IMG/VR virus record: IMGVR_UViG_3300048837_000831 | Span: 1-48,571 of that record | Direction: 5' to 3' (one strand) | Source of the DNA: a virus | DNA length: 48,571 nt | In this document: piece by piece, positions 1-48,571 of the stretch | Numbering within the stretch: position 1 is the stretch's first letter | Layout: every line of letters starts with the position of its first letter | Program-made: the position numbers and the translations under genes | The notes under the pieces: generated by a model | What the model was told of the DNA's origin: nothing | Seen by the model: the letters and a program-made list of their open reading frames with translations, nothing else | Databases searched by the model: none

Positions 1-127
1 GGGTGTGGCCGCCTCCGCAGCAGCCGGCGCGCCGTTGTTGATGCGCGCCCGCAGGCTGCTGTTGCCTCCGCCTTCGCTGCATCCCGCCAGGATCAGCGCT
101 GCGAAAGCAAATACGATCAAAACTGTC
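1..127. repeat. 127-bp direct terminal repeat, left copy
   Basis: Bases 1-127 are identical to 48445-48571. An overlap of exactly 127 bases is a common assembler k-mer length, so this most likely marks a circular contig rather than a biological terminal repeat. Joining the ends restores a full-length lipoprotein gene on the minus strand. Confidence 0.97.
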
Positions 128-135
128 TTTGTCAT
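1..135 (-). CDS. Lipoprotein, 5' part (gene spans the circular junction)
   Basis: Start ATG at 135-133 on the minus strand, with a GAGGTG ribosome site 4 nt upstream. The protein begins MTKTVLIVFAFAALILAGC, a textbook type II signal peptide with lipobox LAGC. After C19 the chain goes on into the copy at the right end of the window (48444 down to 48127), giving 150 residues in the circular molecule. It is a leftward-operon gene and overlaps the next gene (47963-48130) by ATGA. See the right-end entry for the mature domain. Confidence 0.85.
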   Translation of the reverse strand, partial: MTKTVLIVFAFAALILAGCSEGGGNSSLRARINNGAPAAAEAATP

Positions 136-162
136 CTGACACCTCAAAAATGTGAATCTCTA

Positions 163-186
163 CTAAACTTCGTATCGGCGCGGCAT
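163..186 (-). other. Possible 7-codon leader ORF with duplicated RBS
   Basis: On the minus strand an ATG at 186-184 opens a 7-codon frame (MPRRYEV, stop TAG 165-163). It is preceded by the 10-mer TGAGGTGTCA (199-190). The same 10-mer (146-137) precedes the lipoprotein start. The duplicated ribosome site suggests either a real leader peptide or a repeat of the translation signal. Nothing else supports translation. Confidence 0.25.
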
Positions 187-206
187 GGTTGACACCTCAC
201 CGCGCT

Positions 207-230
207 GGCCGGCTGTATGCGCAGCCGGCC
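207..230. other. Hairpin between leftward genes
   Basis: A perfect 9-bp stem (GGCCGGCTG 207-215 with CAGCCGGCC 222-230) closes a 6-nt loop. It lies in the 106-bp gap between the 79-aa gene ending at 242 and the lipoprotein start at 135. On the minus strand no T-run follows it, so it may be a processing or translation-regulating hairpin rather than a terminator. Confidence 0.5.
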
Positions 231-241
231 TGTTTGTTTCG

Positions 242-481
242 TCAATTGACGGGGGTCACCTCCTTGCGGTTCATGCAGTTCATGTCGACGTGCAGCGCAG
301 GCGCCGGCGCGCCGCTCAGCGCATGCTCCAGCGTCATGCCGTGCCGTCGCTCGAATGATTGCACGCGACACAGTTCTTCGAGCTCGTAGGTAATCGCGTC
401 CATCAGCGAGATGCCCGGCAGGTCCATCCGAACAGGGCAGGCCACTTCCGGCACTGTGATCTTCAAAGTGACTTTGTTCAT
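242..481 (-). CDS. Hypothetical protein, 79 aa
   Basis: Start ATG at 481. The protein begins MNKVTLKITVPEV and is soluble, with two cysteines near Arg/Glu-rich helices (ELEELCRVQSFERRHGMTLEHAL). I do not recognise a family. A longer minus-strand frame (144-536) covers the same DNA in another register, but its low-complexity Ala/Arg composition looks like a shadow. The gene sits in the leftward operon between a small membrane protein (556-822) and the lipoprotein. The Shine-Dalgarno site is weak. Confidence 0.6.
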   Translation of the reverse strand: MNKVTLKITVPEVACPVRMDLPGISLMDAITYELEELCRVQSFERRHGMTLEHALSGAPAPALHVDMNCMNRKEVTPVN

Positions 482-555
482 GGTTGATCATGGGTGCAAT
501 AGCGGCGGGCAGAGCGAGGGGGAGGGGAACGCCCACCCGCCGCTGATTGCTGAAA

Positions 556-822
556 CTAGCGCGCCTTCATCGCCAGTGGCACGAAGACGCGAGGCTGTAT
601 GCAGTTGAGTTCGACATGTGCCGGCAGATGCCCTCGCAGTGTTGGCAGTGAGGGCGCGCTGATCTGGCACCACGGCTCGCCGATGTTGGTCTGCGCTTGT
701 GCAGCGCCGCGCAGGGCGAGCAGAATCGCGCCGGCGACAATCACGACAAGCATGACGATGACCACGCGCCGCACGATCTCCTGGCGCGTGCGGATGCGCT
801 GGAAGTGGCGGTACTCACGCAT
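556..822 (-). CDS. Small membrane-anchored protein, 88 aa
   Basis: Basic N-terminus (MREYRHFQRIRTRQEIVRR), then one hydrophobic segment (VVIVMLVVIVAGAILLAL, about residues 20-38), then a roughly 45-residue extracytoplasmic tail with two cysteines that ends VFVPLAMKAR. The arrangement predicts an N-in/C-out signal anchor. The start overlaps the end of the upstream gene (815-1060) by 8 nt, consistent with translational coupling. The function is unknown. It is one of several envelope proteins in this operon. Confidence 0.7.
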   Translation of the reverse strand: MREYRHFQRIRTRQEIVRRVVIVMLVVIVAGAILLALRGAAQAQTNIGEPWCQISAPSLPTLRGHLPAHVELNCIQPRVFVPLAMKAR

Positions 823-1060
823 GGCGCGCCCCTTGCGCCTTTTCGGCGACTTCCATTACATCCCAATTGAACGGAGTGATGACGATTTTGACGACTTGCC
901 AACCATCTGCCTTCAAGTCACTCCACTTCTTGGCTTGCAGCAACTCGGCTTGTTGGACGGCTCGTCCTCGCAGCGTGCTCAATTCGGTCAAGAAACCGAT
1001 GCCAGGTCGCCACAGTGCCCACATGACTTCAGGCTTAATGCGAGTGTCAGGCTTGGGCAT
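815..1060 (-). CDS. Hypothetical protein, 81 aa
   Basis: Soluble and rich in Trp and Lys (MPKPDTRIKPEVMWALWRPG; WSDLKADGWQVVKIV). It overlaps the upstream winged-helix gene by 14 nt and the downstream membrane protein by 8 nt, as expected in a compact phage operon. No family recognised. Its position in the leftward early operon suggests a non-structural accessory role. Confidence 0.65.
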   Translation of the reverse strand: MPKPDTRIKPEVMWALWRPGIGFLTELSTLRGRAVQQAELLQAKKWSDLKADGWQVVKIVITPFNWDVMEVAEKAQGARHA

Positions 1061-1391
1061 GGCTCACCTCCACGCACATCTCCACCGCAACGAAGACCAC
1101 GGCCTTGCGGCCACTCTTCGTTTCGCGCGTGCGATCCGTGCGCACGACGAAGCCGAGCTTCTCCAGCTCCTGCCGACGCGGTCGTTGGGTTGACGGGTTC
1201 ATCTCCAGCGCGATTTGCATCTCTTCGTCGGTTGCGTCGTGCGCTGCGCAGTTGCGCACATATTCCAGAACTGCAGCGCGGAGCGTGCCGGCCGTCGGTT
1301 CAATACGCTCAGCGGCGGCGCGGCTGGTTGACGTGCCGTTGTGCAGTGGGGCAGGGGCGACAAAGGCGAGTTGTGTGCCGGTGATGCTCAT
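1047..1391 (-). CDS. Winged-helix-like DNA-binding protein, 114 aa
   Basis: The central part (TLRAAVLEYVRN, then EMQIALEMNPSTQRPRRQELEKLGFV, then VRTDRTRETKSGRKAVVF) matches the shape of a winged helix-turn-helix: two helices, a recognition helix rich in Arg/Gln, and a beta-wing containing charged residues. MarR/LexA-N or phage resolvase-associated wHTH domains read like this. The start ATG at 1391 overlaps the upstream stop (ATGA). A regulatory or DNA-binding role is inferred; no specific family is assigned. Confidence 0.7.
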   Translation of the reverse strand: MSITGTQLAFVAPAPLHNGTSTSRAAAERIEPTAGTLRAAVLEYVRNCAAHDATDEEMQIALEMNPSTQRPRRQELEKLGFVVRTDRTRETKSGRKAVVFVAVEMCVEVSHAQA

Positions 1392-1804
1392 GGCTTCACC
1401 TCGAACTTGATGCGCGCCGACGGCTCAGTGGCTTTCACCGACTTGAACTTGAGAATCTCGGGATGTGCGGCGGCGTAGCCTTCAAGCGCTTTTGCGTCCC
1501 ACGTCACGCGCTCGCCACCGCGCACAAACTCAACGCGGCCAAATGGCGTCTTGAGCGTTTCGCCGTGTGCAACCACCGCGGCGGCGAGCGCAGCCTTGAT
1601 CGTGTCGAGTTGATCCTGCAGCGGTGCAACAAACTCAGCCGTGCGCCGCTTGACTTCATCGTCGATCAGGCACGCTTGCTGCATCAGCGCCTCAGCCGTG
1701 CGCTCAATCTTGCCGGTGCCGGCGCATTGCGTGCAGCCAATGGGCAAGTTGAGGTCGCGCGCGCCGAGTCCGTGGCAAAGTGGGCATTCGATCTTGATGT
1801 TCAT
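1388..1804 (-). CDS. Zinc-finger (DnaJ-type CxxCxG) protein, 138 aa
   Basis: The N-terminus carries two CxxCxG units (CPLCHGLG near residue 8 and CTQCAGTG near residue 24), which together form a DnaJ-like zinc-binding rubredoxin knuckle pair. A helical section follows (residues 35-85), then a charged beta-rich C-terminus (TPFGRVEFVRGGERVTW). The C-terminal part recalls phage host-nuclease-inhibitor or Gam/Gp157-like proteins, but this is only a resemblance. The gene overlaps the 1047-1391 gene by 4 nt. Confidence 0.75.
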   Translation of the reverse strand: MNIKIECPLCHGLGARDLNLPIGCTQCAGTGKIERTAEALMQQACLIDDEVKRRTAEFVAPLQDQLDTIKAALAAAVVAHGETLKTPFGRVEFVRGGERVTWDAKALEGYAAAHPEILKFKSVKATEPSARIKFEVKP

Positions 1805-1808
1805 GCAA

Positions 1809-2150
1809 TCACCTCCACACCGCGATGATGCCGGCGGCGATCATTGCGACCATGCACGCAAGCACGATCACTTCCAGCACCGCGCCGGTGAGGATGACAT
1901 GGATGTTTCGCTTCATCGCGTTTCCTTCCGGCTGAGCCGGCGCTGCATGCTGCGCGTCCAGCATGGCAATCTCTGCCGTGTCGCGCTGGGCAACGGCGGC
2001 GTTGTAACCGTCGATCATGGCGTTGAGGTTGCCCAGCGCGCTGTCACGTTCGCGGCGCGCCTCCTCAAGCTTTGCTTCGATCTCGCCGGCAAGCACGCCG
2101 GCAAATGATGTTGTGGGTGATGTTGTGGGTGATGTTGTAGAATCGCTCAT
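1809..2150 (-). CDS. Coiled-coil membrane protein with Thr/Ser/Pro repeats, 113 aa
   Basis: Start ATG at 2150 (MSDSTTSPT), preceded by the TCAGATTTGGGAGC leader at 2171-2158. The N-terminus contains three TTSP units, encoded by a 12-bp DNA repeat. A helical, charged section follows (EIEAKLEEARRERDSALGNL). One C-terminal transmembrane segment (VILTGAVLEVIVLACMVAMI) begins at about residue 83. This predicts a tail-anchored membrane protein with a cytoplasmic coiled coil. A TTG five codons upstream is possible but less likely. Confidence 0.65.
   Translation of the reverse strand: MSDSTTSPTTSPTTSFAGVLAGEIEAKLEEARRERDSALGNLNAMIDGYNAAVAQRDTAEIAMLDAQHAAPAQPEGNAMKRNIHVILTGAVLEVIVLACMVAMIAAGIIAVWR
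2106..2140. repeat. 12-bp tandem repeat, three units
   Basis: The unit TGATGTTGTGGG occurs at 2106-2117 and 2118-2129, with a near-complete third copy at 2130-2140. The repeat is inside the 113-aa membrane-protein gene and encodes TTSP units, so unit-number variation would stay in frame. Confidence 0.9.
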
Positions 2151-2202
2151 AGTCTTAGCTCCCAAATCTGAGACGGCAACGCCTGCATACGTTCCCCAGA
2201 AC

Positions 2203-2451
2203 TCATGCAGGCGTTGCCATTTCTGCGCTCAGCACGCCAGCGTCGCGTGCTTCGCGCAACGTGCGTCGAATCGACACGCGGATCAGCTTCGACAGTTTCA
2301 TCTTCGACACAGCGGCCAACGCTTCAGCGCGGCGCAATTCCACTTCTGTCAGTGCCACGCCGGCGCGCTCGCCCAGCCGTCCTGAGTCCTCATCGTCAAT
2401 GGGGGACACCTCTGCGTGCAGCTCGCGGATAAAGTCATTCGCTTTGCTCAT
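2203..2451 (-). CDS. Ribbon-helix-helix regulator, first gene of the leftward operon
   Basis: 82 residues from ATG 2451, with an ideal AGGAGG five bases upstream; a GTG at 2457 is the alternative start. The part from ALTEVELRRAEALAAV to KMKLSKLIRVSIRRTL follows the RHH pattern: a short strand, a helix, a turn with SKLIR, and a second helix. Arc, Mnt and antitoxin families have this fold. It is divergent from the HTH repressor and is the promoter-proximal gene of the leftward operon, the place where a Cro/Arc-like second regulator would be expected. The DNA target is unknown. Confidence 0.7.
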   Translation of the reverse strand: MSKANDFIRELHAEVSPIDDEDSGRLGERAGVALTEVELRRAEALAAVSKMKLSKLIRVSIRRTLREARDAGVLSAEMATPA

Positions 2452-2494
2452 CTTCACCTCCTGGAACCTAAACCGTTATATTGCTCTGATTTAC

Positions 2495-2523
2495 ATGGTA
2501 ATAACTTCGGTTAACTTTGTCAA
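2495..2523 (-). promoter_or_regulatory. Leftward early promoter (PL-like) with operator in spacer
   Basis: On the minus strand: -35 TTGACA (2523-2518), a 17-bp spacer, and -10 TACCAT (2500-2495). The spacer carries the operator-like element AACTTCGGTTAA (plus-strand coordinates 2503-2514). The -35, the spacer length and the TTAAC/GAAG spacer elements match the rightward promoter at 4370-4398, which points to one repressor acting on both. Confidence 0.75.
2503..2514. promoter_or_regulatory. Operator-like site O1
   Basis: AACTTCGGTTAA, with the dyad core AAC-N4-GTT, between the -35 and -10 of the leftward promoter. It is related to two exact 12-mers (AACCTTCGTTAA) at 2539-2550 and, on the other strand, 4379-4390. 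Confidence 0.6.
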
Positions 2524-2538
2524 GACGTAAATTATTTC

Positions 2539-2550
2539 AACCTTCGTTAA
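2539..2550. promoter_or_regulatory. Operator-like site O2, upstream of the repressor
   Basis: AACCTTCGTTAA (AAC-N4-GTT core) lies 20 bp upstream of the repressor ATG, where it could serve autoregulation. It is the exact reverse complement of the site in the rightward promoter spacer (4379-4390). Confidence 0.6.
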
Positions 2551-2556
2551 GGCTAA

Positions 2557-2562
2557 TAAAAT
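2557..2562 (+). promoter_or_regulatory. Possible -10 box of a leaderless repressor promoter
   Basis: TAAAAT at 2557-2562 would place the transcription start at or next to the repressor ATG (2571). No Shine-Dalgarno sequence precedes that ATG and no good -35 is visible. Leaderless maintenance promoters are known for phage repressors (lambda PRM). Confidence 0.4.
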
Positions 2563-2570
2563 CCTCGCAC

Positions 2571-2945
2571 ATGAGTAAAACTCAAGTTGGGGAGCTAAAA
2601 CTTTCAGAGTGGCTCAAGGCCAAACTCAAAGAACTGGACTGGACACAGCGCCGGCTTGCCGAGGAAGCGCGCACCACTCAGACAACCGTCTCTGAAATCA
2701 TCAACGAGAAACAGGGTTTGTCAGCAGAGCTTGCCGCGAAGCTGGCAGCCGTCCCCGAACTGCAAACCACGAAAGAAGAATTGATGTTGCGTGGCGGCGT
2801 TTGGGAAGGGCCGATCAGCAGCAGCAAAAAAGACGTTGTAGTCGACCAGCTCGACAAACTCAGCGACGTGGAGCTTGAGTTGACGCTCGACTTCGTGCTG
2901 ATGCTGCAACAACGCACGCGCAAGTCGATTCGCAAAAACAATTAA
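2571..2945 (+). CDS. Cro/CI-type HTH repressor (xre family), 124 aa
   Basis: Residues about 12-60 form an HTH_3 domain: LKAKLKELDWTQRRLAEEAR, then TTQTTVSEIINEKQGLS. A C-terminal helix (DQLDKLSDVELELTLDFVLML) resembles the dimerisation helices of short phage repressors. There is no S24/LexA-type peptidase domain, so RecA-stimulated self-cleavage is not expected. Start ATG 2571 is chosen because the conserved domain begins just after it; an upstream TTG lies across the operator. The gene is divergent from the RHH gene, with AAC-N4-GTT sites on both sides. It is the most likely prophage repressor. Confidence 0.85.
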   Translation: MSKTQVGELKLSEWLKAKLKELDWTQRRLAEEARTTQTTVSEIINEKQGLSAELAAKLAAVPELQTTKEELMLRGGVWEGPISSSKKDVVVDQLDKLSDVELELTLDFVLMLQQRTRKSIRKNN

Positions 2946-2964
2946 CAAATCCAAAAGGGGATAT

Positions 2965-3147
2965 ATGCACGCAGACGTTCGCACCGCCAAACGAAACACA
3001 CTTGTATTTCTTCTCGCCGGCAGCACCGAGGACACTGCCGCCCGCACACTCGCATTCATGCAAGCGCTGCATGTCCACGCCGGCCGTGCCTGGGTGATGC
3101 TGGATCGTCCGCTCGCTGGGATGCCGCCGCGCATTCTGGGGATGTGA
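2965..3147 (+). CDS. Hypothetical protein, 60 aa
   Basis: Starts 19 bases after the repressor stop, with an AAAGGGG ribosome site. Sequence MHADVRTAKRNTLVFLLAGS, then a helix (RTLAFMQALHVHAGRAWVML) and a Pro-rich end. Its stop TGA (3145-3147) overlaps the next ATG (TGATG), so the two are probably translated together. No family recognised. Co-transcription with the repressor suggests expression in the lysogen. Confidence 0.65.
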   Translation: MHADVRTAKRNTLVFLLAGSTEDTAARTLAFMQALHVHAGRAWVMLDRPLAGMPPRILGM

Positions 3148-3929
3148 TGCGCACACTCACCGGCATCCTTGCAGCGCTTGCCGTAGCGGCCTTGTCGGCG
3201 CTTGCCGCGCTGATGCATCAGCCTGTTGCACAGGCACAGCCATCCACGCAATCAACACAATCAACACCCGTCGCCAACGTCAGGCCTCGTGCGCGCCTGC
3301 CCATCGTGATGCGCGCAAGGGCCACGCCCACGCCGGCGCCGCGCTGCGCTGGGTCGCAGCCAAACGTGTTGCCGGCGTGGTTGGTTTACGAAGCGCGTTA
3401 CAGCGGCCTGTATGGGGTGGGCGAGTTGTGCAACCCGCTCGACCGCGCCGTGTATATCGACTACGCCTTCGAAGCGCTTGATGGGCAGGGCAACATTATC
3501 GAAACGATCAGCCAGTCGGGATGGCGGCCCGTGCCCCCTCGCGGCGTGATGTGCGTGGAGTCGGTCTTTTCAAACAAGCCGGCGGCGGCACGGTATCAAT
3601 TCCGCGTGCGAGGCTGGCGGGATGCTTCGTCGTTCCTCGGCTACGGCGGCACGCTGCAAGGCTCAAGCTACGACCCGTCCGAGCACACGGTTACGGGCAC
3701 AGTGCGCAACCAGACCGGCAAAGAAGTCTATGTGGGCATGGCCGTGGCGCTGTATGACGCCGGTGGGCAAATCCTGCAATGCGACGAGTTCCCCACGGTC
3801 AACGATTCAAGCCTCGACCCCGGCCAAACCACTTCCTTTCGCTCTCGCTTCTATGACTACGATCCTGTCGTGGCCGCGCTGCTTCAGCGTGTCACGCAGC
3901 ATGCCGTTGTGTTGTCACAGACGCCCTAA
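3147..3929 (+). CDS. Secreted FxLYD-like protein, probable lysogenic conversion gene
   Basis: 260 residues from ATG 3147. The signal peptide is MRTLTGILAALAVAALSALA followed by a region ending AQAQ. A linker (LPIVMRARATPTPAP) is of the type used by Chloroflexota exported proteins. Two beta-sandwich units follow: about residues 75-130 (LYGVGELCNPLDRAVYIDY) and 175-230 (VTGTVRNQTGKEVYVGMAVAL, then DPGQTTSF), the second fitting the FxLYD family well. The gene is in the repressor operon, so it should be made by the prophage. Export and a cell-surface role are inferred; no enzymatic motif is seen. Confidence 0.8.
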   Translation: MRTLTGILAALAVAALSALAALMHQPVAQAQPSTQSTQSTPVANVRPRARLPIVMRARATPTPAPRCAGSQPNVLPAWLVYEARYSGLYGVGELCNPLDRAVYIDYAFEALDGQGNIIETISQSGWRPVPPRGVMCVESVFSNKPAAARYQFRVRGWRDASSFLGYGGTLQGSSYDPSEHTVTGTVRNQTGKEVYVGMAVALYDAGGQILQCDEFPTVNDSSLDPGQTTSFRSRFYDYDPVVAALLQRVTQHAVVLSQTP

Positions 3930-3983
3930 ACGCGCTTCCGTCTGGCCGGCCTTTCTCCCCGTTCGAGGGGAGTGTCAACCCCC

Positions 3984-4164
3984 AAAACGGTGAAATAGCT
4001 ATTTCACCGTTTTGCCAAAAAGGGTGAAACCTATATTTCACCTTTTCTGCCATAATAAACGGTGAAATAGCTGTTTCACCCTTTCGCCTAAAAACGCCTC
4101 TTTTTCTGAAAATCTGCCGGATTTATCCCAAATCTGACCGAAAGGGTGAAATAGCTGTTTCACC
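3984..4164. repeat. Array of four 20-bp palindromes, GGTGAAA-N6-TTTCACC
   Basis: Copies are at 3989-4008 (GGTGAAATAGCTATTTCACC, perfect, extending to a 30-bp perfect palindrome at 3984-4013), 4023-4042 (centre CCTATA), 4061-4080 and 4145-4164 (both centre TAGCTG). Copy starts are 34, 38 and 84 bp apart. Flanks repeat AAAC or AAAG on the left and GTTT or CTTT on the right. All copies are noncoding. Likely binding sites for a dimeric protein: replication initiator, partition protein or repressor. Confidence 0.9.
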
Positions 4165-4178
4165 GTTTCTCGCGCCCT

Positions 4179-4202
4179 CTTATATATATATAAGTACTAG
4201 TA
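4179..4202. other. AT-rich palindromes (possible unwinding element)
   Basis: CTTATATATATATAAG is a perfect 16-bp palindrome, and it is followed by GTACTAGTAC, another perfect palindrome. The block sits just right of the palindrome array in otherwise GC-rich DNA. It could be a DNA-unwinding element of an origin; a strong promoter -10 region is the alternative. Confidence 0.45.
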
Positions 4203-4293
4203 CCTGTTACTCTGAAGAAAGAGAAGAGAAGAAAAGAATTAAGTGTTGAGTTCTGTATTCTGCGCTGCGCTTCGCGCGCGCTGAATCGACCAT

Positions 4294-4325
4294 GCACCTG
4301 CTCATTTTGGGCAGGTGCTTTTTTT
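4294..4325 (+). terminator. Intrinsic terminator after the repressor operon
   Basis: Stem GCACCTGC (4294-4301) / GCAGGTGC (4311-4318), 9-nt loop, followed by seven T. It faces rightward, so it ends the repressor/FxLYD transcript, or a short RNA starting in the AT-rich block, and insulates the rightward early promoter 45 bp downstream. Confidence 0.9.
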
Positions 4326-4334
4326 GCGCCTTTT

Positions 4335-4417
4335 GAATATTGACGCGACTAATTTAATATTAGACCCCCTTGACAAGATTAACGAAGGTTATTAAACTGT
4401 AAACCAAGTCAATATTC
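4335..4417. repeat. 10-bp inverted repeat flanking the rightward promoter
   Basis: GAATATTGAC (4335-4344) and GTCAATATTC (4408-4417) are exact reverse complements, 63 bp apart, on either side of the -35/-10 region. They could be paired operators for a looping regulator. The right arm would be in the 5' end of the early mRNA. Confidence 0.6.
4370..4398 (+). promoter_or_regulatory. Rightward early promoter (PR-like) with operator in spacer
   Basis: -35 TTGACA (4370-4375), 17-bp spacer, -10 TAAACT (4393-4398). The spacer holds TTAACGAAGGTT (4379-4390), the exact reverse complement of the site at 2539-2550. It drives the replication operon starting at 4435. Similarity with the leftward promoter at 2523-2495 suggests common repression. 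Confidence 0.85.
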
Positions 4418-4434
4418 AGATTTGGGAGCCAGAC

Positions 4435-4695
4435 ATGCAAAACGAAATTTCGACCGAGACCCTGACCGAGAAAGCGCACGGCGTTGCCGGTGTGGAAGCG
4501 TATCGCGGATACGAGATTGTGGACAAGGAATCCTACGTGGTGATCTGCCGCAACGCCGCCGTGGTGCAGTGCGCGCACACGCCGGAGCAGGCGCGCCAGA
4601 ACATCGACGAAATCATCGCTGAGCGCGATGCGCGCTTTCAGGCAAACCTCAAGAAGATGGGCCGGCGCGACAACAACCCGAACGACTTGATCTAG
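4435..4695 (+). CDS. First rightward early protein, 86 aa, unknown
   Basis: Begins MQNEISTETLTEKAHGVAG, is small, soluble and mixed alpha/beta (YRGYEIVDKESYVVICRN), and ends in a charged helix (ARQNIDEIIAERDARFQANL). It is translated from a TTTGGGAGC leader six bases upstream of the ATG. As the first gene after the PR-like promoter it might be an early regulator, but no DNA-binding motif is clear. An SOS-unlike GTGTCCGA palindrome hairpin (4704-4732) follows it. Confidence 0.75.
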   Translation: MQNEISTETLTEKAHGVAGVEAYRGYEIVDKESYVVICRNAAVVQCAHTPEQARQNIDEIIAERDARFQANLKKMGRRDNNPNDLI

Positions 4696-4703
4696 ATCGG
4701 CAT

Positions 4704-4732
4704 GGCGCGTGTCCGAGTTTCGGACACGCGCC
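4704..4732. other. GTGTCCGA palindrome / hairpin, copy 1
   Basis: The 19-mer GTGTCCGAGTTTCGGACAC (4709-4727) lies inside a 13-bp stem (GGCGCGTGTCCGA / TCGGACACGCGCC, loop GTT), followed by GTTTAG. It is in the gap between the 86-aa gene and the RecT-like gene. The stem could attenuate transcription, but the same core recurs at 16987, 34952 and 42241 in other gaps, so a protein-binding site is as likely. Confidence 0.7.
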
Positions 4733-4759
4733 GTTTAGTCTGAATTGCAGGAGCATCCG

Positions 4760-5872
4760 ATGAGCAACCAACAACTCGCAGTCCGCGATAACAATACGCA
4801 GGTTTCGACTCGCTATAACGAAGCGGACATTCAGGCCGAGATGGGCATCCTCCGCGCTGCATTCCCAAAAATGGCTGATGATGTGCCGCCCGAGGGCTTG
4901 CGCGCCCTCATCATCGCGTCGAAGTTCTCCGGCCTCAATCCCTTTCGCGGCGAAATCTTCTACATTCCGAAAGTCGGCATCAGCGTCGCGTCGAAGATCA
5001 AAGCCGCCGACGCGGTGAGCTGGGCCGCAATGCACGGCAACACGCTCAACATCCGTTTCGAGACGCTGACCGAGCTGCACCCCGAATGGGATCAGGTCAA
5101 GCTGGACAGGGGAGACGTGGCCGAGATTTGCATCATCATCTCTTCAAAGCAGCGCAATGAATACTTCCGCTGGCGCTTGCAGGTGATTGATGAACTCAAG
5201 GCGCTGGGCTACACAGGCCTGGCACTTGAGAAGGAATTGAACGTGCGTTGCGGCAAGACCGCGCCGGAGACGCGCGCTGTCGGCATTGTCAAGACCGGTG
5301 AATTCTTCGGGAATTTGCCAAAGAGCGGCGCTGAAATGTTCACTCGCAAAGATCGTGCGCAAAAGCGCGCGCTTCAGAAGGCGCTCAACATCGGCGGCTT
5401 CGCCGCGCCTGACACGCGACAGTATGGCGGCGCAAAGATTGTCGAAGAGCCGGCGTCAGAGGCCACAGTTGAAGCGCCTTACCGCGTCGTTGAGGGCGGT
5501 GTATCCGGCGCGGCGGAGATGAACATCTACGGCGACGAACAGGGCGACGGCACGAGCGACGCCGGCGCGCCCGAACTCAAGCCGGTGAGCCAGGCTGACC
5601 GTGCCGCGCTGTCTTCGCTGCTCGACCGCCACAACGCGCTTGCGGAATTGTCGAAGGACGCCGCGAGGATGAACGATGAACAGAAGCGCGACTTCATCTC
5701 GAAGGTCGATGCGCTCATCGTTGATGTCAACACCGCAATGAGCGTGCGCGAACTGCCGGCGATTGAGCATGACGACAAGGTGAGCATTCGTTTCAAGCGC
5801 ATGACCACCGCTGTGAACGCCGCCATTGCCCACGACGACAAGGCGCCGCTGATGGAGGCTCAGCCGGCGTAG
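4760..5872 (+). CDS. RecT/Bet-like single-strand DNA annealing protein
   Basis: 370 residues from ATG 4760, with GCAGGAG seven bases upstream. The N-terminal half reads like the RecT/Redbeta family: LRALIIASKFSGLNPFRGEI, then FYIPKVGISVASKIKAADAV, then a later basic helix RKDRAQKRALQKALNIGGF. In this family the protein coats and anneals single-stranded DNA for recombination-dependent replication. The C-terminal 140 residues are acidic and linker-like (EEPASEATVE), then helical. No clear partner exonuclease is adjacent; the VRR-NUC protein at 13368 is the only candidate nuclease of this operon. Confidence 0.65.
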   Translation: MSNQQLAVRDNNTQVSTRYNEADIQAEMGILRAAFPKMADDVPPEGLRALIIASKFSGLNPFRGEIFYIPKVGISVASKIKAADAVSWAAMHGNTLNIRFETLTELHPEWDQVKLDRGDVAEICIIISSKQRNEYFRWRLQVIDELKALGYTGLALEKELNVRCGKTAPETRAVGIVKTGEFFGNLPKSGAEMFTRKDRAQKRALQKALNIGGFAAPDTRQYGGAKIVEEPASEATVEAPYRVVEGGVSGAAEMNIYGDEQGDGTSDAGAPELKPVSQADRAALSSLLDRHNALAELSKDAARMNDEQKRDFISKVDALIVDVNTAMSVRELPAIEHDDKVSIRFKRMTTAVNAAIAHDDKAPLMEAQPA

Positions 5873-5881
5873 CGCGAGACT

Positions 5882-5918
5882 GCCGGCGTGCCCTGAGCAT
5901 GTCTCACGGCACGCCGGC
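5882..5918 (+). terminator. Hairpin after RecT-like gene (weak terminator or processing site)
   Basis: An 11-bp stem, GCCGGCGTGCC (5882-5892) with GGCACGCCGGC (5908-5918), and a 15-nt loop, in the 66-bp gap before the SWIM gene. Only CATTCTTC follows, so termination would be partial. Confidence 0.45.
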
Positions 5919-5938
5919 CATTCTTCACACTGACAACC

Positions 5939-6424
5939 ATGACCACGATTGAAGTGAATCCCGCCATATCTTCTGCCGTCGCGCTGTGTGTGGAGCAGGC
6001 GCGCCAGCATCAAGACCTTGCAATGCAGGCCACGACCGATGAAGAGCGCCGGGCGCACGAAGCGACCATGCGCGCCCTCGACAAGGCCGCAATGGAACTC
6101 GTAAAGGGCAACGCGCCGCGCTATGCCGGCTCAGGCGTGTGGCTCGTTGAAAGCCGCACGCAGGCTGGCACGGTGTATCGCGTTGACCTCACGACGCAGA
6201 TGTGCAGTTGCAAGAACGGCAAGTCGTGCTGGCATCTGAGCGCGGCGAACGTGTGCGAGGACATGCGCAACATGCCGGTGGGCGAACTGCCGGCGCGCAC
6301 GATGCCTGACCGCGAGATCGAGAGTGAACTGGACGCGATGATCGCCGCCGAAGCGCTGGCGATGTTCCCCGACCTGTTTGCCGAAACGCTCGCTGAATCA
6401 GACATCGACAGCATTCCATTCTGA
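5939..6424 (+). CDS. SWIM zinc-finger protein, 161 aa
   Basis: A central SWIM motif is clear: C89-x-C91 and C97-x-H99 within the stretch MCSCKNGKSCWHLSA, preceded by beta-strands (GVWLVESRTQAGTVYRVDL). SWIM domains bind DNA or protein and occur in SNF2 ATPases, MuDR transposases and Rad51-associated Sws1. Here the domain stands alone next to the RecT-like gene, which fits a recombination-mediator role similar to Sws1, though this is inference. The C-terminus is acidic. The ribosome site is poor; transcription is with the replication operon. Confidence 0.8.
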   Translation: MTTIEVNPAISSAVALCVEQARQHQDLAMQATTDEERRAHEATMRALDKAAMELVKGNAPRYAGSGVWLVESRTQAGTVYRVDLTTQMCSCKNGKSCWHLSAANVCEDMRNMPVGELPARTMPDREIESELDAMIAAEALAMFPDLFAETLAESDIDSIPF

Positions 6425-6426
6425 TC

Positions 6427-7023
6427 ATGACGATGACACTGCCGCCCCTGACGCACGTTGAACACGAGACGCTGCACGACTGCGAAGCGCAGATCGAGCG
6501 CGCCCTGGCTGACATTCGCAGCGCGTGGAAGCGCATCGGCGCGGCACTGGCGCGCATCCACGCAGGCCGGCTCTACCGCGAATTCTGCGACACGTTCGAT
6601 GAGTATGTCGAATCGCGCTGGAGCCTGCCGCGAAGTAGCGCATACGAATGGATTGAGGCCGCCGGCGTGGTGATTGCGATGGAGCGACCCGCAATCATCG
6701 ACGGCGAGATGCGCGTGATCGAGCCGCCCTCTCGCATCAGCCACGCAAGAGAGCTATCGAAATTACCGCCAGCGCGACAGGCCGAGGCGCTGCACGAAGC
6801 GCGGCAGGTTGCCACACGGCAGGGCAGGCAGGAGCCGACGGTCTACGAGGTGCGGCGCGTGGTGTTCGCAAAGTTGGACATCGCGCCGCCGCAGTCTCCG
6901 GCAGAAAGTGCGCGAGACAGACAGCAACGCGCCGTGATGGATCACATCCGGCGCATGTGGGCGCAACTGGACACGGAGAGCCGGCGCCAGTTGGCCGAAG
7001 AACTTCAGATTTGGGAATCATGA
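6427..7023 (+). CDS. Helical DNA-binding-like protein, 198 aa (ParB/DUF3102-like?)
   Basis: Starts 2 bases after the SWIM gene stop. The N-terminal half is helical, with a segment reading like the plasmid/phage HTH proteins that begin with a 'grape-size' helix pair: ALARIHAGRLYREFCDTFDE, then YVESRWSLPRSSAYEWIEAA. The second half has ISHARELSKLPPARQAEALH, which resembles the ParB/KorB HTH linker. It overlaps the methyltransferase by 4 nt, and its last codons contain that gene's AGATTTGGGA leader. A DNA-binding role is likely; the exact family is uncertain. Confidence 0.65.
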   Translation: MTMTLPPLTHVEHETLHDCEAQIERALADIRSAWKRIGAALARIHAGRLYREFCDTFDEYVESRWSLPRSSAYEWIEAAGVVIAMERPAIIDGEMRVIEPPSRISHARELSKLPPARQAEALHEARQVATRQGRQEPTVYEVRRVVFAKLDIAPPQSPAESARDRQQRAVMDHIRRMWAQLDTESRRQLAEELQIWES

Positions 7024-8582
7024 AGAAACGATCTTTCATCACCGTCACAGATCAATTTTGCGGGGCCGGCGGCTCATCCATCGGCGCTGTGAAAGCCGGC
7101 GCTGAGTTGCGCCTGGCGCTGAACCACTGGCAACTCGCAGTCAATACGCACAACGCCAACTTCCCGAACGCCGCGCACGACTGCACGGACATCAGTGCGT
7201 GCGATCCGCGCCGGTATCCAACGACCGACATTCTGATCACCTCGCCAGAGTGCACGAATCACTCATTGGCAAATGGCAAGCGCAAGCCGTCGAAGCAGTT
7301 TGATATGTTCAACCCGCATGCGGTTGATCCCGCTGAAGAGCGCAGTCGCGCAACGATGTGGGACGTGCCGCGCTTCGCTGAGTATCACGACTACCGCATC
7401 ATCGTCGTTGAGAACGTGGTCGATGCGCGCAAGTGGGTGATGTGGGATGCATGGCTGATGGCTATGCACGCGCTCGGCTATGAGCATCAGTGCGTGTATT
7501 TCAACAGCATGCACGCGCACCCGACGCCGCAATCACGCGACCGCATGTATGTCGTGTTCTGGCAGCGCGGCCAGCGCCGGCCCAATCTCGACATCACGCC
7601 GCGCGCCTATTGCCCGAAGTGCGGCATCGATGTCGACAGCGTGCAGAGCTGGAAGCCCGGGCGCTCGTTTGGCCGCTATCGCAAACAGTATGTGTATTGC
7701 TGCCCGAAGTGCGCATCAGTCGTCGAGCCGTATTACTACTGCGCATTCAACGCAATCGACTGGAGCCTGCCGGCGCAGCGCATCGGGGATCGGGCGCGGC
7801 CCTTGAAAGAGGCGACCCTGCGCCGCGTGCGCATCGGCCTGGAGAAGTTCTCAGGCACGCATCTGCTGGCGATGAAAGACAGTGCGGCGAAGGATTGGGC
7901 GCTGGGCTTGCATGAGCCGATGACCACGCAGGTTGCCAGCTCATCACAGCATGCGCTTGTGACGCCGTTCCTGATCGACACGCAGTTCACGCATTCACGC
8001 GGCGACCGGAGCGCAGACCTGCGCGAGCCGATGCGCACGCAGACAGGGCAGCAGTCGCGCGCGATTGTGGTGCCGCCATTCATCACCAGCTACTACGGCA
8101 CAAACGAGGCGACGCCGGCGACCGATGCGCTGCCCACTGTGACCACACACGACCGGCACACGGTTGTCATCCCGCCCTTCATCGTCAGCCAATACAACCG
8201 GCCGGCGGGCATTGGTGCAGCGGTGCGCGATCTGCGTGAGCCGATGCCGACTGTGCCGGCGATGGCAGTGCACCACGTTGTCACGCCGCCGTTCATCATG
8301 AACGCGCAGGCCGGCGCACAGCCGACTGCAATGCATGAGGCCATGGCAACGCTACTGGCAAGTGCCAATCACAAGTGGCTGGTTGAGCCTGGCGAATCAG
8401 TGAAAGTTGAGGACTGCGGCTTCAGGATGCTGGAGCCGGAAGAGTGCGGCGCCGCAATGGCATTTCCGTCGGATTACAAGGTGCTGGGCGGCAAGCGCGA
8501 TCGCGTGAAGCAATTTGGCAACGCCGTCACGCCGCCGGTGATGGGCATTCTGATGCAACGCTGCATGGAGTCGTTGCGATGA
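7020..8582 (+). CDS. Cytosine-C5 DNA methyltransferase, atypical motif IV
   Basis: 520 residues from ATG 7020 (ATGA overlap with the upstream stop). Motif I is DQFCGAGGSS (11-20), motif VI ENV (131-133), motif VIII QSRDR (171-175), and the C-terminal motifs are RMLEPEECGAAMAFP and VKQFGNAVTPPV. Motif IV, normally PCQ, reads S-P-E-C (C78) in ITSPECTNHS. A zinc ribbon (C198, C201, C227/C228, C231) is inserted, and residues about 290-460 contain four degenerate repeats of the form LxEPMxT...VVxPPFI. Expected reaction: SAM-dependent methylation (or another C5 modification) of phage DNA. It is coupled to the helicase downstream. Confidence 0.9.
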   Translation: MKKRSFITVTDQFCGAGGSSIGAVKAGAELRLALNHWQLAVNTHNANFPNAAHDCTDISACDPRRYPTTDILITSPECTNHSLANGKRKPSKQFDMFNPHAVDPAEERSRATMWDVPRFAEYHDYRIIVVENVVDARKWVMWDAWLMAMHALGYEHQCVYFNSMHAHPTPQSRDRMYVVFWQRGQRRPNLDITPRAYCPKCGIDVDSVQSWKPGRSFGRYRKQYVYCCPKCASVVEPYYYCAFNAIDWSLPAQRIGDRARPLKEATLRRVRIGLEKFSGTHLLAMKDSAAKDWALGLHEPMTTQVASSSQHALVTPFLIDTQFTHSRGDRSADLREPMRTQTGQQSRAIVVPPFITSYYGTNEATPATDALPTVTTHDRHTVVIPPFIVSQYNRPAGIGAAVRDLREPMPTVPAMAVHHVVTPPFIMNAQAGAQPTAMHEAMATLLASANHKWLVEPGESVKVEDCGFRMLEPEECGAAMAFPSDYKVLGGKRDRVKQFGNAVTPPVMGILMQRCMESLR

Positions 8583-10009
8583 AGACACTACACGATTACC
8601 GCCATTGGCGCGCCAATGTGATGGACCGGCCGGCAGCTTCAGGCTTCGAGATTGATCCTGGCATGCTGCATCCTTCGATGCGCGATGACCAGCGGGCCAT
8701 ATCGCAGTGGGCCATTCAACGCGGGCGCGCTGCGCTGTTCATCAATACAGGCGGCGGCAAGACCTTCAACGGCCTTGAATGGAGCCGCGTCATTGCCGAG
8801 CGCACAGGGCGCAAAGTGATCGCCTTCGCGCCGCTCGTCGTGGCCGATCAAACGGTGGAGGAAGCAACCGAACGGTGGGGCATTCCGGCTCGATACGTGG
8901 CAAATCAGGAAGAGGCAGATGCGGCCAGCGAGCCGATTCTCATCAGCAACTATGAGCGCATTGAGAACTTTGATTACAAGCAGTTTGCCGGCGCATGGTT
9001 TGATGAATCGAGCATCCTGAAGAACGCGCGCGGTAAGACGCGACACCTTATCAATCGTCTCTTTGCGCACATGCCATATCGCCTCGCAAGCACAGCCACA
9101 CCCAGCCCGAATGAGCATGATGAGCTGGGTAATCACTCGCAGGCCCTCGGCATCATGCCGTGGCACGAAATGATTACGCGTTGGTTTATCCGCGACTCGA
9201 ATCAAGCCGACACGCTGCGGCTGAAGAAGCACGCTGAAAACTCATTCTGGGAATGGGTGAGCGAGTGGGCGGTGTGCATGATGCGACCCAGCGATCTGGG
9301 TTTCAGCGACGCCGGCTTCGACCTGCCGCCGCTGAACATCGAGCACATCACGGTTGACATTGACCCAGAACACGCCTGGGCGCAGGGCACGCTCATTCCC
9401 ATGCAGTCGTTGTCTGCAACCGATCTGCACCGCAACAAGAAGCTGACGCTGCAGGAGCGCATGGAGGCCGCCGCCGCATTTGTCGAGCGCGACCGCAATG
9501 CCGCATGTGTGGCATGGGTAGAGCGCGACGATGAGGCCGACCTGCTCAAGCAGATGTTGCCGGAGGCGGTTGAGGTGCGCGGGAGCGAGCTATTCGATGT
9601 CAAGCGCGCCAAGCTGCACGACTTTACCCGCGGCAACATTCGCGTGCTTGTCACCAAGCCGTCGATCTGCGGCTTCGGCGTGAACTGGCAACACTGCTAT
9701 CGCAGTGTCGTGGCGTCCATGACCTACTCATTCGAGCAGCTTTACCAGCTCATCCGGCGCTTTCACCGTTTCGGCCAGAAGCGGCCTGTCAGTGTTGGCC
9801 TCATCAGTGCGGCCACCGAGGGCAACGTCGTACTGGCCATTGAGCGCAAGGAACGCCAGTTCCTTGAGATGCAGCAAAAGATGAATGACGCGATGCGCAA
9901 GGCTGGCTTGCTGGCCAAGCGCCGCACGTTCGATGACTACGACTATCGACCCGCGACGGCGATGCGTTTGCCGGCATGGTTGAACACAAAAGAGGCGAGC
10001 TATGTCTGA
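8579..10009 (+). CDS. SF2 (SNF2-like) DNA helicase/ATPase, 476 aa
   Basis: ATG 8579 overlaps the MTase stop by 4 nt. Walker A NTGGGKT (56-62), Walker B FDES (141-144), motif III STATP (171-175), and C-terminal motif VI QLIRRFHRFGQKRPV (about 385-400). The HRxGQ form is typical of SNF2-type translocases. The family uses ATP to move along duplex DNA; in phages it sits in replication/modification modules. The gene overlaps the downstream MTase gene by 8 nt. Whether it serves replication, transcription or the flanking methyltransferases is not visible from sequence. Confidence 0.9.
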   Translation: MKTLHDYRHWRANVMDRPAASGFEIDPGMLHPSMRDDQRAISQWAIQRGRAALFINTGGGKTFNGLEWSRVIAERTGRKVIAFAPLVVADQTVEEATERWGIPARYVANQEEADAASEPILISNYERIENFDYKQFAGAWFDESSILKNARGKTRHLINRLFAHMPYRLASTATPSPNEHDELGNHSQALGIMPWHEMITRWFIRDSNQADTLRLKKHAENSFWEWVSEWAVCMMRPSDLGFSDAGFDLPPLNIEHITVDIDPEHAWAQGTLIPMQSLSATDLHRNKKLTLQERMEAAAAFVERDRNAACVAWVERDDEADLLKQMLPEAVEVRGSELFDVKRAKLHDFTRGNIRVLVTKPSICGFGVNWQHCYRSVVASMTYSFEQLYQLIRRFHRFGQKRPVSVGLISAATEGNVVLAIERKERQFLEMQQKMNDAMRKAGLLAKRRTFDDYDYRPATAMRLPAWLNTKEASYV

Positions 10010-11114
10010 TATCAACGTTATTGACCAATTCTTCACTGAGCACGGTGCGATGTATTGGGCGGATTGCGTGGAAGGCGTGAAGGGCCTGCCCGACGAAAGC
10101 ATCGACTTTACGCTGACCAGCATCCCGTTCAGCGATCAATACACCTACTCTCCGTCGCGCCGCGACATGGGCAACAACGTGGGCGACGAGGGGTTTTTTG
10201 AACATCTGGAATGGCTCATCCCAGAACTGTTGCGGGTGACCAAGCCTGGTCACCTGTGTGCGATTCACTGCAAGGATCGACTGCGCTACATCTCGAAGTG
10301 GGGCACGGGTGGCATGAATCCATTCAGTGACGAGGTGACGCGGGCGATGCACAAGCACGGCTGGCAACTGTGCGCGAATGGGCGCATCACGATTGCGACG
10401 GATCCGGTGAGAGAGCGCAGTCACACCAACCGGCTGGGCCTTCGCTACAAGGATATCCGCGAGGATGCAACGCTGTGCGCGCCTGGCTTCCCTGAATACC
10501 TCATGGTTTACAGGAAGTGGCAGGGCTTGGACGGCAAGACTGCGTTTGCGCCTGAGCGCGTGACGCATGACGAAAGCGACTATCCACTCTCGCGCTGGCA
10601 GTTGGAAGCCAATGCGATCTGGCAATCTGACGGCTTCGTGCTGCCAACACGCGAGACCGAGCAGATGCCGCCTTACAACCACGATGCACGACTCAAGGCC
10701 TTGCAGGATGGTTACGACCTCGTGCCTGACGGCAACGAGTGGCGGCGCGTGCTCTTCACCGGCGGCAGATACAACGGGCCGCGCATTCACACGCAGACGC
10801 CATGGGTGTGGCCAGACATCAACCGCATGGACACACGCAACCTGCAAGTGGTGAAGGAACACGGCGACGAGAAGCACATCTGTCCACTTCAACTCGACCT
10901 TGTTGAACGCGCAATTCATTTGTGGACAAACAAGGGCGACGTGGTGCTTGACCCATTCGCCGGCATCGGCAGTGTGCCTGGCAGGGCAGTCGAGATGGGG
11001 CGCATCGGCATCGGTTTCGAGTTGAAAGAAAGCTACTACCGCTATGCATGCAAATACGTTGCTGAGGCTGAGCAGCTTGCCAAGACCGAGACGTTGTTTG
11101 ACATCGCAGCCTAG
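10002..11114 (+). CDS. Beta-class DNA methyltransferase (N6-A or N4-C), 370 aa
   Basis: Circular order of beta-class enzymes: catalytic motif IV near the N-terminus (TSIPFSDQY, residues 39-47; the usual form is D/S-PP-Y/W) and the SAM-binding motif I near the C-terminus (DPFAGIGSV, about residue 317). Between them lie LECK-like segments and a region with the ICPLQLDLVERAIHLW helix common to this family. The Ile in place of the first Pro of the catalytic tetrapeptide is unusual. It probably modifies phage DNA against host restriction. No cognate restriction gene is nearby. Confidence 0.88.
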   Translation: MSDINVIDQFFTEHGAMYWADCVEGVKGLPDESIDFTLTSIPFSDQYTYSPSRRDMGNNVGDEGFFEHLEWLIPELLRVTKPGHLCAIHCKDRLRYISKWGTGGMNPFSDEVTRAMHKHGWQLCANGRITIATDPVRERSHTNRLGLRYKDIREDATLCAPGFPEYLMVYRKWQGLDGKTAFAPERVTHDESDYPLSRWQLEANAIWQSDGFVLPTRETEQMPPYNHDARLKALQDGYDLVPDGNEWRRVLFTGGRYNGPRIHTQTPWVWPDINRMDTRNLQVVKEHGDEKHICPLQLDLVERAIHLWTNKGDVVLDPFAGIGSVPGRAVEMGRIGIGFELKESYYRYACKYVAEAEQLAKTETLFDIAA

Positions 11115-11140
11115 TTGCTGCATTTCGCGAGTGAAAGACC

Positions 11141-11989
11141 ATGAGCGGACGCGCCACAACAGCCGTATACGACCACAGCACGCACGATGCAACGCGCCTG
11201 CTGGTGATGCTTGCAATTGCCAACGCCGCCAATGACGCGTGTGTGGCGTGGCCTGGTATGGACGAGATCGCCAGAAACGCGCGCGTCTCTGAGCGCCAGG
11301 CGCAGAACGTTCTGCGCGACCTTGAAGCGAGCGGTGAGCTGTATCGCTCGCTAGGCGGCGGCCGGCGCAACACGACGCGCTATCTCATCACCTGCGGCAT
11401 GGACGCCGAGCGCATCGCCGGCGCGCTCGTGCAGTGGCTGGACGTGAAAGCTGACCAGGCCGGCGAGATCGCTGCGCAGTGGGTTTCGCGCATGACTCAG
11501 GCAAAGGCAAAAGCCGATGTCCAGCCTACCGAGAAGCCGGTCGAAGCGCCAGTTGGGGTGCCAGTCGAGAAACCACCAAAAGAAGCGCCGGCCAAAGCGC
11601 CGTCCGTCAAAGCGCCGCCCGTTAAGGCTCCTGATGCGCCGAAGTCACCGACGCCTGAGCGCCGGCGCGATCCGCTTTTTGATGCGGTGGCCGATGTTGC
11701 GGTGATGAATCCAGCACTGTGCGGCTCGCGCATCGCGAAGGCCACGAATGCGCTGCGCAAGGTTGATGCGACACCTTCGCAAGTGTCCGAGTTTCGGACA
11801 TGGTGGCTATCGGACACATGGCGCGCATCGAACACACCGGTGCCCACGCCGGAGCAAATCCTGAGCAACTGGGAGAAGGCGCGGCAGGGCGTGACGCCCA
11901 AACAAAGCGCGCCGGCACAAAAGCAGAGCGTGGCCGAGCGCGTGATTGGCCGGCGCATGGGCGCGCTGGGCTATGAGCGCGCGCAATAG
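11141..11989 (+). CDS. Winged-helix replication initiator-like protein, 282 aa
   Basis: N-terminal HTH_36/DnaD-type domain: helix RLLVMLAIANAANDACVAWP, then MDEIARNARVSERQAQNVLR, then DLEASGELYRSLGGGRRNTT (wing). A Pro/Ala/Lys linker (about residues 125-170, repeats of KAP/VKAP) joins it to a C-terminal helical domain. This plan is that of phage replication initiators (lambda O / DnaD-like), and the next gene looks like a helicase loader, as in many phages. An intragenic GTGTCCGA palindrome is at 11783-11800. Confidence 0.75.
   Translation: MSGRATTAVYDHSTHDATRLLVMLAIANAANDACVAWPGMDEIARNARVSERQAQNVLRDLEASGELYRSLGGGRRNTTRYLITCGMDAERIAGALVQWLDVKADQAGEIAAQWVSRMTQAKAKADVQPTEKPVEAPVGVPVEKPPKEAPAKAPSVKAPPVKAPDAPKSPTPERRRDPLFDAVADVAVMNPALCGSRIAKATNALRKVDATPSQVSEFRTWWLSDTWRASNTPVPTPEQILSNWEKARQGVTPKQSAPAQKQSVAERVIGRRMGALGYERAQ
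11783..11800. other. GTGTCCGA palindrome, intragenic copy
   Basis: GTGTCCGAGTTTCGGACA, an exact match to 18 bases of the intergenic 19-mers, inside the initiator gene near its 3' end. Another half-site, TCGGACAC, follows at about 11810-11817. If the palindrome is a protein-binding site, this copy might link to replication control. Confidence 0.6.
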
Positions 11990-12000
11990 GAGATTTGGGA

Positions 12001-12840
12001 ATGGCGACTGAAGAAGAGATTTACGCAGTGATGGCCTACCTCGCTGATATGTATCCGTATCACGCGGAGAAGATCGGCGAGCGCGCCTACGAGCGCCAGC
12101 TCACACACTACGTCGAGCAACTGGCGCACTTCGATGCGCGGGTGCTGAGCGCCGCTGCAAAGCAGCATGTCGCCGGCAGCGCGTTCTACCCCGCCGTGAG
12201 CGAGCTTGTGTCCGCCGCCGACACGCTCACCAATTTGGCGCGCCGCTCAGTAGGCGACGAGCCGCCCGATGCTGCCGCCGCATGGCAACAGTGCGCGAAA
12301 GTCATCATCAACGACTATGCGCCGGACAGCGCCAAACTCGCGCGGCTCCATCCGCTGGTGGCAAAGGCGATTGAGGCGTTTGGCCTGACGCGCTTTTATA
12401 ACCGCATGATCGACGATGAGCCGACAAACTTTGCACAGTTCAGAGACATTTACAACGCATACCTCAAGCGCAGTGAAACCGAGGCGCGGATGTTGCCGAT
12501 GAGCAATGCAGTCATTGCGCAGCTTGCAGAGGCGATGAGCGTGAGCAAACAAACCGCGCTTCCAGCGCCTGATGACAGCCCACGCCGGCAGGATGCGGCG
12601 CTTGATGAATTGCGTGAGCGTGGATATGAACGCATCAACAATCCGCGCAAACCCGCCTTCAGCGGCGAGATGCTGACCCGCCAACAGATCGAACGACGCG
12701 AGGGCATTACGCGCTTGCAGAAGCGTGAGCGCGAGTTGCAAGAGGCGCTAGCCAACGAGTCTGACGCGCACAAACGCCGGATGATCGAGATCATGCTGGT
12801 CGGCGTGCGCAGGACACTGGAACGAGAGGTGCAAGCATGA
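12001..12840 (+). CDS. Helicase-loader-like protein (G39P / DnaC-loader type), 279 aa
   Basis: ATG 12001, with AGGAG and the AGATTTGGGA element just upstream. The N-terminus is helical (MATEEEIYAVMAYLADMYPY, then typical HFDARVLSAAAKQHV). The stretch LHPLVAKAIEAFGLTRFYNR followed by FAQFRDIYNAYLKR fits the signature seen in phage loader proteins following DnaD-like initiators (HP-x-V/I...G...F...Y). The C-terminus is a long charged coiled coil. Expected role: bring the host replicative helicase to the phage origin. Confidence 0.6.
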   Translation: MATEEEIYAVMAYLADMYPYHAEKIGERAYERQLTHYVEQLAHFDARVLSAAAKQHVAGSAFYPAVSELVSAADTLTNLARRSVGDEPPDAAAAWQQCAKVIINDYAPDSAKLARLHPLVAKAIEAFGLTRFYNRMIDDEPTNFAQFRDIYNAYLKRSETEARMLPMSNAVIAQLAEAMSVSKQTALPAPDDSPRRQDAALDELRERGYERINNPRKPAFSGEMLTRQQIERREGITRLQKRERELQEALANESDAHKRRMIEIMLVGVRRTLEREVQA

Positions 12841-13190
12841 CTCCGCTTATTTTTGGCACGCCCGAAGCGCTCGCTCTTGCGCAACGCAATCGCACCGTCG
12901 ATCAGGCGATGGAGTGGCTCAACCGCTACGACCGGTACGATGAAGAAATTGACGACTTGAAACTTGACATTCAGGATGTCTACGACGATGCGCGGAACGA
13001 TGATGGCCGGCGATTGACGCATGAAGAACGCCAGAGGATCAACGAGATTAAGGACGAAATCAGGGCGGCTCAAATTGGGCAACAGCGATGCGAGATTGGG
13101 ATGTCAGAAATTGGATGGTCGTTGCAGGACGCGCGAGATCACCATATCTCGTTGAGTGTGCGCGGCGCGCTGAGCGTGGTTGTGGGGTGA
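12837..13190 (+). CDS. Hypothetical acidic coiled-coil protein, 117 aa
   Basis: ATGA overlap with the loader-like gene. Very charged helices (YDRYDEEIDDLKLDIQDVYD, then EERQRINEIKDEIRAAQIGQ) predict a coiled coil. No known family. Tight coupling suggests a function with the replication proteins upstream. Confidence 0.65.
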   Translation: MTPLIFGTPEALALAQRNRTVDQAMEWLNRYDRYDEEIDDLKLDIQDVYDDARNDDGRRLTHEERQRINEIKDEIRAAQIGQQRCEIGMSEIGWSLQDARDHHISLSVRGALSVVVG

Positions 13191-13239
13191 CGAAATCGGG
13201 CAAGTTGATTTTTGAAAAGTGTCCAAAGGCGGTGAAAGC

Positions 13240-13371
13240 ATGAAAGTCACTTTTTTCTTTGCGTGGTATGACCTCTGGGTAGGTGCGTTTTACGATCAAC
13301 GCAAGCGCATCTTGTATCTGTGTCCGCTGCCATGCTGTGTGTTCAAAATTGAACGGAGGATGAACGCATGA
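13240..13371 (+). CDS. Small phage protein, 43 aa (below usual gene-calling length)
   Basis: ATG 13240 to TGA 13371; the stop overlaps the next start (ATGA). The product begins MKVTFFFAWYDLWVGAFYDQ, has a CPLPCC cluster near residue 30, and ends VFKIERRMNA. Aromatic-rich small proteins with this AWYD-W-G layout are found in many phages next to replication genes. The function is unknown. The tight packing and the sensible composition argue that it is real. Confidence 0.7.
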   Translation: MKVTFFFAWYDLWVGAFYDQRKRILYLCPLPCCVFKIERRMNA

Positions 13372-13757
13372 CACGCGGCTTCACCCAGCGATATCAGCGC
13401 ATGGGCGCGCAGGTTGCGCGCGAAGCGCGTGAGCGCAAGGCGGTGATGGATGCACTTGCGCCGAAGAGCGAGGCAGAGTTGCGGCAACACATCATCGATG
13501 CATTGCGGCAAATGGGGTGGGTTGCGCGCGACTTGAGCCAGCGCCGCAAGGTCGAGGGCGGGTTGAAGGACATGCCCGACATACTCGCGTGGAAGATGGG
13601 CCGCACGCTCATGATCGAGACGAAGCACGGGCGCGGCAAGTTGCGCGCCGGCCAGGCTGAATTTGCCGAGGATATCGCGCCGCACTGCGACCCGCGCACG
13701 CTCATCTACTGCACGGCGCGGTCGATGGATGACGTGCTTGCGGCGCTGGGGCTGTAA
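13368..13757 (+). CDS. VRR-NUC domain nuclease, 129 aa
   Basis: The segment from KVEGGLKDMPDILAWKMG to MIETKHGRGKLRAGQAEF gives the VRR-NUC/PD-(D/E)xK core: the aspartate of MPDIL, E-x-K in IETK, and the downstream Q helix. Stand-alone phage VRR-NUC proteins cleave branched DNA such as Holliday junctions. It is the last gene of the early operon, a common place for a resolvase that prepares DNA for packaging. It overlaps the 43-aa gene by 4 nt. Confidence 0.88.
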   Translation: MTRGFTQRYQRMGAQVAREARERKAVMDALAPKSEAELRQHIIDALRQMGWVARDLSQRRKVEGGLKDMPDILAWKMGRTLMIETKHGRGKLRAGQAEFAEDIAPHCDPRTLIYCTARSMDDVLAALGL

Positions 13758-13966
13758 CTGGTTTTATAGAACGAAAGGCGTATTTGTTGCATTGTTTGTG
13801 GCAGGAATGGGTCTTTTAGTCCTTGCTCACCATAGGCTATCCCATTAGGATTTAGAAGGGTGCAGTCTGTCTTTGGTAGTGCGACTATCTTAAAACAAAG
13901 TTGCATCATTGGCATCGTCACTGCACTTTCATTGTCATTCCGCGAACTATCGTCAGTGCCTGATAT
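13758..13966. other. 209-bp AT-richer gap between early and late regions
   Basis: Composition is clearly more AT-rich than the flanks. No gene with a good start is visible. A minus-strand frame across it (stop at 13706) reads like non-phage filler. No terminator is seen after the VRR-NUC gene. It may be remnant DNA from an insertion or a regulatory region for the late switch. Confidence 0.5.
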
Positions 13967-14182
13967 ATGTCGCAGCAAAACCCCTCCCCACGTAAACACA
14001 AAATAGATCGACCACGTCTCAAGCGCAAGTTCTCACGCGCGCTTATCAACGTCATGAATGATATGGAGAATTCATCCGGCGTGCCGCGCGAGGTGCGCCT
14101 TGTCAACATTGATGACGGGCGCAAAGTGAAGCCCACCGTGCTCTACGAGTATGACCCCGTTTCTGATGACGAGCAAGAATGA
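13967..14182 (+). CDS. Small Arg/Lys-rich protein, 71 aa
   Basis: The first 26 residues are very basic (SPRKHKIDRPRLKRKFSRAL) and the remainder is acidic, ending DPVSDDEQE. Arg-rich N-termini of this type occur in RNA-binding antiterminators, and the gene ends 22 bases before the first late promoter/leader element, the position where lambda-like phages carry Q. This is positional inference only. No ribosome site is visible before ATG 13967, so the start, and even the gene, is uncertain. Confidence 0.5.
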   Translation: MSQQNPSPRKHKIDRPRLKRKFSRALINVMNDMENSSGVPREVRLVNIDDGRKVKPTVLYEYDPVSDDEQE

Positions 14183-14203
14183 AGGATATAACTCAGGTAG
14201 ATA

Positions 14204-14287
14204 TATAATCCACCCAACCGAATAAGCGGCTGTAACAACCGAGTTTCTTGGCGGCCACATCTTTTGATGTGGCCGCTTTTGCTTTTT
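14204..14287 (+). promoter_or_regulatory. Late promoter-leader-terminator element 1
   Basis: -10 TATAAT (14204-14209) without a good -35, then a leader beginning CCACCCAACCGAAT and AAGCGGC, then a strong terminator (14251-14287). The first 27 bases match element 2 (22428-22454) at 21 positions. A short leader ended by a terminator in front of late genes is the layout of antitermination-controlled late operons (lambda Q type, or put-like RNA). Alternatively it encodes a small RNA of about 70 nt. Confidence 0.65.
14251..14287 (+). terminator. Intrinsic terminator before the lysis module
   Basis: 11-bp stem GCGGCCACATC (14251-14261) / GATGTGGCCGC (14266-14276), loop TTTT, then TTTTGCTTTTT. It is only 13 bp upstream of the endolysin start, so late transcripts must read through it or start after it. 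Confidence 0.93.
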
Positions 14288-14300
14288 CCCTGTTTCTCTC

Positions 14301-15434
14301 ATGACGAAATACAAAGTCATTGCCATAGGTGGACTCCGGGCGCGCTTCAACCCGCGCATGGATGCGCCAGTTCTCGGCATTGTTGCCGAGGGCGCGACGA
14401 TAGACGTGGTGCGCATCGAAGGCGGGTGGGCGACTGTGGCACTCGTGGCCGGCGGCGTGACGCTCGCACCCAGCGCGATTGCGACCGACAGCGGCTACTG
14501 CTACCTGCGTGAGCGCGCCGGCGGTGACGTGTATCTCACGCCGGCACTCAACCCCATTCCGTTGCCCCATCCACAACCCCAGCCGCACCGCATCCCCGTG
14601 CATCCGAAATACCAGTTGGGCGTGAACGTGCTGCACTCGGCAGAACTGGCAGAGGACGCCTTTGCGCGTGGTTGCCGCGCGGCGCTCATCATGAACAACC
14701 AGCTCGCGGCCTACAACCTCGCCCGCACTTATCCCGACGGCTGGGTGATGGTGCGCGAGTATCACACCGGCAAGCTGTCCCCCCAGCAGATGGCCGACAT
14801 GCTGGGTTTGCGCGGTGCGCCGCCGAACCTGATCTTCACCGGCGCGAACGAGAGCGACACCTACAGCTACGGCACACCGGAGCAAATCCGCGAGCGCTTC
14901 GATTTCGACCGCGGCTGGGCCGAGATCATCCACGGGCGCAATCCTGCTTCCAAATGCGCCATCGGCACGTTCTCTCACGGCTGCCCTGACTTCACACGCG
15001 AGGACATCAGGCAGGCCTTGCGCGACACCTACATCGCGTATGCCAACGACCATCCAGACTGGGTGATGCTGGATTTTCACCTTTACACAAAGGGCAAGCG
15101 CTTGCCAGGTCACCCGCCGGCAGACGCGCCCATCATCGGCGCGGAATGGTTTGAGATGCGCTACGAGAAGGCTTACAGCGAAACCAGCCTTGACGCGCGC
15201 GTCACGAGTGTGTGCGGTGAGCATGGGGTGGAGGGCGGCGCCGGCGGCTTTGCGTGGGCGGGCTACACGCCCGATCAGTTCCGTGAGTGGGCAAGCTGGT
15301 GGATGGACCAGCAAAAGACGAGCGCAACGCCGCTCTTGTGCGCCACGCTCTACACGCTCTCATGGCATCAGGGCTGGCAGGGTTACTGGATGCAGGGGTA
15401 TCTCGACACCCTGACCGAACTGTGGAGGTCATGA
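14301..15434 (+). CDS. Endolysin: SH3-like + glycoside-hydrolase (TIM barrel) domain, 377 aa
   Basis: Residues 1-75 look like a bacterial SH3 domain (YKVIAIGGLRARFNPRMDAP, then IDVVRIEGGWATVAL). A Pro/His linker (PLPHPQPQPHRIPVHP) leads to a (beta/alpha)8-type catalytic region, with TGANESDTYSYG (acid), DHPDWVMLDFHLYTKG and APIIGAEWFEM (acid) on successive strands, comparable to GH25/GH39-like lysins. It should cut peptidoglycan glycan strands. It is the first gene after the late leader and overlaps the C39-like peptidase by ATGA. The exact GH family is not certain. Confidence 0.75.
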   Translation: MTKYKVIAIGGLRARFNPRMDAPVLGIVAEGATIDVVRIEGGWATVALVAGGVTLAPSAIATDSGYCYLRERAGGDVYLTPALNPIPLPHPQPQPHRIPVHPKYQLGVNVLHSAELAEDAFARGCRAALIMNNQLAAYNLARTYPDGWVMVREYHTGKLSPQQMADMLGLRGAPPNLIFTGANESDTYSYGTPEQIRERFDFDRGWAEIIHGRNPASKCAIGTFSHGCPDFTREDIRQALRDTYIAYANDHPDWVMLDFHLYTKGKRLPGHPPADAPIIGAEWFEMRYEKAYSETSLDARVTSVCGEHGVEGGAGGFAWAGYTPDQFREWASWWMDQQKTSATPLLCATLYTLSWHQGWQGYWMQGYLDTLTELWRS

Positions 15435-15979
15435 TGTGCAACACATCCATCGCACCGCTGTCGCAGCGCGACGCGCGCTGGGCCAAGACGCTACTGGGCA
15501 ACTCCAACGTGTCCACCATCGGCGCATACGGCTGCCTCATTACGAGCATGGCGATGCTCGCAGGCCTGACGCCGGACGTGCTGAACCTGCGCATGAAGCC
15601 GCGCGGCTTCCAGCCCGCCGGATCCTCGTGCGAAGCGTGCGCCGCCACGTTCGATGTGCAGAAGTTTGCACCGAGCGCGCCGGCGCTCATGCGCGCCACG
15701 CAGGCATATCCCTATACCCCATTCCCCAAGCCGGAGATTGCGCAGCTCGTGGCACACCTGCGGGAAGGGCGGCCGGCGATTCTGGAGGTGGACATGGTGC
15801 CATACCCCAGAAACAACCAGCACGATCAGCATTTCGTGCTGGCAGTGGCTGCATTCGGGCATGACGGCGCAGAGCAGATCGTCATCAACGATCCGTGGTT
15901 TGGCGATCAGGTGACGCTCTCACCGCGCTACGGCACGACGCTGGCCGCTGCGCTCGTGCGCGTCATTTATTACGCATGA
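15431..15979 (+). CDS. C39-like papain-fold peptidase, probable cell-wall endopeptidase
   Basis: 182 residues from ATG 15431 (a second ATG follows at once). The catalytic Cys is C35 in IGAYGCLITSMAML, the His is in NQHDQHFVLAVA (about residue 136), and the Asp/Asn is in IVINDPWFG. The start PLSQRDARWAKTLLG is characteristic of the peptidase C39-like family. Together with the glycosidase upstream it forms a two-enzyme lysis set, one for glycan and one for peptide bonds. No signal peptide, so a holin is needed. Confidence 0.85.
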   Translation: MMCNTSIAPLSQRDARWAKTLLGNSNVSTIGAYGCLITSMAMLAGLTPDVLNLRMKPRGFQPAGSSCEACAATFDVQKFAPSAPALMRATQAYPYTPFPKPEIAQLVAHLREGRPAILEVDMVPYPRNNQHDQHFVLAVAAFGHDGAEQIVINDPWFGDQVTLSPRYGTTLAAALVRVIYYA

Positions 15980-16013
15980 ATTTCTTTTCTAAATTCTTGT
16001 TTGGAGGTGAATT

Positions 16014-16370
16014 GTGAACGAACTTGAGACCGTAAAACTGTTGACCCAGCTTGCAACGGGCGGCCTGGCCATGGTGTTTGTGTCCTGGCTTCTGGAGCGG
16101 GTGCCGGCATTTCAGGCAATATCGAGTGAGGCAAAGGCGTGGACGGTGCTGATGCTGACGCTCATCGTGTCGCTTGCGAGCCAGGCTGCGCTGAATCTGG
16201 TGCCGCCAGAGGTGCTGCTGGCGCTTGAGCCATACGTCAAAGTAGCGCTCGGCGTGATTACCGCCTGGCTGACTTCGCAAACCTATCACGCCGTGCAAAA
16301 GCGTGTGAGCAAGCAATCCTCAGCGCAATCCTCAGCGCAGGACGAAGCGCAGGACGAAGCGCAGGGCTAA
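16014..16370 (+). CDS. Holin-like protein, 118 aa
   Basis: GTG start at 16014 with a strong GGAGGTGA ribosome site. Two or three hydrophobic segments: TQLATGGLAMVFVSWLLERV, then AWTVLMLTLIVSLASQAALN, then VKVALGVITAWLTSQTYHA. The tail is hydrophilic (repeats of SAQ and DEAQ). The size and topology, and the position between lysins and spanin-like gene, fit a phage holin that permeabilises the inner membrane. Confidence 0.8.
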   Translation: MNELETVKLLTQLATGGLAMVFVSWLLERVPAFQAISSEAKAWTVLMLTLIVSLASQAALNLVPPEVLLALEPYVKVALGVITAWLTSQTYHAVQKRVSKQSSAQSSAQDEAQDEAQG

Positions 16371-16375
16371 ACGGC

Positions 16376-16681
16376 ATGAGCGTTGCATTGTTGTCGGAGA
16401 TCACGGCGCTGCTGATTGTTGTGGCCGCAGGCGCGGCTGTAGGGCGACACCTATGGCTGCTGCGTTGCAGCTACCTGAGCACCGGACGCGTGCGCTGGAA
16501 GAGTGTGCTGGCCGTGGGCGCCGGCGTCACCGCGATGGTGCTTTACAGCGTCGCGATTTACGACGATCTGCGTGACAACATCATCGACGGCGTGACGCTG
16601 CCGGTGTTGACCGTGCGACCGCTCATCATCCTGCTGCTGGTGGTCATGGCGATGAGCGGAGAGCGCAGCGAGCATGGTTGA
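16376..16681 (+). CDS. Second small membrane protein (holin or antiholin), 101 aa
   Basis: Three predicted membrane helices: EITALLIVVAAGAAVG, SVLAVGAGVTAMVLYSVAI and RPLIILLLVVMAM, with a basic cytosolic loop between the first two. It starts 6 bases after the holin stop and overlaps the spanin-like gene by 8 nt. Paired holin-like genes often act as holin/antiholin; which is which cannot be said. Confidence 0.72.
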   Translation: MSVALLSEITALLIVVAAGAAVGRHLWLLRCSYLSTGRVRWKSVLAVGAGVTAMVLYSVAIYDDLRDNIIDGVTLPVLTVRPLIILLLVVMAMSGERSEHG

Positions 16682-16985
16682 TTCCGCCACGCTTACCGCG
16701 CTTTCTGCACTTGTCGCTGCCGTTGCGACCGCCGGCGTGACTTACATGACCACGCGCAACAAGGCGCGATCTGATGAGGTGTCACTGCTCAGAGATGAAG
16801 TGACGCGCCTGCACAAACAGACGCGCGAACAGAAAGACGAATGGGAAGCCGAGCGTGAGGAGCTGCGGAAAGAAATCGCATCCCTGCGCAAAGAGAACGC
16901 CGAAGGGCGCATTGAGAACGCGAAACTGTATCGCGTCCTGCGCAAGCACGGCATTGACGTGGAGGCTGAGACAGCCTCTGCATAG
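16674..16985 (+). CDS. Membrane-anchored coiled-coil protein (Rz/i-spanin-like), 103 aa
   Basis: N-terminal hydrophobic helix (LTALSALVAAVATAGVTYMT) followed by a long charged coiled coil (VSLLRDEVTRLHKQTREQKD to EIASLRKENAEGRIEN). This is the architecture of inner-membrane spanins, although an o-spanin lipoprotein partner is not adjacent. If the host has a single membrane, it may act differently. The gene is followed by a GTGTCCGA palindrome. Confidence 0.65.
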   Translation: MVDSATLTALSALVAAVATAGVTYMTTRNKARSDEVSLLRDEVTRLHKQTREQKDEWEAEREELRKEIASLRKENAEGRIENAKLYRVLRKHGIDVEAETASA

Positions 16986-17007
16986 CGTGTCCGAGTTTCG
17001 GACACGC
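16985..17007. other. GTGTCCGA palindrome, copy 2
   Basis: The 19-mer GTGTCCGAGTTTCGGACAC (16987-17005), identical to 4709-4727, is extended by GC on both sides and lies in the 42-bp gap between the spanin-like and dockerin-protein genes. No T-run follows, so this copy is unlikely to be an intrinsic terminator. Confidence 0.75.
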
Positions 17008-17027
17008 CCGTCCTTCAAGGAGATTAC

Positions 17028-18980
17028 ATGAGCAAAAAACAAACATCGCTGCTGGCGCTCGTGCTGGCAGTGTCTTTGATCGTGTCTGCATCAGCGCAAA
17101 CCCAGATCAACCCCAAAGCAGACTTCAATGGCGATGGTGTCATCGACATCAGGGATGTGAGTGCGCTGAGCGCCTACGTGGAAGCGAACTATGGCGCAAC
17201 GGTGAACAACTCGACCCCCGCGCCGACCACCCTCCCCGCGACTGCAACCCTCGCGCCGACCACGCAGCCGACATCCACGCCAACAACAGTGCCAAATGCA
17301 TCTATTACCTTTCGAGGCGTCACAGCCGGCACCGCGCATTCTGGCACGCTGGGCATCGAGGCGGTGGTGAGCGGCGTCCAGCCGGCTTCGGTGGTGTTTG
17401 GATTGAATGGCGCTTCAACACAGGTGTGGACAGAGCGCATCCCGCCGTTCTATTTCTTTGGAGATGCCGGCGGTACGCCGAACGGCTGGGACACGACGCA
17501 GTGGCCCAACGGCTCCTACTCGCTGAGCGCGGTTGCCTATGACGCTGAAGGCCGGCAGATATCGCCGCCCTCGACGATCATGTTCAGCATCCTCAACGCA
17601 GCACCTGCGACGGTTGCACCGACTAACACACCCGCGCCTACCAACATCCCAACCAACACGCCCGTTCCGGCCACGGCAACGCCCATACCAGCAACCGCCA
17701 CACCTTCCGCCGGCGTGAATGCGCCGGACTTCACGCGAGGTGACTTCAGCGGCGCGCTGGGCATGAGCCGCGCAGTGTATGACCGGATGCGCGCTGACGC
17801 TGCATCTGGACTGTTTGACCGGCCCTGCACCGACGCAGAACACGACCGCACGCAGTGGCATGGCCTGCTCAACTACGCAAACGACAAGCAGCCCGGATCT
17901 GGTTGCTATTTCGATCACTTCCACGGCGACAACCCCAATGCCGTCAATGACTTGTTTGGGGCGCCGGCTGCATGGTGGGGCGGTTCGCAGGAGATTGCAT
18001 ACCCCTGGCAGACGTTCACCGTCACGGTGCAGCAGTCGCAGAACGATCTGGTGCAACTGCCGGCAGGCCATCTGCGCGAGAACGAATACAAGCACGAGGG
18101 ATATCTGTGGATCGTGCGGCGTGGCCAAACGTGCGCGCAGCCTGGACCTTGCGCAACCGACTTCCGCTTGCAGGTGCATTACATGAATGCGCACGACGGG
18201 CCGGTGCGCTTCCACTCGTTCTCAAGCGAGGTGCGATTGTGTTTCGATGCGCCCAACAACCAGCAGTGCGGCATCCGCCGCGCGGCCGGCTGGATGGACT
18301 TCGGCAAGTTGACCGTGCAGCGAGAGGGGGATGTGAGCAACCCCGCCTGTTGGTTCCGCTTCAACCAGACTGTGTCGAACGGCACAAACACGACTCAGCT
18401 TGTGACCCTGCCGGATGATCAGAAGTTCTACGACCAGTTCCGAAGTGACGACCCGCCCTTTGACGAGGTGCGCTGTCATGCCACCGTGCCGGTGTCGTTC
18501 ATCGCGGCCAACCCCAACGGCTTCAGCAACCCGAACGAGTCGACATTGGCGGAATGGTGGGGACACACAAAGGGGCAGGACTTCCGCGCAATCATCTTCA
18601 ACGCCAATCCAACCAGCAACGTCAGCCCGCAAACGGGCATGGCCATGCAGCCCTACTGCCCGGCAGACAGCGCGACCTGCAGATGGACAGGTGGGCGCAT
18701 CGCCGTTCGCCTCGGCTATGTCGTGCCGGTGAATGAATCTACCGACCCTGACAGGAACGGCATTGCAGACGTGCGCGGCTTCGCCACACGCTGGGGCGTG
18801 CCGACGAGCGGCTGCACGGCGCCGGGGCTGGACTGCGTGCCATACAGTTTTGAGGGTGTGCGCCTGCCCACGGCCAGCATCGGGTATCAACCGAACCGCG
18901 AAACGGGCAGCCCACTCGATCACGACATTACGCCGGCCGGCCAGCCGTCATGGGTGACGTGGTTTCGGCACACACACTAG
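17028..18980 (+). CDS. Secreted multidomain protein with dockerin-type EF-hand, 650 aa
   Basis: Signal peptide (SLLALVLAVSLIVSASA). One canonical calcium loop, D32-x-N34-x-D36-G-V38-x-D40-x-x-D43, as in half of a type I dockerin. Thr/Pro linkers at about 65-90 and 195-230 (PTNTPAPTNIPTNTPVPATA). An Ig-like domain lies between them (SVVFGLNGASTQVWTERIPP). A C-terminal domain of about 400 residues is rich in Trp and Cys with no recognised active site. It looks like a host-type exported surface protein carried in the phage late region between lysis and packaging genes. It could be a lysogenic-conversion or adhesin gene. Confidence 0.78.
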   Translation: MSKKQTSLLALVLAVSLIVSASAQTQINPKADFNGDGVIDIRDVSALSAYVEANYGATVNNSTPAPTTLPATATLAPTTQPTSTPTTVPNASITFRGVTAGTAHSGTLGIEAVVSGVQPASVVFGLNGASTQVWTERIPPFYFFGDAGGTPNGWDTTQWPNGSYSLSAVAYDAEGRQISPPSTIMFSILNAAPATVAPTNTPAPTNIPTNTPVPATATPIPATATPSAGVNAPDFTRGDFSGALGMSRAVYDRMRADAASGLFDRPCTDAEHDRTQWHGLLNYANDKQPGSGCYFDHFHGDNPNAVNDLFGAPAAWWGGSQEIAYPWQTFTVTVQQSQNDLVQLPAGHLRENEYKHEGYLWIVRRGQTCAQPGPCATDFRLQVHYMNAHDGPVRFHSFSSEVRLCFDAPNNQQCGIRRAAGWMDFGKLTVQREGDVSNPACWFRFNQTVSNGTNTTQLVTLPDDQKFYDQFRSDDPPFDEVRCHATVPVSFIAANPNGFSNPNESTLAEWWGHTKGQDFRAIIFNANPTSNVSPQTGMAMQPYCPADSATCRWTGGRIAVRLGYVVPVNESTDPDRNGIADVRGFATRWGVPTSGCTAPGLDCVPYSFEGVRLPTASIGYQPNRETGSPLDHDITPAGQPSWVTWFRHTH

Positions 18981-18988
18981 GGTTGTGA

Positions 18989-19534
18989 ATGAACGCATTG
19001 AATAACCGGCAACGCGCTTTCGTTGAGCACTATTTGCGGACGTGGAACGCATCCGAGTCGGCGCGCCTTGCCGGTTATTCTGTCAAGACCGCATACTCAA
19101 TCGGCCACGAATTATTGAAAAAACCTGAGGTTGTGGTCGAAATTGAGCGCCGGCTGGAGGAACTGAAAGCTGGCGCCGACGAGGTCATCACGCGCCTGAC
19201 CGATCATGCGCGCGGCACGATGGAGACGTTCATCAAGATTGGTGACAACGGCGCGGCGTGGGTGGACCTGAACCAGGCGCGTGAGGCCGGCGCGCTGCAT
19301 CTGGTGAAGAAACTCAAATCCAAGCAACGCAACCTGAAGGACGGCGAGACCGAATACGAGACCGAGATCGAACTCTACGATGCGCAGAATGCCATCGTGC
19401 AACTTGGCCGGCATCACAAGCTGTTTACCGACAAGGTCGAGGACGACCGCGTGAAAGCACTACTTGATGAGCTTGCAGACATACGACGCCGACGCGCTGA
19501 GATTGAAAGAGCGCGAACTGGAAATTCAGATTGA
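18989..19534 (+). CDS. terS: Terminase small subunit (Terminase_2 family), 181 aa
   Basis: The N-terminal HTH has the family's typical opening: LNNRQRAFVEHYLRTWNASE, then SARLAGYSVKTAYSIGHELL, then KKPEVVVEIERRL. The rest is helical, for oligomerisation and TerL contact. It recognises phage DNA to start packaging. The large-subunit gene starts within its last 68 bases in another frame. Confidence 0.92.
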   Translation: MNALNNRQRAFVEHYLRTWNASESARLAGYSVKTAYSIGHELLKKPEVVVEIERRLEELKAGADEVITRLTDHARGTMETFIKIGDNGAAWVDLNQAREAGALHLVKKLKSKQRNLKDGETEYETEIELYDAQNAIVQLGRHHKLFTDKVEDDRVKALLDELADIRRRRAEIERARTGNSD

Positions 19535-20906
19535 GCTGGCGCGGCTTGGTATTGACGCGCCGCCTGATGCGCCGCTTTCTCCGCCCGCCATCGCCAGTTG
19601 GATCGCATCCTGTGTCACCATCGAAGACCCCCAGCGCGAGCCATCGATCATCCCGTTCGACGTGTGGCCGGCGCAGGCGCAGCTTCTGGGCGACCTGCAA
19701 ACGACGCGCCAGCTCATCATCCTGAAAGCGCGGCAACTCGGCATCACCTGGCTTGTGCTGGCATATGCGTTGTGGTTGTGCCTCTTCCACGCTTCAAAGA
19801 CCGTCATCATCATCTCGAAGGATCAGGAATCGGCAAACGAGACGATCAAGCGCGCGCGGGGCATGTTCACGCGCCTGAAGCAGCAGCCTCAGACGCTCGC
19901 AATCGACAACGTGGGCGAGATCGCATGGTCGAACGGCAGCCGCATCAAAGCGTTTGCCTCATCTAGTGACGCCGGATCATCGTTCACTGGCAGCCTGCTC
20001 ATCCTTGACGAGCTGGCAAAGAACCCGAAGGCGCCCGACATCTACACCTCGGCAAAACCGACAATTGACGACGGCGGCGCGGTGGTGATCTTGTCAACGG
20101 CGAAGGGCAAAGAGAACATCTTCCACCGGCTGTGGACAAAAGCCGAAGCCGGCGAGAATGCGCTGCGCCCCGTGTTCATCCCGTGGCATGAGCGACCTGG
20201 CCGCGACGCGGCGTGGTATGCGCGGGTTGCGTCCGACGCGCTGACGATGCAGCACCACACGCAGGAATATCCCGCGACGCCTGACGAGGCATTTCAATCG
20301 CTGGCCGTGTCGCCGTTTATCGAGGCTATGGAGTGGTGGGATGCGTGCCGCGAGACACTGCCGCCGCTGGGCAAGCGCGAGCCTATTGTGATCGCGCTTG
20401 ACGCGGCCACTTCCAACGACAGCTTCGGCCTTGCCGTGGTCAGCCGGCATCCTGCGAGGAAGGGCGATGCGGCGCTGCGCATGGCGATGGAGTGGAAGCC
20501 GGTGAATGGCAAAATCAGGTTTGGCAGTGCCGGCGAGCCGGACACGCCGCGCGGCACAGTAGAGCGGCTCATCAAGGAATGCAACGTGCTGCAACTAACC
20601 GGCGATCCGTATCAACTGCACGACCTGTTCACGAGTATCCGAGAGGCGGGGCGCGTGAAGGTGGCCGAGTTCAGTCAAGGGCCAGAGCGGCTTGAGGCAG
20701 ACAACCAGCTGAGGCGGCTGATTCTGGAGCGACGCATCGCGCACGACGGCAACCCAGTTGCGCGCCGGCACATTGAGAACGCTGACGCAAAGATCGATGC
20801 GGATGCGCGCAAGCTGCGCATCGTGAAGCGCGAGCAGTCGCTCAAGGTCGACGTGGCCGTCTGCATCAGCATGGCCGTGAAGCGCTGTCTTGACCTGCCG
20901 TATTGA
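19467..20906 (+). CDS. terL: Terminase large subunit, 479 aa
   Basis: Walker A-like KARQLGIT (87-94), Walker B LLILDE (D181, E182), coupling motif ILSTAKGK (about 209-215), and RNase H-type nuclease with D312 (VIALDAATSND), TGDPYQ and a C-terminal SLKVDVAVCISMAV. It is the packaging ATPase and DNA-cutting nuclease. Start ATG 19467 inside terS is chosen as the first ATG of the frame; a later start would remove a conserved-looking helical N-terminus. Its 3' end meets the minus-strand integrase after 11 bp. Confidence 0.95.
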   Translation: MSLQTYDADALRLKERELEIQIELARLGIDAPPDAPLSPPAIASWIASCVTIEDPQREPSIIPFDVWPAQAQLLGDLQTTRQLIILKARQLGITWLVLAYALWLCLFHASKTVIIISKDQESANETIKRARGMFTRLKQQPQTLAIDNVGEIAWSNGSRIKAFASSSDAGSSFTGSLLILDELAKNPKAPDIYTSAKPTIDDGGAVVILSTAKGKENIFHRLWTKAEAGENALRPVFIPWHERPGRDAAWYARVASDALTMQHHTQEYPATPDEAFQSLAVSPFIEAMEWWDACRETLPPLGKREPIVIALDAATSNDSFGLAVVSRHPARKGDAALRMAMEWKPVNGKIRFGSAGEPDTPRGTVERLIKECNVLQLTGDPYQLHDLFTSIREAGRVKVAEFSQGPERLEADNQLRRLILERRIAHDGNPVARRHIENADAKIDADARKLRIVKREQSLKVDVAVCISMAVKRCLDLPY

Positions 20907-20917
20907 GCGCGCCACTT

Positions 20918-21853
20918 CTATCCACCTCGTGTGGCCTCTTTCGGGCTAAGGCCATACTCTGCCAGTTGTTCGCGAATGACCCTTGTTTTGCTATGCGCAT
21001 ACACCACGCGCGTGGTCTCAGGCGATGCGTGACCAAGATATGCCTGCACGCTCTCCAGCGGCATGCCTTCGTTTAGCAGTTGCGTGGCGCGGTAATGCCT
21101 GAACATGTGGGGCGAGACGTTTGGCACATTACACGCCTTGCCGGCTGTTTTGATGATGCGCCACCCAGATTCTCGCGTCAACCCTCCACCCTTGCCCCGC
21201 CGATGAGAGATGAACAGGGCAGGGAAGGCATCATCTCGTGAATCGCAATATGCACGGATTGCGGATTGCGCTTCAGGGGTGAGAAACAGCATGCGCTGCT
21301 TGTCGCCTTTACCGGTGATCAGCACTTCGACAGCCTGGCCGCCAGCGACATCTTTGCGCGTGAGTGACAGCACCTCGCTGATGCGACCTGCGGACGCATA
21401 GAGCGTGTGCATGAGTGCCCGGTTGCGCAGCCACTCAAGCTTCAACTGAGCCGTCCATTTGTCATTGTTTTGGATCGACGGCTCTGCGTCGAAATAGTTC
21501 ACTACATCGGGCAACTGCGCCGGCGCTTGTTTGTGCTTGTAGCCCTCGCGCGTCTTGCCTCTACGATCCTTCAGCCTCACCTCGGCTGCCACAAGGTCGA
21601 TTTGATCACCATGCGTGACACGATGCGCTATGAAGCGGCGCAATGCAGACAAATAGAGTTGCCGCGTGGATGGGGCAAACTTCTGACGCTTCAGTCGCGC
21701 ATTGAAATCCGAGAACGAGTTGGCGTCAAGCGGAATCTTGAGCGATTCAAACTTTGACAGCGCAGCGCGATAAGCAAGCTTCGTGCCATCAGCAGCATCA
21801 AGTCCTTCCAGAAAGGACATGGCAGCAGGGGAGAGTGAATTGCCGTTAGCCAT
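20918..21853 (-). CDS. int: Tyrosine recombinase / integrase, 311 aa
   Basis: SAM-like N-terminal domain (residues 1-105) and a complete catalytic set: R157 (AGRISEVL), K182 (GKGDKQR), H249-x-x-R252 (HMFRHYRA), H275 (LGHAS) and the nucleophile Y285 (VVYAHS). It is XerC/D-like in length, 311 aa without the arm-binding domain of lambda Int. It lies on the opposite strand to the late genes, between terL and the structural module, and shares a 46-bp divergent promoter region with the GIY-YIG gene. It may integrate the phage, resolve multimers, or belong to an inserted cassette. Confidence 0.93.
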   Translation of the reverse strand: MANGNSLSPAAMSFLEGLDAADGTKLAYRAALSKFESLKIPLDANSFSDFNARLKRQKFAPSTRQLYLSALRRFIAHRVTHGDQIDLVAAEVRLKDRRGKTREGYKHKQAPAQLPDVVNYFDAEPSIQNNDKWTAQLKLEWLRNRALMHTLYASAGRISEVLSLTRKDVAGGQAVEVLITGKGDKQRMLFLTPEAQSAIRAYCDSRDDAFPALFISHRRGKGGGLTRESGWRIIKTAGKACNVPNVSPHMFRHYRATQLLNEGMPLESVQAYLGHASPETTRVVYAHSKTRVIREQLAEYGLSPKEATRGG

Positions 21854-21887
21854 GCGTTCATCATATCACTAAATAGGTATTGTGTGT

Positions 21888-21893
21888 TATAAT
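21888..21893 (+). promoter_or_regulatory. Extended -10 promoter of the GIY-YIG gene
   Basis: TGTTATAAT (TGn-extended -10, TATAAT at 21888-21893) lies 7 bp before ATG 21900, so the mRNA would be leaderless or nearly so. On the opposite strand a possible TATGAT (integrase -10) lies in the same 46-bp region. Confidence 0.6.
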
Positions 21894-21899
21894 GAATTC

Positions 21900-22397
21900 A
21901 TGGAGATGGTGACACTAAAAGCGCTACTAGAAGGCGCAGACCCAGACGGTCAGATATATGTCCTTCGCGACAAAGAGTGCTTTTTGTATGTTGGCAAGAC
22001 CGAAAGCGGAATTGCATATCGATGGCTGAATGATTTTTGCGGGCGACTTCACTCGTATCGAGATGGCGGATGGTTTGGCAGTGATCGCGTCGCGAATCTA
22101 GTGATTGACATGATGCCTGAGTCTCTTGGGTGGGTGCTGGACTGCTACTCACGGGACGAGGCTGCACAACTGTTTTATCCAGAATACCGGCGCATCATGA
22201 TGAAGTGCGCCGGGCTTGATCTTGACTTCGCCATCGACAGACTTAATCTCCTCACGATTGAGCAGATGGCCATCACTGTTTTGCGCCCATGCCTGAATGT
22301 CTCTGGCAACTCAAAAGGAAACTCCCTGCCCGACAAATACAAATATAAGGGCAAGCGCATGCGTGAAGCCGTTGAGGTCGTGCAGATACCAGAATGA
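21900..22397 (+). CDS. GIY-YIG nuclease-domain protein, 165 aa
   Basis: GQIYVLRDKECFLYVGKTES (from residue 17) followed by R41 gives the GIY-YIG core: IYV, LYVGKT, and an Arg on the next helix. A Glu/Asp-containing part follows (EEAQLFYPEYRR-like region, about 105). The DNA is visibly less GC-rich than its neighbours, and the gene has its own promoter, which fits a mobile (homing-endonuclease-like) or moron gene. Start 21900 is preferred; ATG 21906 is possible. Substrate unknown. Confidence 0.72.
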   Translation: MEMVTLKALLEGADPDGQIYVLRDKECFLYVGKTESGIAYRWLNDFCGRLHSYRDGGWFGSDRVANLVIDMMPESLGWVLDCYSRDEAAQLFYPEYRRIMMKCAGLDLDFAIDRLNLLTIEQMAITVLRPCLNVSGNSKGNSLPDKYKYKGKRMREAVEVVQIPE

Positions 22398-22427
22398 TTT
22401 GCAGATTGCGCAAACGACGGCGACGGA

Positions 22428-22521
22428 TATAATGCACGCAACTAAATGTGCGGCGAAAGCCGTGGGTTAATAAGCTTACAAGCGCCCGACATCAAACACG
22501 ATGTCGGGCGCTTTTGTTTTT
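22428..22521 (+). promoter_or_regulatory. Late promoter-leader-terminator element 2
   Basis: TATAAT (22428-22433), a leader with GCACGCAACTAAAT and TGCGGCGAAAGCCG (a GGC-GAAA-GCC tetraloop hairpin), then a strong terminator (22482-22521). It aligns with element 1 (14204) over the first 27 bases with 21 identities, and both are followed by a terminator and a late gene. A weak -35 TTGCGC lies at 22406-22411 with 16-bp spacing. Confidence 0.65.
22482..22521 (+). terminator. Intrinsic terminator before the structural module
   Basis: 12-bp stem GCGCCCGACATC (22482-22493) / GATGTCGGGCGC (22500-22511), 6-nt loop, then TTTTGTTTTT. It ends 27 bp before the next gene, as in the first late element. Confidence 0.93.
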
Positions 22522-22548
22522 CCGCTTTGCTGGCGGGACTGGAGCGAC

Positions 22549-23199
22549 ATGAGTTTCACGAACACGCTTGAGAACAGCATCCTCAACCACCTGCTACGAA
22601 ACACCGCATGGACTACCCCTGGCGCAAACGTCCACGTCGGCCTGATCACTGTCGTCACCAACGGCGAAGCAGGCACGGTGACCGAGCCGAGCGGCAACGG
22701 CTACGCGCGCGTGAATGTGGCCGGCACAGGCGCGTGGAATGCGCCGGCGGGCGCTGGCACGGATAACACCGGCACCATCACCTTCCCGGCTGCTTCTGGT
22801 GCCGGCTGGGGCGAGATCTTGGCCGCCGGCATCTGGGACGCGGCAAGCGCCGGCAACCTGCTTGCGTGGGGCTGGCTGGGCACGCAGCGCTATGCATTCA
22901 CCGCCGCCGCTGCGACAGAGATTTTGAATGCACCCGGTTCGGCCTTCGCAAACGGCGATCGCGTGGTGGTGCGTGCCGTGGATGACTCAGTACTACCAAC
23001 AGGGCTGACCGCTGACACAGTCTATTTCGTGGTGGGTGCGTCCGGTGCGACCTTCCAACTGGCGCTCACATCAGGTGGCGCGGCGATCAACCTGACCGCT
23101 GATGGTGCTGGCCTTGTAATGAGGATCAACCCCCGCACCGTCCTGGCCGGCGACACTTTCACCTTCGGCGCTGGCAACCTTGACGTGATTCTGGATTAA
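22549..23199 (+). CDS. Phage tail/surface protein (short fibre-like), 216 aa
   Basis: ATG 22549 with GGAG five bases upstream. The N-terminus MSFTNTLENSILNHLLRNTA and then WTTPGANVHVGLITVVTNG follows the layout of small phage tail-fibre/minor tail proteins (S-x-LEN-x-L-x-H-LL...T...VGL). The remainder is beta-rich and Gly/Ala-rich, without cysteine. It is likely a virion surface protein. Its position upstream of the portal, away from other tail genes, is unusual. Confidence 0.65.
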   Translation: MSFTNTLENSILNHLLRNTAWTTPGANVHVGLITVVTNGEAGTVTEPSGNGYARVNVAGTGAWNAPAGAGTDNTGTITFPAASGAGWGEILAAGIWDAASAGNLLAWGWLGTQRYAFTAAAATEILNAPGSAFANGDRVVVRAVDDSVLPTGLTADTVYFVVGASGATFQLALTSGGAAINLTADGAGLVMRINPRTVLAGDTFTFGAGNLDVILD

Positions 23200-23207
23200 G
23201 CGCACGC

Positions 23208-24908
23208 ATGGCATTCGCTGACAGCGCAACGCTCAAGGATGACTTCAACCGGTCTGATGGTGCGCTCGGTGCATCATGGCCGGCGAAGGTCAGCACGTCT
23301 CACGACATCATGGTCGTGAACGGCAACAGACTGCGCGGCAACATCAGCGGGCTTGTGTGTTCTGCGCACCACACTGACACCATCGGACCCGATGCAGAGT
23401 GCTACGTGACGGTCAACACATGGCATCAGGACGGCTTGACGCTTTATCTGCGACTCACACAACCGAATGCATCAGGCCGGCAGCACTACCTTGCAAACTT
23501 TTCGGGCGCGACCCCTACAGTCACGCTATTGAAACGCATTAGCGGAGGCAGCACAACACAAGTCGGCACAACGCAGACATTCTCTATATCGAATGGTGAC
23601 AAGTTGGGGTTTTCTGTCGAGGACAGCGGCTCGGATGTGGTGATGCGTGCGTGGATATTCTCCGGTGGTGCATGGTCACAAATTCATAGCGTCACAGATT
23701 CAACAAGCCCGATTGCAGGCAGCGGCTACGCCGGCGTTGATACATGGCAAAACAACGTCTATCTTGACGATTTCTTTTCAGGCACTGTTTCAGCCAGCGG
23801 CAACACCTACAACGAGAGCGCGGTGGTGCGTGGCCGTGCGCGCTCTTTTGCTCTGGGCGGCATGATCTTCGCCCTCGCTAGTGTTTTGCGGGGCCGTGGC
23901 CGTGAAACATCAGTGCCGGCACGCATCTTTGCATCCTCCAGCGCCTTGCGTGCAAACGCCAGGACACCCGCACTCGGCGGCGCAGTGATCGCAGTACCGG
24001 TCATGATCAGAGCCAGGGCACGCCTCGCGTCCTTTCAGACGCTTCGCATCAGCGCGGCGTCTGAAATTCAGGCACAGGCGCGCTTGGTTGCATTGCCCTC
24101 GCGGGTGTTCGCCTCGTCCAGCGTGCTGCGCGGACGGGCGTTGCTCACCGGGGCGCCGGCGTTGATCCTCGTCGGCTCGTCTGCACTGCGCGCGCATGTC
24201 CGAATTTCAGACATTGCGAGCGTGAATCTGGTTGCACTGGCAACCTTGAAAGCGTCAGGCCGAATCGCCGCCCTGCAATCTCTTGTCTTGTCAGCACTGG
24301 CCGAGATCAACGCACAGGCACGCACGAGCGCATCCCCTTCCATCAGCGCATCGGGCGAAGCCGCGCTCATCGCTTCATCTGGCCGGCTTCGGCCTGCACT
24401 GGCCTCGCTCGTGATGGGCGGCATGGCTGAGATTGCCGCAGGCGCATCCGCATTCGGAAGAGGCGCGCTGGTGCTGGGCAATCGTGCTGTGCTGGACGCT
24501 GAAGTTCGACTTGCCGCGACGCCGGCCATGCTGATCGGCGCAGGTGTGCTTCTCCGCGCGTCTGGGCACGCTGAAGGTGCGCTTTCGGTCATCCACGGCG
24601 GCACGAGCGAAATACACGCCGCGCTGCGCATGGGGAGCGTTCCCAGCGCCATCTTGACGAGTGTTGTCCTCATGCGTGCCACTGGCCGCATCGCCGGCTT
24701 CGGCGGCATGGTTTTGCCGGCAGCGGTGTTCATGCGAGGCGCGCTCAGGACCCGGCCTGACGGCTTCACGTTTGTTGAGCCGGTGGGCGACGATCTGGGC
24801 ATCATCATCGGCGCGGACTACAGCCACGGCGTGCGCATGAGCAGCCGGCGCGCCTCTGCGCTTGAAGGCCGACGCGGCCCGGCGCTTGAAGGGAGAAACG
24901 TTCGATGA
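23208..24908 (+). CDS. Repetitive surface/tail protein with lectin-like N-terminus, 566 aa
   Basis: Residues 1-200 resemble a concanavalin/LamG-type jelly roll (LKDDFNRSDGALGASWPAKV, then LGFSVEDSGSDVVMRAWIFS, then YAGVDTWQNNVYLDDFFSGT). Residues about 208-530 hold roughly a dozen degenerate repeats of about 25 residues with the pattern S-x-L/I-R/x-A/G-x-A/G-R (for example SALRANARTPALGGAVIAV; SEIQAQARLVALPSRVFAS). Probably an elongated beta-structure displaying the sugar-binding head. The gene ends with a 4-nt overlap to the portal gene. Confidence 0.65.
   Translation: MAFADSATLKDDFNRSDGALGASWPAKVSTSHDIMVVNGNRLRGNISGLVCSAHHTDTIGPDAECYVTVNTWHQDGLTLYLRLTQPNASGRQHYLANFSGATPTVTLLKRISGGSTTQVGTTQTFSISNGDKLGFSVEDSGSDVVMRAWIFSGGAWSQIHSVTDSTSPIAGSGYAGVDTWQNNVYLDDFFSGTVSASGNTYNESAVVRGRARSFALGGMIFALASVLRGRGRETSVPARIFASSSALRANARTPALGGAVIAVPVMIRARARLASFQTLRISAASEIQAQARLVALPSRVFASSSVLRGRALLTGAPALILVGSSALRAHVRISDIASVNLVALATLKASGRIAALQSLVLSALAEINAQARTSASPSISASGEAALIASSGRLRPALASLVMGGMAEIAAGASAFGRGALVLGNRAVLDAEVRLAATPAMLIGAGVLLRASGHAEGALSVIHGGTSEIHAALRMGSVPSAILTSVVLMRATGRIAGFGGMVLPAAVFMRGALRTRPDGFTFVEPVGDDLGIIIGADYSHGVRMSSRRASALEGRRGPALEGRNVR
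24197..24213. other. GTGTCCGA-like palindrome, intragenic and imperfect
   Basis: TGTCCGAATTTCAGACA, one mismatch from a perfect dyad, within the repetitive surface-protein gene. It is the weakest member of the family seen at 4709, 11783, 16987, 34952 and 42241. Confidence 0.4.
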
Positions 24909-26881
24909 GCGAACTCATCAAAAACAGCGTGAGGCGTGAGGAGCTGCAGAACACCTACGGCATCACATCGCCGTGGCACTTCATCCAGAACCTCGCCGCA
25001 TTCACGCGTATTGAGCCGGACCTGCCGCCCTACTGGACACCCGCGCGCGACAACGCGCTGTGGGCAGCGGCGATGCAGGAAGGCACGTTTGCCAACGCCA
25101 TCAACATCGCCGCCACCAAGATGGCGAGCTTCGGCTATGAGGTGGACGGCGACGTGGCATCCCGCGTGCGGCGCGCGCGCGAGCTGCTGGGCAACTACTG
25201 GCCGACGCTCATGCGCAAGACCGTGCAGGACTTCCTCACGTTCAACAACGGCGCGTTCTGGGAGGTCGTGCGCGCCACGAAATCGCCGGCGTCCCGCGTG
25301 ATCGGCTTCATGCACCTTTCCAGCCGGCGCTGCATCCGAACCGGCGACGAGCGCGTGCCGGTGCTGTATATCGACAAGCGCGGCAAGGCGCATGAGATGA
25401 AGGCCCATCAAGTCGTGATGTGGTCGGACATGCCCGACGATGACTTTCTCGGCGTGGGGCGTTCTGCTGCTGACCGCGTGTATGACACGCTTTACATGGT
25501 CTCGGCAGCCCGCCACTATTTCAAAGAGAAGGTCGCCGGCCGCAAGGCGCTGGCGCTTCATCTTGTGAAGGGATTTGGGCGCGGCACGATTGAGCAGGGC
25601 ATCGAAGACGCCGAACACCGGCAGGACTCGGAGGGCGCGCTGGCCTACGGCGGCGTGGTCATCATCCCTGACCCCAACGACGGCGCGGCTTCATCCGTCA
25701 AGATCGACATCGCCGGCATCCCTGATCACTTCGACTGGGACAAGACGCTAGAAGCCGCGCAAATCGAATATGCCGCGGCAACCGGGCTTGACCCGACCGA
25801 CCTAAACCCGCGCCTCATCGGCAACCGTCAGTTGGGCGCCGGCGCTCAGGCGCAAGTGCTGGACGACAAAACACGCGCAAAAGGGCTGGTTGCGCTCAGG
25901 CAGGAAATCACCGCATTCCTCAACGACACCGAAACGTGGCATCCACTCCCGAATGCGGTGAAGTTTGCCTTCGTCGAGCGTGATGCGCGCGACGAGGCGA
26001 GCCGCGTTGCCAACGCTTCGGCGCGTGCACAGGTGAGCAAGACGCGCATTGAGAGTGGCATCACGCAGCCGGCGCAGGAGTTGCAGGTGTTAGTAGACGC
26101 CGGAGACCTGCCCGAGCAGCTCCTGGCGCGCGACCTGACCGACGCCGAATCTCTCACGGACGAAGACAAAAGCGAAGTGACGGACGGTGCGACCGAGTCG
26201 GTTGCGCCTGCCCTGTCGCCTGTGTCTGATGCCGGCGCGGTTGCACAGGTAATCAAGCGCGAGTTGATGGCTGCACTGGCTGTGCAGGATGAGGCCGGCT
26301 ATATCAACGCCGTGAACAAAGCGACGCAACTGCTTACCGTCGGCAGCAGCAAAACCAAGCGCGGCATCGTCGGCAAAGCTGAAGCGGAATACCTGAAACA
26401 GGTCACCCGTGATCTTGACGAATACGGCTCGGTGCTGGTTGCAAATTGCCTGAAACACATGCCACAGGATGAGGGCGTGACGGCGCAGACGCTGAAGTAT
26501 CAGATCAGCAACCGCAACGCGCGCGGGGTCACCCTGCGCCTGCTCGTGGGCAACAAGGAACGCCCCGATGTGGCGATTCGCGCCGTTCTGTTTGGCCGCA
26601 AGGCGTTCAGGGCGAAGGGCAATAAGCCGCTCGTGTTCACCATCGACGGGCGACGCGTGTTTGCGCGCGCTGTGCGAAGCGCACCGGCGCAGGACTGGTT
26701 GACCAAGGGGCTGACCGATTCTCAGAGCGCGTTTAACGCCATGCAGGAGCGGCTGGCGCAGAAGATGGCAACGACCTTGATTGACGTGTCGGACATTCCC
26801 GGCGCGAAGAAGATCACGCGCCGCACAAACCCGCCGAAAGCACCGAAGAAGCGAAAGAAGGAACAGGAGGGCGCGGCATGA
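24905..26881 (+). CDS. Portal protein with C-terminal extension, 658 aa
   Basis: The N-terminal 400 residues fit phage portals: ITSPWHFIQNLAAFTRIEPD, the clip/wing helices, RPDxV-like MKAHQVVMWSDMPDDDFLGV and GRSAADRVYDTLYMVSAARH. The portal is the dodecameric ring through which DNA enters the head. After an acidic hinge (about 400-430) comes a second domain (about 435-640) with VAIRAVLFGRKAFRAKG, TIDGRRVFARAVRSAPAQDW and a basic end; this reads somewhat like HK97-gp10 neck proteins. The gene is coupled to the following gp10-like gene by ATGA. Confidence 0.85.
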   Translation: MSELIKNSVRREELQNTYGITSPWHFIQNLAAFTRIEPDLPPYWTPARDNALWAAAMQEGTFANAINIAATKMASFGYEVDGDVASRVRRARELLGNYWPTLMRKTVQDFLTFNNGAFWEVVRATKSPASRVIGFMHLSSRRCIRTGDERVPVLYIDKRGKAHEMKAHQVVMWSDMPDDDFLGVGRSAADRVYDTLYMVSAARHYFKEKVAGRKALALHLVKGFGRGTIEQGIEDAEHRQDSEGALAYGGVVIIPDPNDGAASSVKIDIAGIPDHFDWDKTLEAAQIEYAAATGLDPTDLNPRLIGNRQLGAGAQAQVLDDKTRAKGLVALRQEITAFLNDTETWHPLPNAVKFAFVERDARDEASRVANASARAQVSKTRIESGITQPAQELQVLVDAGDLPEQLLARDLTDAESLTDEDKSEVTDGATESVAPALSPVSDAGAVAQVIKRELMAALAVQDEAGYINAVNKATQLLTVGSSKTKRGIVGKAEAEYLKQVTRDLDEYGSVLVANCLKHMPQDEGVTAQTLKYQISNRNARGVTLRLLVGNKERPDVAIRAVLFGRKAFRAKGNKPLVFTIDGRRVFARAVRSAPAQDWLTKGLTDSQSAFNAMQERLAQKMATTLIDVSDIPGAKKITRRTNPPKAPKKRKKEQEGAA

Positions 26882-27351
26882 GCAAGATCGCACACTTCAA
26901 GGCGGCAAAGAAAACGTTTGTCCGTTACCGGACGATCAAACGCGCCGTGGAAGACGGGCTGGATGAGGCTGCGCAAGTCGCCGAGGAATATCTGGCGAAG
27001 CCGACGACCTACTGGAAGGAGAAGGCGTCATTCGATCAATCGAAGACCGCGTGGACGCGCACCATCACGGCAACAGACAAGCGCTACGGCTGGATTGACA
27101 AGGGCACCCGTGCGCGCCTGATTCGCCCGCGCCGCGCGAAGGTGTTGCGCTTTGCGGCAGACAGCCGGCCCAAGACGCGACCGGGCACGATGACCGGTTC
27201 AGCCGGCGCAGCAGGCTACCCCATCGTGTTTTCGCGTGCCGTGCGGCATCCTGGCATCAAGGCGCGCAAGTTCAGTCAGCAAGCAAAAAAGCACATGGAC
27301 AAGCGACTGCCGAAGATCATGAACAAGGCGATCAAGGCGCATTTGAAATGA
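26878..27351 (+). CDS. HK97 gp10-like neck / tail-completion protein, 157 aa
   Basis: Basic protein with the gp10 hallmarks: YGWIDKGTRARLIRPRRAKV, LRFAADSRPKT and VFSRAVRHPGIKARKF (the VRHPG-K-R segment), plus a C-terminal helix. In HK97-like phages this protein completes the tail or neck. It normally follows the capsid and connector genes; here it sits between portal and protease. It overlaps both neighbours by 4 nt. Confidence 0.82.
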   Translation: MSKIAHFKAAKKTFVRYRTIKRAVEDGLDEAAQVAEEYLAKPTTYWKEKASFDQSKTAWTRTITATDKRYGWIDKGTRARLIRPRRAKVLRFAADSRPKTRPGTMTGSAGAAGYPIVFSRAVRHPGIKARKFSQQAKKHMDKRLPKIMNKAIKAHLK

Positions 27352-29897
27352 ACAAGCCAACCCTCACAAAACTCGTTCAGCGCGCCCTTGCATCTCGCGC
27401 CGTGGCCGAAGTGCGCACTGTGGAGAAGGCGCACACCGGCGCGATGGTGGCGCTGTATCCATCAATGGATGATGCAGAGACGCTTGCGACCGCTATGGGC
27501 AATGTCGAGTGGCCGCAGGGCGCAACTATCACTGAACCAAACGAATATCACATCACGCTCGCTTATCTGGGTGAATCGGCTGAGATTGACGAGTCGCGCC
27601 GCGCGGCGCTGTCCGAGACCGCAGAGCAACTCGTCACGCTTGAACTGCCGCCCCTGACATTCAACGGCGTGGCGCGCTTCAATGGCAGCGACGAAGACGG
27701 TGACGCGATTGTGATTCTGTTCAGTGAGCCGATGGTAAATGACCTTGCGACCGTCGCACGCCGCGACATGGGCGATGCGAGCAAGCATTCATTCCTTGCT
27801 CACATGACCCTGGCCTACATCCCGAAGGACGCCCCCACCCCGACCGTGCCGCCACCATTTGAAGCACTGAAGATGGACCGCATGGCGCTGGTGCTTGCCG
27901 ATGTGACGTTTGCAGAATTCAAATTGACGAACGCTTCAAGCAATGCTGTGGCACTCAAGGCCAACTTTGGCGCGCGCGCTGGCCAGGTCATCGCCGGCAA
28001 CCTCGCACGCGGCGCGGGCGGCAAGTTCACCGCTGCGGGCAGCGCCGGCGCAGGTGCATCGTCGGCGAGCACAGCGAACACGGGCCGCGCGCAAAAGCGC
28101 ACAGCGGCGCTCGTAGCCTCCGGCGTCAGCAGCGACGATGCTGCGGCACTTGAAACATTTGCCAAAGGCGGCACATTGTCCGCCGCTCAACAGCAGAGCC
28201 TTGAGAAGGCCGGCCTCGTGCGCACCGGCGACGATGGCGCGGCTCGGCTTGCCCCCAACGCGCGGGGCTTTCTCAGGGCGCTCCGAAAGGGCGACGCGCG
28301 CGCGGCGGCGGATGCGGCAGGCGCTGCACGCGATGCCGGCAACCGTCGCACCGAAGCGGCTGCACGCAAGGCCGAAGCCGCACGCAAGCGCGCCGAGCGG
28401 GAGGCGAAGCGAAATCAGCCGAAGCCGGCGAAGGGGCGCGCGCCGAAACAACCGAAGCCTGACCGCACGCCTGAGCAACTGCAAAAGATCGGCAACCGCG
28501 TCGAAGAAGTGGACGCGCAGATTGACGACGCTGTGACGAACGAACGCACGCTGAACAACGCGCAACTGACAAAAGCATTCAACCGGCTTGAAGAACTTGA
28601 AACTCAACTCGGCAAGCTGGGTGACGGCGATGCGCAGCGTGCCGCGCACGCGGCCATCGAGGCCGCGCGAGAACGGTTGGAAGCCATGCGCGATGGCAAG
28701 CCCGACCCCAAGGCGGCGCGTGAACCCATCCCGCTGGACGGTGACCGGCGCATTGCCATCGCCACCCGCGAGGCGACGCAGGACGCCGCCATCGAGGTGT
28801 TCAAGGACGCAAGCGGCGCGCCTCGGTGGCTACTCATTTCAAGCAATGCCTATCAGGACAAGGAAGGCGAGATCGTCTCGCAGGCCGCGCTGGAAGCGGA
28901 CGTGGCGCGCTGGTGGGATCGCCGTGAGAAAGGCATCACGCGCCGGGATCCTTTGCGCTGGTGGCATGTCGGCAGCGTCTTGACCGAGAAGGCAAAAGGC
29001 TGGCAGGACGTGGAAGCCGGAGAGGGCATGGATATCGGCCAATGCGACTTCAGGATGCTACACGGCCGGATGCTCGTTGAGTCGGGCACATTCGACACGC
29101 CGGAACTGGCCGAGGCGTTTGCGCCGCATATGAAAGCCCTGCGCGTGTCGCTGGGCTTCGCAACCCCTATATGGCAACCCGTTGAGGGTGTGTATCAGGA
29201 CATTCACAGTTTCGAACGCTCGCTCCTGCCGATGGCGAAGGAAGCTAACGCGCTGACGGGCGGCATTATTTTGAAAGGAGAAAAGACCATGACCAAGATT
29301 CAAGACAAAGTCAAAGCCTTCGCCAGTATCGCCGGCGATGGCGCTGCCAACACCCTTGCGGGCTTTCTGAACGCGGCTGAGACCGTGGACAAGCAGGCCG
29401 AGGGCGCTGGGCTGAAGCACAAGGAAGGCGAAACGGCACAACCTGAAGGCACAGTCGAAGGCGAAACCCTCACCCCGGCGGCCATCGAAAGCAAGGCCGA
29501 AGGTGACACCGCTGAGGGCGAGATGCCGGCTGAAGAGGTGACGGAAGAAGGCGACGAGGATCCCGCCTTGATGGTGGGCGACATGACGCCGCAAGAGCTG
29601 GCCGGCGCGCTGGCTGAGCCGCTTGCACAGGCGATGGCCGCCGCGCTCGCGCCGATGATGAAGGCGTTTGAGGATCAGAGCGCCGTCGTGAAGGGCTTGA
29701 GCGAGAAGCTCGAAAGTGTGTCGAAGGAAGCGAAGGCGGCGCAGGCGAAGGTGAAGGAGCTGGAAGGCGACGCGCCCACCGGCTACCGCGCTTCGCAAGA
29801 CACCGAAACCGTGAGCAAGGAAGACAGCATCGACCAGCAGACGGTGGATGAGCTGACCGCGATCGCCGCGCAATTCCTTGCGGCCCGAAAAAAGTAG
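27348..29897 (+). CDS. Fusion: 2H phosphoesterase + XkdF-like prohead protease + scaffold, 849 aa
   Basis: Residues 28-200 are a 2H (LigT-like) phosphoesterase with both motifs: H68-I-T70 (HITLAYLG) and H152-M-T154 (HMTLAYIP). Residues 215-460 are an Ala/Lys/Arg-rich, partly coiled-coil linker. Residues about 480-640 fit XkdF-like prohead proteases: RWWHVGSV (H540), GQCDFRMLHGRMLVESGTF, RVSLGFATP (S601), then FERSLLPMAKEAN. Residues 648-849 form an acidic scaffold domain that has its own ribosome site. The 2H part could hydrolyse 2',3'- or 2',5'-linked (cyclic) nucleotides, as T4 anti-CBASS Acb1 does; here this is inference. Confidence 0.85.
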   Translation: MNKPTLTKLVQRALASRAVAEVRTVEKAHTGAMVALYPSMDDAETLATAMGNVEWPQGATITEPNEYHITLAYLGESAEIDESRRAALSETAEQLVTLELPPLTFNGVARFNGSDEDGDAIVILFSEPMVNDLATVARRDMGDASKHSFLAHMTLAYIPKDAPTPTVPPPFEALKMDRMALVLADVTFAEFKLTNASSNAVALKANFGARAGQVIAGNLARGAGGKFTAAGSAGAGASSASTANTGRAQKRTAALVASGVSSDDAAALETFAKGGTLSAAQQQSLEKAGLVRTGDDGAARLAPNARGFLRALRKGDARAAADAAGAARDAGNRRTEAAARKAEAARKRAEREAKRNQPKPAKGRAPKQPKPDRTPEQLQKIGNRVEEVDAQIDDAVTNERTLNNAQLTKAFNRLEELETQLGKLGDGDAQRAAHAAIEAARERLEAMRDGKPDPKAAREPIPLDGDRRIAIATREATQDAAIEVFKDASGAPRWLLISSNAYQDKEGEIVSQAALEADVARWWDRREKGITRRDPLRWWHVGSVLTEKAKGWQDVEAGEGMDIGQCDFRMLHGRMLVESGTFDTPELAEAFAPHMKALRVSLGFATPIWQPVEGVYQDIHSFERSLLPMAKEANALTGGIILKGEKTMTKIQDKVKAFASIAGDGAANTLAGFLNAAETVDKQAEGAGLKHKEGETAQPEGTVEGETLTPAAIESKAEGDTAEGEMPAEEVTEEGDEDPALMVGDMTPQELAGALAEPLAQAMAAALAPMMKAFEDQSAVVKGLSEKLESVSKEAKAAQAKVKELEGDAPTGYRASQDTETVSKEDSIDQQTVDELTAIAAQFLAARKK
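29289..29897 (+). CDS. Nested scaffolding protein (internal in-frame start), 202 aa
   Basis: ATG 29289 is in frame inside the fusion gene and is preceded by AAAGGAG (29274-29280), 8 bases upstream, one of the best ribosome sites in the window. It begins MTKIQDKVKAFASIAGDGAA. The composition is acidic (EGDTAEGEMPAEEVTEEGDE) and ends in a coiled coil and Lys-rich tail, typical of scaffolds. It parallels lambda C/Nu3, where the scaffold is translated from inside the protease gene. Confidence 0.75.
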   Translation: MTKIQDKVKAFASIAGDGAANTLAGFLNAAETVDKQAEGAGLKHKEGETAQPEGTVEGETLTPAAIESKAEGDTAEGEMPAEEVTEEGDEDPALMVGDMTPQELAGALAEPLAQAMAAALAPMMKAFEDQSAVVKGLSEKLESVSKEAKAAQAKVKELEGDAPTGYRASQDTETVSKEDSIDQQTVDELTAIAAQFLAARKK

Positions 29898-29967
29898 GCG
29901 AAACAAGTAATCAGTAATCAGCGCCGGCGCTTGTGCGACGGCATGGAAACAAAACAGGAGAATCGAA

Positions 29968-31326
29968 ATGAATCTGCAAGTGAAAGAGAAACAGGCGCTG
30001 GCGCAGATGTTCGCTGAGGTGTTCAAGCACGTCGGCGTCACCACGCCCACGCACACACCCGCGCACGGCCCGTCCGGTGTGTTCAATTCGCAGGCCGACC
30101 CCGATGTCATCAACGCGATGCTGCTCCCCAGCCTCGGCTTGATGGCGCGTCTGCCAGTGACGCTGACCAACGTCATCAACCAGAACCACATGATCCTGAC
30201 CGGCATCACGGCCAACACCGGCACGCATCCGGCGACGATCTGCGAGCCTGGCAAGGTGGCCGGCAATCTCGCCAAGCGCGAGATTCGGTTCCCGTTTGGG
30301 AACTTCAAAATGTCGACTGACGTGATCGCGGTGAGCGAAGTTGGGCAGTTGAACAACCGCGCCGACTTCACCGACTTCCGGCTGCTGGGTGTGAACAACG
30401 ACCTGACGAAGACCAGCCCGACGCTTGTGCAAAACCCGCGCAACGCGCTCAACAGCGAATTGCAAAAGATGATGTTAGAGACGCAGATCGGCTGGGCGAT
30501 GGAGTTTGGCCGGCAGACTTTCACCGGCAACCCTGCAAACAACTCCGGCGACTACCGTGAGTTTCGCGGGCTTGACCTGCTCATCAACACGCCGTTCAAC
30601 GACGTGGACGCAAATGCCTTGCCGGCGAATGCCGCGCCACTGGTGCGCAGTGCGCTGGCCGGCAACCTCACGACCGAAGGCGCGACGGCCGGCCCCGCTG
30701 CGGTGAGCGAGATTCACGCCATTTCGCGCGCCCTGAAACTGCGTGCCAAGCGCACGGGTCTGGAGCCGGTGAAGTGGGCGCTGGTGATGAGCGCGAATGC
30801 GTTCTATGAACTGTCTGCGGTGTGGCCGTGCAGCTACTACACGTATCGCTGCGGAGGCTCGACATCTGCGCCAAACATGACGAGTGCGAGCGACTTGCGC
30901 AGCGCGGTGGACGACATGCGCAACGGCCAGTATCTGCTGGTGGACGGCGAGCGACTGGAAGTGATCATCGACGATGGCATTGTGGAGACCGAAGGCGTAG
31001 GCGTTGACCCCAACACCGGCGCGGGCAACTTCACCTCCGGCGTTTACTTCGTGCCGCTGACTGGCGCTGGCCGACCGCTGACCTATGTCGAGTCGTTCAA
31101 CTTCAACAACCCGATGGCGCGTGAAGTGATTGAGGCGATGGGCAAGCGCGACAAGTTCGCCTTTCAGGATGGCGGGCGCTTCATGTGGATTTTCCGCGAG
31201 AACGCAGAGTGCCTGAGCGCGGATGTGCGTGAGCGCAGCCGCATCATTCTGCTGGCGCCCTTCCTGGCTGCTCGCATCGCATCGATTCGCTATCGCCCGG
31301 CCATCGTTGTGCCGACGGGCTTCTAG
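29968..31326 (+). CDS. Major capsid protein (HK97-fold), 452 aa
   Basis: CAGGAG ribosome site. Directly follows the protease/scaffold gene, as MCP genes do. Sequence features: helical N-arm, FGNFKMSTDVIAVSEVGQLN (E-loop/strand region), GWAMEFGRQTFTGNPANNSG, EIHAISRALKLRAKRTGLEP (spine helix), WALVMSANAFYELSAVWP and DGERLEVIIDDGIVETEG (P-domain strands). The C-terminus is APFLAARIASIRYRP. The length is somewhat above the usual 300-400. The N-terminal arm may be cleaved by the protease. Confidence 0.88.
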   Translation: MNLQVKEKQALAQMFAEVFKHVGVTTPTHTPAHGPSGVFNSQADPDVINAMLLPSLGLMARLPVTLTNVINQNHMILTGITANTGTHPATICEPGKVAGNLAKREIRFPFGNFKMSTDVIAVSEVGQLNNRADFTDFRLLGVNNDLTKTSPTLVQNPRNALNSELQKMMLETQIGWAMEFGRQTFTGNPANNSGDYREFRGLDLLINTPFNDVDANALPANAAPLVRSALAGNLTTEGATAGPAAVSEIHAISRALKLRAKRTGLEPVKWALVMSANAFYELSAVWPCSYYTYRCGGSTSAPNMTSASDLRSAVDDMRNGQYLLVDGERLEVIIDDGIVETEGVGVDPNTGAGNFTSGVYFVPLTGAGRPLTYVESFNFNNPMAREVIEAMGKRDKFAFQDGGRFMWIFRENAECLSADVRERSRIILLAPFLAARIASIRYRPAIVVPTGF

Positions 31327-31384
31327 ACAGTAGTGAACAAATAGTGCCGGCGCGGTGAAAGTCGCGCCGGCAGGAAATACAGCA

Positions 31385-31837
31385 ATGGGATGTTGCGGAG
31401 GGAATTATCCAATGACAGCAAACGAAGTTACCCCCAGAGACGTTGCGAGTGAGCAGGCTGTGGCTGCTGAAGGGCAGACGCTGATGCGCTACACCGGCCC
31501 GTATGCCGCGCCGACCGGCCTTTACATGGGCAAATATGCTGGCTTCAAGGGGCAAGACCCCATCGGCGTAGACGAAGAGGACGTGCCGCGCATGCTCACG
31601 TTTGGCGTGTGGGAAGTGGTCAAGGCCGATGCCGGCGGCGATGCAAGCGCGCTGGCCAGCGATGTGACCCAGCAAACACAAGCCGATGTGCAAAGCGCAG
31701 ACGATGCGCTGCGCGCCGGGGTGGACAACACTGCGCAGGGCACCGCGAGTGAGCCGGCTGTGGCTGCTGAGGCCGACGGCGAGGAAGACACACCGCGCCG
31801 GCATGGTGCGCGCAAGGCACGCGCCGACAAGGAATAA
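31385..31837 (+). CDS. Small head-associated protein with Cys-rich start, 150 aa
   Basis: Begins MGCCGGNYPMTANEVTPRDV. The middle (LMRYTGPYAAPTGLYMGKYA, then FGVWEVVKADAGGD) may be a small SH3-like beta domain, and the C-terminus is low-complexity Ala/Asp/Glu ending in a basic tail. A second ATG (31412) has a better ribosome site (GGAGGG, 8 bases upstream), so the Cys-rich start may be absent. Its location between capsid and connector genes suggests head decoration or adaptor function. Confidence 0.65.
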   Translation: MGCCGGNYPMTANEVTPRDVASEQAVAAEGQTLMRYTGPYAAPTGLYMGKYAGFKGQDPIGVDEEDVPRMLTFGVWEVVKADAGGDASALASDVTQQTQADVQSADDALRAGVDNTAQGTASEPAVAAEADGEEDTPRRHGARKARADKE

Positions 31838-31843
31838 GACGCC

Positions 31844-32131
31844 ATGCCCGATTTGATCACCTTCATCATTTACGCGCTGGCCGTGTATCGACTGACGCAG
31901 CTTGTGATCTACGACGAAGGCCCGTATTCGATCTTCGACCGGATCAGAATGACGCTGCGCATCCATGAGCGCAACGACTGGATCGGACGCGGGCTGACCT
32001 GCCCCGCGTGCGTATCGTTCTGGATCGGCCTGCTGCTGGCTGCGTTGTCTGCGCGGGGTGTGGTGAATGTGATTCTGGTCGGGCTTGCCTATTCAGCCGT
32101 GGCATATGTGCTGGCAAGGAAGGTGCGCTGA
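31844..32131 (+). CDS. DUF1360-like small membrane protein, 95 aa
   Basis: The pattern AVYRLTQLVIYDEGPYSIFD, followed by CPACVSFWIGLLLAA and a last hydrophobic helix, matches the DUF1360 family (R-LT...D-GP...R, C-x-x-C-x-S-x-W). Such proteins are found in phage structural operons with unknown function. The two-cysteine motif might bind metal. The stop overlaps the next start (TGATG). Confidence 0.8.
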   Translation: MPDLITFIIYALAVYRLTQLVIYDEGPYSIFDRIRMTLRIHERNDWIGRGLTCPACVSFWIGLLLAALSARGVVNVILVGLAYSAVAYVLARKVR

Positions 32132-33312
32132 TGCTCACGCTTGAAGGATTCCGCAAACGCGCCGGGCTCAACCCGTGGCACTTCTGGCAACTGGCCGATG
32201 CGACCGTTGCGCCGGTTAACAGCGCGTGCAACACCGTCGTGAGCGAATACGCCTGGCAGTCGGGCAGCCGCGCATCACGCAGCGAGCTGCGGCGCGCGAT
32301 CATCCGTGCCGGCGAGAAGCTAAAGCAGGCCATGGGCTTTGCGGCGGTGCGCGAACAGGTGTTTGAGCGCATCCCCTTCCCTGCTCCCCACGCAACCCGG
32401 CAACAGTATGCGCGCTCGCAGGACGCCAAGGGGCGCTGGATCGCAACCCGCACCCGCTATGGCTACGTGCGGCGTGTGGGCGAGGTGAAAGCCACTGAGA
32501 TCGCCGTCGCGGCGCTGACGTTTACCGATGAGAACAACGATGGTGTCGATGACCATGCAAACGTGTCTGCGACGTTCCTGTATCCGGCCAGTGAAGCGGC
32601 CTTGTATCTGCCGTCCAGCCAGTGGCAGGATGGCGCGATGGGCGAGGCGTGGCGCGTGGAACCGAGGTGGATGCGCGTAAGCGCATCCACACTCACTGCA
32701 AGCGTGCCGCTGTGGATGCTGGTTAAACGCGACTTGTATGAGGGCAACACCAATAAACCCGTGCCGATTACGCCGGCGTCGTTTGTGGACTCGCTCGTCG
32801 TGGCACGCCGCTATATCGACACCACCGCGCAAGGCTACTTCGTGTGGGAGTCGCTGGGCGAGGCATGCAGCGAGGGCGATGACCCGTCAAGCCTCACGCG
32901 ACAGGTGGCGCGCTTCACCGTGCGCAATGAGAGGCTCGGCTGGATTGCCGGCGAAACGGCGGAGTACGACTCGGTCGGCCTGCACTGGCATGCATCCGGA
33001 TGGGCGCTGGGCCGGCAGCCGGACTTCATCGAAGTCAACTACGAAGCCGGCCTGGATGACAGTGAAGCCGTGAACGAGGCGCACTACCTCCTGACCTGTG
33101 CAGAACTGGCAGACGGCCTGTGCCAGTGCAACGCGGCCAATGAAGAAGTGACGAAGTGGCAGGATGACCGCGCCGAAGGCACGGCAGACAGAAATGTAAA
33201 TGCGTCGGCTGACGACCTGGGCAACCCGCTGGGGACTCGGCTCGGACAGATCGAGGCGTGGAAGCTAATCAAGAATCTGCGGCGCGTTGATGCGTCCGTT
33301 GTTGTGAGGTAA
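32131..33312 (+). CDS. Head-tail connector-like protein, 393 aa
   Basis: Start ATG 32131. The N-terminus reads MLTLEGFRKRAGLNPWHFWQ, then helices RASRSELRRAIIRAGEKLKQ typical of adaptor proteins. The middle is a large beta-rich part (about 100-330). The C-terminus has a conserved-looking helix pair (HYLLTCAELADGLCQCNAAN; NPLGTRLGQIEAWKLIKNLR). The genomic position corresponds to gp6-type adaptor/stopper proteins; the size is larger than usual. Assignment is mainly by order. Confidence 0.55.
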   Translation: MLTLEGFRKRAGLNPWHFWQLADATVAPVNSACNTVVSEYAWQSGSRASRSELRRAIIRAGEKLKQAMGFAAVREQVFERIPFPAPHATRQQYARSQDAKGRWIATRTRYGYVRRVGEVKATEIAVAALTFTDENNDGVDDHANVSATFLYPASEAALYLPSSQWQDGAMGEAWRVEPRWMRVSASTLTASVPLWMLVKRDLYEGNTNKPVPITPASFVDSLVVARRYIDTTAQGYFVWESLGEACSEGDDPSSLTRQVARFTVRNERLGWIAGETAEYDSVGLHWHASGWALGRQPDFIEVNYEAGLDDSEAVNEAHYLLTCAELADGLCQCNAANEEVTKWQDDRAEGTADRNVNASADDLGNPLGTRLGQIEAWKLIKNLRRVDASVVVR

Positions 33313-33318
33313 CAAAAC

Positions 33319-34866
33319 ATGAACGATACAACCCCGTTGGGCGCGGTGCTGAAGCAGAGCAACGGACGCCCGTTCGCACAGTTCGGCGGCGCTTCGCCCC
33401 TGAACCGGCCATTCTTCTATGGCCTTGAAACGTCGATGTTCTATATCGGCTCGCCGTCCATTCCCATGCGCGGTGGCGTCAGCAGAATCGTTGCGCGTGA
33501 CCCGCGCAATGGATCTCGCTTCGTGACGATTGGAAAGACCGTTGACCCTGCAGATTTCCCCACCGCGCCTGTGACCTTCATGGAGAAGCGCGGCGGCATC
33601 CCGCGCGCGCTCATTAACGAAGGCTGCAACATCACCTACTACCTGCTCAAGGGTCAGTGTGGTGACCTGAGCGACATGGACAGAGGCTGGGACTCAGACG
33701 TGGAAGTGTATTCAAACGGCGTCATCACAGACGTGTCCCCCAGCGACCGAGGCTCACAGGACGGTGACGAGCCGCTGATGACCGAACTGACGCACACGTT
33801 TGAAAGCATCTATCGCATCGGCTCCATGCAGCTGGCGCGCCGCAACGATGCGTCCATTGCGGCGCCAATGGCGGATGTGGTCTACGCGCCGGACAGCGAC
33901 TGCGACGGCTGCGTGACGGCCAACAATGGCAGCCGCATCCTGTATGCGGCTGAGAACGGCACTGCGGGCCTGCGCCCGATTATCTGGTATTCAACCGATG
34001 GCGGTGTGACATGGGGCAGCGTATCACTGGCCGCCGGCGTGGTGAACGATCAGGTGGCGGCGATTCGCGTAATGGGCGGTAATCTGGTGGTTGTGACGCG
34101 GATCGGCGGCGGTGCATCGACCGGCGCTTACTACTACGCGCCGATCAACCCGCGCACCGGTATCCCTGGCACGTTCATTGCGGTCACATCTGGATTCACT
34201 GCCTCGCGCCAGCCGAATGCGATGACGGTGCTCGGGCCGAACGAAGCCTATATTGCCTGCGACGGCGGCGAAGTGCTAACCATCGACCGTGTTGGCAGCG
34301 CGCCGCGTTCGCTGGGCGTCATCCTGACAGGCGTGAACCTGACCGCGATTGATGCAAGCGGCGCGCACGACATGATCGTGGCCGGCGGCGCGGGCGGCCA
34401 GGTGCTCCGAAGCTATGACCGCGGGCGCACGTTCACCGCTGCGCCTGTGACACCGAACGCCGCAAGCATCCGTGCAATCAGCATCGTGGATCGCTCGCAA
34501 ATTCACGTCTTGAGCAACGCCGTTTACTTTACGGCCGACGCCGGCGACGCGACGTGGACGACCGCTTTCAACGTAAGCGGCGCGACGTGGGGCGACATGG
34601 TGTGGGCAACGCCTGAAGTCGGTTATGTGTCATACATCAGCGGCGGCGCGGCGCTGATTGCCTGCACGATCAACGGCGGGTTCTCGTGGGCGGCGCTCGG
34701 CGCGCGCCTGGGCAACGCCATCGGCGGCACGCCGGCACCCACGACGATTGCCAAGCTGGCCGTGCCTCAGACGAACAACTTCAACGTGGCCGCAAACTAC
34801 CTGGCTGCGGTCGGTGCGGCCACCGCAGATGGCTGGCTGGCCGTCGGCGGTGCAAACGTCGTATAG
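33319..34866 (+). CDS. Probable major tail tube protein with Asp-box beta-propeller, 515 aa
   Basis: The place immediately before the tail chaperones and tape measure is that of the tail tube gene. Residues 1-185 are beta-rich, as expected of a tube subunit. Residues about 215-490 contain Asp-boxes, S-x-D-x-G-x-T-W: STDGGVTW, SYDRGRTF and TINGGFSW, with blades between, as in BNR/sialidase-type propellers. A propeller on each subunit would decorate the outside of the tail. No sialidase active-site set is evident, so binding is more likely than catalysis. Confidence 0.65.
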   Translation: MNDTTPLGAVLKQSNGRPFAQFGGASPLNRPFFYGLETSMFYIGSPSIPMRGGVSRIVARDPRNGSRFVTIGKTVDPADFPTAPVTFMEKRGGIPRALINEGCNITYYLLKGQCGDLSDMDRGWDSDVEVYSNGVITDVSPSDRGSQDGDEPLMTELTHTFESIYRIGSMQLARRNDASIAAPMADVVYAPDSDCDGCVTANNGSRILYAAENGTAGLRPIIWYSTDGGVTWGSVSLAAGVVNDQVAAIRVMGGNLVVVTRIGGGASTGAYYYAPINPRTGIPGTFIAVTSGFTASRQPNAMTVLGPNEAYIACDGGEVLTIDRVGSAPRSLGVILTGVNLTAIDASGAHDMIVAGGAGGQVLRSYDRGRTFTAAPVTPNAASIRAISIVDRSQIHVLSNAVYFTADAGDATWTTAFNVSGATWGDMVWATPEVGYVSYISGGAALIACTINGGFSWAALGARLGNAIGGTPAPTTIAKLAVPQTNNFNVAANYLAAVGAATADGWLAVGGANVV

Positions 34867-34902
34867 CGCCCGCTGACGTGCTCGCCGACCTGCTTACTGG
34901 CG

Positions 34903-34944
34903 CGTGTGCCGGTTGTTGCCCTCCCTCTCAGCAACCGGCACACG
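34903..34944. other. Hairpin after the tail tube gene
   Basis: 13-bp perfect stem CGTGTGCCGGTTG (34903-34915) / CAACCGGCACACG (34932-34944), 16-nt loop, in the 138-bp gap between tail tube and chaperone genes. No T-run follows. It may limit read-through so that the tube is made in excess over downstream tail proteins, or protect the 3' end of the mRNA. Confidence 0.6.
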
Positions 34945-34951
34945 TTCAAAC

Positions 34952-34966
34952 GTCCGAATTTCGGAC
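34952..34966. other. GTGTCCGA palindrome, copy 3
   Basis: GTCCGAATTTCGGAC, continuing to ACG on the right, shortly after the 34903-34944 hairpin and 39 bp before the chaperone ATG. It is followed by the direct repeat GGACACGAAAG / GGACACGAAAG. Same family as 4709, 16987 and 42241. Confidence 0.65.
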
Positions 34967-35004
34967 ACGAAAGGGACACGAAAGAGGGAGAAGAGGGAAT
35001 ACCA

Positions 35005-35553
35005 ATGACTGAAACAATGACTGAAACAATGACCAATCAGGCAACCGAACAAGCAATCAATCCAGCGCAACTGGTGGATGAATCCAACCCTGCCGGCAAG
35101 ATGCGGCTTGTGACACTCTCCAGCGGTGTGCGCGTGGTGGTGCGGCGCATGAACCTGACCGTGCTGCAGCGGCTCAACGATTCATACGTGATGCCCGAAG
35201 CCCCGGCGATGGAAGTGGTGAGGCCGGACGGCACAACGCAGAAGGTTGCAAACGAGCTGGACCCGATGTATCAGGCTTCCGCGCGGCGTGCGGAGCGCGG
35301 TAAGACCATGCGCGTTTTGCAGTTTGCAGCCGGCTTGTATGTCAAGTTATTCAACGAAGGGCATCGCGGGCTGACCGATGCGCAGCGTGAGGAGCTGGCG
35401 GCACTGGAAGAAGCGATCCAGGCTGAAACCGGCAAAGGGCTTGATGGCCGAAACGACGAAGCGAAATACATCCTGAACTGCGCCATCGACGCCGCTGACG
35501 ATTACGGCGCGATTACCAGCGCGCTGTTTGCGCAGGCCGACAACCCAAAATAG
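35005..35553 (+). CDS. Tail assembly chaperone, short form (gpG-like), 182 aa
   Basis: ATG 35005; the N-terminus repeats MTET. The core (VVVRRMNLTVLQRLNDSYVM, then MRVLQFAAGLYVKLFNEG, then LTDAQREELAALEEAIQAET) is helical, as in G-type chaperones, and the gene sits directly before the tape measure. The stop TAG (35551-35553) follows the slippery heptamer CCCAAAA, so a fraction of ribosomes should make the long form (35005-35789). Confidence 0.82.
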   Translation: MTETMTETMTNQATEQAINPAQLVDESNPAGKMRLVTLSSGVRVVVRRMNLTVLQRLNDSYVMPEAPAMEVVRPDGTTQKVANELDPMYQASARRAERGKTMRVLQFAAGLYVKLFNEGHRGLTDAQREELAALEEAIQAETGKGLDGRNDEAKYILNCAIDAADDYGAITSALFAQADNPK

Positions 35554-35789
35554 CACGCTGGCACGACGCATATGCAGTCCGGTGGAAAGGCGTGCCGGTG
35601 CAGGTCGTGCCACTGCCGAAAGGCGAAGTTACATACACGCACGAGTTTGAACTCAGGATGATTGCAAAAGACCTGGGCTACCGCTACGAGGACTTTCGCG
35701 ATTTGCCGCTCGACGATCAAGCCGGCCACATCGCATTCTGGCGTGACGAGAAGCGGCTTGAAGCGGTGATTGCACACAAGAGCAAATAG
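35005..35789 (+). CDS. Tail assembly chaperone, -1 frameshift product (gpGT-like)
   Basis: The -1 frame is open from the slippery site to 35789, and the codons between the heptamer and the first possible start encode a sensible sequence (ARWHDAYAVRWKGVPVQVVP), which would be unused without frameshifting. The added domain goes on with TYTHEFELRMIAKDLGYRYE and FRDLPLDDQAGHIAFWRDEK. The GT form contacts the tape measure in lambda. The final protein is 182 + about 79 residues. Confidence 0.8.
35544..35612 (+). promoter_or_regulatory. Programmed -1 frameshift site with downstream stem
   Basis: Heptamer C-CCA-AAA (35544-35550) in the correct phase for X-XXY-YYZ, directly before the zero-frame TAG. 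Eight bases after it, TGGCACGAC (35559-35567) can pair with GTCGTGCCA (35604-35612), a perfect 9-bp stem with a 36-nt loop that could pause the ribosome. Confidence 0.85.
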
Positions 35790-35808
35790 GCAACACGCAG
35801 GCAACACG

Positions 35809-38160
35809 ATGGAAGAATCTGGACTCAAACTTGTCGCCGACGGCGCGGATGCATTCGCAAGGGCGATGGATCGAGCCGCCGATGCGATGCAGCGCTTCTC
35901 CCGAGAAGGCGAGGCCGCCGGCCGTGTCTCATTCAAGCCAGACGTGGACGGCATCGACGGCGCAAAGGGCAAGGTTGACGGGTTTGATGATGCGGTTGGC
36001 AAGGCTGCGAAGAACGTCGAAGGCCATGCCAGCCGGATGAATGCGGCCATTGCCGGCGCGGTTGCGGCCATCTCCAATGCGCTGATCAACGCTGCGGTAG
36101 ACGTGGCCAAAGCCGGCATCTCGTTTGTGACGGACGGCGTGCAAGCAGCCGGCGACCTTGAACAGAAGCTCTCCATCCTGAAAGCCACCACAGGCGGCAC
36201 GTCTGAGGAGATGGAGAAGGTGCGCAAGATGTCAATTGCGCTGGGCGCTGACATGAGCCTGCCGGCTACCAGCGCAACAGATGCGACCGTCGCCATCCTG
36301 GAACTCGTGAAGTCGGGCTTGTCGCTCGATGATGCAATGGCAGCGGCGCGCGGCACGCTGATGCTTGCCACCGCCGCCGAGGTGGACGCCGGGGAAGCGG
36401 CGGCTATGACTGCCGGCATCATCAATGCATTCGGGCTGGAAGGCAAGGATGCAATGAAAGTGGTCGATCAGCTCGCCGCAGCTGCGGCTGCGGGCGCCGG
36501 CGAAATTTCAGACTACTCGCTTGGCTTCCAGCAAGCCGGCTTCGCCTTCAACCTGACGAAGCAGGAGACGGGTGACCTTGCAACCGCATTGCAGGTGTTG
36601 ATTGAGAACGGCATCGGCGGCAGTGACGCCGGCACGGCGCTGAAGAACGCCATGATGCGCCTCATGAACCCGACGAAAGAGGCGAAGGAGTTGATGACCG
36701 CGCTCGGCATCAGCGTGTATGACGCAAACGGGAACATGAAGCCGTTCCCCGAACTCCTGGACATCTTCAGCCAGAAGACCGCCCACATGACCGACGAGCA
36801 GCGGGATGCGGCGCTCGGCACGATCTTCCTTAGCGATGGCCTGAAAGCCATGGCCCCGCTGATTGCAGAGGGCACGGATGCATTCAACAAACGCAAGGCG
36901 GCTATCAATGAATCCGGCAAGGCCGAGGCGCTGGCCGCAGCGCAAATGGAAGGGTTCAACGGCGCGATGGCTGCGCTCAAAAACATTGTCGATACAGTTG
37001 CCCTGACCATCGGCGGATTTCTGCTGCCCATCCTCACGAAGCTGATAAACGAACACATCGCGCCGGCGATTACAAAGGTGCTGGAATTCGTGACCGCGTT
37101 CACGACGGCCTCTGACCAGATGGGCGGGATGTCTCAAATGTTCGCACCCGTGCAGGATGCGATTGATGGGCTGATGGAGAAATTCCCCATCCTGCAAACG
37201 GTGGTTGATAACGTCATGGGTGGGTGGGAGTCCATCGTCGCAAATGTCCTGCCGGTGATCCAGGAATTCTTCACCGAACATGGAGACGAGATCATGAAAG
37301 TAATCGGCGATGCGTTCCAAACGATCCAGAGAATCATCACGCTCGTCCTCACGTTCGTCAATAAATACATCATCACCGAACTCCGGCAGGCCGCCGACTT
37401 CATCGGCAAGAATCAAGAACAGGTCAAGACCGTGTTTGAAAGCGTGTGGAACATTATTCGCGGCATCATTGAGATCGTGCTTGGCATCATCAACGGCATC
37501 GTCAATGTCGCAATGGCGCTGATGGAAGGCAACACCACGAAAGCGCTGAATGCACTGAAAGAAACGTGGTCGAACATCTGGGGCGGGATTCAGAGAGCCG
37601 TCGATGGATTTCTGAAACTGATCTACAACCTGATCGACTTGAAACTTAAGGAGATGGGCACGAGCGTTGACACTGAACTCAAAAAAGTGAAGGCAACGTT
37701 CGACCGCATCTGGACGGACATCAAAAACGCCGTCGAGCAAGCCGGCAAAGACATCAATAATTCAATCGTTCAACCTGTGAAGGATGCATGGGCGACGCTT
37801 GACAAAATGACGGCGGACTTCGCAAGTGTGGGCACCAAGTTTGCGCAAGGCATCATAGACGGCATCAACGCCATCGGAAGCAAAATCAGTGATGCGATCA
37901 CATCCAAAGTGCAGGCGGCGGTCGATGCTGCAAACGCGATTATCGAAGGCATCAAAACGACCATCAGCGGCATTTTTGCGGAGATAGACAGGATCGGCAA
38001 GCTGCTGGGCGGCTTGATCTTCCCGCCCGGCTTCAACGGTTCAAGCTTCGGCGGCCTGAGCACTTCAAACACCAACAACTACAACCTGAACGTCATCACG
38101 TCTGCATCCCCCTCGGTGGTAGTGCAGAGCTTCGATGTGATGAAGGCCTTCGCACCTTAA
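35809..38160 (+). CDS. Tape measure protein, 783 aa
   Basis: ATG 35809 (an upstream start overlapping the chaperone is less likely). Mostly helical: N-terminal coiled coil (DAFARAMDRAADAMQRFSRE), then the TP901/TMP core (DLEQKLSILKATTGGTSEEM; MEKVRKMSIALGADMSLPAT; AAEVDAGEAAAMTAGIINAF), then hydrophobic helices at about 395-420 and 545-575. It sets the tail length: at about 1.5 angstrom per residue, roughly 115-120 nm, a rule-of-thumb inference. No lysozyme domain is visible. Confidence 0.93.
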   Translation: MEESGLKLVADGADAFARAMDRAADAMQRFSREGEAAGRVSFKPDVDGIDGAKGKVDGFDDAVGKAAKNVEGHASRMNAAIAGAVAAISNALINAAVDVAKAGISFVTDGVQAAGDLEQKLSILKATTGGTSEEMEKVRKMSIALGADMSLPATSATDATVAILELVKSGLSLDDAMAAARGTLMLATAAEVDAGEAAAMTAGIINAFGLEGKDAMKVVDQLAAAAAAGAGEISDYSLGFQQAGFAFNLTKQETGDLATALQVLIENGIGGSDAGTALKNAMMRLMNPTKEAKELMTALGISVYDANGNMKPFPELLDIFSQKTAHMTDEQRDAALGTIFLSDGLKAMAPLIAEGTDAFNKRKAAINESGKAEALAAAQMEGFNGAMAALKNIVDTVALTIGGFLLPILTKLINEHIAPAITKVLEFVTAFTTASDQMGGMSQMFAPVQDAIDGLMEKFPILQTVVDNVMGGWESIVANVLPVIQEFFTEHGDEIMKVIGDAFQTIQRIITLVLTFVNKYIITELRQAADFIGKNQEQVKTVFESVWNIIRGIIEIVLGIINGIVNVAMALMEGNTTKALNALKETWSNIWGGIQRAVDGFLKLIYNLIDLKLKEMGTSVDTELKKVKATFDRIWTDIKNAVEQAGKDINNSIVQPVKDAWATLDKMTADFASVGTKFAQGIIDGINAIGSKISDAITSKVQAAVDAANAIIEGIKTTISGIFAEIDRIGKLLGGLIFPPGFNGSSFGGLSTSNTNNYNLNVITSASPSVVVQSFDVMKAFAP

Positions 38161-38163
38161 ATC

Positions 38164-40683
38164 ATGACAGCGAACACCCGCATCCCTTCCTTGTCAGCCT
38201 TGCGTGATGTGCCTGCCGGCGTCCTGTCACGCGGACGCTGGGACGTAATCGTGCCGGAAGAAACGACGAACCTCGTCCCGAATCCATCTTTTGAAGTGAA
38301 CACGAATGGATGGAATGGCGCAGTGGGCATGACCATTCAGCGCGACACATCTGCGGCGGCATTCGGTGCAGCGTGCTTGCTGATATCTGTGAACTCCAGT
38401 GCGACCACGATGAGCACAGGCATCCCCGTCAACGGCATCACAGCGGGACGGCAATACACGTTCTCGTTCTGGTACCGCAAAACGTGTGATGCAGACATGC
38501 GCGGTCGTGTCATTCTGGACTTTCGCAACAATGCAAGCACAACCATCAGCATCGTCTCGATAGACTTGCCTCCGGGTCCGATCAGTGAATGGACTCGCTT
38601 CGTGCTTACTGCAACCGCGCCGGTCGGTGCGACTAATGTGGTGGCAACTCCAATCTCGCTCGCTGGCCAACCCACCGGACGGGTTTTCAGTATGCGAATC
38701 GACGGGGTGCAGTTTGAAGAAAAGTCATATGCGACCACGTATTGCGATGGCGAACAAGATGGGTGCACATGGCTCGGTGGTGTGCACGCATCGCTCAGTT
38801 TCAGGAAGATCACGAAGAAAGGAGGGCGTATTGTGAATCTTTCATCTTTCAAGTTTCAAGTCGCTGCGGCGGTAGGACTGGGCGCGGCTGCGGTGCAACC
38901 GATTGCCATGCCATATGCACAGATCGGTGGTGCGTTGTATCAACGAACCATTGCGCCACCGCGAACATTTCAAATCGCTGGAGGGTGGGATTGTGAAAGC
39001 GATATCGACCTTCACCGAAGCCGGCAAGACATGATGGATGCAATTCTCGCATCAGGCGCGAGCGATGAAGAACTGACACGGCTGATTTTCACGCCGGCAT
39101 CCTCCTCGTGTGATGTGGAAACAATGCATACACCGAACCAGAAAAGCGCAGTGATTGATGCTGCGTATTCGGGTGGGCTTGAAGGGGCGTGGACGAATGA
39201 TGTGGGGATTGAAAGAGCCACGATTGCATTCACGACTTTTCTTCCATTCATGGCGATCGGGTCTAGCCCATTCGATACGGTGGTGCAGGTGGTGACCGCA
39301 ACCGATCAACTGAACGACATCAATGCTGGCGTGCGAAACATGCTTACGGGCAACTATGTTTCGACCACCGGCGTAACTGGTGTGGTGCGCGCCGCTGCGG
39401 TCGGGCAGAACGGAGAACTGTATATCGCCGGCGCTGGCGTGTGGCGGCTTGATGGTTCAACGTGGACTTCACTCGGCACATTCAACGGGCAGGTGAATGC
39501 ACTTGCGGTTGACGCTGATGGCGGATTGTGGGCAGGTGGCACGTTCACCACCATCAACGGCGGCGGCATCTCAGCACTGGCAAAGTGGAACGGTTCGACA
39601 TGGGCAGCGTCTGGGGCAACTTTCTCGCCGGCTGATGTGCGATCAGTGGTGTTCGATTCTCGTGGCCGCATGTGGGTCGGTGGCGCATTCACGACTGTCA
39701 ACGGCGGCGCGAGTGTGTATGTGACTGTGCTTGATGGCACTTGGCAGGCCGTATTCAATCCATTGATCTCGGTTGCGTCTGGTGGTGTGAATGCAATAGC
39801 ACAGGTGAAGGCGAATGTCATGTATGTCGGTGGGCGGTTCGACTTGAACGCAGGCGCTGGCGTGCAACCTTACAACCTTGCGAGAATCATCACTGACGCG
39901 AACTCAAATAACACCGCATGGCGTGTCAATACGCAAAACTTCAACGCCTCGGTGGATGCGATTGCAGTTGCGCCTACAGGTGAGACGTATATCGGCGGTC
40001 AATTCACATCACCCACCACTTATCTCGCCACGCAAACGCCCGACCTAACGCCCACATCTGGAGGCACGCCAGATCAACCCAACTTTCAACCCCTTGCGGG
40101 TGCGGGCTTGAGTGCGCGTGTGCGTGGTCTTGCCTTTCGCCCGGATGGTGGCTTGATCGTGGCCGGCGACTTCTCCAGCATCGGCGGCTATTCGCAAAGC
40201 GGCTTCGGTGAATGGCGTGGCGGGGTGTGGGTGCATCCAGATTTTGAGATTATCGGGAACGGTGGCTATGTATTCGCAGAATCGAATGCGATGCAGGTGT
40301 GGGGTGGCGACTTTTTCTATTCTCGCATCGCTCGCGTGCAGGAAGTTGTCAACACATCGAAAGCGCCTGTGTATGTCGATGTGACAGTCGCGGCGACTTC
40401 GGCATGGATGCGCAATGTCCAGACATGGCCAGACAGAGCGAGAGTGATGATCAACCCTCCAGCGGGAGGAGTGTATACGAGCTTGAGACTGAGGACGGGC
40501 GAGACCCCCACCCTCATCGCTTCATCGAGAGACTTGCGCATCGCTCTGGTAAGTGGCAGTGACTTGACACGCATGAAGCTTTTGCCGGGTGTAAACCGGA
40601 TCTCGGTTTTCACATCCCAGAGCACGACAACCATCACGTTTCGCTGGCGCAATCAGTTTCGTTCACTGGATTCGGTGCACTAA
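38164..40683 (+). CDS. Distal tail protein with CBM and beta-propeller, 839 aa
   Basis: Directly after the tape measure, as Dit is. Residues about 30-190: carbohydrate-binding jelly roll of CBM4_9 type (NLVPNPSFEVNTNGWNGAVG; GRQYTFSFWYRKTCDADMRG). About 225-400: Dit-like part. About 410-690: propeller with delta-60/DUF5122-like blades (GGLWAGGTFTTINGGG; RMWVGGAFTTVNGG; LIVAGDFSSIGGYS). About 700-839: a C-terminal beta domain closing the Dit fold. Probably a tail-tip protein that binds cell-wall sugars. Assignment by order plus domains. Confidence 0.75.
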   Translation: MTANTRIPSLSALRDVPAGVLSRGRWDVIVPEETTNLVPNPSFEVNTNGWNGAVGMTIQRDTSAAAFGAACLLISVNSSATTMSTGIPVNGITAGRQYTFSFWYRKTCDADMRGRVILDFRNNASTTISIVSIDLPPGPISEWTRFVLTATAPVGATNVVATPISLAGQPTGRVFSMRIDGVQFEEKSYATTYCDGEQDGCTWLGGVHASLSFRKITKKGGRIVNLSSFKFQVAAAVGLGAAAVQPIAMPYAQIGGALYQRTIAPPRTFQIAGGWDCESDIDLHRSRQDMMDAILASGASDEELTRLIFTPASSSCDVETMHTPNQKSAVIDAAYSGGLEGAWTNDVGIERATIAFTTFLPFMAIGSSPFDTVVQVVTATDQLNDINAGVRNMLTGNYVSTTGVTGVVRAAAVGQNGELYIAGAGVWRLDGSTWTSLGTFNGQVNALAVDADGGLWAGGTFTTINGGGISALAKWNGSTWAASGATFSPADVRSVVFDSRGRMWVGGAFTTVNGGASVYVTVLDGTWQAVFNPLISVASGGVNAIAQVKANVMYVGGRFDLNAGAGVQPYNLARIITDANSNNTAWRVNTQNFNASVDAIAVAPTGETYIGGQFTSPTTYLATQTPDLTPTSGGTPDQPNFQPLAGAGLSARVRGLAFRPDGGLIVAGDFSSIGGYSQSGFGEWRGGVWVHPDFEIIGNGGYVFAESNAMQVWGGDFFYSRIARVQEVVNTSKAPVYVDVTVAATSAWMRNVQTWPDRARVMINPPAGGVYTSLRLRTGETPTLIASSRDLRIALVSGSDLTRMKLLPGVNRISVFTSQSTTTITFRWRNQFRSLDSVH

Positions 40684-41810
40684 TGGCAGACTACGAAATC
40701 AGGCAATTCACGCCGAACGGGGACTTCCTGCGCACCCTTCCTTTTCGGCGGCTTGAATACGCACTTGTGGAAAATGATGTGAACTCGCTGGCCTTGACAC
40801 TGCACCCGAATATAGGACTGGAGAACTTCACACGAGATACGCAACTGGAAGTGTGGCGCTCGGTGAATGGCATCACTTATCTGGAGGGTTCGGGGATTGA
40901 TGGCGCACTCTGGTTCGTAAAGGGCGAGCGGCATGAATATGCGAACGACACGGAATCCATCACGCTCACGGCTTACGACGCGAAGCAACTCTTGCGCCAG
41001 CGGTTCGTGGCCGGCGCGGCTGGCTCGGCAACCAACACGAAGAACACTTATGCCGATGACATGATGCGCCAGATCGCACGCGAAGCGCTGGGCGCAAGTG
41101 CAGGTGCAGCGGCTGGCCGCAATCTATCTGCATGGCTTTCAGTTGAGGCGGATGACGGTGCAGCGCCCATACTCTCGAAAGCATTTTCGCATCGCAATGT
41201 CTTGAACGTGTTGCAGGACATTGCAGAACAGTCAGCGCAGGCCGGCATGTATCTTTCTTTTGATGTGATTCACACAGGCAGAACGGCCAGCACATCCGCC
41301 ATCCTGAGATTCGTGGTGCGTTTGAGGCAACGTGGCATCAATCGCGGCCTGACAAGTGCATCACGGCTTGTTTTCAGTCGCAGGTTCGGCACGCTGGCCG
41401 ACACAGTGGTCGAAAATGACTGGCGGGAGGAAGTGAACGCAGTCACGGTGGGCGGTGCTGGAGAGAAAGAAGTGAGAAAGTTTGCCACCGCGGAGGATGC
41501 CGCACGCATTGGACAAACGCCATTCGGTCGCAGTGAGGATTTCGTAGATCAAACCAACATCGACACGCAAAGCATCTTGCAAGGGGATGCAGATGCGCGG
41601 CTCTGGAGTGGCCGGCCTCGGCTGCGTGTGTCTGGGCGTCTGGTTGAATCCAGCACGGTTCGCTATGGTGTTCATTTCAGGCACGGCGATATCGTAGTGG
41701 TGGATGTGGGCGCGGTGCAGCAAAGCGCCAGACTGTCAGCGGTGCGCGTGGTGGTAGATGAGAACGGGGAAAGCGTCGATGCAAGAGTGAGCACAGAAAC
41801 GGTGATCTAG
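40683..41810 (+). CDS. Tail hub protein (Tal / Gp37-like), 375 aa
   Basis: TAATG overlap with the previous gene. It begins MADYEIRQFTPNGDFLRTLP and has the hub pattern: LEYALVENDVNSLALTLHPN, then ESITLTAYDAKQLLRQRFVA, and a long middle domain with VVENDWREEVNAVTVGGAGE. This fits the siphovirus Gp37-like/Tal family, a trimeric ring closing the tail tube. The C-terminal lytic or fibre extension seen in some relatives is absent. Confidence 0.82.
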   Translation: MADYEIRQFTPNGDFLRTLPFRRLEYALVENDVNSLALTLHPNIGLENFTRDTQLEVWRSVNGITYLEGSGIDGALWFVKGERHEYANDTESITLTAYDAKQLLRQRFVAGAAGSATNTKNTYADDMMRQIAREALGASAGAAAGRNLSAWLSVEADDGAAPILSKAFSHRNVLNVLQDIAEQSAQAGMYLSFDVIHTGRTASTSAILRFVVRLRQRGINRGLTSASRLVFSRRFGTLADTVVENDWREEVNAVTVGGAGEKEVRKFATAEDAARIGQTPFGRSEDFVDQTNIDTQSILQGDADARLWSGRPRLRVSGRLVESSTVRYGVHFRHGDIVVVDVGAVQQSARLSAVRVVVDENGESVDARVSTETVI

Positions 41811-41813
41811 ATA

Positions 41814-42212
41814 ATGAGCGAATCAGAATTGTGGCGAGAGATAAAAGCACTTCGGCGGAAACTTGAAGAACTTCAAACAAAAGAACGCCCGTTGCCCACT
41901 GACTTCGCGGGAGGAATTGACCTTACCCGAAGCAGCTCATTCACGCTGACCACCACCAGCACGCGAGTTATTTCAACCACCAACTTTCGCGGCCTCGTGC
42001 TCGTGTCTGAAACGGCTGTATATGGTGGCTTCGCCGTGTTCGCTCTGGACGGTGGCAACTCCATAGAGGTCGTGGACACGATCAACATGTATTCGCCCAC
42101 CCTGAACAACGCGAACACCGTGAATGTCTACATCACTGGAGGAGTGCCGACCATTCAGAACAACCGACCGGCCACAGTGACGTTGATGGTACAACCCATC
42201 CGAAGCAGTTAA
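41814..42212 (+). CDS. Short tail-tip fibre-like protein, 132 aa
   Basis: Residues 1-25 are a charged coiled coil (ELWREIKALRRKLEELQTKE), good for trimerisation. The rest is a Ser/Thr-rich beta domain (SSSFTLTTTSTRVISTTNFR, then LNNANTVNVYITGGVPTIQN). This layout suits a small receptor-binding tip. It is the last gene of the late operon, 3 bases after the hub gene. Confidence 0.7.
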   Translation: MSESELWREIKALRRKLEELQTKERPLPTDFAGGIDLTRSSSFTLTTTSTRVISTTNFRGLVLVSETAVYGGFAVFALDGGNSIEVVDTINMYSPTLNNANTVNVYITGGVPTIQNNRPATVTLMVQPIRSS

Positions 42213-42240
42213 ACCACCCGGCGCGCAGGCAATTGGAGAA

Positions 42241-42259
42241 GTGTCCGAATCTCGGACAC
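42241..42259. other. GTGTCCGA palindrome, copy 4
   Basis: GTGTCCGAATCTCGGACAC lies between the convergent tail-tip and serine-recombinase genes. Its right arm overlaps the left arm of the 14-bp stem at 42255-42292, so the two hairpins exclude each other in RNA. Confidence 0.75.
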
Positions 42260-42292
42260 CTGTAACGCCAACGCATCAGCGTTACAGGTGTC
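42255..42292. terminator. Probable bidirectional terminator between convergent operons
   Basis: 14-bp perfect stem GACACCTGTAACGC (42255-42268) / GCGTTACAGGTGTC (42279-42292), 10-nt loop. It is placed where the rightward late and leftward early operons meet. No clear T-run follows on either strand, so termination efficiency is uncertain. Confidence 0.65.
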
Positions 42293-42335
42293 ACAATAGT
42301 GGGAGCGACAGGACTCACTCCGGCAATTGTGACAC
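42288..42335. repeat. 10-bp inverted repeat at the end of the serine recombinase gene
   Basis: GTGTCACAAT (42288-42297) and ATTGTGACAC (42326-42335) are exact reverse complements with 28 bp between, covering the recombinase stop codon (42315-42317). Serine integrase attP sites are often next to the gene and have imperfect dyads, so this or the neighbouring hairpin block is a candidate attP. Confidence 0.45.
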
Positions 42336-43784
42336 GCCGGCAAAGAGCGCCGCGAATTCTGCACGCGGCGTCCATCGCACGACCCTGCCGGTCAGGGCGT
42401 CTATATGCACAGCCTCCAGCAGCGTAGCGAGGATGTCATGCAGCACGGCGTTGTCGTCACCCGCAGCGCGCCATGCGTCGATCAAGTCTTCAAGCTCCGC
42501 GCTCGCCTCTTCTGCGGTGATCGCGGCTGCCGGCGCAAGCAACTCAAGCTCAGCTTCAAGCCGCCCTGTCTCACGGTCATACTCGCGCTGGGACTTGCGC
42601 CCCTTTTGGAACAGATAATCGAGGCGCTTCATCTCGGCGACGATCTCAGCGCGCCGTGCCTGGACCTGCTCCGCCTGCTCATCCATCGCGGCGAGGTCGT
42701 CCACGCGCTCCAGAATGGCATCAGTGATGGAGAGGGATGCGATCTTCGCTTCGACTTGAGGCAACAGCGCCGTTTCGCGCACGGTGACATTTGCAGCGCG
42801 GCAGTCGATCATGTGGTCAGCGGCGCGGCAGGAGTAGCGCAGGCCGCCGCTGGAGGTGTGCGAGCATTTCATCCGCCCGCCGCAGTGCGCGCATCTAGCC
42901 AGGTCTTTCAAAAGGTAAACGCGGCGCTGGGTGGGCGCACGGCCGGCGATGCGCGTGCGGGAGCGCCGGATGGTTGCGCAGTGATCGAATAGCGCCTGCG
43001 TCACCAGAGGCTCGTGCAGCCCGCGAATGAGCTTTGTCTCGCCCCGGCGCGTGCGGTTGCCTGTCAGCGCCTCGCGAATGCCGCGATACCTCACCCACCC
43101 TGCATAGAACGGATTGATGAGCAGTTCGCGCACGGCATTGCCGGTGAACAGGTTGCCGTCGAGCGTGCGCGCGCCTTGCACGTTCAGCCAGCGCGCAATC
43201 TCAATGTCGCTGTGAATGCCGGTCGCATAACGCTCAAACATGGATGCGGCGAGGTGGCGCGTTTTTGGGTCAGGCTCATCTTCGCCGGCGGGGTTGCGCC
43301 GGTAACCGAAGGGCGGCCGGTTGGCGTTTGACTTGCCGCGCTCGGCGCGCCGGCGCCGGCCCTTCGTGACTTCGCTCGACAGGTTCATCAGGTAATGTCG
43401 CGCAAACCACAGCATGGCCAGGAGCATAAATTCGCCGTATGAGGATGTGAAGTCAATCGGCTCTGACGCGCTGGTAAATGACACGCCAAGTGTCTTGAGG
43501 GCTTGCAGCGTTTGCAGGCTGTCGATGATCGTGGCGCGGCTGAAGCGGTCGATCTTGTGCGTCACGAGCACGTCGAAGGATCCGGCGCGCGCGCCTTGCA
43601 TGAACGCCTGCCATTGTGGGCGCTGTGCGAAAGTCTTGCCGCTTTCGCCCTCCTCAACGAACTCTGCCGCAACGCTCCACCCCTTGTCGTGGCAGAGCTT
43701 GCGGCAGGCGTGAACTTGCGCGTCGAGGCTGTAGCCGGTCAGTTGCTCTTCAGTCGACACGCGCGCATAGATGGCGGCTTTCAT
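42315..43784 (-). CDS. Large serine recombinase / integrase, 489 aa
   Basis: N-terminal resolvase domain with R8 and catalytic S10 (IYARVSTEEQ), DVLVTHKIDRFSRATIIDSL, and long helix E starting near FARHYLMNLSSEVTKG. Recombinase domain (about 155-270), zinc ribbon (CAHCGGRMKC ... YSCRAADHMIDC), coiled-coil arm (about 370-425) and C-terminal part. All domains of a phiC31/Bxb1-like integrase are present. It is the last gene of the leftward operon. A second integrase (tyrosine type) is at 20918-21853, so the division of roles is unclear. Confidence 0.93.
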   Translation of the reverse strand: MKAAIYARVSTEEQLTGYSLDAQVHACRKLCHDKGWSVAAEFVEEGESGKTFAQRPQWQAFMQGARAGSFDVLVTHKIDRFSRATIIDSLQTLQALKTLGVSFTSASEPIDFTSSYGEFMLLAMLWFARHYLMNLSSEVTKGRRRRAERGKSNANRPPFGYRRNPAGEDEPDPKTRHLAASMFERYATGIHSDIEIARWLNVQGARTLDGNLFTGNAVRELLINPFYAGWVRYRGIREALTGNRTRRGETKLIRGLHEPLVTQALFDHCATIRRSRTRIAGRAPTQRRVYLLKDLARCAHCGGRMKCSHTSSGGLRYSCRAADHMIDCRAANVTVRETALLPQVEAKIASLSITDAILERVDDLAAMDEQAEQVQARRAEIVAEMKRLDYLFQKGRKSQREYDRETGRLEAELELLAPAAAITAEEASAELEDLIDAWRAAGDDNAVLHDILATLLEAVHIDALTGRVVRWTPRAEFAALFAGVSQLPE

Positions 43785-43957
43785 GCGCGCTTGTTTCTGG
43801 CAGGCTTGATGTTTGCGCGCCGGCGCGGGTTGCGCACCTTCACGCGCATCTTTGCGCGGCGTGCGATGCGCGCCATGATCTGCGCGAGTTGCTCCTCAGC
43901 CGGCGTGAGCTGGCGAGGTGGATGGGGGATGGTGCCGTTGGTCTTTTGCTCTACCAT
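43781..43957 (-). CDS. Small basic protein coupled to the serine recombinase, 58 aa
   Basis: ATG 43957 (MVEQKTNGTIPHPPRQ), with the stop overlapping the recombinase start (ATGA). The helical middle (LTPAEEQLAQIMARIARRAK) and the strongly basic end (RVKVRNPRRRANIKPARNKR) suggest nucleic-acid binding. A recombination directionality factor is a possible role given the coupling, but no RDF family is recognised. An upstream ATG (43984) would overlap the preceding gene further. Confidence 0.6.
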   Translation of the reverse strand: MVEQKTNGTIPHPPRQLTPAEEQLAQIMARIARRAKMRVKVRNPRRRANIKPARNKRA

Positions 43958-44235
43958 TCCGTCGACACTCCCACTCCTACCCACCCCAACTTTGCGAGAT
44001 GTTCAGAGATAAATATACGAAACTTGGCTGCGCCCGGTGAAGCCTCTTCGATCACAACGCTGTAGCCGGCATACTCCTGCCCGCTTGGATGCAGGCCAGT
44101 TGCCCACTCGGCGCCAATGCATTTGAGATCAGCCCAGTTCACTGCGTCCTGGATGTCTGCTTCACGCGCAGCAGCGATGGCCACGTTTGTGTCACTGATG
44201 AGCCGCGCAAGGGTTGATTTCATGTTGCGTTTCAC
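43951..44235 (-). CDS. Hypothetical protein, 94 aa
   Basis: Either GTG 44235 (GTGA overlap with the upstream stop) or ATG 44223 is the start. Helical N-terminus (MKSTLARLISDTNVAIAAAR), then a beta-rich part (SGQEYAGYSVVIEEASPGAA; FRIFISEHL). The stop TAG lies inside the next start region (ATGGTAG). Unknown function; it resembles small accessory proteins of siphoviruses. Confidence 0.65.
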   Translation of the reverse strand: MKRNMKSTLARLISDTNVAIAAAREADIQDAVNWADLKCIGAEWATGLHPSGQEYAGYSVVIEEASPGAAKFRIFISEHLAKLGWVGVGVSTEW

Positions 44236-44726
44236 TTGCCGTCATCCTCCATCGCGCTCAGCCGTTCCTGCAACTCTTTTGCGGCTCTGGCCATGTCGTC
44301 GCGCTCACGGCCGAGGCGTTCAACGTCGGCTTTGTATCGCTCGATATCATCCACCACGGCCAGCACTACTTCGCCTGTTGTGCTCTCGCCAGCGATGTTG
44401 TAGATCACGGTTCGCAAGTGTTGCCTTTCGCGGCTCAGTGATTCGGCAGTGGTTAGTATTGCATCGCACGTTTCACGCAGCCGGCGCACTTCAGCCACCA
44501 GCGCCGGCACGTCAGTTCGGGCGTGGGCGATGAAGTCGGCGTCTTCACTGTCTTCAATGCCACCCGCGAGATATATGGATTCGCCGCAGTCGCTAAAATA
44601 CACAAACTCGGCTCTACCATCGTGTTCAGCACCCCACGGCGCAGGTGTCGCGGCATTGGCCCGCGCTTCGATTCCATCCAGATCAAGCGCCGGCGTTGCG
44701 GTGTAGGTCTCGCGTTTTTCGCTCAT
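44232..44726 (-). CDS. Ea22-like phage protein, 164 aa
   Basis: Contains the common phage pattern IEARANAATPAPWGAEHDG, then DADFIAHARTDVPALVAEVR, followed by a long C-terminal coiled coil. The Ea22-like family is widespread in early/accessory regions of temperate phages; its molecular function is not established. It overlaps both neighbours by 4 nt. Confidence 0.82.
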   Translation of the reverse strand: MSEKRETYTATPALDLDGIEARANAATPAPWGAEHDGRAEFVYFSDCGESIYLAGGIEDSEDADFIAHARTDVPALVAEVRRLRETCDAILTTAESLSRERQHLRTVIYNIAGESTTGEVVLAVVDDIERYKADVERLGRERDDMARAAKELQERLSAMEDDGK

Positions 44727-45205
44727 GTAGCCTCCACGATGTCAGGGTCAGCGGCAGGCGATGGCAGCAGCCGGCGCGTCGCTGCAATGATTTGATGAAT
44801 GGGCTTGCCGGTCTTTGTGTCCACCGTGTCGCTCAGGAACGATTGCAGCACCGTTCGCTGTTTAAGGTTGAGCATGGTCAGTTGGATCTGTAACAGTTCA
44901 AGCATGTTCTTCCATGCCGTGCGCCGGCTCTGTTCCCTTGCGGCTTTCAGTTGCCGGTCGGTCTGGAACCCCTTGCCGCGCAAGGCGCTATACACCGCGC
45001 CCTCGTTTGCATCGAGCACGATGCTCAGCGGTGTGCTGCTGTCGGGGTCGATGATCGCGAACTCCATGCGCACGCATAAGCCAGCGTCATACTGCTTGCT
45101 CACATCCGTCGCGCCAAACTCGGCTATCAGTTCTTCGATTCTGGCGATAGATCGCTCCGCCGGCACAGATGACGTGTAATTCTTGATCGTTGATTTCTTT
45201 CGCAT
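44723..45205 (-). CDS. Hypothetical protein, 160 aa
   Basis: Soluble, mixed composition: SIARIEELIAEFGATDVSKQ, LCVRMEFAIIDPDSSTPLSI, a central basic part (TDRQLKAAREQSRRTAWKNM) and a C-terminal helix pair that may pack as in phage DNA-associated proteins (LQIQLTMLNLKQRTVLQSFL). No family assigned. ATGA overlap with the Ea22-like gene, 3 bases after the HNH gene. Confidence 0.65.
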   Translation of the reverse strand: MRKKSTIKNYTSSVPAERSIARIEELIAEFGATDVSKQYDAGLCVRMEFAIIDPDSSTPLSIVLDANEGAVYSALRGKGFQTDRQLKAAREQSRRTAWKNMLELLQIQLTMLNLKQRTVLQSFLSDTVDTKTGKPIHQIIAATRRLLPSPAADPDIVEAT

Positions 45206-45208
45206 ATT

Positions 45209-45616
45209 TCACTTGACCACTTCAAAGGCGCTCAACTCCAAGCGCCCCTGCCCTAGCAAAATCAAATCGTCCTGATGTGCTTCAACAAAGGCACGGTCGT
45301 GCGGCAACCCAGCGTGGAAAGCATAGTAACCCGCGCAAAAAGGTTTGAACCACGCGCTGTGTTCCAGCATCCACGGCCGTTCCATGATGACTTTGTGCTG
45401 AATCTGGAGATGGCACTTCTGGCACAACGCGGCCAGGTTCCACCATTCACAGTTTGCCGGATTCATGTCGAGGTGATGGGTTGTCAGCATGTAGCCGGCC
45501 TTCACGTCATGCGGATGGCCGCAGCGCACGCACTTCCAGCCGGCGGCGTCCTTCACGGCCTGCGCGATCTCCTTCCAGTTCGGTGGGTATTCACCCGTTG
45601 ACTTTCTCGGCATCAT
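45209..45616 (-). CDS. HNH endonuclease-domain protein, 135 aa
   Basis: Zinc pairs C29-x-x-C32 (CVRCG) and C65-x-x-C68 with the core H47-H48-x-D50 (TTHHLDMNPANCEWWNLAAL) and the final CQKCH. This is a standard HNH/beta-beta-alpha-metal nuclease. It is far from the packaging genes (HNH nucleases there aid terminase) and lies in the leftward accessory operon, so a homing or anti-host DNA role is possible. Start ATG 45616 or 45613. It overlaps the upstream gene by 26 nt. Confidence 0.85.
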   Translation of the reverse strand: MMPRKSTGEYPPNWKEIAQAVKDAAGWKCVRCGHPHDVKAGYMLTTHHLDMNPANCEWWNLAALCQKCHLQIQHKVIMERPWMLEHSAWFKPFCAGYYAFHAGLPHDRAFVEAHQDDLILLGQGRLELSAFEVVK

Positions 45617-45854
45617 CCACCGCCTTTGACCCCACCATCTCCGCGCCGAATGTGGGGTCGGTTGAACGAGTGTTCATCAGCAAAAACACGAAATCGCCAT
45701 CGGGCAATTCCCATTCACCCTGATCTGTGACCAGCTTCACGCCGGTCATTCCCAACGCCTTGAAGAGCGCAGTAATCCTGCCTGCCTTAACTGCGCCGAC
45801 GATGACTTCGCTTGCCCGTTCGGCTGTTAGACTTGATTTCTTTGTGTTGGTCAT
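45591..45854 (-). CDS. Hypothetical protein, 87 aa
   Basis: MTNTKKSSLTAERASEVIVG, then ALFKALGMTGVKLVTDQGEW, then ELPDGDFVFLLMNTRSTDP. Small alpha/beta protein without a known family. It overlaps the HNH gene by 26 nt and the upstream gene's 3' part by 68 nt in another frame. Codon choice and sequence look real for this frame. Confidence 0.6.
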   Translation of the reverse strand: MTNTKKSSLTAERASEVIVGAVKAGRITALFKALGMTGVKLVTDQGEWELPDGDFVFLLMNTRSTDPTFGAEMVGSKAVDDAEKVNG

Positions 45855-46230
45855 AATTTAGAGACCTCTTGGTTTTCCTTTTGGGGTTTACTGGCGCGAC
45901 ATATCGCATCGGGCGCGCACGTTTGGTCAAGCCCCCAACAACACGATCCTCAAACCATCGATACACGGCGTAATAGTTGCCGTGATGTTCTTTGCTATAG
46001 AGCTTTGCGCCTGGGGGGACAGCGCGCAGTTCCGACAGCAAATCATCCAGTTCATCACCGCTACTGACCCCACCATCACCTGCATCTTTGACCCCACCAT
46101 TGACCCCACCAAATCCAGCCTTTTTAATGCTGTTTTGTGGAGGGTCACCTTTTGCATTTTGCGTGTCGTCTTGTGCCGACAATGCCGATGATGGCGCGTC
46201 ATTTGGCGCACCATCATCGTTATCCACCAT
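45787..46230 (-). CDS. Hypothetical protein with Gly/Asp-rich start and basic tail, 147 aa
   Basis: Low-complexity acidic/Gly N-terminus (MVDNDDGAPNDAPSSALSAQ; GGVNGGVKDAGDGGVSSGDE), a compact middle (LDDLLSELRAVPPGAKLYSK, EHHGNYYAVYRWFEDRVVGG) and a very basic C-terminus (NPKRKTKRSLN; GKRSHRRRS). Possibly a nucleic-acid-binding accessory protein. It overlaps the next gene by 68 nt. Confidence 0.6.
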   Translation of the reverse strand: MVDNDDGAPNDAPSSALSAQDDTQNAKGDPPQNSIKKAGFGGVNGGVKDAGDGGVSSGDELDDLLSELRAVPPGAKLYSKEHHGNYYAVYRWFEDRVVGGLTKRARPMRYVAPVNPKRKTKRSLNYDQHKEIKSNSRTGKRSHRRRS

Positions 46231-46241
46231 CGCCGGCGCGT

Positions 46242-47690
46242 CTATTTTTTTGCTGAGCGCTCCAACATCTCCCGATGTGCGCGCATCAGTTCTTCGCCCT
46301 CCTCCGGCGGCACGATCAGCCCCGTGGCGTCGTATGGCGTGCCGTTCTCGCTGTGTTTTTGGGTTTGCATAAGTGCGGAGTTGCCGGCGTCCTTCGCTTC
46401 GGTTAGGCTTGGCTCCTTGCCCGATGCAACCGTCTGCCCGTTGCGCTTAAGCTCCCATTCAGCGCCATCGTGTCCATTTGTGGCAGTCAGTTGAACGCCT
46501 TGCGTGCCTGCGGGCAGTTGCGGGGCAGGCCGGCCCCGCAGCGCATCGCCAATTTCACCCGCGCCGGCGCGCGCGCCACGGATGCCACCGGCGATGCGCT
46601 GACTGAGCGGGGCAGGGTTGACGGCAGGCTGCTTGATCGTCATGTTGGCCGGCGTGTTGCGGCCTTCGTCCTCATCACGCTTCTGGCGAATGTTGCTCGT
46701 TGCCGTCAGCACAATCGTGATGATGCCCATGCCAATTGCGCCGATGTAGGCAAACCGGCCCAGCGAGTGTAGAAACTGGTTGTCGGTAATGCCGGGCACG
46801 TCCACAGGCGTGCCCATGATCTTGGCGAGGGCGGGGATGGTCTCCACAGCCATCAGCGCAATGAAGCAGCCGTAAATCCACACAAACTTTGACCATGTGC
46901 CGGCGGCGCGGTGGTCACCGGCACTGGCCGATGATTCCGCCTTCTGCAAGGCCACGATGAAGCCTACGTCCAGCACGAGACCCAGCAGCACCGCGATGAA
47001 CACGTTGATGCCGATCACGTTCGCGCCAAACAGCACGGCCAGGCCAATGCTCGCGCCGGAGATGATCAGCTTGCCGGCATTCCATGCGTAACGTGCCCGG
47101 GCCTCGTCTTCGGTCATATCCTGCGCAGGATGCTTGGCCGCGCCGAACATGGACGCCACTGGCGCAATGCACAAGCCGGCGAGGATCGCAGCGAGCACGC
47201 TGCCCATGTTCGCCAGCCACGGCGCGGTGTCCAGCACCGAGGTCGCCAGATCCTTGAGGTTCTCGCTATCACTCGCCGCCGCGTCGAACAGGGTCTTGAT
47301 CGTCACCAGCGCCACGACGATGGCAAACCATGCCGCTGCGTAGAGCGTGGCCAGGCCGCGCATGCGGTTGTGCTTGATGCCAAATGTCACCAGAAGCAGC
47401 ACAGCCAGCATGCCGACAGAGGAGCCAGCGGCCAGCGTTGCGGTAAGCGGGTCTGCCAGCAAGTGCACCTCAAACAGCTCGTGCACATTGCGCCATGCAA
47501 ACGTGAAAACCCAGACGATTGACACAACCAAGAGAACAGCCGCCAGAATGCCGGCGCCCTTCATGATGCTGGTTGCGTTGTCGCCGGCGTCCGGCGTATC
47601 ATCCTGCGCATGCGGCGGTTGACCAATAGGGCGGGGTGTAAGGTCGGTGTCGATCGACTTTTTGGTGAGCGCGTCCCAAATCTTGCCCAT
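46242..47690 (-). CDS. Polytopic membrane protein, about 8 TM, 482 aa
   Basis: ATG 47690 with GGGAGGG eight bases upstream. Eight hydrophobic segments between residues about 45 and 345, for example ILAAVLLVVSIVWVFTFAW, MLAVLLLVTFGI, LAAILAGLCIAPVASMFGA, INVFIAVLLGLVLDVGFIV and IGAIGMGIITIVLTAT. A cytosolic tail of about 140 residues follows. The family is unknown; this size is unusual for a phage accessory gene. Adjacent genes also encode envelope proteins, suggesting a complex. Superinfection exclusion is a hypothesis only. Confidence 0.75.
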   Translation of the reverse strand: MGKIWDALTKKSIDTDLTPRPIGQPPHAQDDTPDAGDNATSIMKGAGILAAVLLVVSIVWVFTFAWRNVHELFEVHLLADPLTATLAAGSSVGMLAVLLLVTFGIKHNRMRGLATLYAAAWFAIVVALVTIKTLFDAAASDSENLKDLATSVLDTAPWLANMGSVLAAILAGLCIAPVASMFGAAKHPAQDMTEDEARARYAWNAGKLIISGASIGLAVLFGANVIGINVFIAVLLGLVLDVGFIVALQKAESSASAGDHRAAGTWSKFVWIYGCFIALMAVETIPALAKIMGTPVDVPGITDNQFLHSLGRFAYIGAIGMGIITIVLTATSNIRQKRDEDEGRNTPANMTIKQPAVNPAPLSQRIAGGIRGARAGAGEIGDALRGRPAPQLPAGTQGVQLTATNGHDGAEWELKRNGQTVASGKEPSLTEAKDAGNSALMQTQKHSENGTPYDATGLIVPPEEGEELMRAHREMLERSAKK

Positions 47691-47691
47691 G

Positions 47692-47958
47692 TCAATTCCC
47701 TCCCTTGCGCGGCTTGTCCGAGCCGTCCATCGCTCGCATCGCCTGTATTGCAAACAGGTGAATAGTCGCGGTCAAAAGTGATCCGCCTACCATCGCCGCA
47801 AGCAACGTGGTCGGAATGCGAAAGTCGGTAAAGAACATGGCCGCGATCAGGCTGAGCGTGATCGTAGGCAACGCACGCACAATGATGCTGATAGGCCTGA
47901 TGGCTGCTAACCCAAACGCAATCGCCATGCCGGCAAAGAATGCGAGTTGTTCGCTCAT
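47692..47958 (-). CDS. Small membrane protein, 88 aa
   Basis: Hydrophobic segments LAFFAGMAIAFGLAAI, ALPTITLSLIAAMFF and TTLLAAMVGGSLLTATIHLF, then a short basic tail (DGSDKPRKGGN). It ends 1 base before the start of the 482-aa membrane gene, so the two are probably translated together. Unknown function. Confidence 0.7.
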   Translation of the reverse strand: MSEQLAFFAGMAIAFGLAAIRPISIIVRALPTITLSLIAAMFFTDFRIPTTLLAAMVGGSLLTATIHLFAIQAMRAMDGSDKPRKGGN

Positions 47959-47962
47959 GGCA

Positions 47963-48130
47963 TTACTCCTTCACCAACAACCACCAGCGTCCGCCGTTCT
48001 GCTCGACCTTCCAGCGGATGCCCTTGCGTAACGACCATGCGTAGCCTTCAGCCTGTTTCTTCGAGTTGCAGGGGCTGGACTCCACGAGCCAGCCGTTCAC
48101 GATGTCGCCGATCTTCCAAGACTTGCTCAT
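47963..48130 (-). CDS. Small protein, 55 aa
   Basis: ATG 48130 (ATGA overlap with the lipoprotein stop), ribosome site GGGAGGTG. Sequence MSKSWKIGDIVNGWLVESSP, then SKKQAEGYAWSLRKGIRWKV, ending GGRWWLLVKE. Possibly a small beta-barrel, rich in Trp and Lys. No family recognised. Falls within the envelope gene group. Confidence 0.65.
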   Translation of the reverse strand: MSKSWKIGDIVNGWLVESSPCNSKKQAEGYAWSLRKGIRWKVEQNGGRWWLLVKE

Positions 48131-48571
48131 GGGCGCACCTCCCCTGCTGCGACTGCGGTCTGAGACGCGCACGGCCACCACTGGCCACGAAGCACCACGC
48201 CGGCAGCCACGTCCGTGGCGTCCAGCGCAATCGTGGGCGCCGGTGTGCGCGGATCGCATACGGCCGGCTGCGGGGTGACGACGATCACCTGCGTCTGCAC
48301 ATTGATCACCTGCCGCGTCACCTCAACCTGAACCGTTGCCGGCACGAGGCGCGTCACCTCGACAATGACCGGCGCGGGCGTCGGCTGCAACACAGGCTGT
48401 GCATCGCTGAAATCAGGCGTCTCGGTGGGGGCGGGTGTAGGGGCGGGTGTGGCCGCCTCCGCAGCAGCCGGCGCGCCGTTGTTGATGCGCGCCCGCAGGC
48501 TGCTGTTGCCTCCGCCTTCGCTGCATCCCGCCAGGATCAGCGCTGCGAAAGCAAATACGATCAAAACTGTC
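48127..48571 (-). CDS. Lipoprotein, mature domain (5' end lies at 135-1)
   Basis: In the circular molecule this continues the gene starting at 135. After the lipobox come a short Gly/Ser stretch, a Pro/Thr linker (APTPAPTETPDF) and a beta segment with the repeated VEVTR phrase (IVEVTRLVPATVQVEVTRQV), as often seen at the start of Chloroflexota lipoproteins. The C-terminal part (CDPRTPAPTIALDATDVAAG, then VLRGQWWPC) has two cysteines. A cell-surface lipoprotein made early or in the lysogen; receptor masking or superinfection exclusion would fit but is unproven. Confidence 0.82.
   Translation of the reverse strand, partial: TVLIVFAFAALILAGCSEGGGNSSLRARINNGAPAAAEAATPAPTPAPTETPDFSDAQPVLQPTPAPVIVEVTRLVPATVQVEVTRQVINVQTQVIVVTPQPAVCDPRTPAPTIALDATDVAAGVVLRGQWWPCASQTAVAAGEVRP
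48445..48571. repeat. 127-bp direct terminal repeat, right copy
   Basis: Identical to bases 1-127; see the left copy. Subtracting one copy gives a unique length of 48,444 bases. Confidence 0.97.

Follow-up and report, generated by a model that had tools for sequence, protein, structure and literature searches.

The question raised by this temperate phage genome is what four copies of a single palindrome are doing side by side in noncoding DNA. The window, by which we mean the whole 48,571-nucleotide stretch analysed, is one whole virus record with a 127-bp repeat at both ends, the unit being 48,444 bp at 60% GC, with recognised genes for terminase, tail proteins, an integrase, a lambda O-like initiator, and a G39P-like helicase loader. 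The exact sequence GGTGAAA-N6-TTTCACC occurs four times in the record (3989-4008, 4023-4042, 4061-4080, and 4145-4164), all within 176 bp (3989-4164) of the noncoding gap from 3930 to 4434, and a further copy at 15062 carries 2 mismatches. An earlier note had described this array and offered an origin, a partition site, or a multi-operator switch as its function. From the sequence features set out below we favor the first of these, a phage replication origin of the iteron type, at a confidence of about one half; the partition site fares poorly, and the multi-operator switch is weaker than it looked.

The array and the adjoining AT-rich block

The four exact copies stand as described, and in dinucleotide-preserving shuffles of the gap the motif appeared in 0 of 2,000; palindromes of any 7-6-7 form, of which the gap holds 4, came up at a mean of 0.05 per shuffle and a maximum of 2. 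Genome-wide there are 13 such 7-6-7 palindromes, with GGTGAAA as the sole recurring arm. The array is also the top-scoring tandem repeat of the genome, and no second cluster of at least five both-strand 8-mers within 300 bp was found elsewhere in it. The 505 bp of noncoding DNA were correctly noted, and on the ORF-based gene list on which the ranking rests, this is the longest of 11 gaps of at least 60 bp between 1378 and 42212.

Centre to centre, the palindromes are 34, 38, and 84 bp apart, and their similarity extends over about 28 bp, as AAAS-GGTGAAA-N6-TTTCACC-STTT. The first (3983-4014) contains GGTGAAATAGCTATTTCACC and is perfect over 32 bp, not the 30 bp given before; the second (4019-4046) is GGTGAAACCTATATTTCACC, with one A/G-rich and one T-rich flank; the third (4057-4086) and fourth (4139-4168) form the left and right arms of a 30-nt inverted repeat, 93% complementary. 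Apart from some deviations in copy 2, all eight half-sites follow RAAASGGTGAAAYAG. Symmetry is imperfect at the outer bases of copies 2 to 4: C or G stands there in every half, with copy 3 having C/C and copy 4 G/G, a pattern that would fit separate half-sites.

Beside the last palindrome lies a candidate DNA-unwinding element (4179-4240), made up of the AT-rich palindromes CTTATATATATATAAG (4179-4194) and GTACTAGTAC (4194-4203) and a purine tract (4214-4238). These elements had been noted before, the palindromes as nested; both palindromes and the tract are there, with the palindromes abutting instead. The least stable 60 bp of the genome start at 4181 (-65.4 kcal/mol, versus a mean of -93.2), and its AT-richest 300-bp window starts at 3962. 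Clustered, near-identical sites next to an easily opened block, here four palindromes or eight half-sites, are the anatomy of an iteron-type origin. Against this reading, it is no rarity for neighbouring noncoding DNA to be AT-rich in a genome of 60% GC, and the gap at 2452-2570 is nearly as unstable as the block at 4181. Other AT-rich gaps (13740-14310, 15860-16030, and 21840-21900) held no arrays, and no DnaA-box match was found in the gap at 3930-4434.

Regulatory readings of the gap

The gap also contains signals of another kind. Upstream of the array runs an operon that opens with an HTH_3 repressor-like gene (2571-2945, + strand; scanned as 2517-2945) and continues with a 60-aa ORF and a 261-aa gene, and to the right of the array come, in order, an intrinsic terminator-like hairpin with a T run (4294-4318, +), which would close rightward transcription through the array, a rightward early promoter-like site (4370-4398, +), and the early genes. 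The spacer of this promoter-like site holds the operator-like TAACGAAGGTTA (4380-4391), and that of the leftward early promoter-like site (2495-2523, -) holds TAACTTCGGTTA (2502-2513 on the + strand). Both are of the form TAAC-N4-GTTA and occupy the same place in the two sites, and the genome has no further TAAC-N(3-6)-GTTA. Since this element is confined to the two early promoters, it is more likely than the GGTGAAA array to provide the immunity operators of the repressor, and the array would serve something else. Hairpins of the terminator-like class that share a GTCCGA..TCGGAC stem are present at 4704-4732, at 16985-17007, and at about 11783-11800, with similar ones in the relative G003 (L037 16261-16285 and L038 4114-4142).

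This arrangement bears directly on the multi-operator switch. Neither early promoter includes the array; both carry TAAC-N4-GTTA instead of GGTGAAA palindromes, and the only promoter-like hit over the palindromes (- strand, 4079-4052) is weak, at 9 of 12. That the array might be an operator cluster through which a second regulator, of phage or host, acts on the neighbouring operons nevertheless draws on real features, in that 20-bp palindromes are typical of dimer operators, 206 bp separate the end of the array from the early promoter-like site downstream of it, and the occurrence of GTGAAA palindromes in an unrelated phage (see below) would fit a host-encoded binder; on balance we regard such a role as rather unlikely.

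A parS-like centromere for partition of a plasmid-like prophage is much harder to sustain. Palindromes in multiple copies in a noncoding gap would suit one, and a 198-aa protein had been put forward as ParB-like. However, neither ParA AAA_31 (PF13614) nor ParB_N (PF02195) has a match in the record, the 198-aa protein included, in searches that matched 14/14 and 10/14 control genomes, respectively, against 0/1 each for this record, ParM/ParR-type systems lying outside the search. Moreover, the genome has an integrase gene, so the prophage probably integrates, and G003 keeps the 198-aa protein without having GGTGAAA sites. We consider a centromere highly improbable.

A different use of the same DNA would be at the level of RNA, for which the P4 CI RNA and P1 c4 RNA are known precedents as antisense immunity RNAs. 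Here the array would form the untranslated 3′ end of the repressor operon, with rightward transcripts ending at 4294-4318 and palindromes 3 and 4 paired into a 30-nt stem displaying UCCCAAAUCUGA; the displayed segment would pair with the ribosome-binding leaders at 2160, 4416, and 7005, and the antisense RNA would block these three early-gene leaders in the prophage. The basis for this is TCCCAAATCTGA (4126-4137, +), a possible antisense segment between palindromes 3 and 4 and the exact complement of the leader element TCAGATTTGGGA. The leader element has four exact copies in the genome, three of them 3-9 nt upstream of start codons (2160-2171, -; 4416-4427, +; 7005-7016, +) and one inverted in the array (4126-4137, -); the genes served are the leftward gene at 2150, the gene at 4435 that opens the rightward operon, and the methylase gene at about 7020. 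Allowing up to 2 mismatches there are 7 matches, a number reached in 0 of 100 shuffles. For a low-GC 12-mer, four copies are unusual, as 20 order-3 Markov controls gave 0-2 12-mers with at least three copies each; the window holds other three-copy 12-mers, several from the array itself. In addition, the stem between palindromes 3 and 4 folds at -52.5 kcal/mol, against -29.6 for local hairpins alone, that stem turns the C/C mismatch of copy 3 and the G/G mismatch of copy 4 into C-G pairs, and the terminator-like hairpin is on the right strand for the rightward transcript.

However, the complementarity, exact over 12 nt to three leaders, does not translate into outstanding duplex energies: two leaders rank 8th and 11th of 48 start regions and the third falls outside the best 12. 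An antisense RNA needs a single stem, not four equal palindromes. Further, no rightward promoter-like site was found inside the gap before 4294, no Rfam family reached the gathering score (microRNA-family matches to the palindromes were far below the cut-offs), and for the 12-mer leaders shared in G003 the inverted partner was not found. Taken together, the antisense reading strikes us as unlikely. If true, it would mean that the repressor transcript brings an immunity RNA with it. Less probable still, and in our view a long shot, is that the locus does both jobs, the DNA acting as origin and the RNA, as the 3′ end of the repressor transcript, acting as an antisense regulator whose 12-nt segment silences several early genes; the repressor transcript would then also make an RNA-based immunity lock over the origin.

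Some observations on the leaders and their genes stand apart from these readings. At 7005 the leader element runs over the final codons of the 198-aa gene, and the end of that gene is different in the relative G001. The DNA (C5-type) methylase gene (7020-8582) has the 198-aa gene on one side and the helicase gene on the other; since these two are adjacent in G001, it looks inserted. In the rightward operon of G003, an intergenic leader (GCGGGACGTTAAACACGC followed by a ribosome-binding site) is repeated, at about 242, 1526, 1932, 2726, and 3492 of L038.

Relatives, an unrelated phage, and the replication genes

Ten relatives were collected, nine through the terminase (G001-G005 and G007-G010) and one, G006, through the 198-aa protein; none came through the RecT-like 370-aa protein or the initiator, neither of which had a match in the phage collection searched. 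G001 and G002, the closest (terminase identity 77%), and G003 (70%) have many late genes and some early ones in common with the window. The earlier note had proposed to look for the motif in related phages and host plasmids. GGTGAAA-N6-TTTCACC is found in 0 of the 10 relatives' records at up to 2 mismatches, and blastn with the array gave no match in phages and plasmids. The contigs of G001 and G002 stop short of this place, within the gene that follows the array, and say nothing about the motif there; their initiator is a different one, at 27% identity to that of the window. The gene order of G003 appears to close on itself, and it shares the 198-aa (43%), 161-aa, and nuclease proteins with the window; its initiator is only 17% identical, and it has no GGTGAAA palindromes. 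Because the 198-aa protein is kept where the motif is missing, these sequences hint, if weakly, that the binder is a protein that differs between phages, such as the initiator, rather than the conserved 198-aa protein. G003 does have a six-site both-strand cluster of its own (L037:19566-19748), with copies of TGTGCCACTACCA; the DNA there looks like an open frame that encodes VPLPKSGSGT-like repeats and, as an apparently coding repeat, was not counted as an origin.

A looser form of the pattern does recur outside these relatives. Searches of viral_contigs for the paired exact pattern and for GGTGAAAYAGCTRTTTCACC gave nothing, and with a looser requirement of two GTGAAA-N6-TTTCAC palindromes 8-38 bp apart, the 47-kb phage G011 was the only other viral contig. 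Its palindromes (29028-29084) are in a noncoding gap that also contains three direct repeats and the least stable 60 and 100 bp of that genome (from 29234). Next to it is a primase/helicase gene for a 616-aa protein with matches to the NrS-1 polymerase HBD, DUF5906, and the PHROG DNA primases. While the GTGAAA core common to both phages was built into the search, the location was not. By tblastn, window ORFs of at least 70 aa had 0 matches in G011, and with no protein in common the likeness is one of anatomy, not descent; either a binder common to both comes from the host or the likeness is convergent. With its palindromes, three direct repeats, and AT-rich DNA, the G011 region (L058 9730-9917) is an origin candidate in its own right.

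Among cellular sequences (genome_contigs), the looser palindrome pair occurred in 20 stretches. Eleven come from one Porphyromonadaceae bin, as short GTGAAA/TTTCAC tandem palindromic repeats (L008, L009, L014, L015, L017, L019, L021, and L024-L027), and the other nine, in unrelated contexts, are tandem repeats or pairs that flank genes. No replication domains were seen in the 10 proteins flanking 6 of the 20 loci.

The replication genes of the window itself also bear on the origin reading. The 282-aa O-like initiator (11141-11989, +) has an HTH_36-like domain and profile matches to PHROG 391 (2.1e-13) and PHROG 1032 (1.3e-11), and directly after it comes the G39P-like loader (12001-12840, +; scanned as 11995-12840), which matches PF11417 at 24 bits, with a cut-off of 22. 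A search for an iteron cluster inside the initiator gene found none, only a two-copy 15-mer. Solved structures offered nothing useful for the initiator, the loader, or the 198-aa protein, and a single-sequence structure model of the initiator (mean pLDDT 42.6) was not relied on. With these genes, the origin reading can be put as a sequence of steps. Each 28-bp palindrome would be the site of a protein dimer (half-site RAAASGGTGAAAYAG), and the O-like initiator is the likely dimeric binder. With all four sites occupied, the resulting nucleoprotein complex would put strain on the AT-rich block at 4179-4240 until it opened; a DnaB-type helicase, delivered by the G39P-like loader, would then enter, and replication would begin at the array. 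Placed just upstream of the early promoter at 4370-4398, such an origin could be helped to open by early transcription and should be idle in the repressed prophage.

What sustains the origin among the functions first proposed is the dimer-site-like half-sites, the adjacent least stable 60 bp, the presence of an O-like initiator with a G39P-like loader, and the same anatomy in an unrelated phage. What counts against it is that the initiator gene is 7 kb away, that the motif is not conserved, and that the gap also accommodates AT-rich promoter-like and terminator-like sites; for these reasons our confidence stays close to the midpoint. The GC-skew check once suggested for locating the replication start turned out uninformative: the minimum, at 5083, is near the gene-strand switch, and third-codon-position skew lends no support. 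Should the array be an origin and nothing more, only its sequence would be new, the kind of site being an ordinary one.

Comparison with known origins

Several characterised origins have parts of this anatomy. The type I iterons of phage P4 are probably GGTGAACAG, and the half-site here resembles GGTGAAACAG. No D5/P4-alpha-type primase-helicase was found among the window proteins given to Pfam or PHROGs, with several small ORFs outside both; a primase-helicase does adjoin the G011 array. The PLE satellite origin, which works with a RepA_N initiator, is a noncoding region of semi-palindromic repeats, the bound repeat having 13-bp inverted arms (PMC7145576); palindrome-like repeats in noncoding DNA are common to both, whereas the initiator family is another, with no RepA_N match seen in this phage.

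For lambda, the origin consists of four iterons and an AT-rich region inside the O gene (PMC7466680). The present locus is alike in having four sites beside an AT-rich region and an O-like initiator (PHROG 391) in the genome; it is unlike in that the lambda iterons have another sequence and are within O, while the array is noncoding and 7 kb from the initiator gene.

A parallel in layout is offered by SPP1, which has an initiator, a G39P loader, and an intergenic oriR about 13 kb from the origin inside gene 38 (PMC6316719). As with SPP1 oriR/oriL (G38P/G39P/G40P), repeats are joined to an AT-rich unwinding element, and, as with oriR, the array is noncoding and stands apart from the initiator gene, in a genome that encodes a G39P-family loader. 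The SPP1 sites are direct repeats in two origins, and the phage has its own DnaB-type helicase, whereas here there are palindromes in one array, and no DnaB-type helicase was recognised among the window proteins scanned. Since the sites are palindromic, not direct repeats, we do not class the locus as an SPP1-type origin and say only that it would work like one: a candidate origin of a temperate phage that, like SPP1 oriR and unlike the lambda origin, lies away from its initiator gene and not within it.

What the first reader, a model, noticed from the sequence alone, without database searches (positions are those of the whole stretch)
27348..29897. 2H phosphoesterase fused to a prohead protease and scaffold: a virion-carried anti-defence enzyme?
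The N-terminal 200 residues carry both HxT motifs of the 2H superfamily (H68-T70, H152-T154), joined by an Ala/Lys-rich linker to an XkdF-like protease and scaffold. T4 Acb1, a 2H enzyme, destroys CBASS cyclic nucleotides. Fusion to the protease would place the enzyme inside the prohead, release it by self-cleavage, and perhaps let it enter the cell with the DNA before host signalling starts. I know of no described system with this logic, though the fusion may exist elsewhere unannotated.
Basis: partly seen in the sequence, partly recalled or inferred. Interest (0 to 1): 0.82.

Follow-up and report, generated by a model that had tools for sequence, protein, structure and literature searches.

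The report
2H phosphodiesterase fused to prohead protease
A phage head-assembly protease carries an extra RNA/nucleotide-cutting enzyme domain at its front end; many phages attach this domain to one head protein or another, probably so that it is packed in the particle and acts as soon as the DNA enters the cell, an idea already published but never tested.

Summary
ORF 27348-29897 (849 aa) is one uninterrupted protein. Residues 30-195 form a high-confidence 2H (LigT-like) fold with H68/T70 and H152/T154; residues 468-662 form a prohead-protease fold (T4 gp21 / herpes assemblin); an acidic scaffold-like tail follows. The "linker" is a conserved region of the protease family. I found 115 viral-contig loci with this 2H domain, mostly in large proteins, many with head-protein domains, including five further fusions to prohead proteases of three kinds. 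New evidence: in a syntenic relative the closest 2H domain (54-59% identical) sits inside the portal protein two genes upstream, while its protease lacks it. So the domain moved between two head proteins, which favours head cargo over a special role of the protease. The domain is nearer LigT/ThpR than Acb1; anti-CBASS activity is untested. In passing: an Acb1-like 2H protein of phage CBB was already detected in purified virions by mass spectrometry.

The parts
27348..29897 (+). Whole fusion gene: 2H domain - basic middle region - prohead protease - acidic scaffold-like tail (849 aa)
27432..27938 (+). 2H phosphoesterase domain, residues about 29-197; HxT motifs at 27549-27557 (H68-T70) and 27801-27809 (H152-T154)
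   Evidence: Pfam/PHROG, alignment A5, AF2 model, LigT Z 16-17
27960..28712 (+). Basic, Ala-rich middle region, residues about 205-455, conserved in protease homologues without 2H; includes a weak winged-helix-like element
28749..29333 (+). Prohead protease domain, residues 468-662; H540 and S601 (invariant in 34 sequences) are the likely catalytic pair; S625 also invariant
   Evidence: alignment A6, AF2 model, T4 gp21 Z 11.2, residue check
29334..29894 (+). Acidic scaffold-like tail, residues 663-849 (role inferred)
24905..26881 (+). Portal protein without 2H; in the syntenic relative L032 (also L019) the 2H domain lies inside this protein
26878..27351 (+). Small late gene between portal and fusion gene; 40% identical to its counterpart in L032
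29968..31326 (+). Putative major capsid protein, by position and 41% identity to the gene in the same place in L032 (inference)
   Evidence: no Pfam/PHROG match

Best explanation
The gene makes a prohead protease/scaffold protein that carries an active-looking 2H phosphodiesterase as N-terminal cargo. The protease and scaffold parts place the domain inside the prohead (inferred from what prohead proteases do). On maturation the protease cuts itself or its neighbours and some 2H domain stays in the capsid (inferred). It enters the cell with the DNA and cuts a phosphodiester in a nucleotide or RNA: cyclic or 2'-5' oligonucleotide alarm signals, or 2',3'-cyclic RNA ends (inferred). Shown here: the fold, the tetrad and its conservation, the protease fold, and the occurrence of the same domain on portal, MuF and protease proteins, with a switch of carrier between two syntenic phages. 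Such switching is expected if delivery in the head is the selected trait and the carrier is interchangeable.
For: 2H fold and tetrad. Protease fold and invariant H/S. The closest 2H lies in the portal of a phage with the same gene order; SH-aLRT 99 for window + L019. The 2H parts are more alike (54%) than portal (44%), protease (41%) or capsid protein (41%). 115 of 119 pattern loci hold the 2H domain; Pfam MuF in 35 of 98 such ORFs, with portal matches in others. Other protease fusions: L045, same protease family; L010, true XkdF E 3e-25; L017, L064, L114, Mu-like protease (L114 below cut-off). 2H proteins stand among head genes in Cantare, Gray, Zipp, BabyGotBac, Waltz and I3. Packaging was predicted before (PMC5512222, PMC9503650). 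A stand-alone Acb1-like 2H protein was found in purified CBB virions (7 peptides, 60.4% coverage, PMC5259590 Table 4).
Against: No virion proteomics or biochemistry for this protein or for any 2H head fusion that I could find. Prohead proteases usually digest themselves and leave the head (own knowledge), so the cargo could be lost. Substrate unknown. In 32 of the 38 protease loci and in 1 more cut short no 2H was seen in the DNA held, so the domain is dispensable; some of those loci do not include the portal gene.
Confidence: 0.55

Rival explanations
1. RNA-end healing: the 2H domain opens 2',3'-cyclic phosphate ends of RNAs (for example tRNAs cut by defence nucleases), as LigT/ThpR-type enzymes do; the head fusion serves early delivery or is incidental.
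For: Nearest solved relatives by profile and fold are LigT/ThpR 2',3'-cyclic phosphodiesterases.
Against: No RNA ligase or kinase seen among the window proteins scanned (not every ORF was scanned). Iyer et al. 2017 never saw this type of 2H domain with RNA ligases.
Confidence: 0.2
2. The domain is an RNase or RNA-binding part that acts on host RNA or during head assembly (Usb1-like), not on immune signals.
For: Iyer et al. 2017 propose an RNase role by analogy with PBECR-MuF fusions; human Usb1 Z 15.
Against: Most head modules of the same protease family show no 2H, so assembly does not need it.
Confidence: 0.13
3. The enzyme works in the cytosol late in infection, from unassembled fusion protein, and is destroyed on maturation; it is never delivered.
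For: Prohead proteases normally self-degrade (own knowledge); the domain is on a late-module gene.
Against: Recurrent fusion to portal and MuF proteins, which are components of the finished head.
Confidence: 0.12

Closest known systems
2H-MuF and 2H-portal fusions of tailed phages (PMC5512222, 2017; PMC9503650, 2022)
   Same: 2H domain fused to a head-interior protein; same proposed use (packaged, injected, acts on nucleotides or RNA)
   Different: Here the carrier is the prohead protease; those papers name 2H fusions to MuF and portal, and a head-peptidase fusion for Nudix
Polyvalent proteins with a C-terminal assemblin-like peptidase (PMC5512222)
   Same: Effector part N-terminal, assemblin-fold protease C-terminal, predicted processing during assembly
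   Different: Only one recognisable effector domain, and a scaffold-like tail follows the protease
Actinophage proteins annotated RNA ligase / head maturation protease (Zipp gp18, BabyGotBac gp11, Cantare gp9)
   Same: Homologous 2H domain in a head-module protein
   Different: Other carriers (MuF in BabyGotBac, stand-alone in Cantare); about 28-40% identity over the aligned part
Acb1 anti-CBASS phosphodiesterase
   Same: 2H fold and HxT/HxT tetrad (Z 13.6)
   Different: Stand-alone, about 150 aa; Pfam Acb1 does not match the window protein; lid and base-stacking residues not compared

Membership tests
2H phosphoesterase superfamily | Two HxT/S motifs | tested here: met
   H68-T70, H152-T154
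2H phosphoesterase superfamily | 2H fold | tested here: met
   AF2 pLDDT 87; LigT Z 16-17
2H phosphoesterase superfamily | Phosphodiesterase activity | not testable with these tools
   needs an assay
Acb1 (anti-CBASS) | Match to the Pfam Acb1 model PF23474 | tested here: not met
   absent at E<=1 for the window protein; a few relatives match below cut-off
Acb1 (anti-CBASS) | Aromatic base-stacking residues and C-terminal lid | not tested
   features from PMC9117128; no residue-level superposition made
Acb1 (anti-CBASS) | Hydrolysis of cyclic di/trinucleotides | not testable with these tools
   needs an assay
XkdF / Peptidase_S78_2 | Match to PF14550 | tested here: not met
   no match at E<=1
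T4 gp21 / herpesvirus assemblin-type prohead proteases | Fold | tested here: met
   T4 gp21 Z 11.2 over 133 residues, herpes proteases Z 5-7
T4 gp21 / herpesvirus assemblin-type prohead proteases | Conserved catalytic His and Ser | tested here: met
   H540, S601 invariant in 34 sequences; catalytic role inferred
Packaged phage effectors (polyvalent proteins) | Effector domain fused to a head-module protein | tested here: met
Packaged phage effectors (polyvalent proteins) | Presence in the virion and injection | not testable with these tools
   needs virion mass spectrometry and infection assays

The most novel reading that the evidence does not exclude
The phage loads a nucleotide-signal-degrading enzyme into its head by fusing it to the maturation protease; the protease frees it inside the capsid and it is injected, so that immune signals are destroyed before any phage gene is expressed.
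Probability: 0.2. Interest if true: 0.72.

Novelty: new variant of a known kind. Interest (0 to 1): 0.42.

Why it matters
If delivery is shown, phages would pre-empt nucleotide-based immunity with an enzyme carried in the particle, and many 'RNA ligase' and 'head maturation protease' labels in actinophage genomes would need re-reading. The same domain on the portal of one phage and on the protease of a syntenic relative gives a natural test of what the head fusion is for.

Tried and rejected
Single-protein scans of viral contigs with the whole protein, the protease or the capsid protein found no relatives; a DNA pattern for HTGxM(V/I)ALxP and a protease profile did. The 8-sequence 2H alignment was too diverse for a scan. 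A genome-contig scan with the protease profile found no prophage relatives. tblastn with the protease domain in named phages gave nothing significant. An internal start that would make a separate protease: only two weak candidates, both inside the conserved middle region; rejected. RNA structure at the start codon: none (z -0.19). Sequence-profile search of solved structures with the protease: nothing meaningful. Searches for virion proteomics of a fused 2H protein found none. No AF2 model of the whole protein, of the middle region or of a portal-2H fusion was made.

Full report
What is there. The gene at 27348-29897 is a single 849-aa frame in a late module: terminase, portal 24905-26881, a small gene, the fusion gene, then a putative capsid protein 29968-31326. 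The window is a virus contig of 48,571 bases whose completeness is not stated.

The N-terminal domain. Pfam 2_5_RNA_ligase2 and LigT_PEase match just under their cut-offs and PHROG 2659 at 4.3e-9. tblastn of residues 1-205 against named phages lists 271 records at a loose limit (not all significant), mostly actinophages, with E-values down to 3e-8, annotated RNA ligase, head maturation protease, or capsid maturation protease and MuF-like fusion protein. In an alignment of eight, the seven invariant columns include the H and T of both motifs. A DNA pattern for an upstream motif, HTGxM(V/I)ALxP, gave 119 viral-contig loci before the scan stopped at its limit; 115 hold the 2H domain by profile, with a median ORF length of 797 aa in a reduced set of 107. 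Among 75 of them the first H is kept in 74 and the second in all; T154 is C in 14 and A in 4. The AF2 model (pLDDT 87) matches E. coli LigT, the D. radiodurans CPDase and Thermus TT0787 at Z 16-17 and Acb1 at 13.6. By sequence profile LigT/ThpR types lead and Acb1 is weak.

The rest of the protein. An alignment of 34 protease domains has invariant H and S (window H540, S601). Its model (pLDDT 84) matches T4 gp21 at Z 11.2 and then herpesvirus proteases at Z 5-7. Pfam does not hold this family. The stretch between the two enzymes is conserved in a protease homologue that has no 2H domain, so it belongs to the protease protein and is not a linker made for the fusion.

The domain changes carriers. 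In L032 (and in L019, the same sequence from a second metagenome) the gene order is the same and portal, small gene, protease and capsid protein are 40-44% identical to the window's. There the 2H domain is inside the portal, between its core and its conserved C-terminal part, and the protease begins with the middle region. The two 2H domains are 54-59% identical and are sisters on a tree of 75 (SH-aLRT 99; quick search, no bootstrap). In L093 and L096 the 2H is also at the portal C terminus and the same protease family stands alone. L045 (also fetched as L155) has a second N-terminal 2H on this protease family. Most other loci of the protease family show no 2H in the DNA held, though some do not include the portal. 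Other carriers: MuF in 35 of 98 ORFs; XkdF protease in L010; Mu-like protease in L017, L064 and, below cut-off, L114; a Mu-type portal with a weak MuF match around one 2H in L028; an ADP-ribosyltransferase in L013. About 60% of the 107 ORFs remain unclassified by my local profiles. The direction of the moves is not resolved.

Reading. A domain that keeps its active site while changing carriers among head proteins is best explained as head cargo. That it is injected, and what it cuts, are inferences. [quoted passage not shown] The first paper also describes assemblin-like peptidases at the C terminus of polyvalent proteins, and the second a Nudix domain fused to the head serine peptidase. Viral LigT-like enzymes can cut cGAMP (PMC9117128, PMC11410667). 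The present case is therefore a new variant: a 2H-protease fusion, plus a well-resolved switch of carrier between portal and protease in syntenic phages.

A side result bears on delivery in general. CBB_118 of Pectobacterium phage CBB has both motifs, matches solved Acb1 proteins (E 3.4e-6), and was found in purified virions with 7 unique peptides and 60.4% coverage, labelled only 'structural protein' (PMC5259590 Table 4). Carry-over of a soluble enzyme cannot be excluded, and its neighbourhood (a sirtuin and a Nudix-type gene) resembles one that Iyer et al. 2022 read as RNA repair.

Scores. That the domain is an intact 2H enzyme fused to a prohead protease is nearly certain. That it is a packaged effector I put at 0.55, and that it specifically removes immune nucleotide signals after release by the protease at 0.2. 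Because the main idea and most of the architecture are published, interest is moderate.

Noticed in passing
L166:3923-4369 (KU574722.1 59615-60061): CBB_118, an Acb1-like 2H protein (PDB Acb1 E 3.4e-6), was detected in purified CBB virions by mass spectrometry (7 peptides, 60.4% coverage, PMC5259590) but is called only 'structural protein'; homologues at 72-97% identity occur in several other jumbo phages.
   Followed up: partly
alignment A5; e.g. L055, L015, L105, L107: About a quarter of the 2H domains (18 of 75) have C or A in place of the second catalytic T while keeping the His residues: a subgroup with perhaps altered activity.
   Followed up: no
window 6957-11114: Two DNA methyltransferase-like genes flank a helicase-like gene, perhaps a modification or anti-restriction unit.
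   Followed up: no
window 20918-21853 (-) and 21882-22397 (+): A phage integrase on the minus strand and a gene that looks like a GIY-YIG protein by eye lie between the terminase and the fibre/portal genes.
   Followed up: no
L045:3-3547: The second phage with a 2H fusion on this protease family also has an ADP-ribosyltransferase-domain gene and an intein-like stretch in its MuF gene just upstream.
   Followed up: no
L028:702-3842: One 1047-aa protein joins a Mu-type portal, a 2H domain and a weakly matching MuF domain.
   Followed up: no
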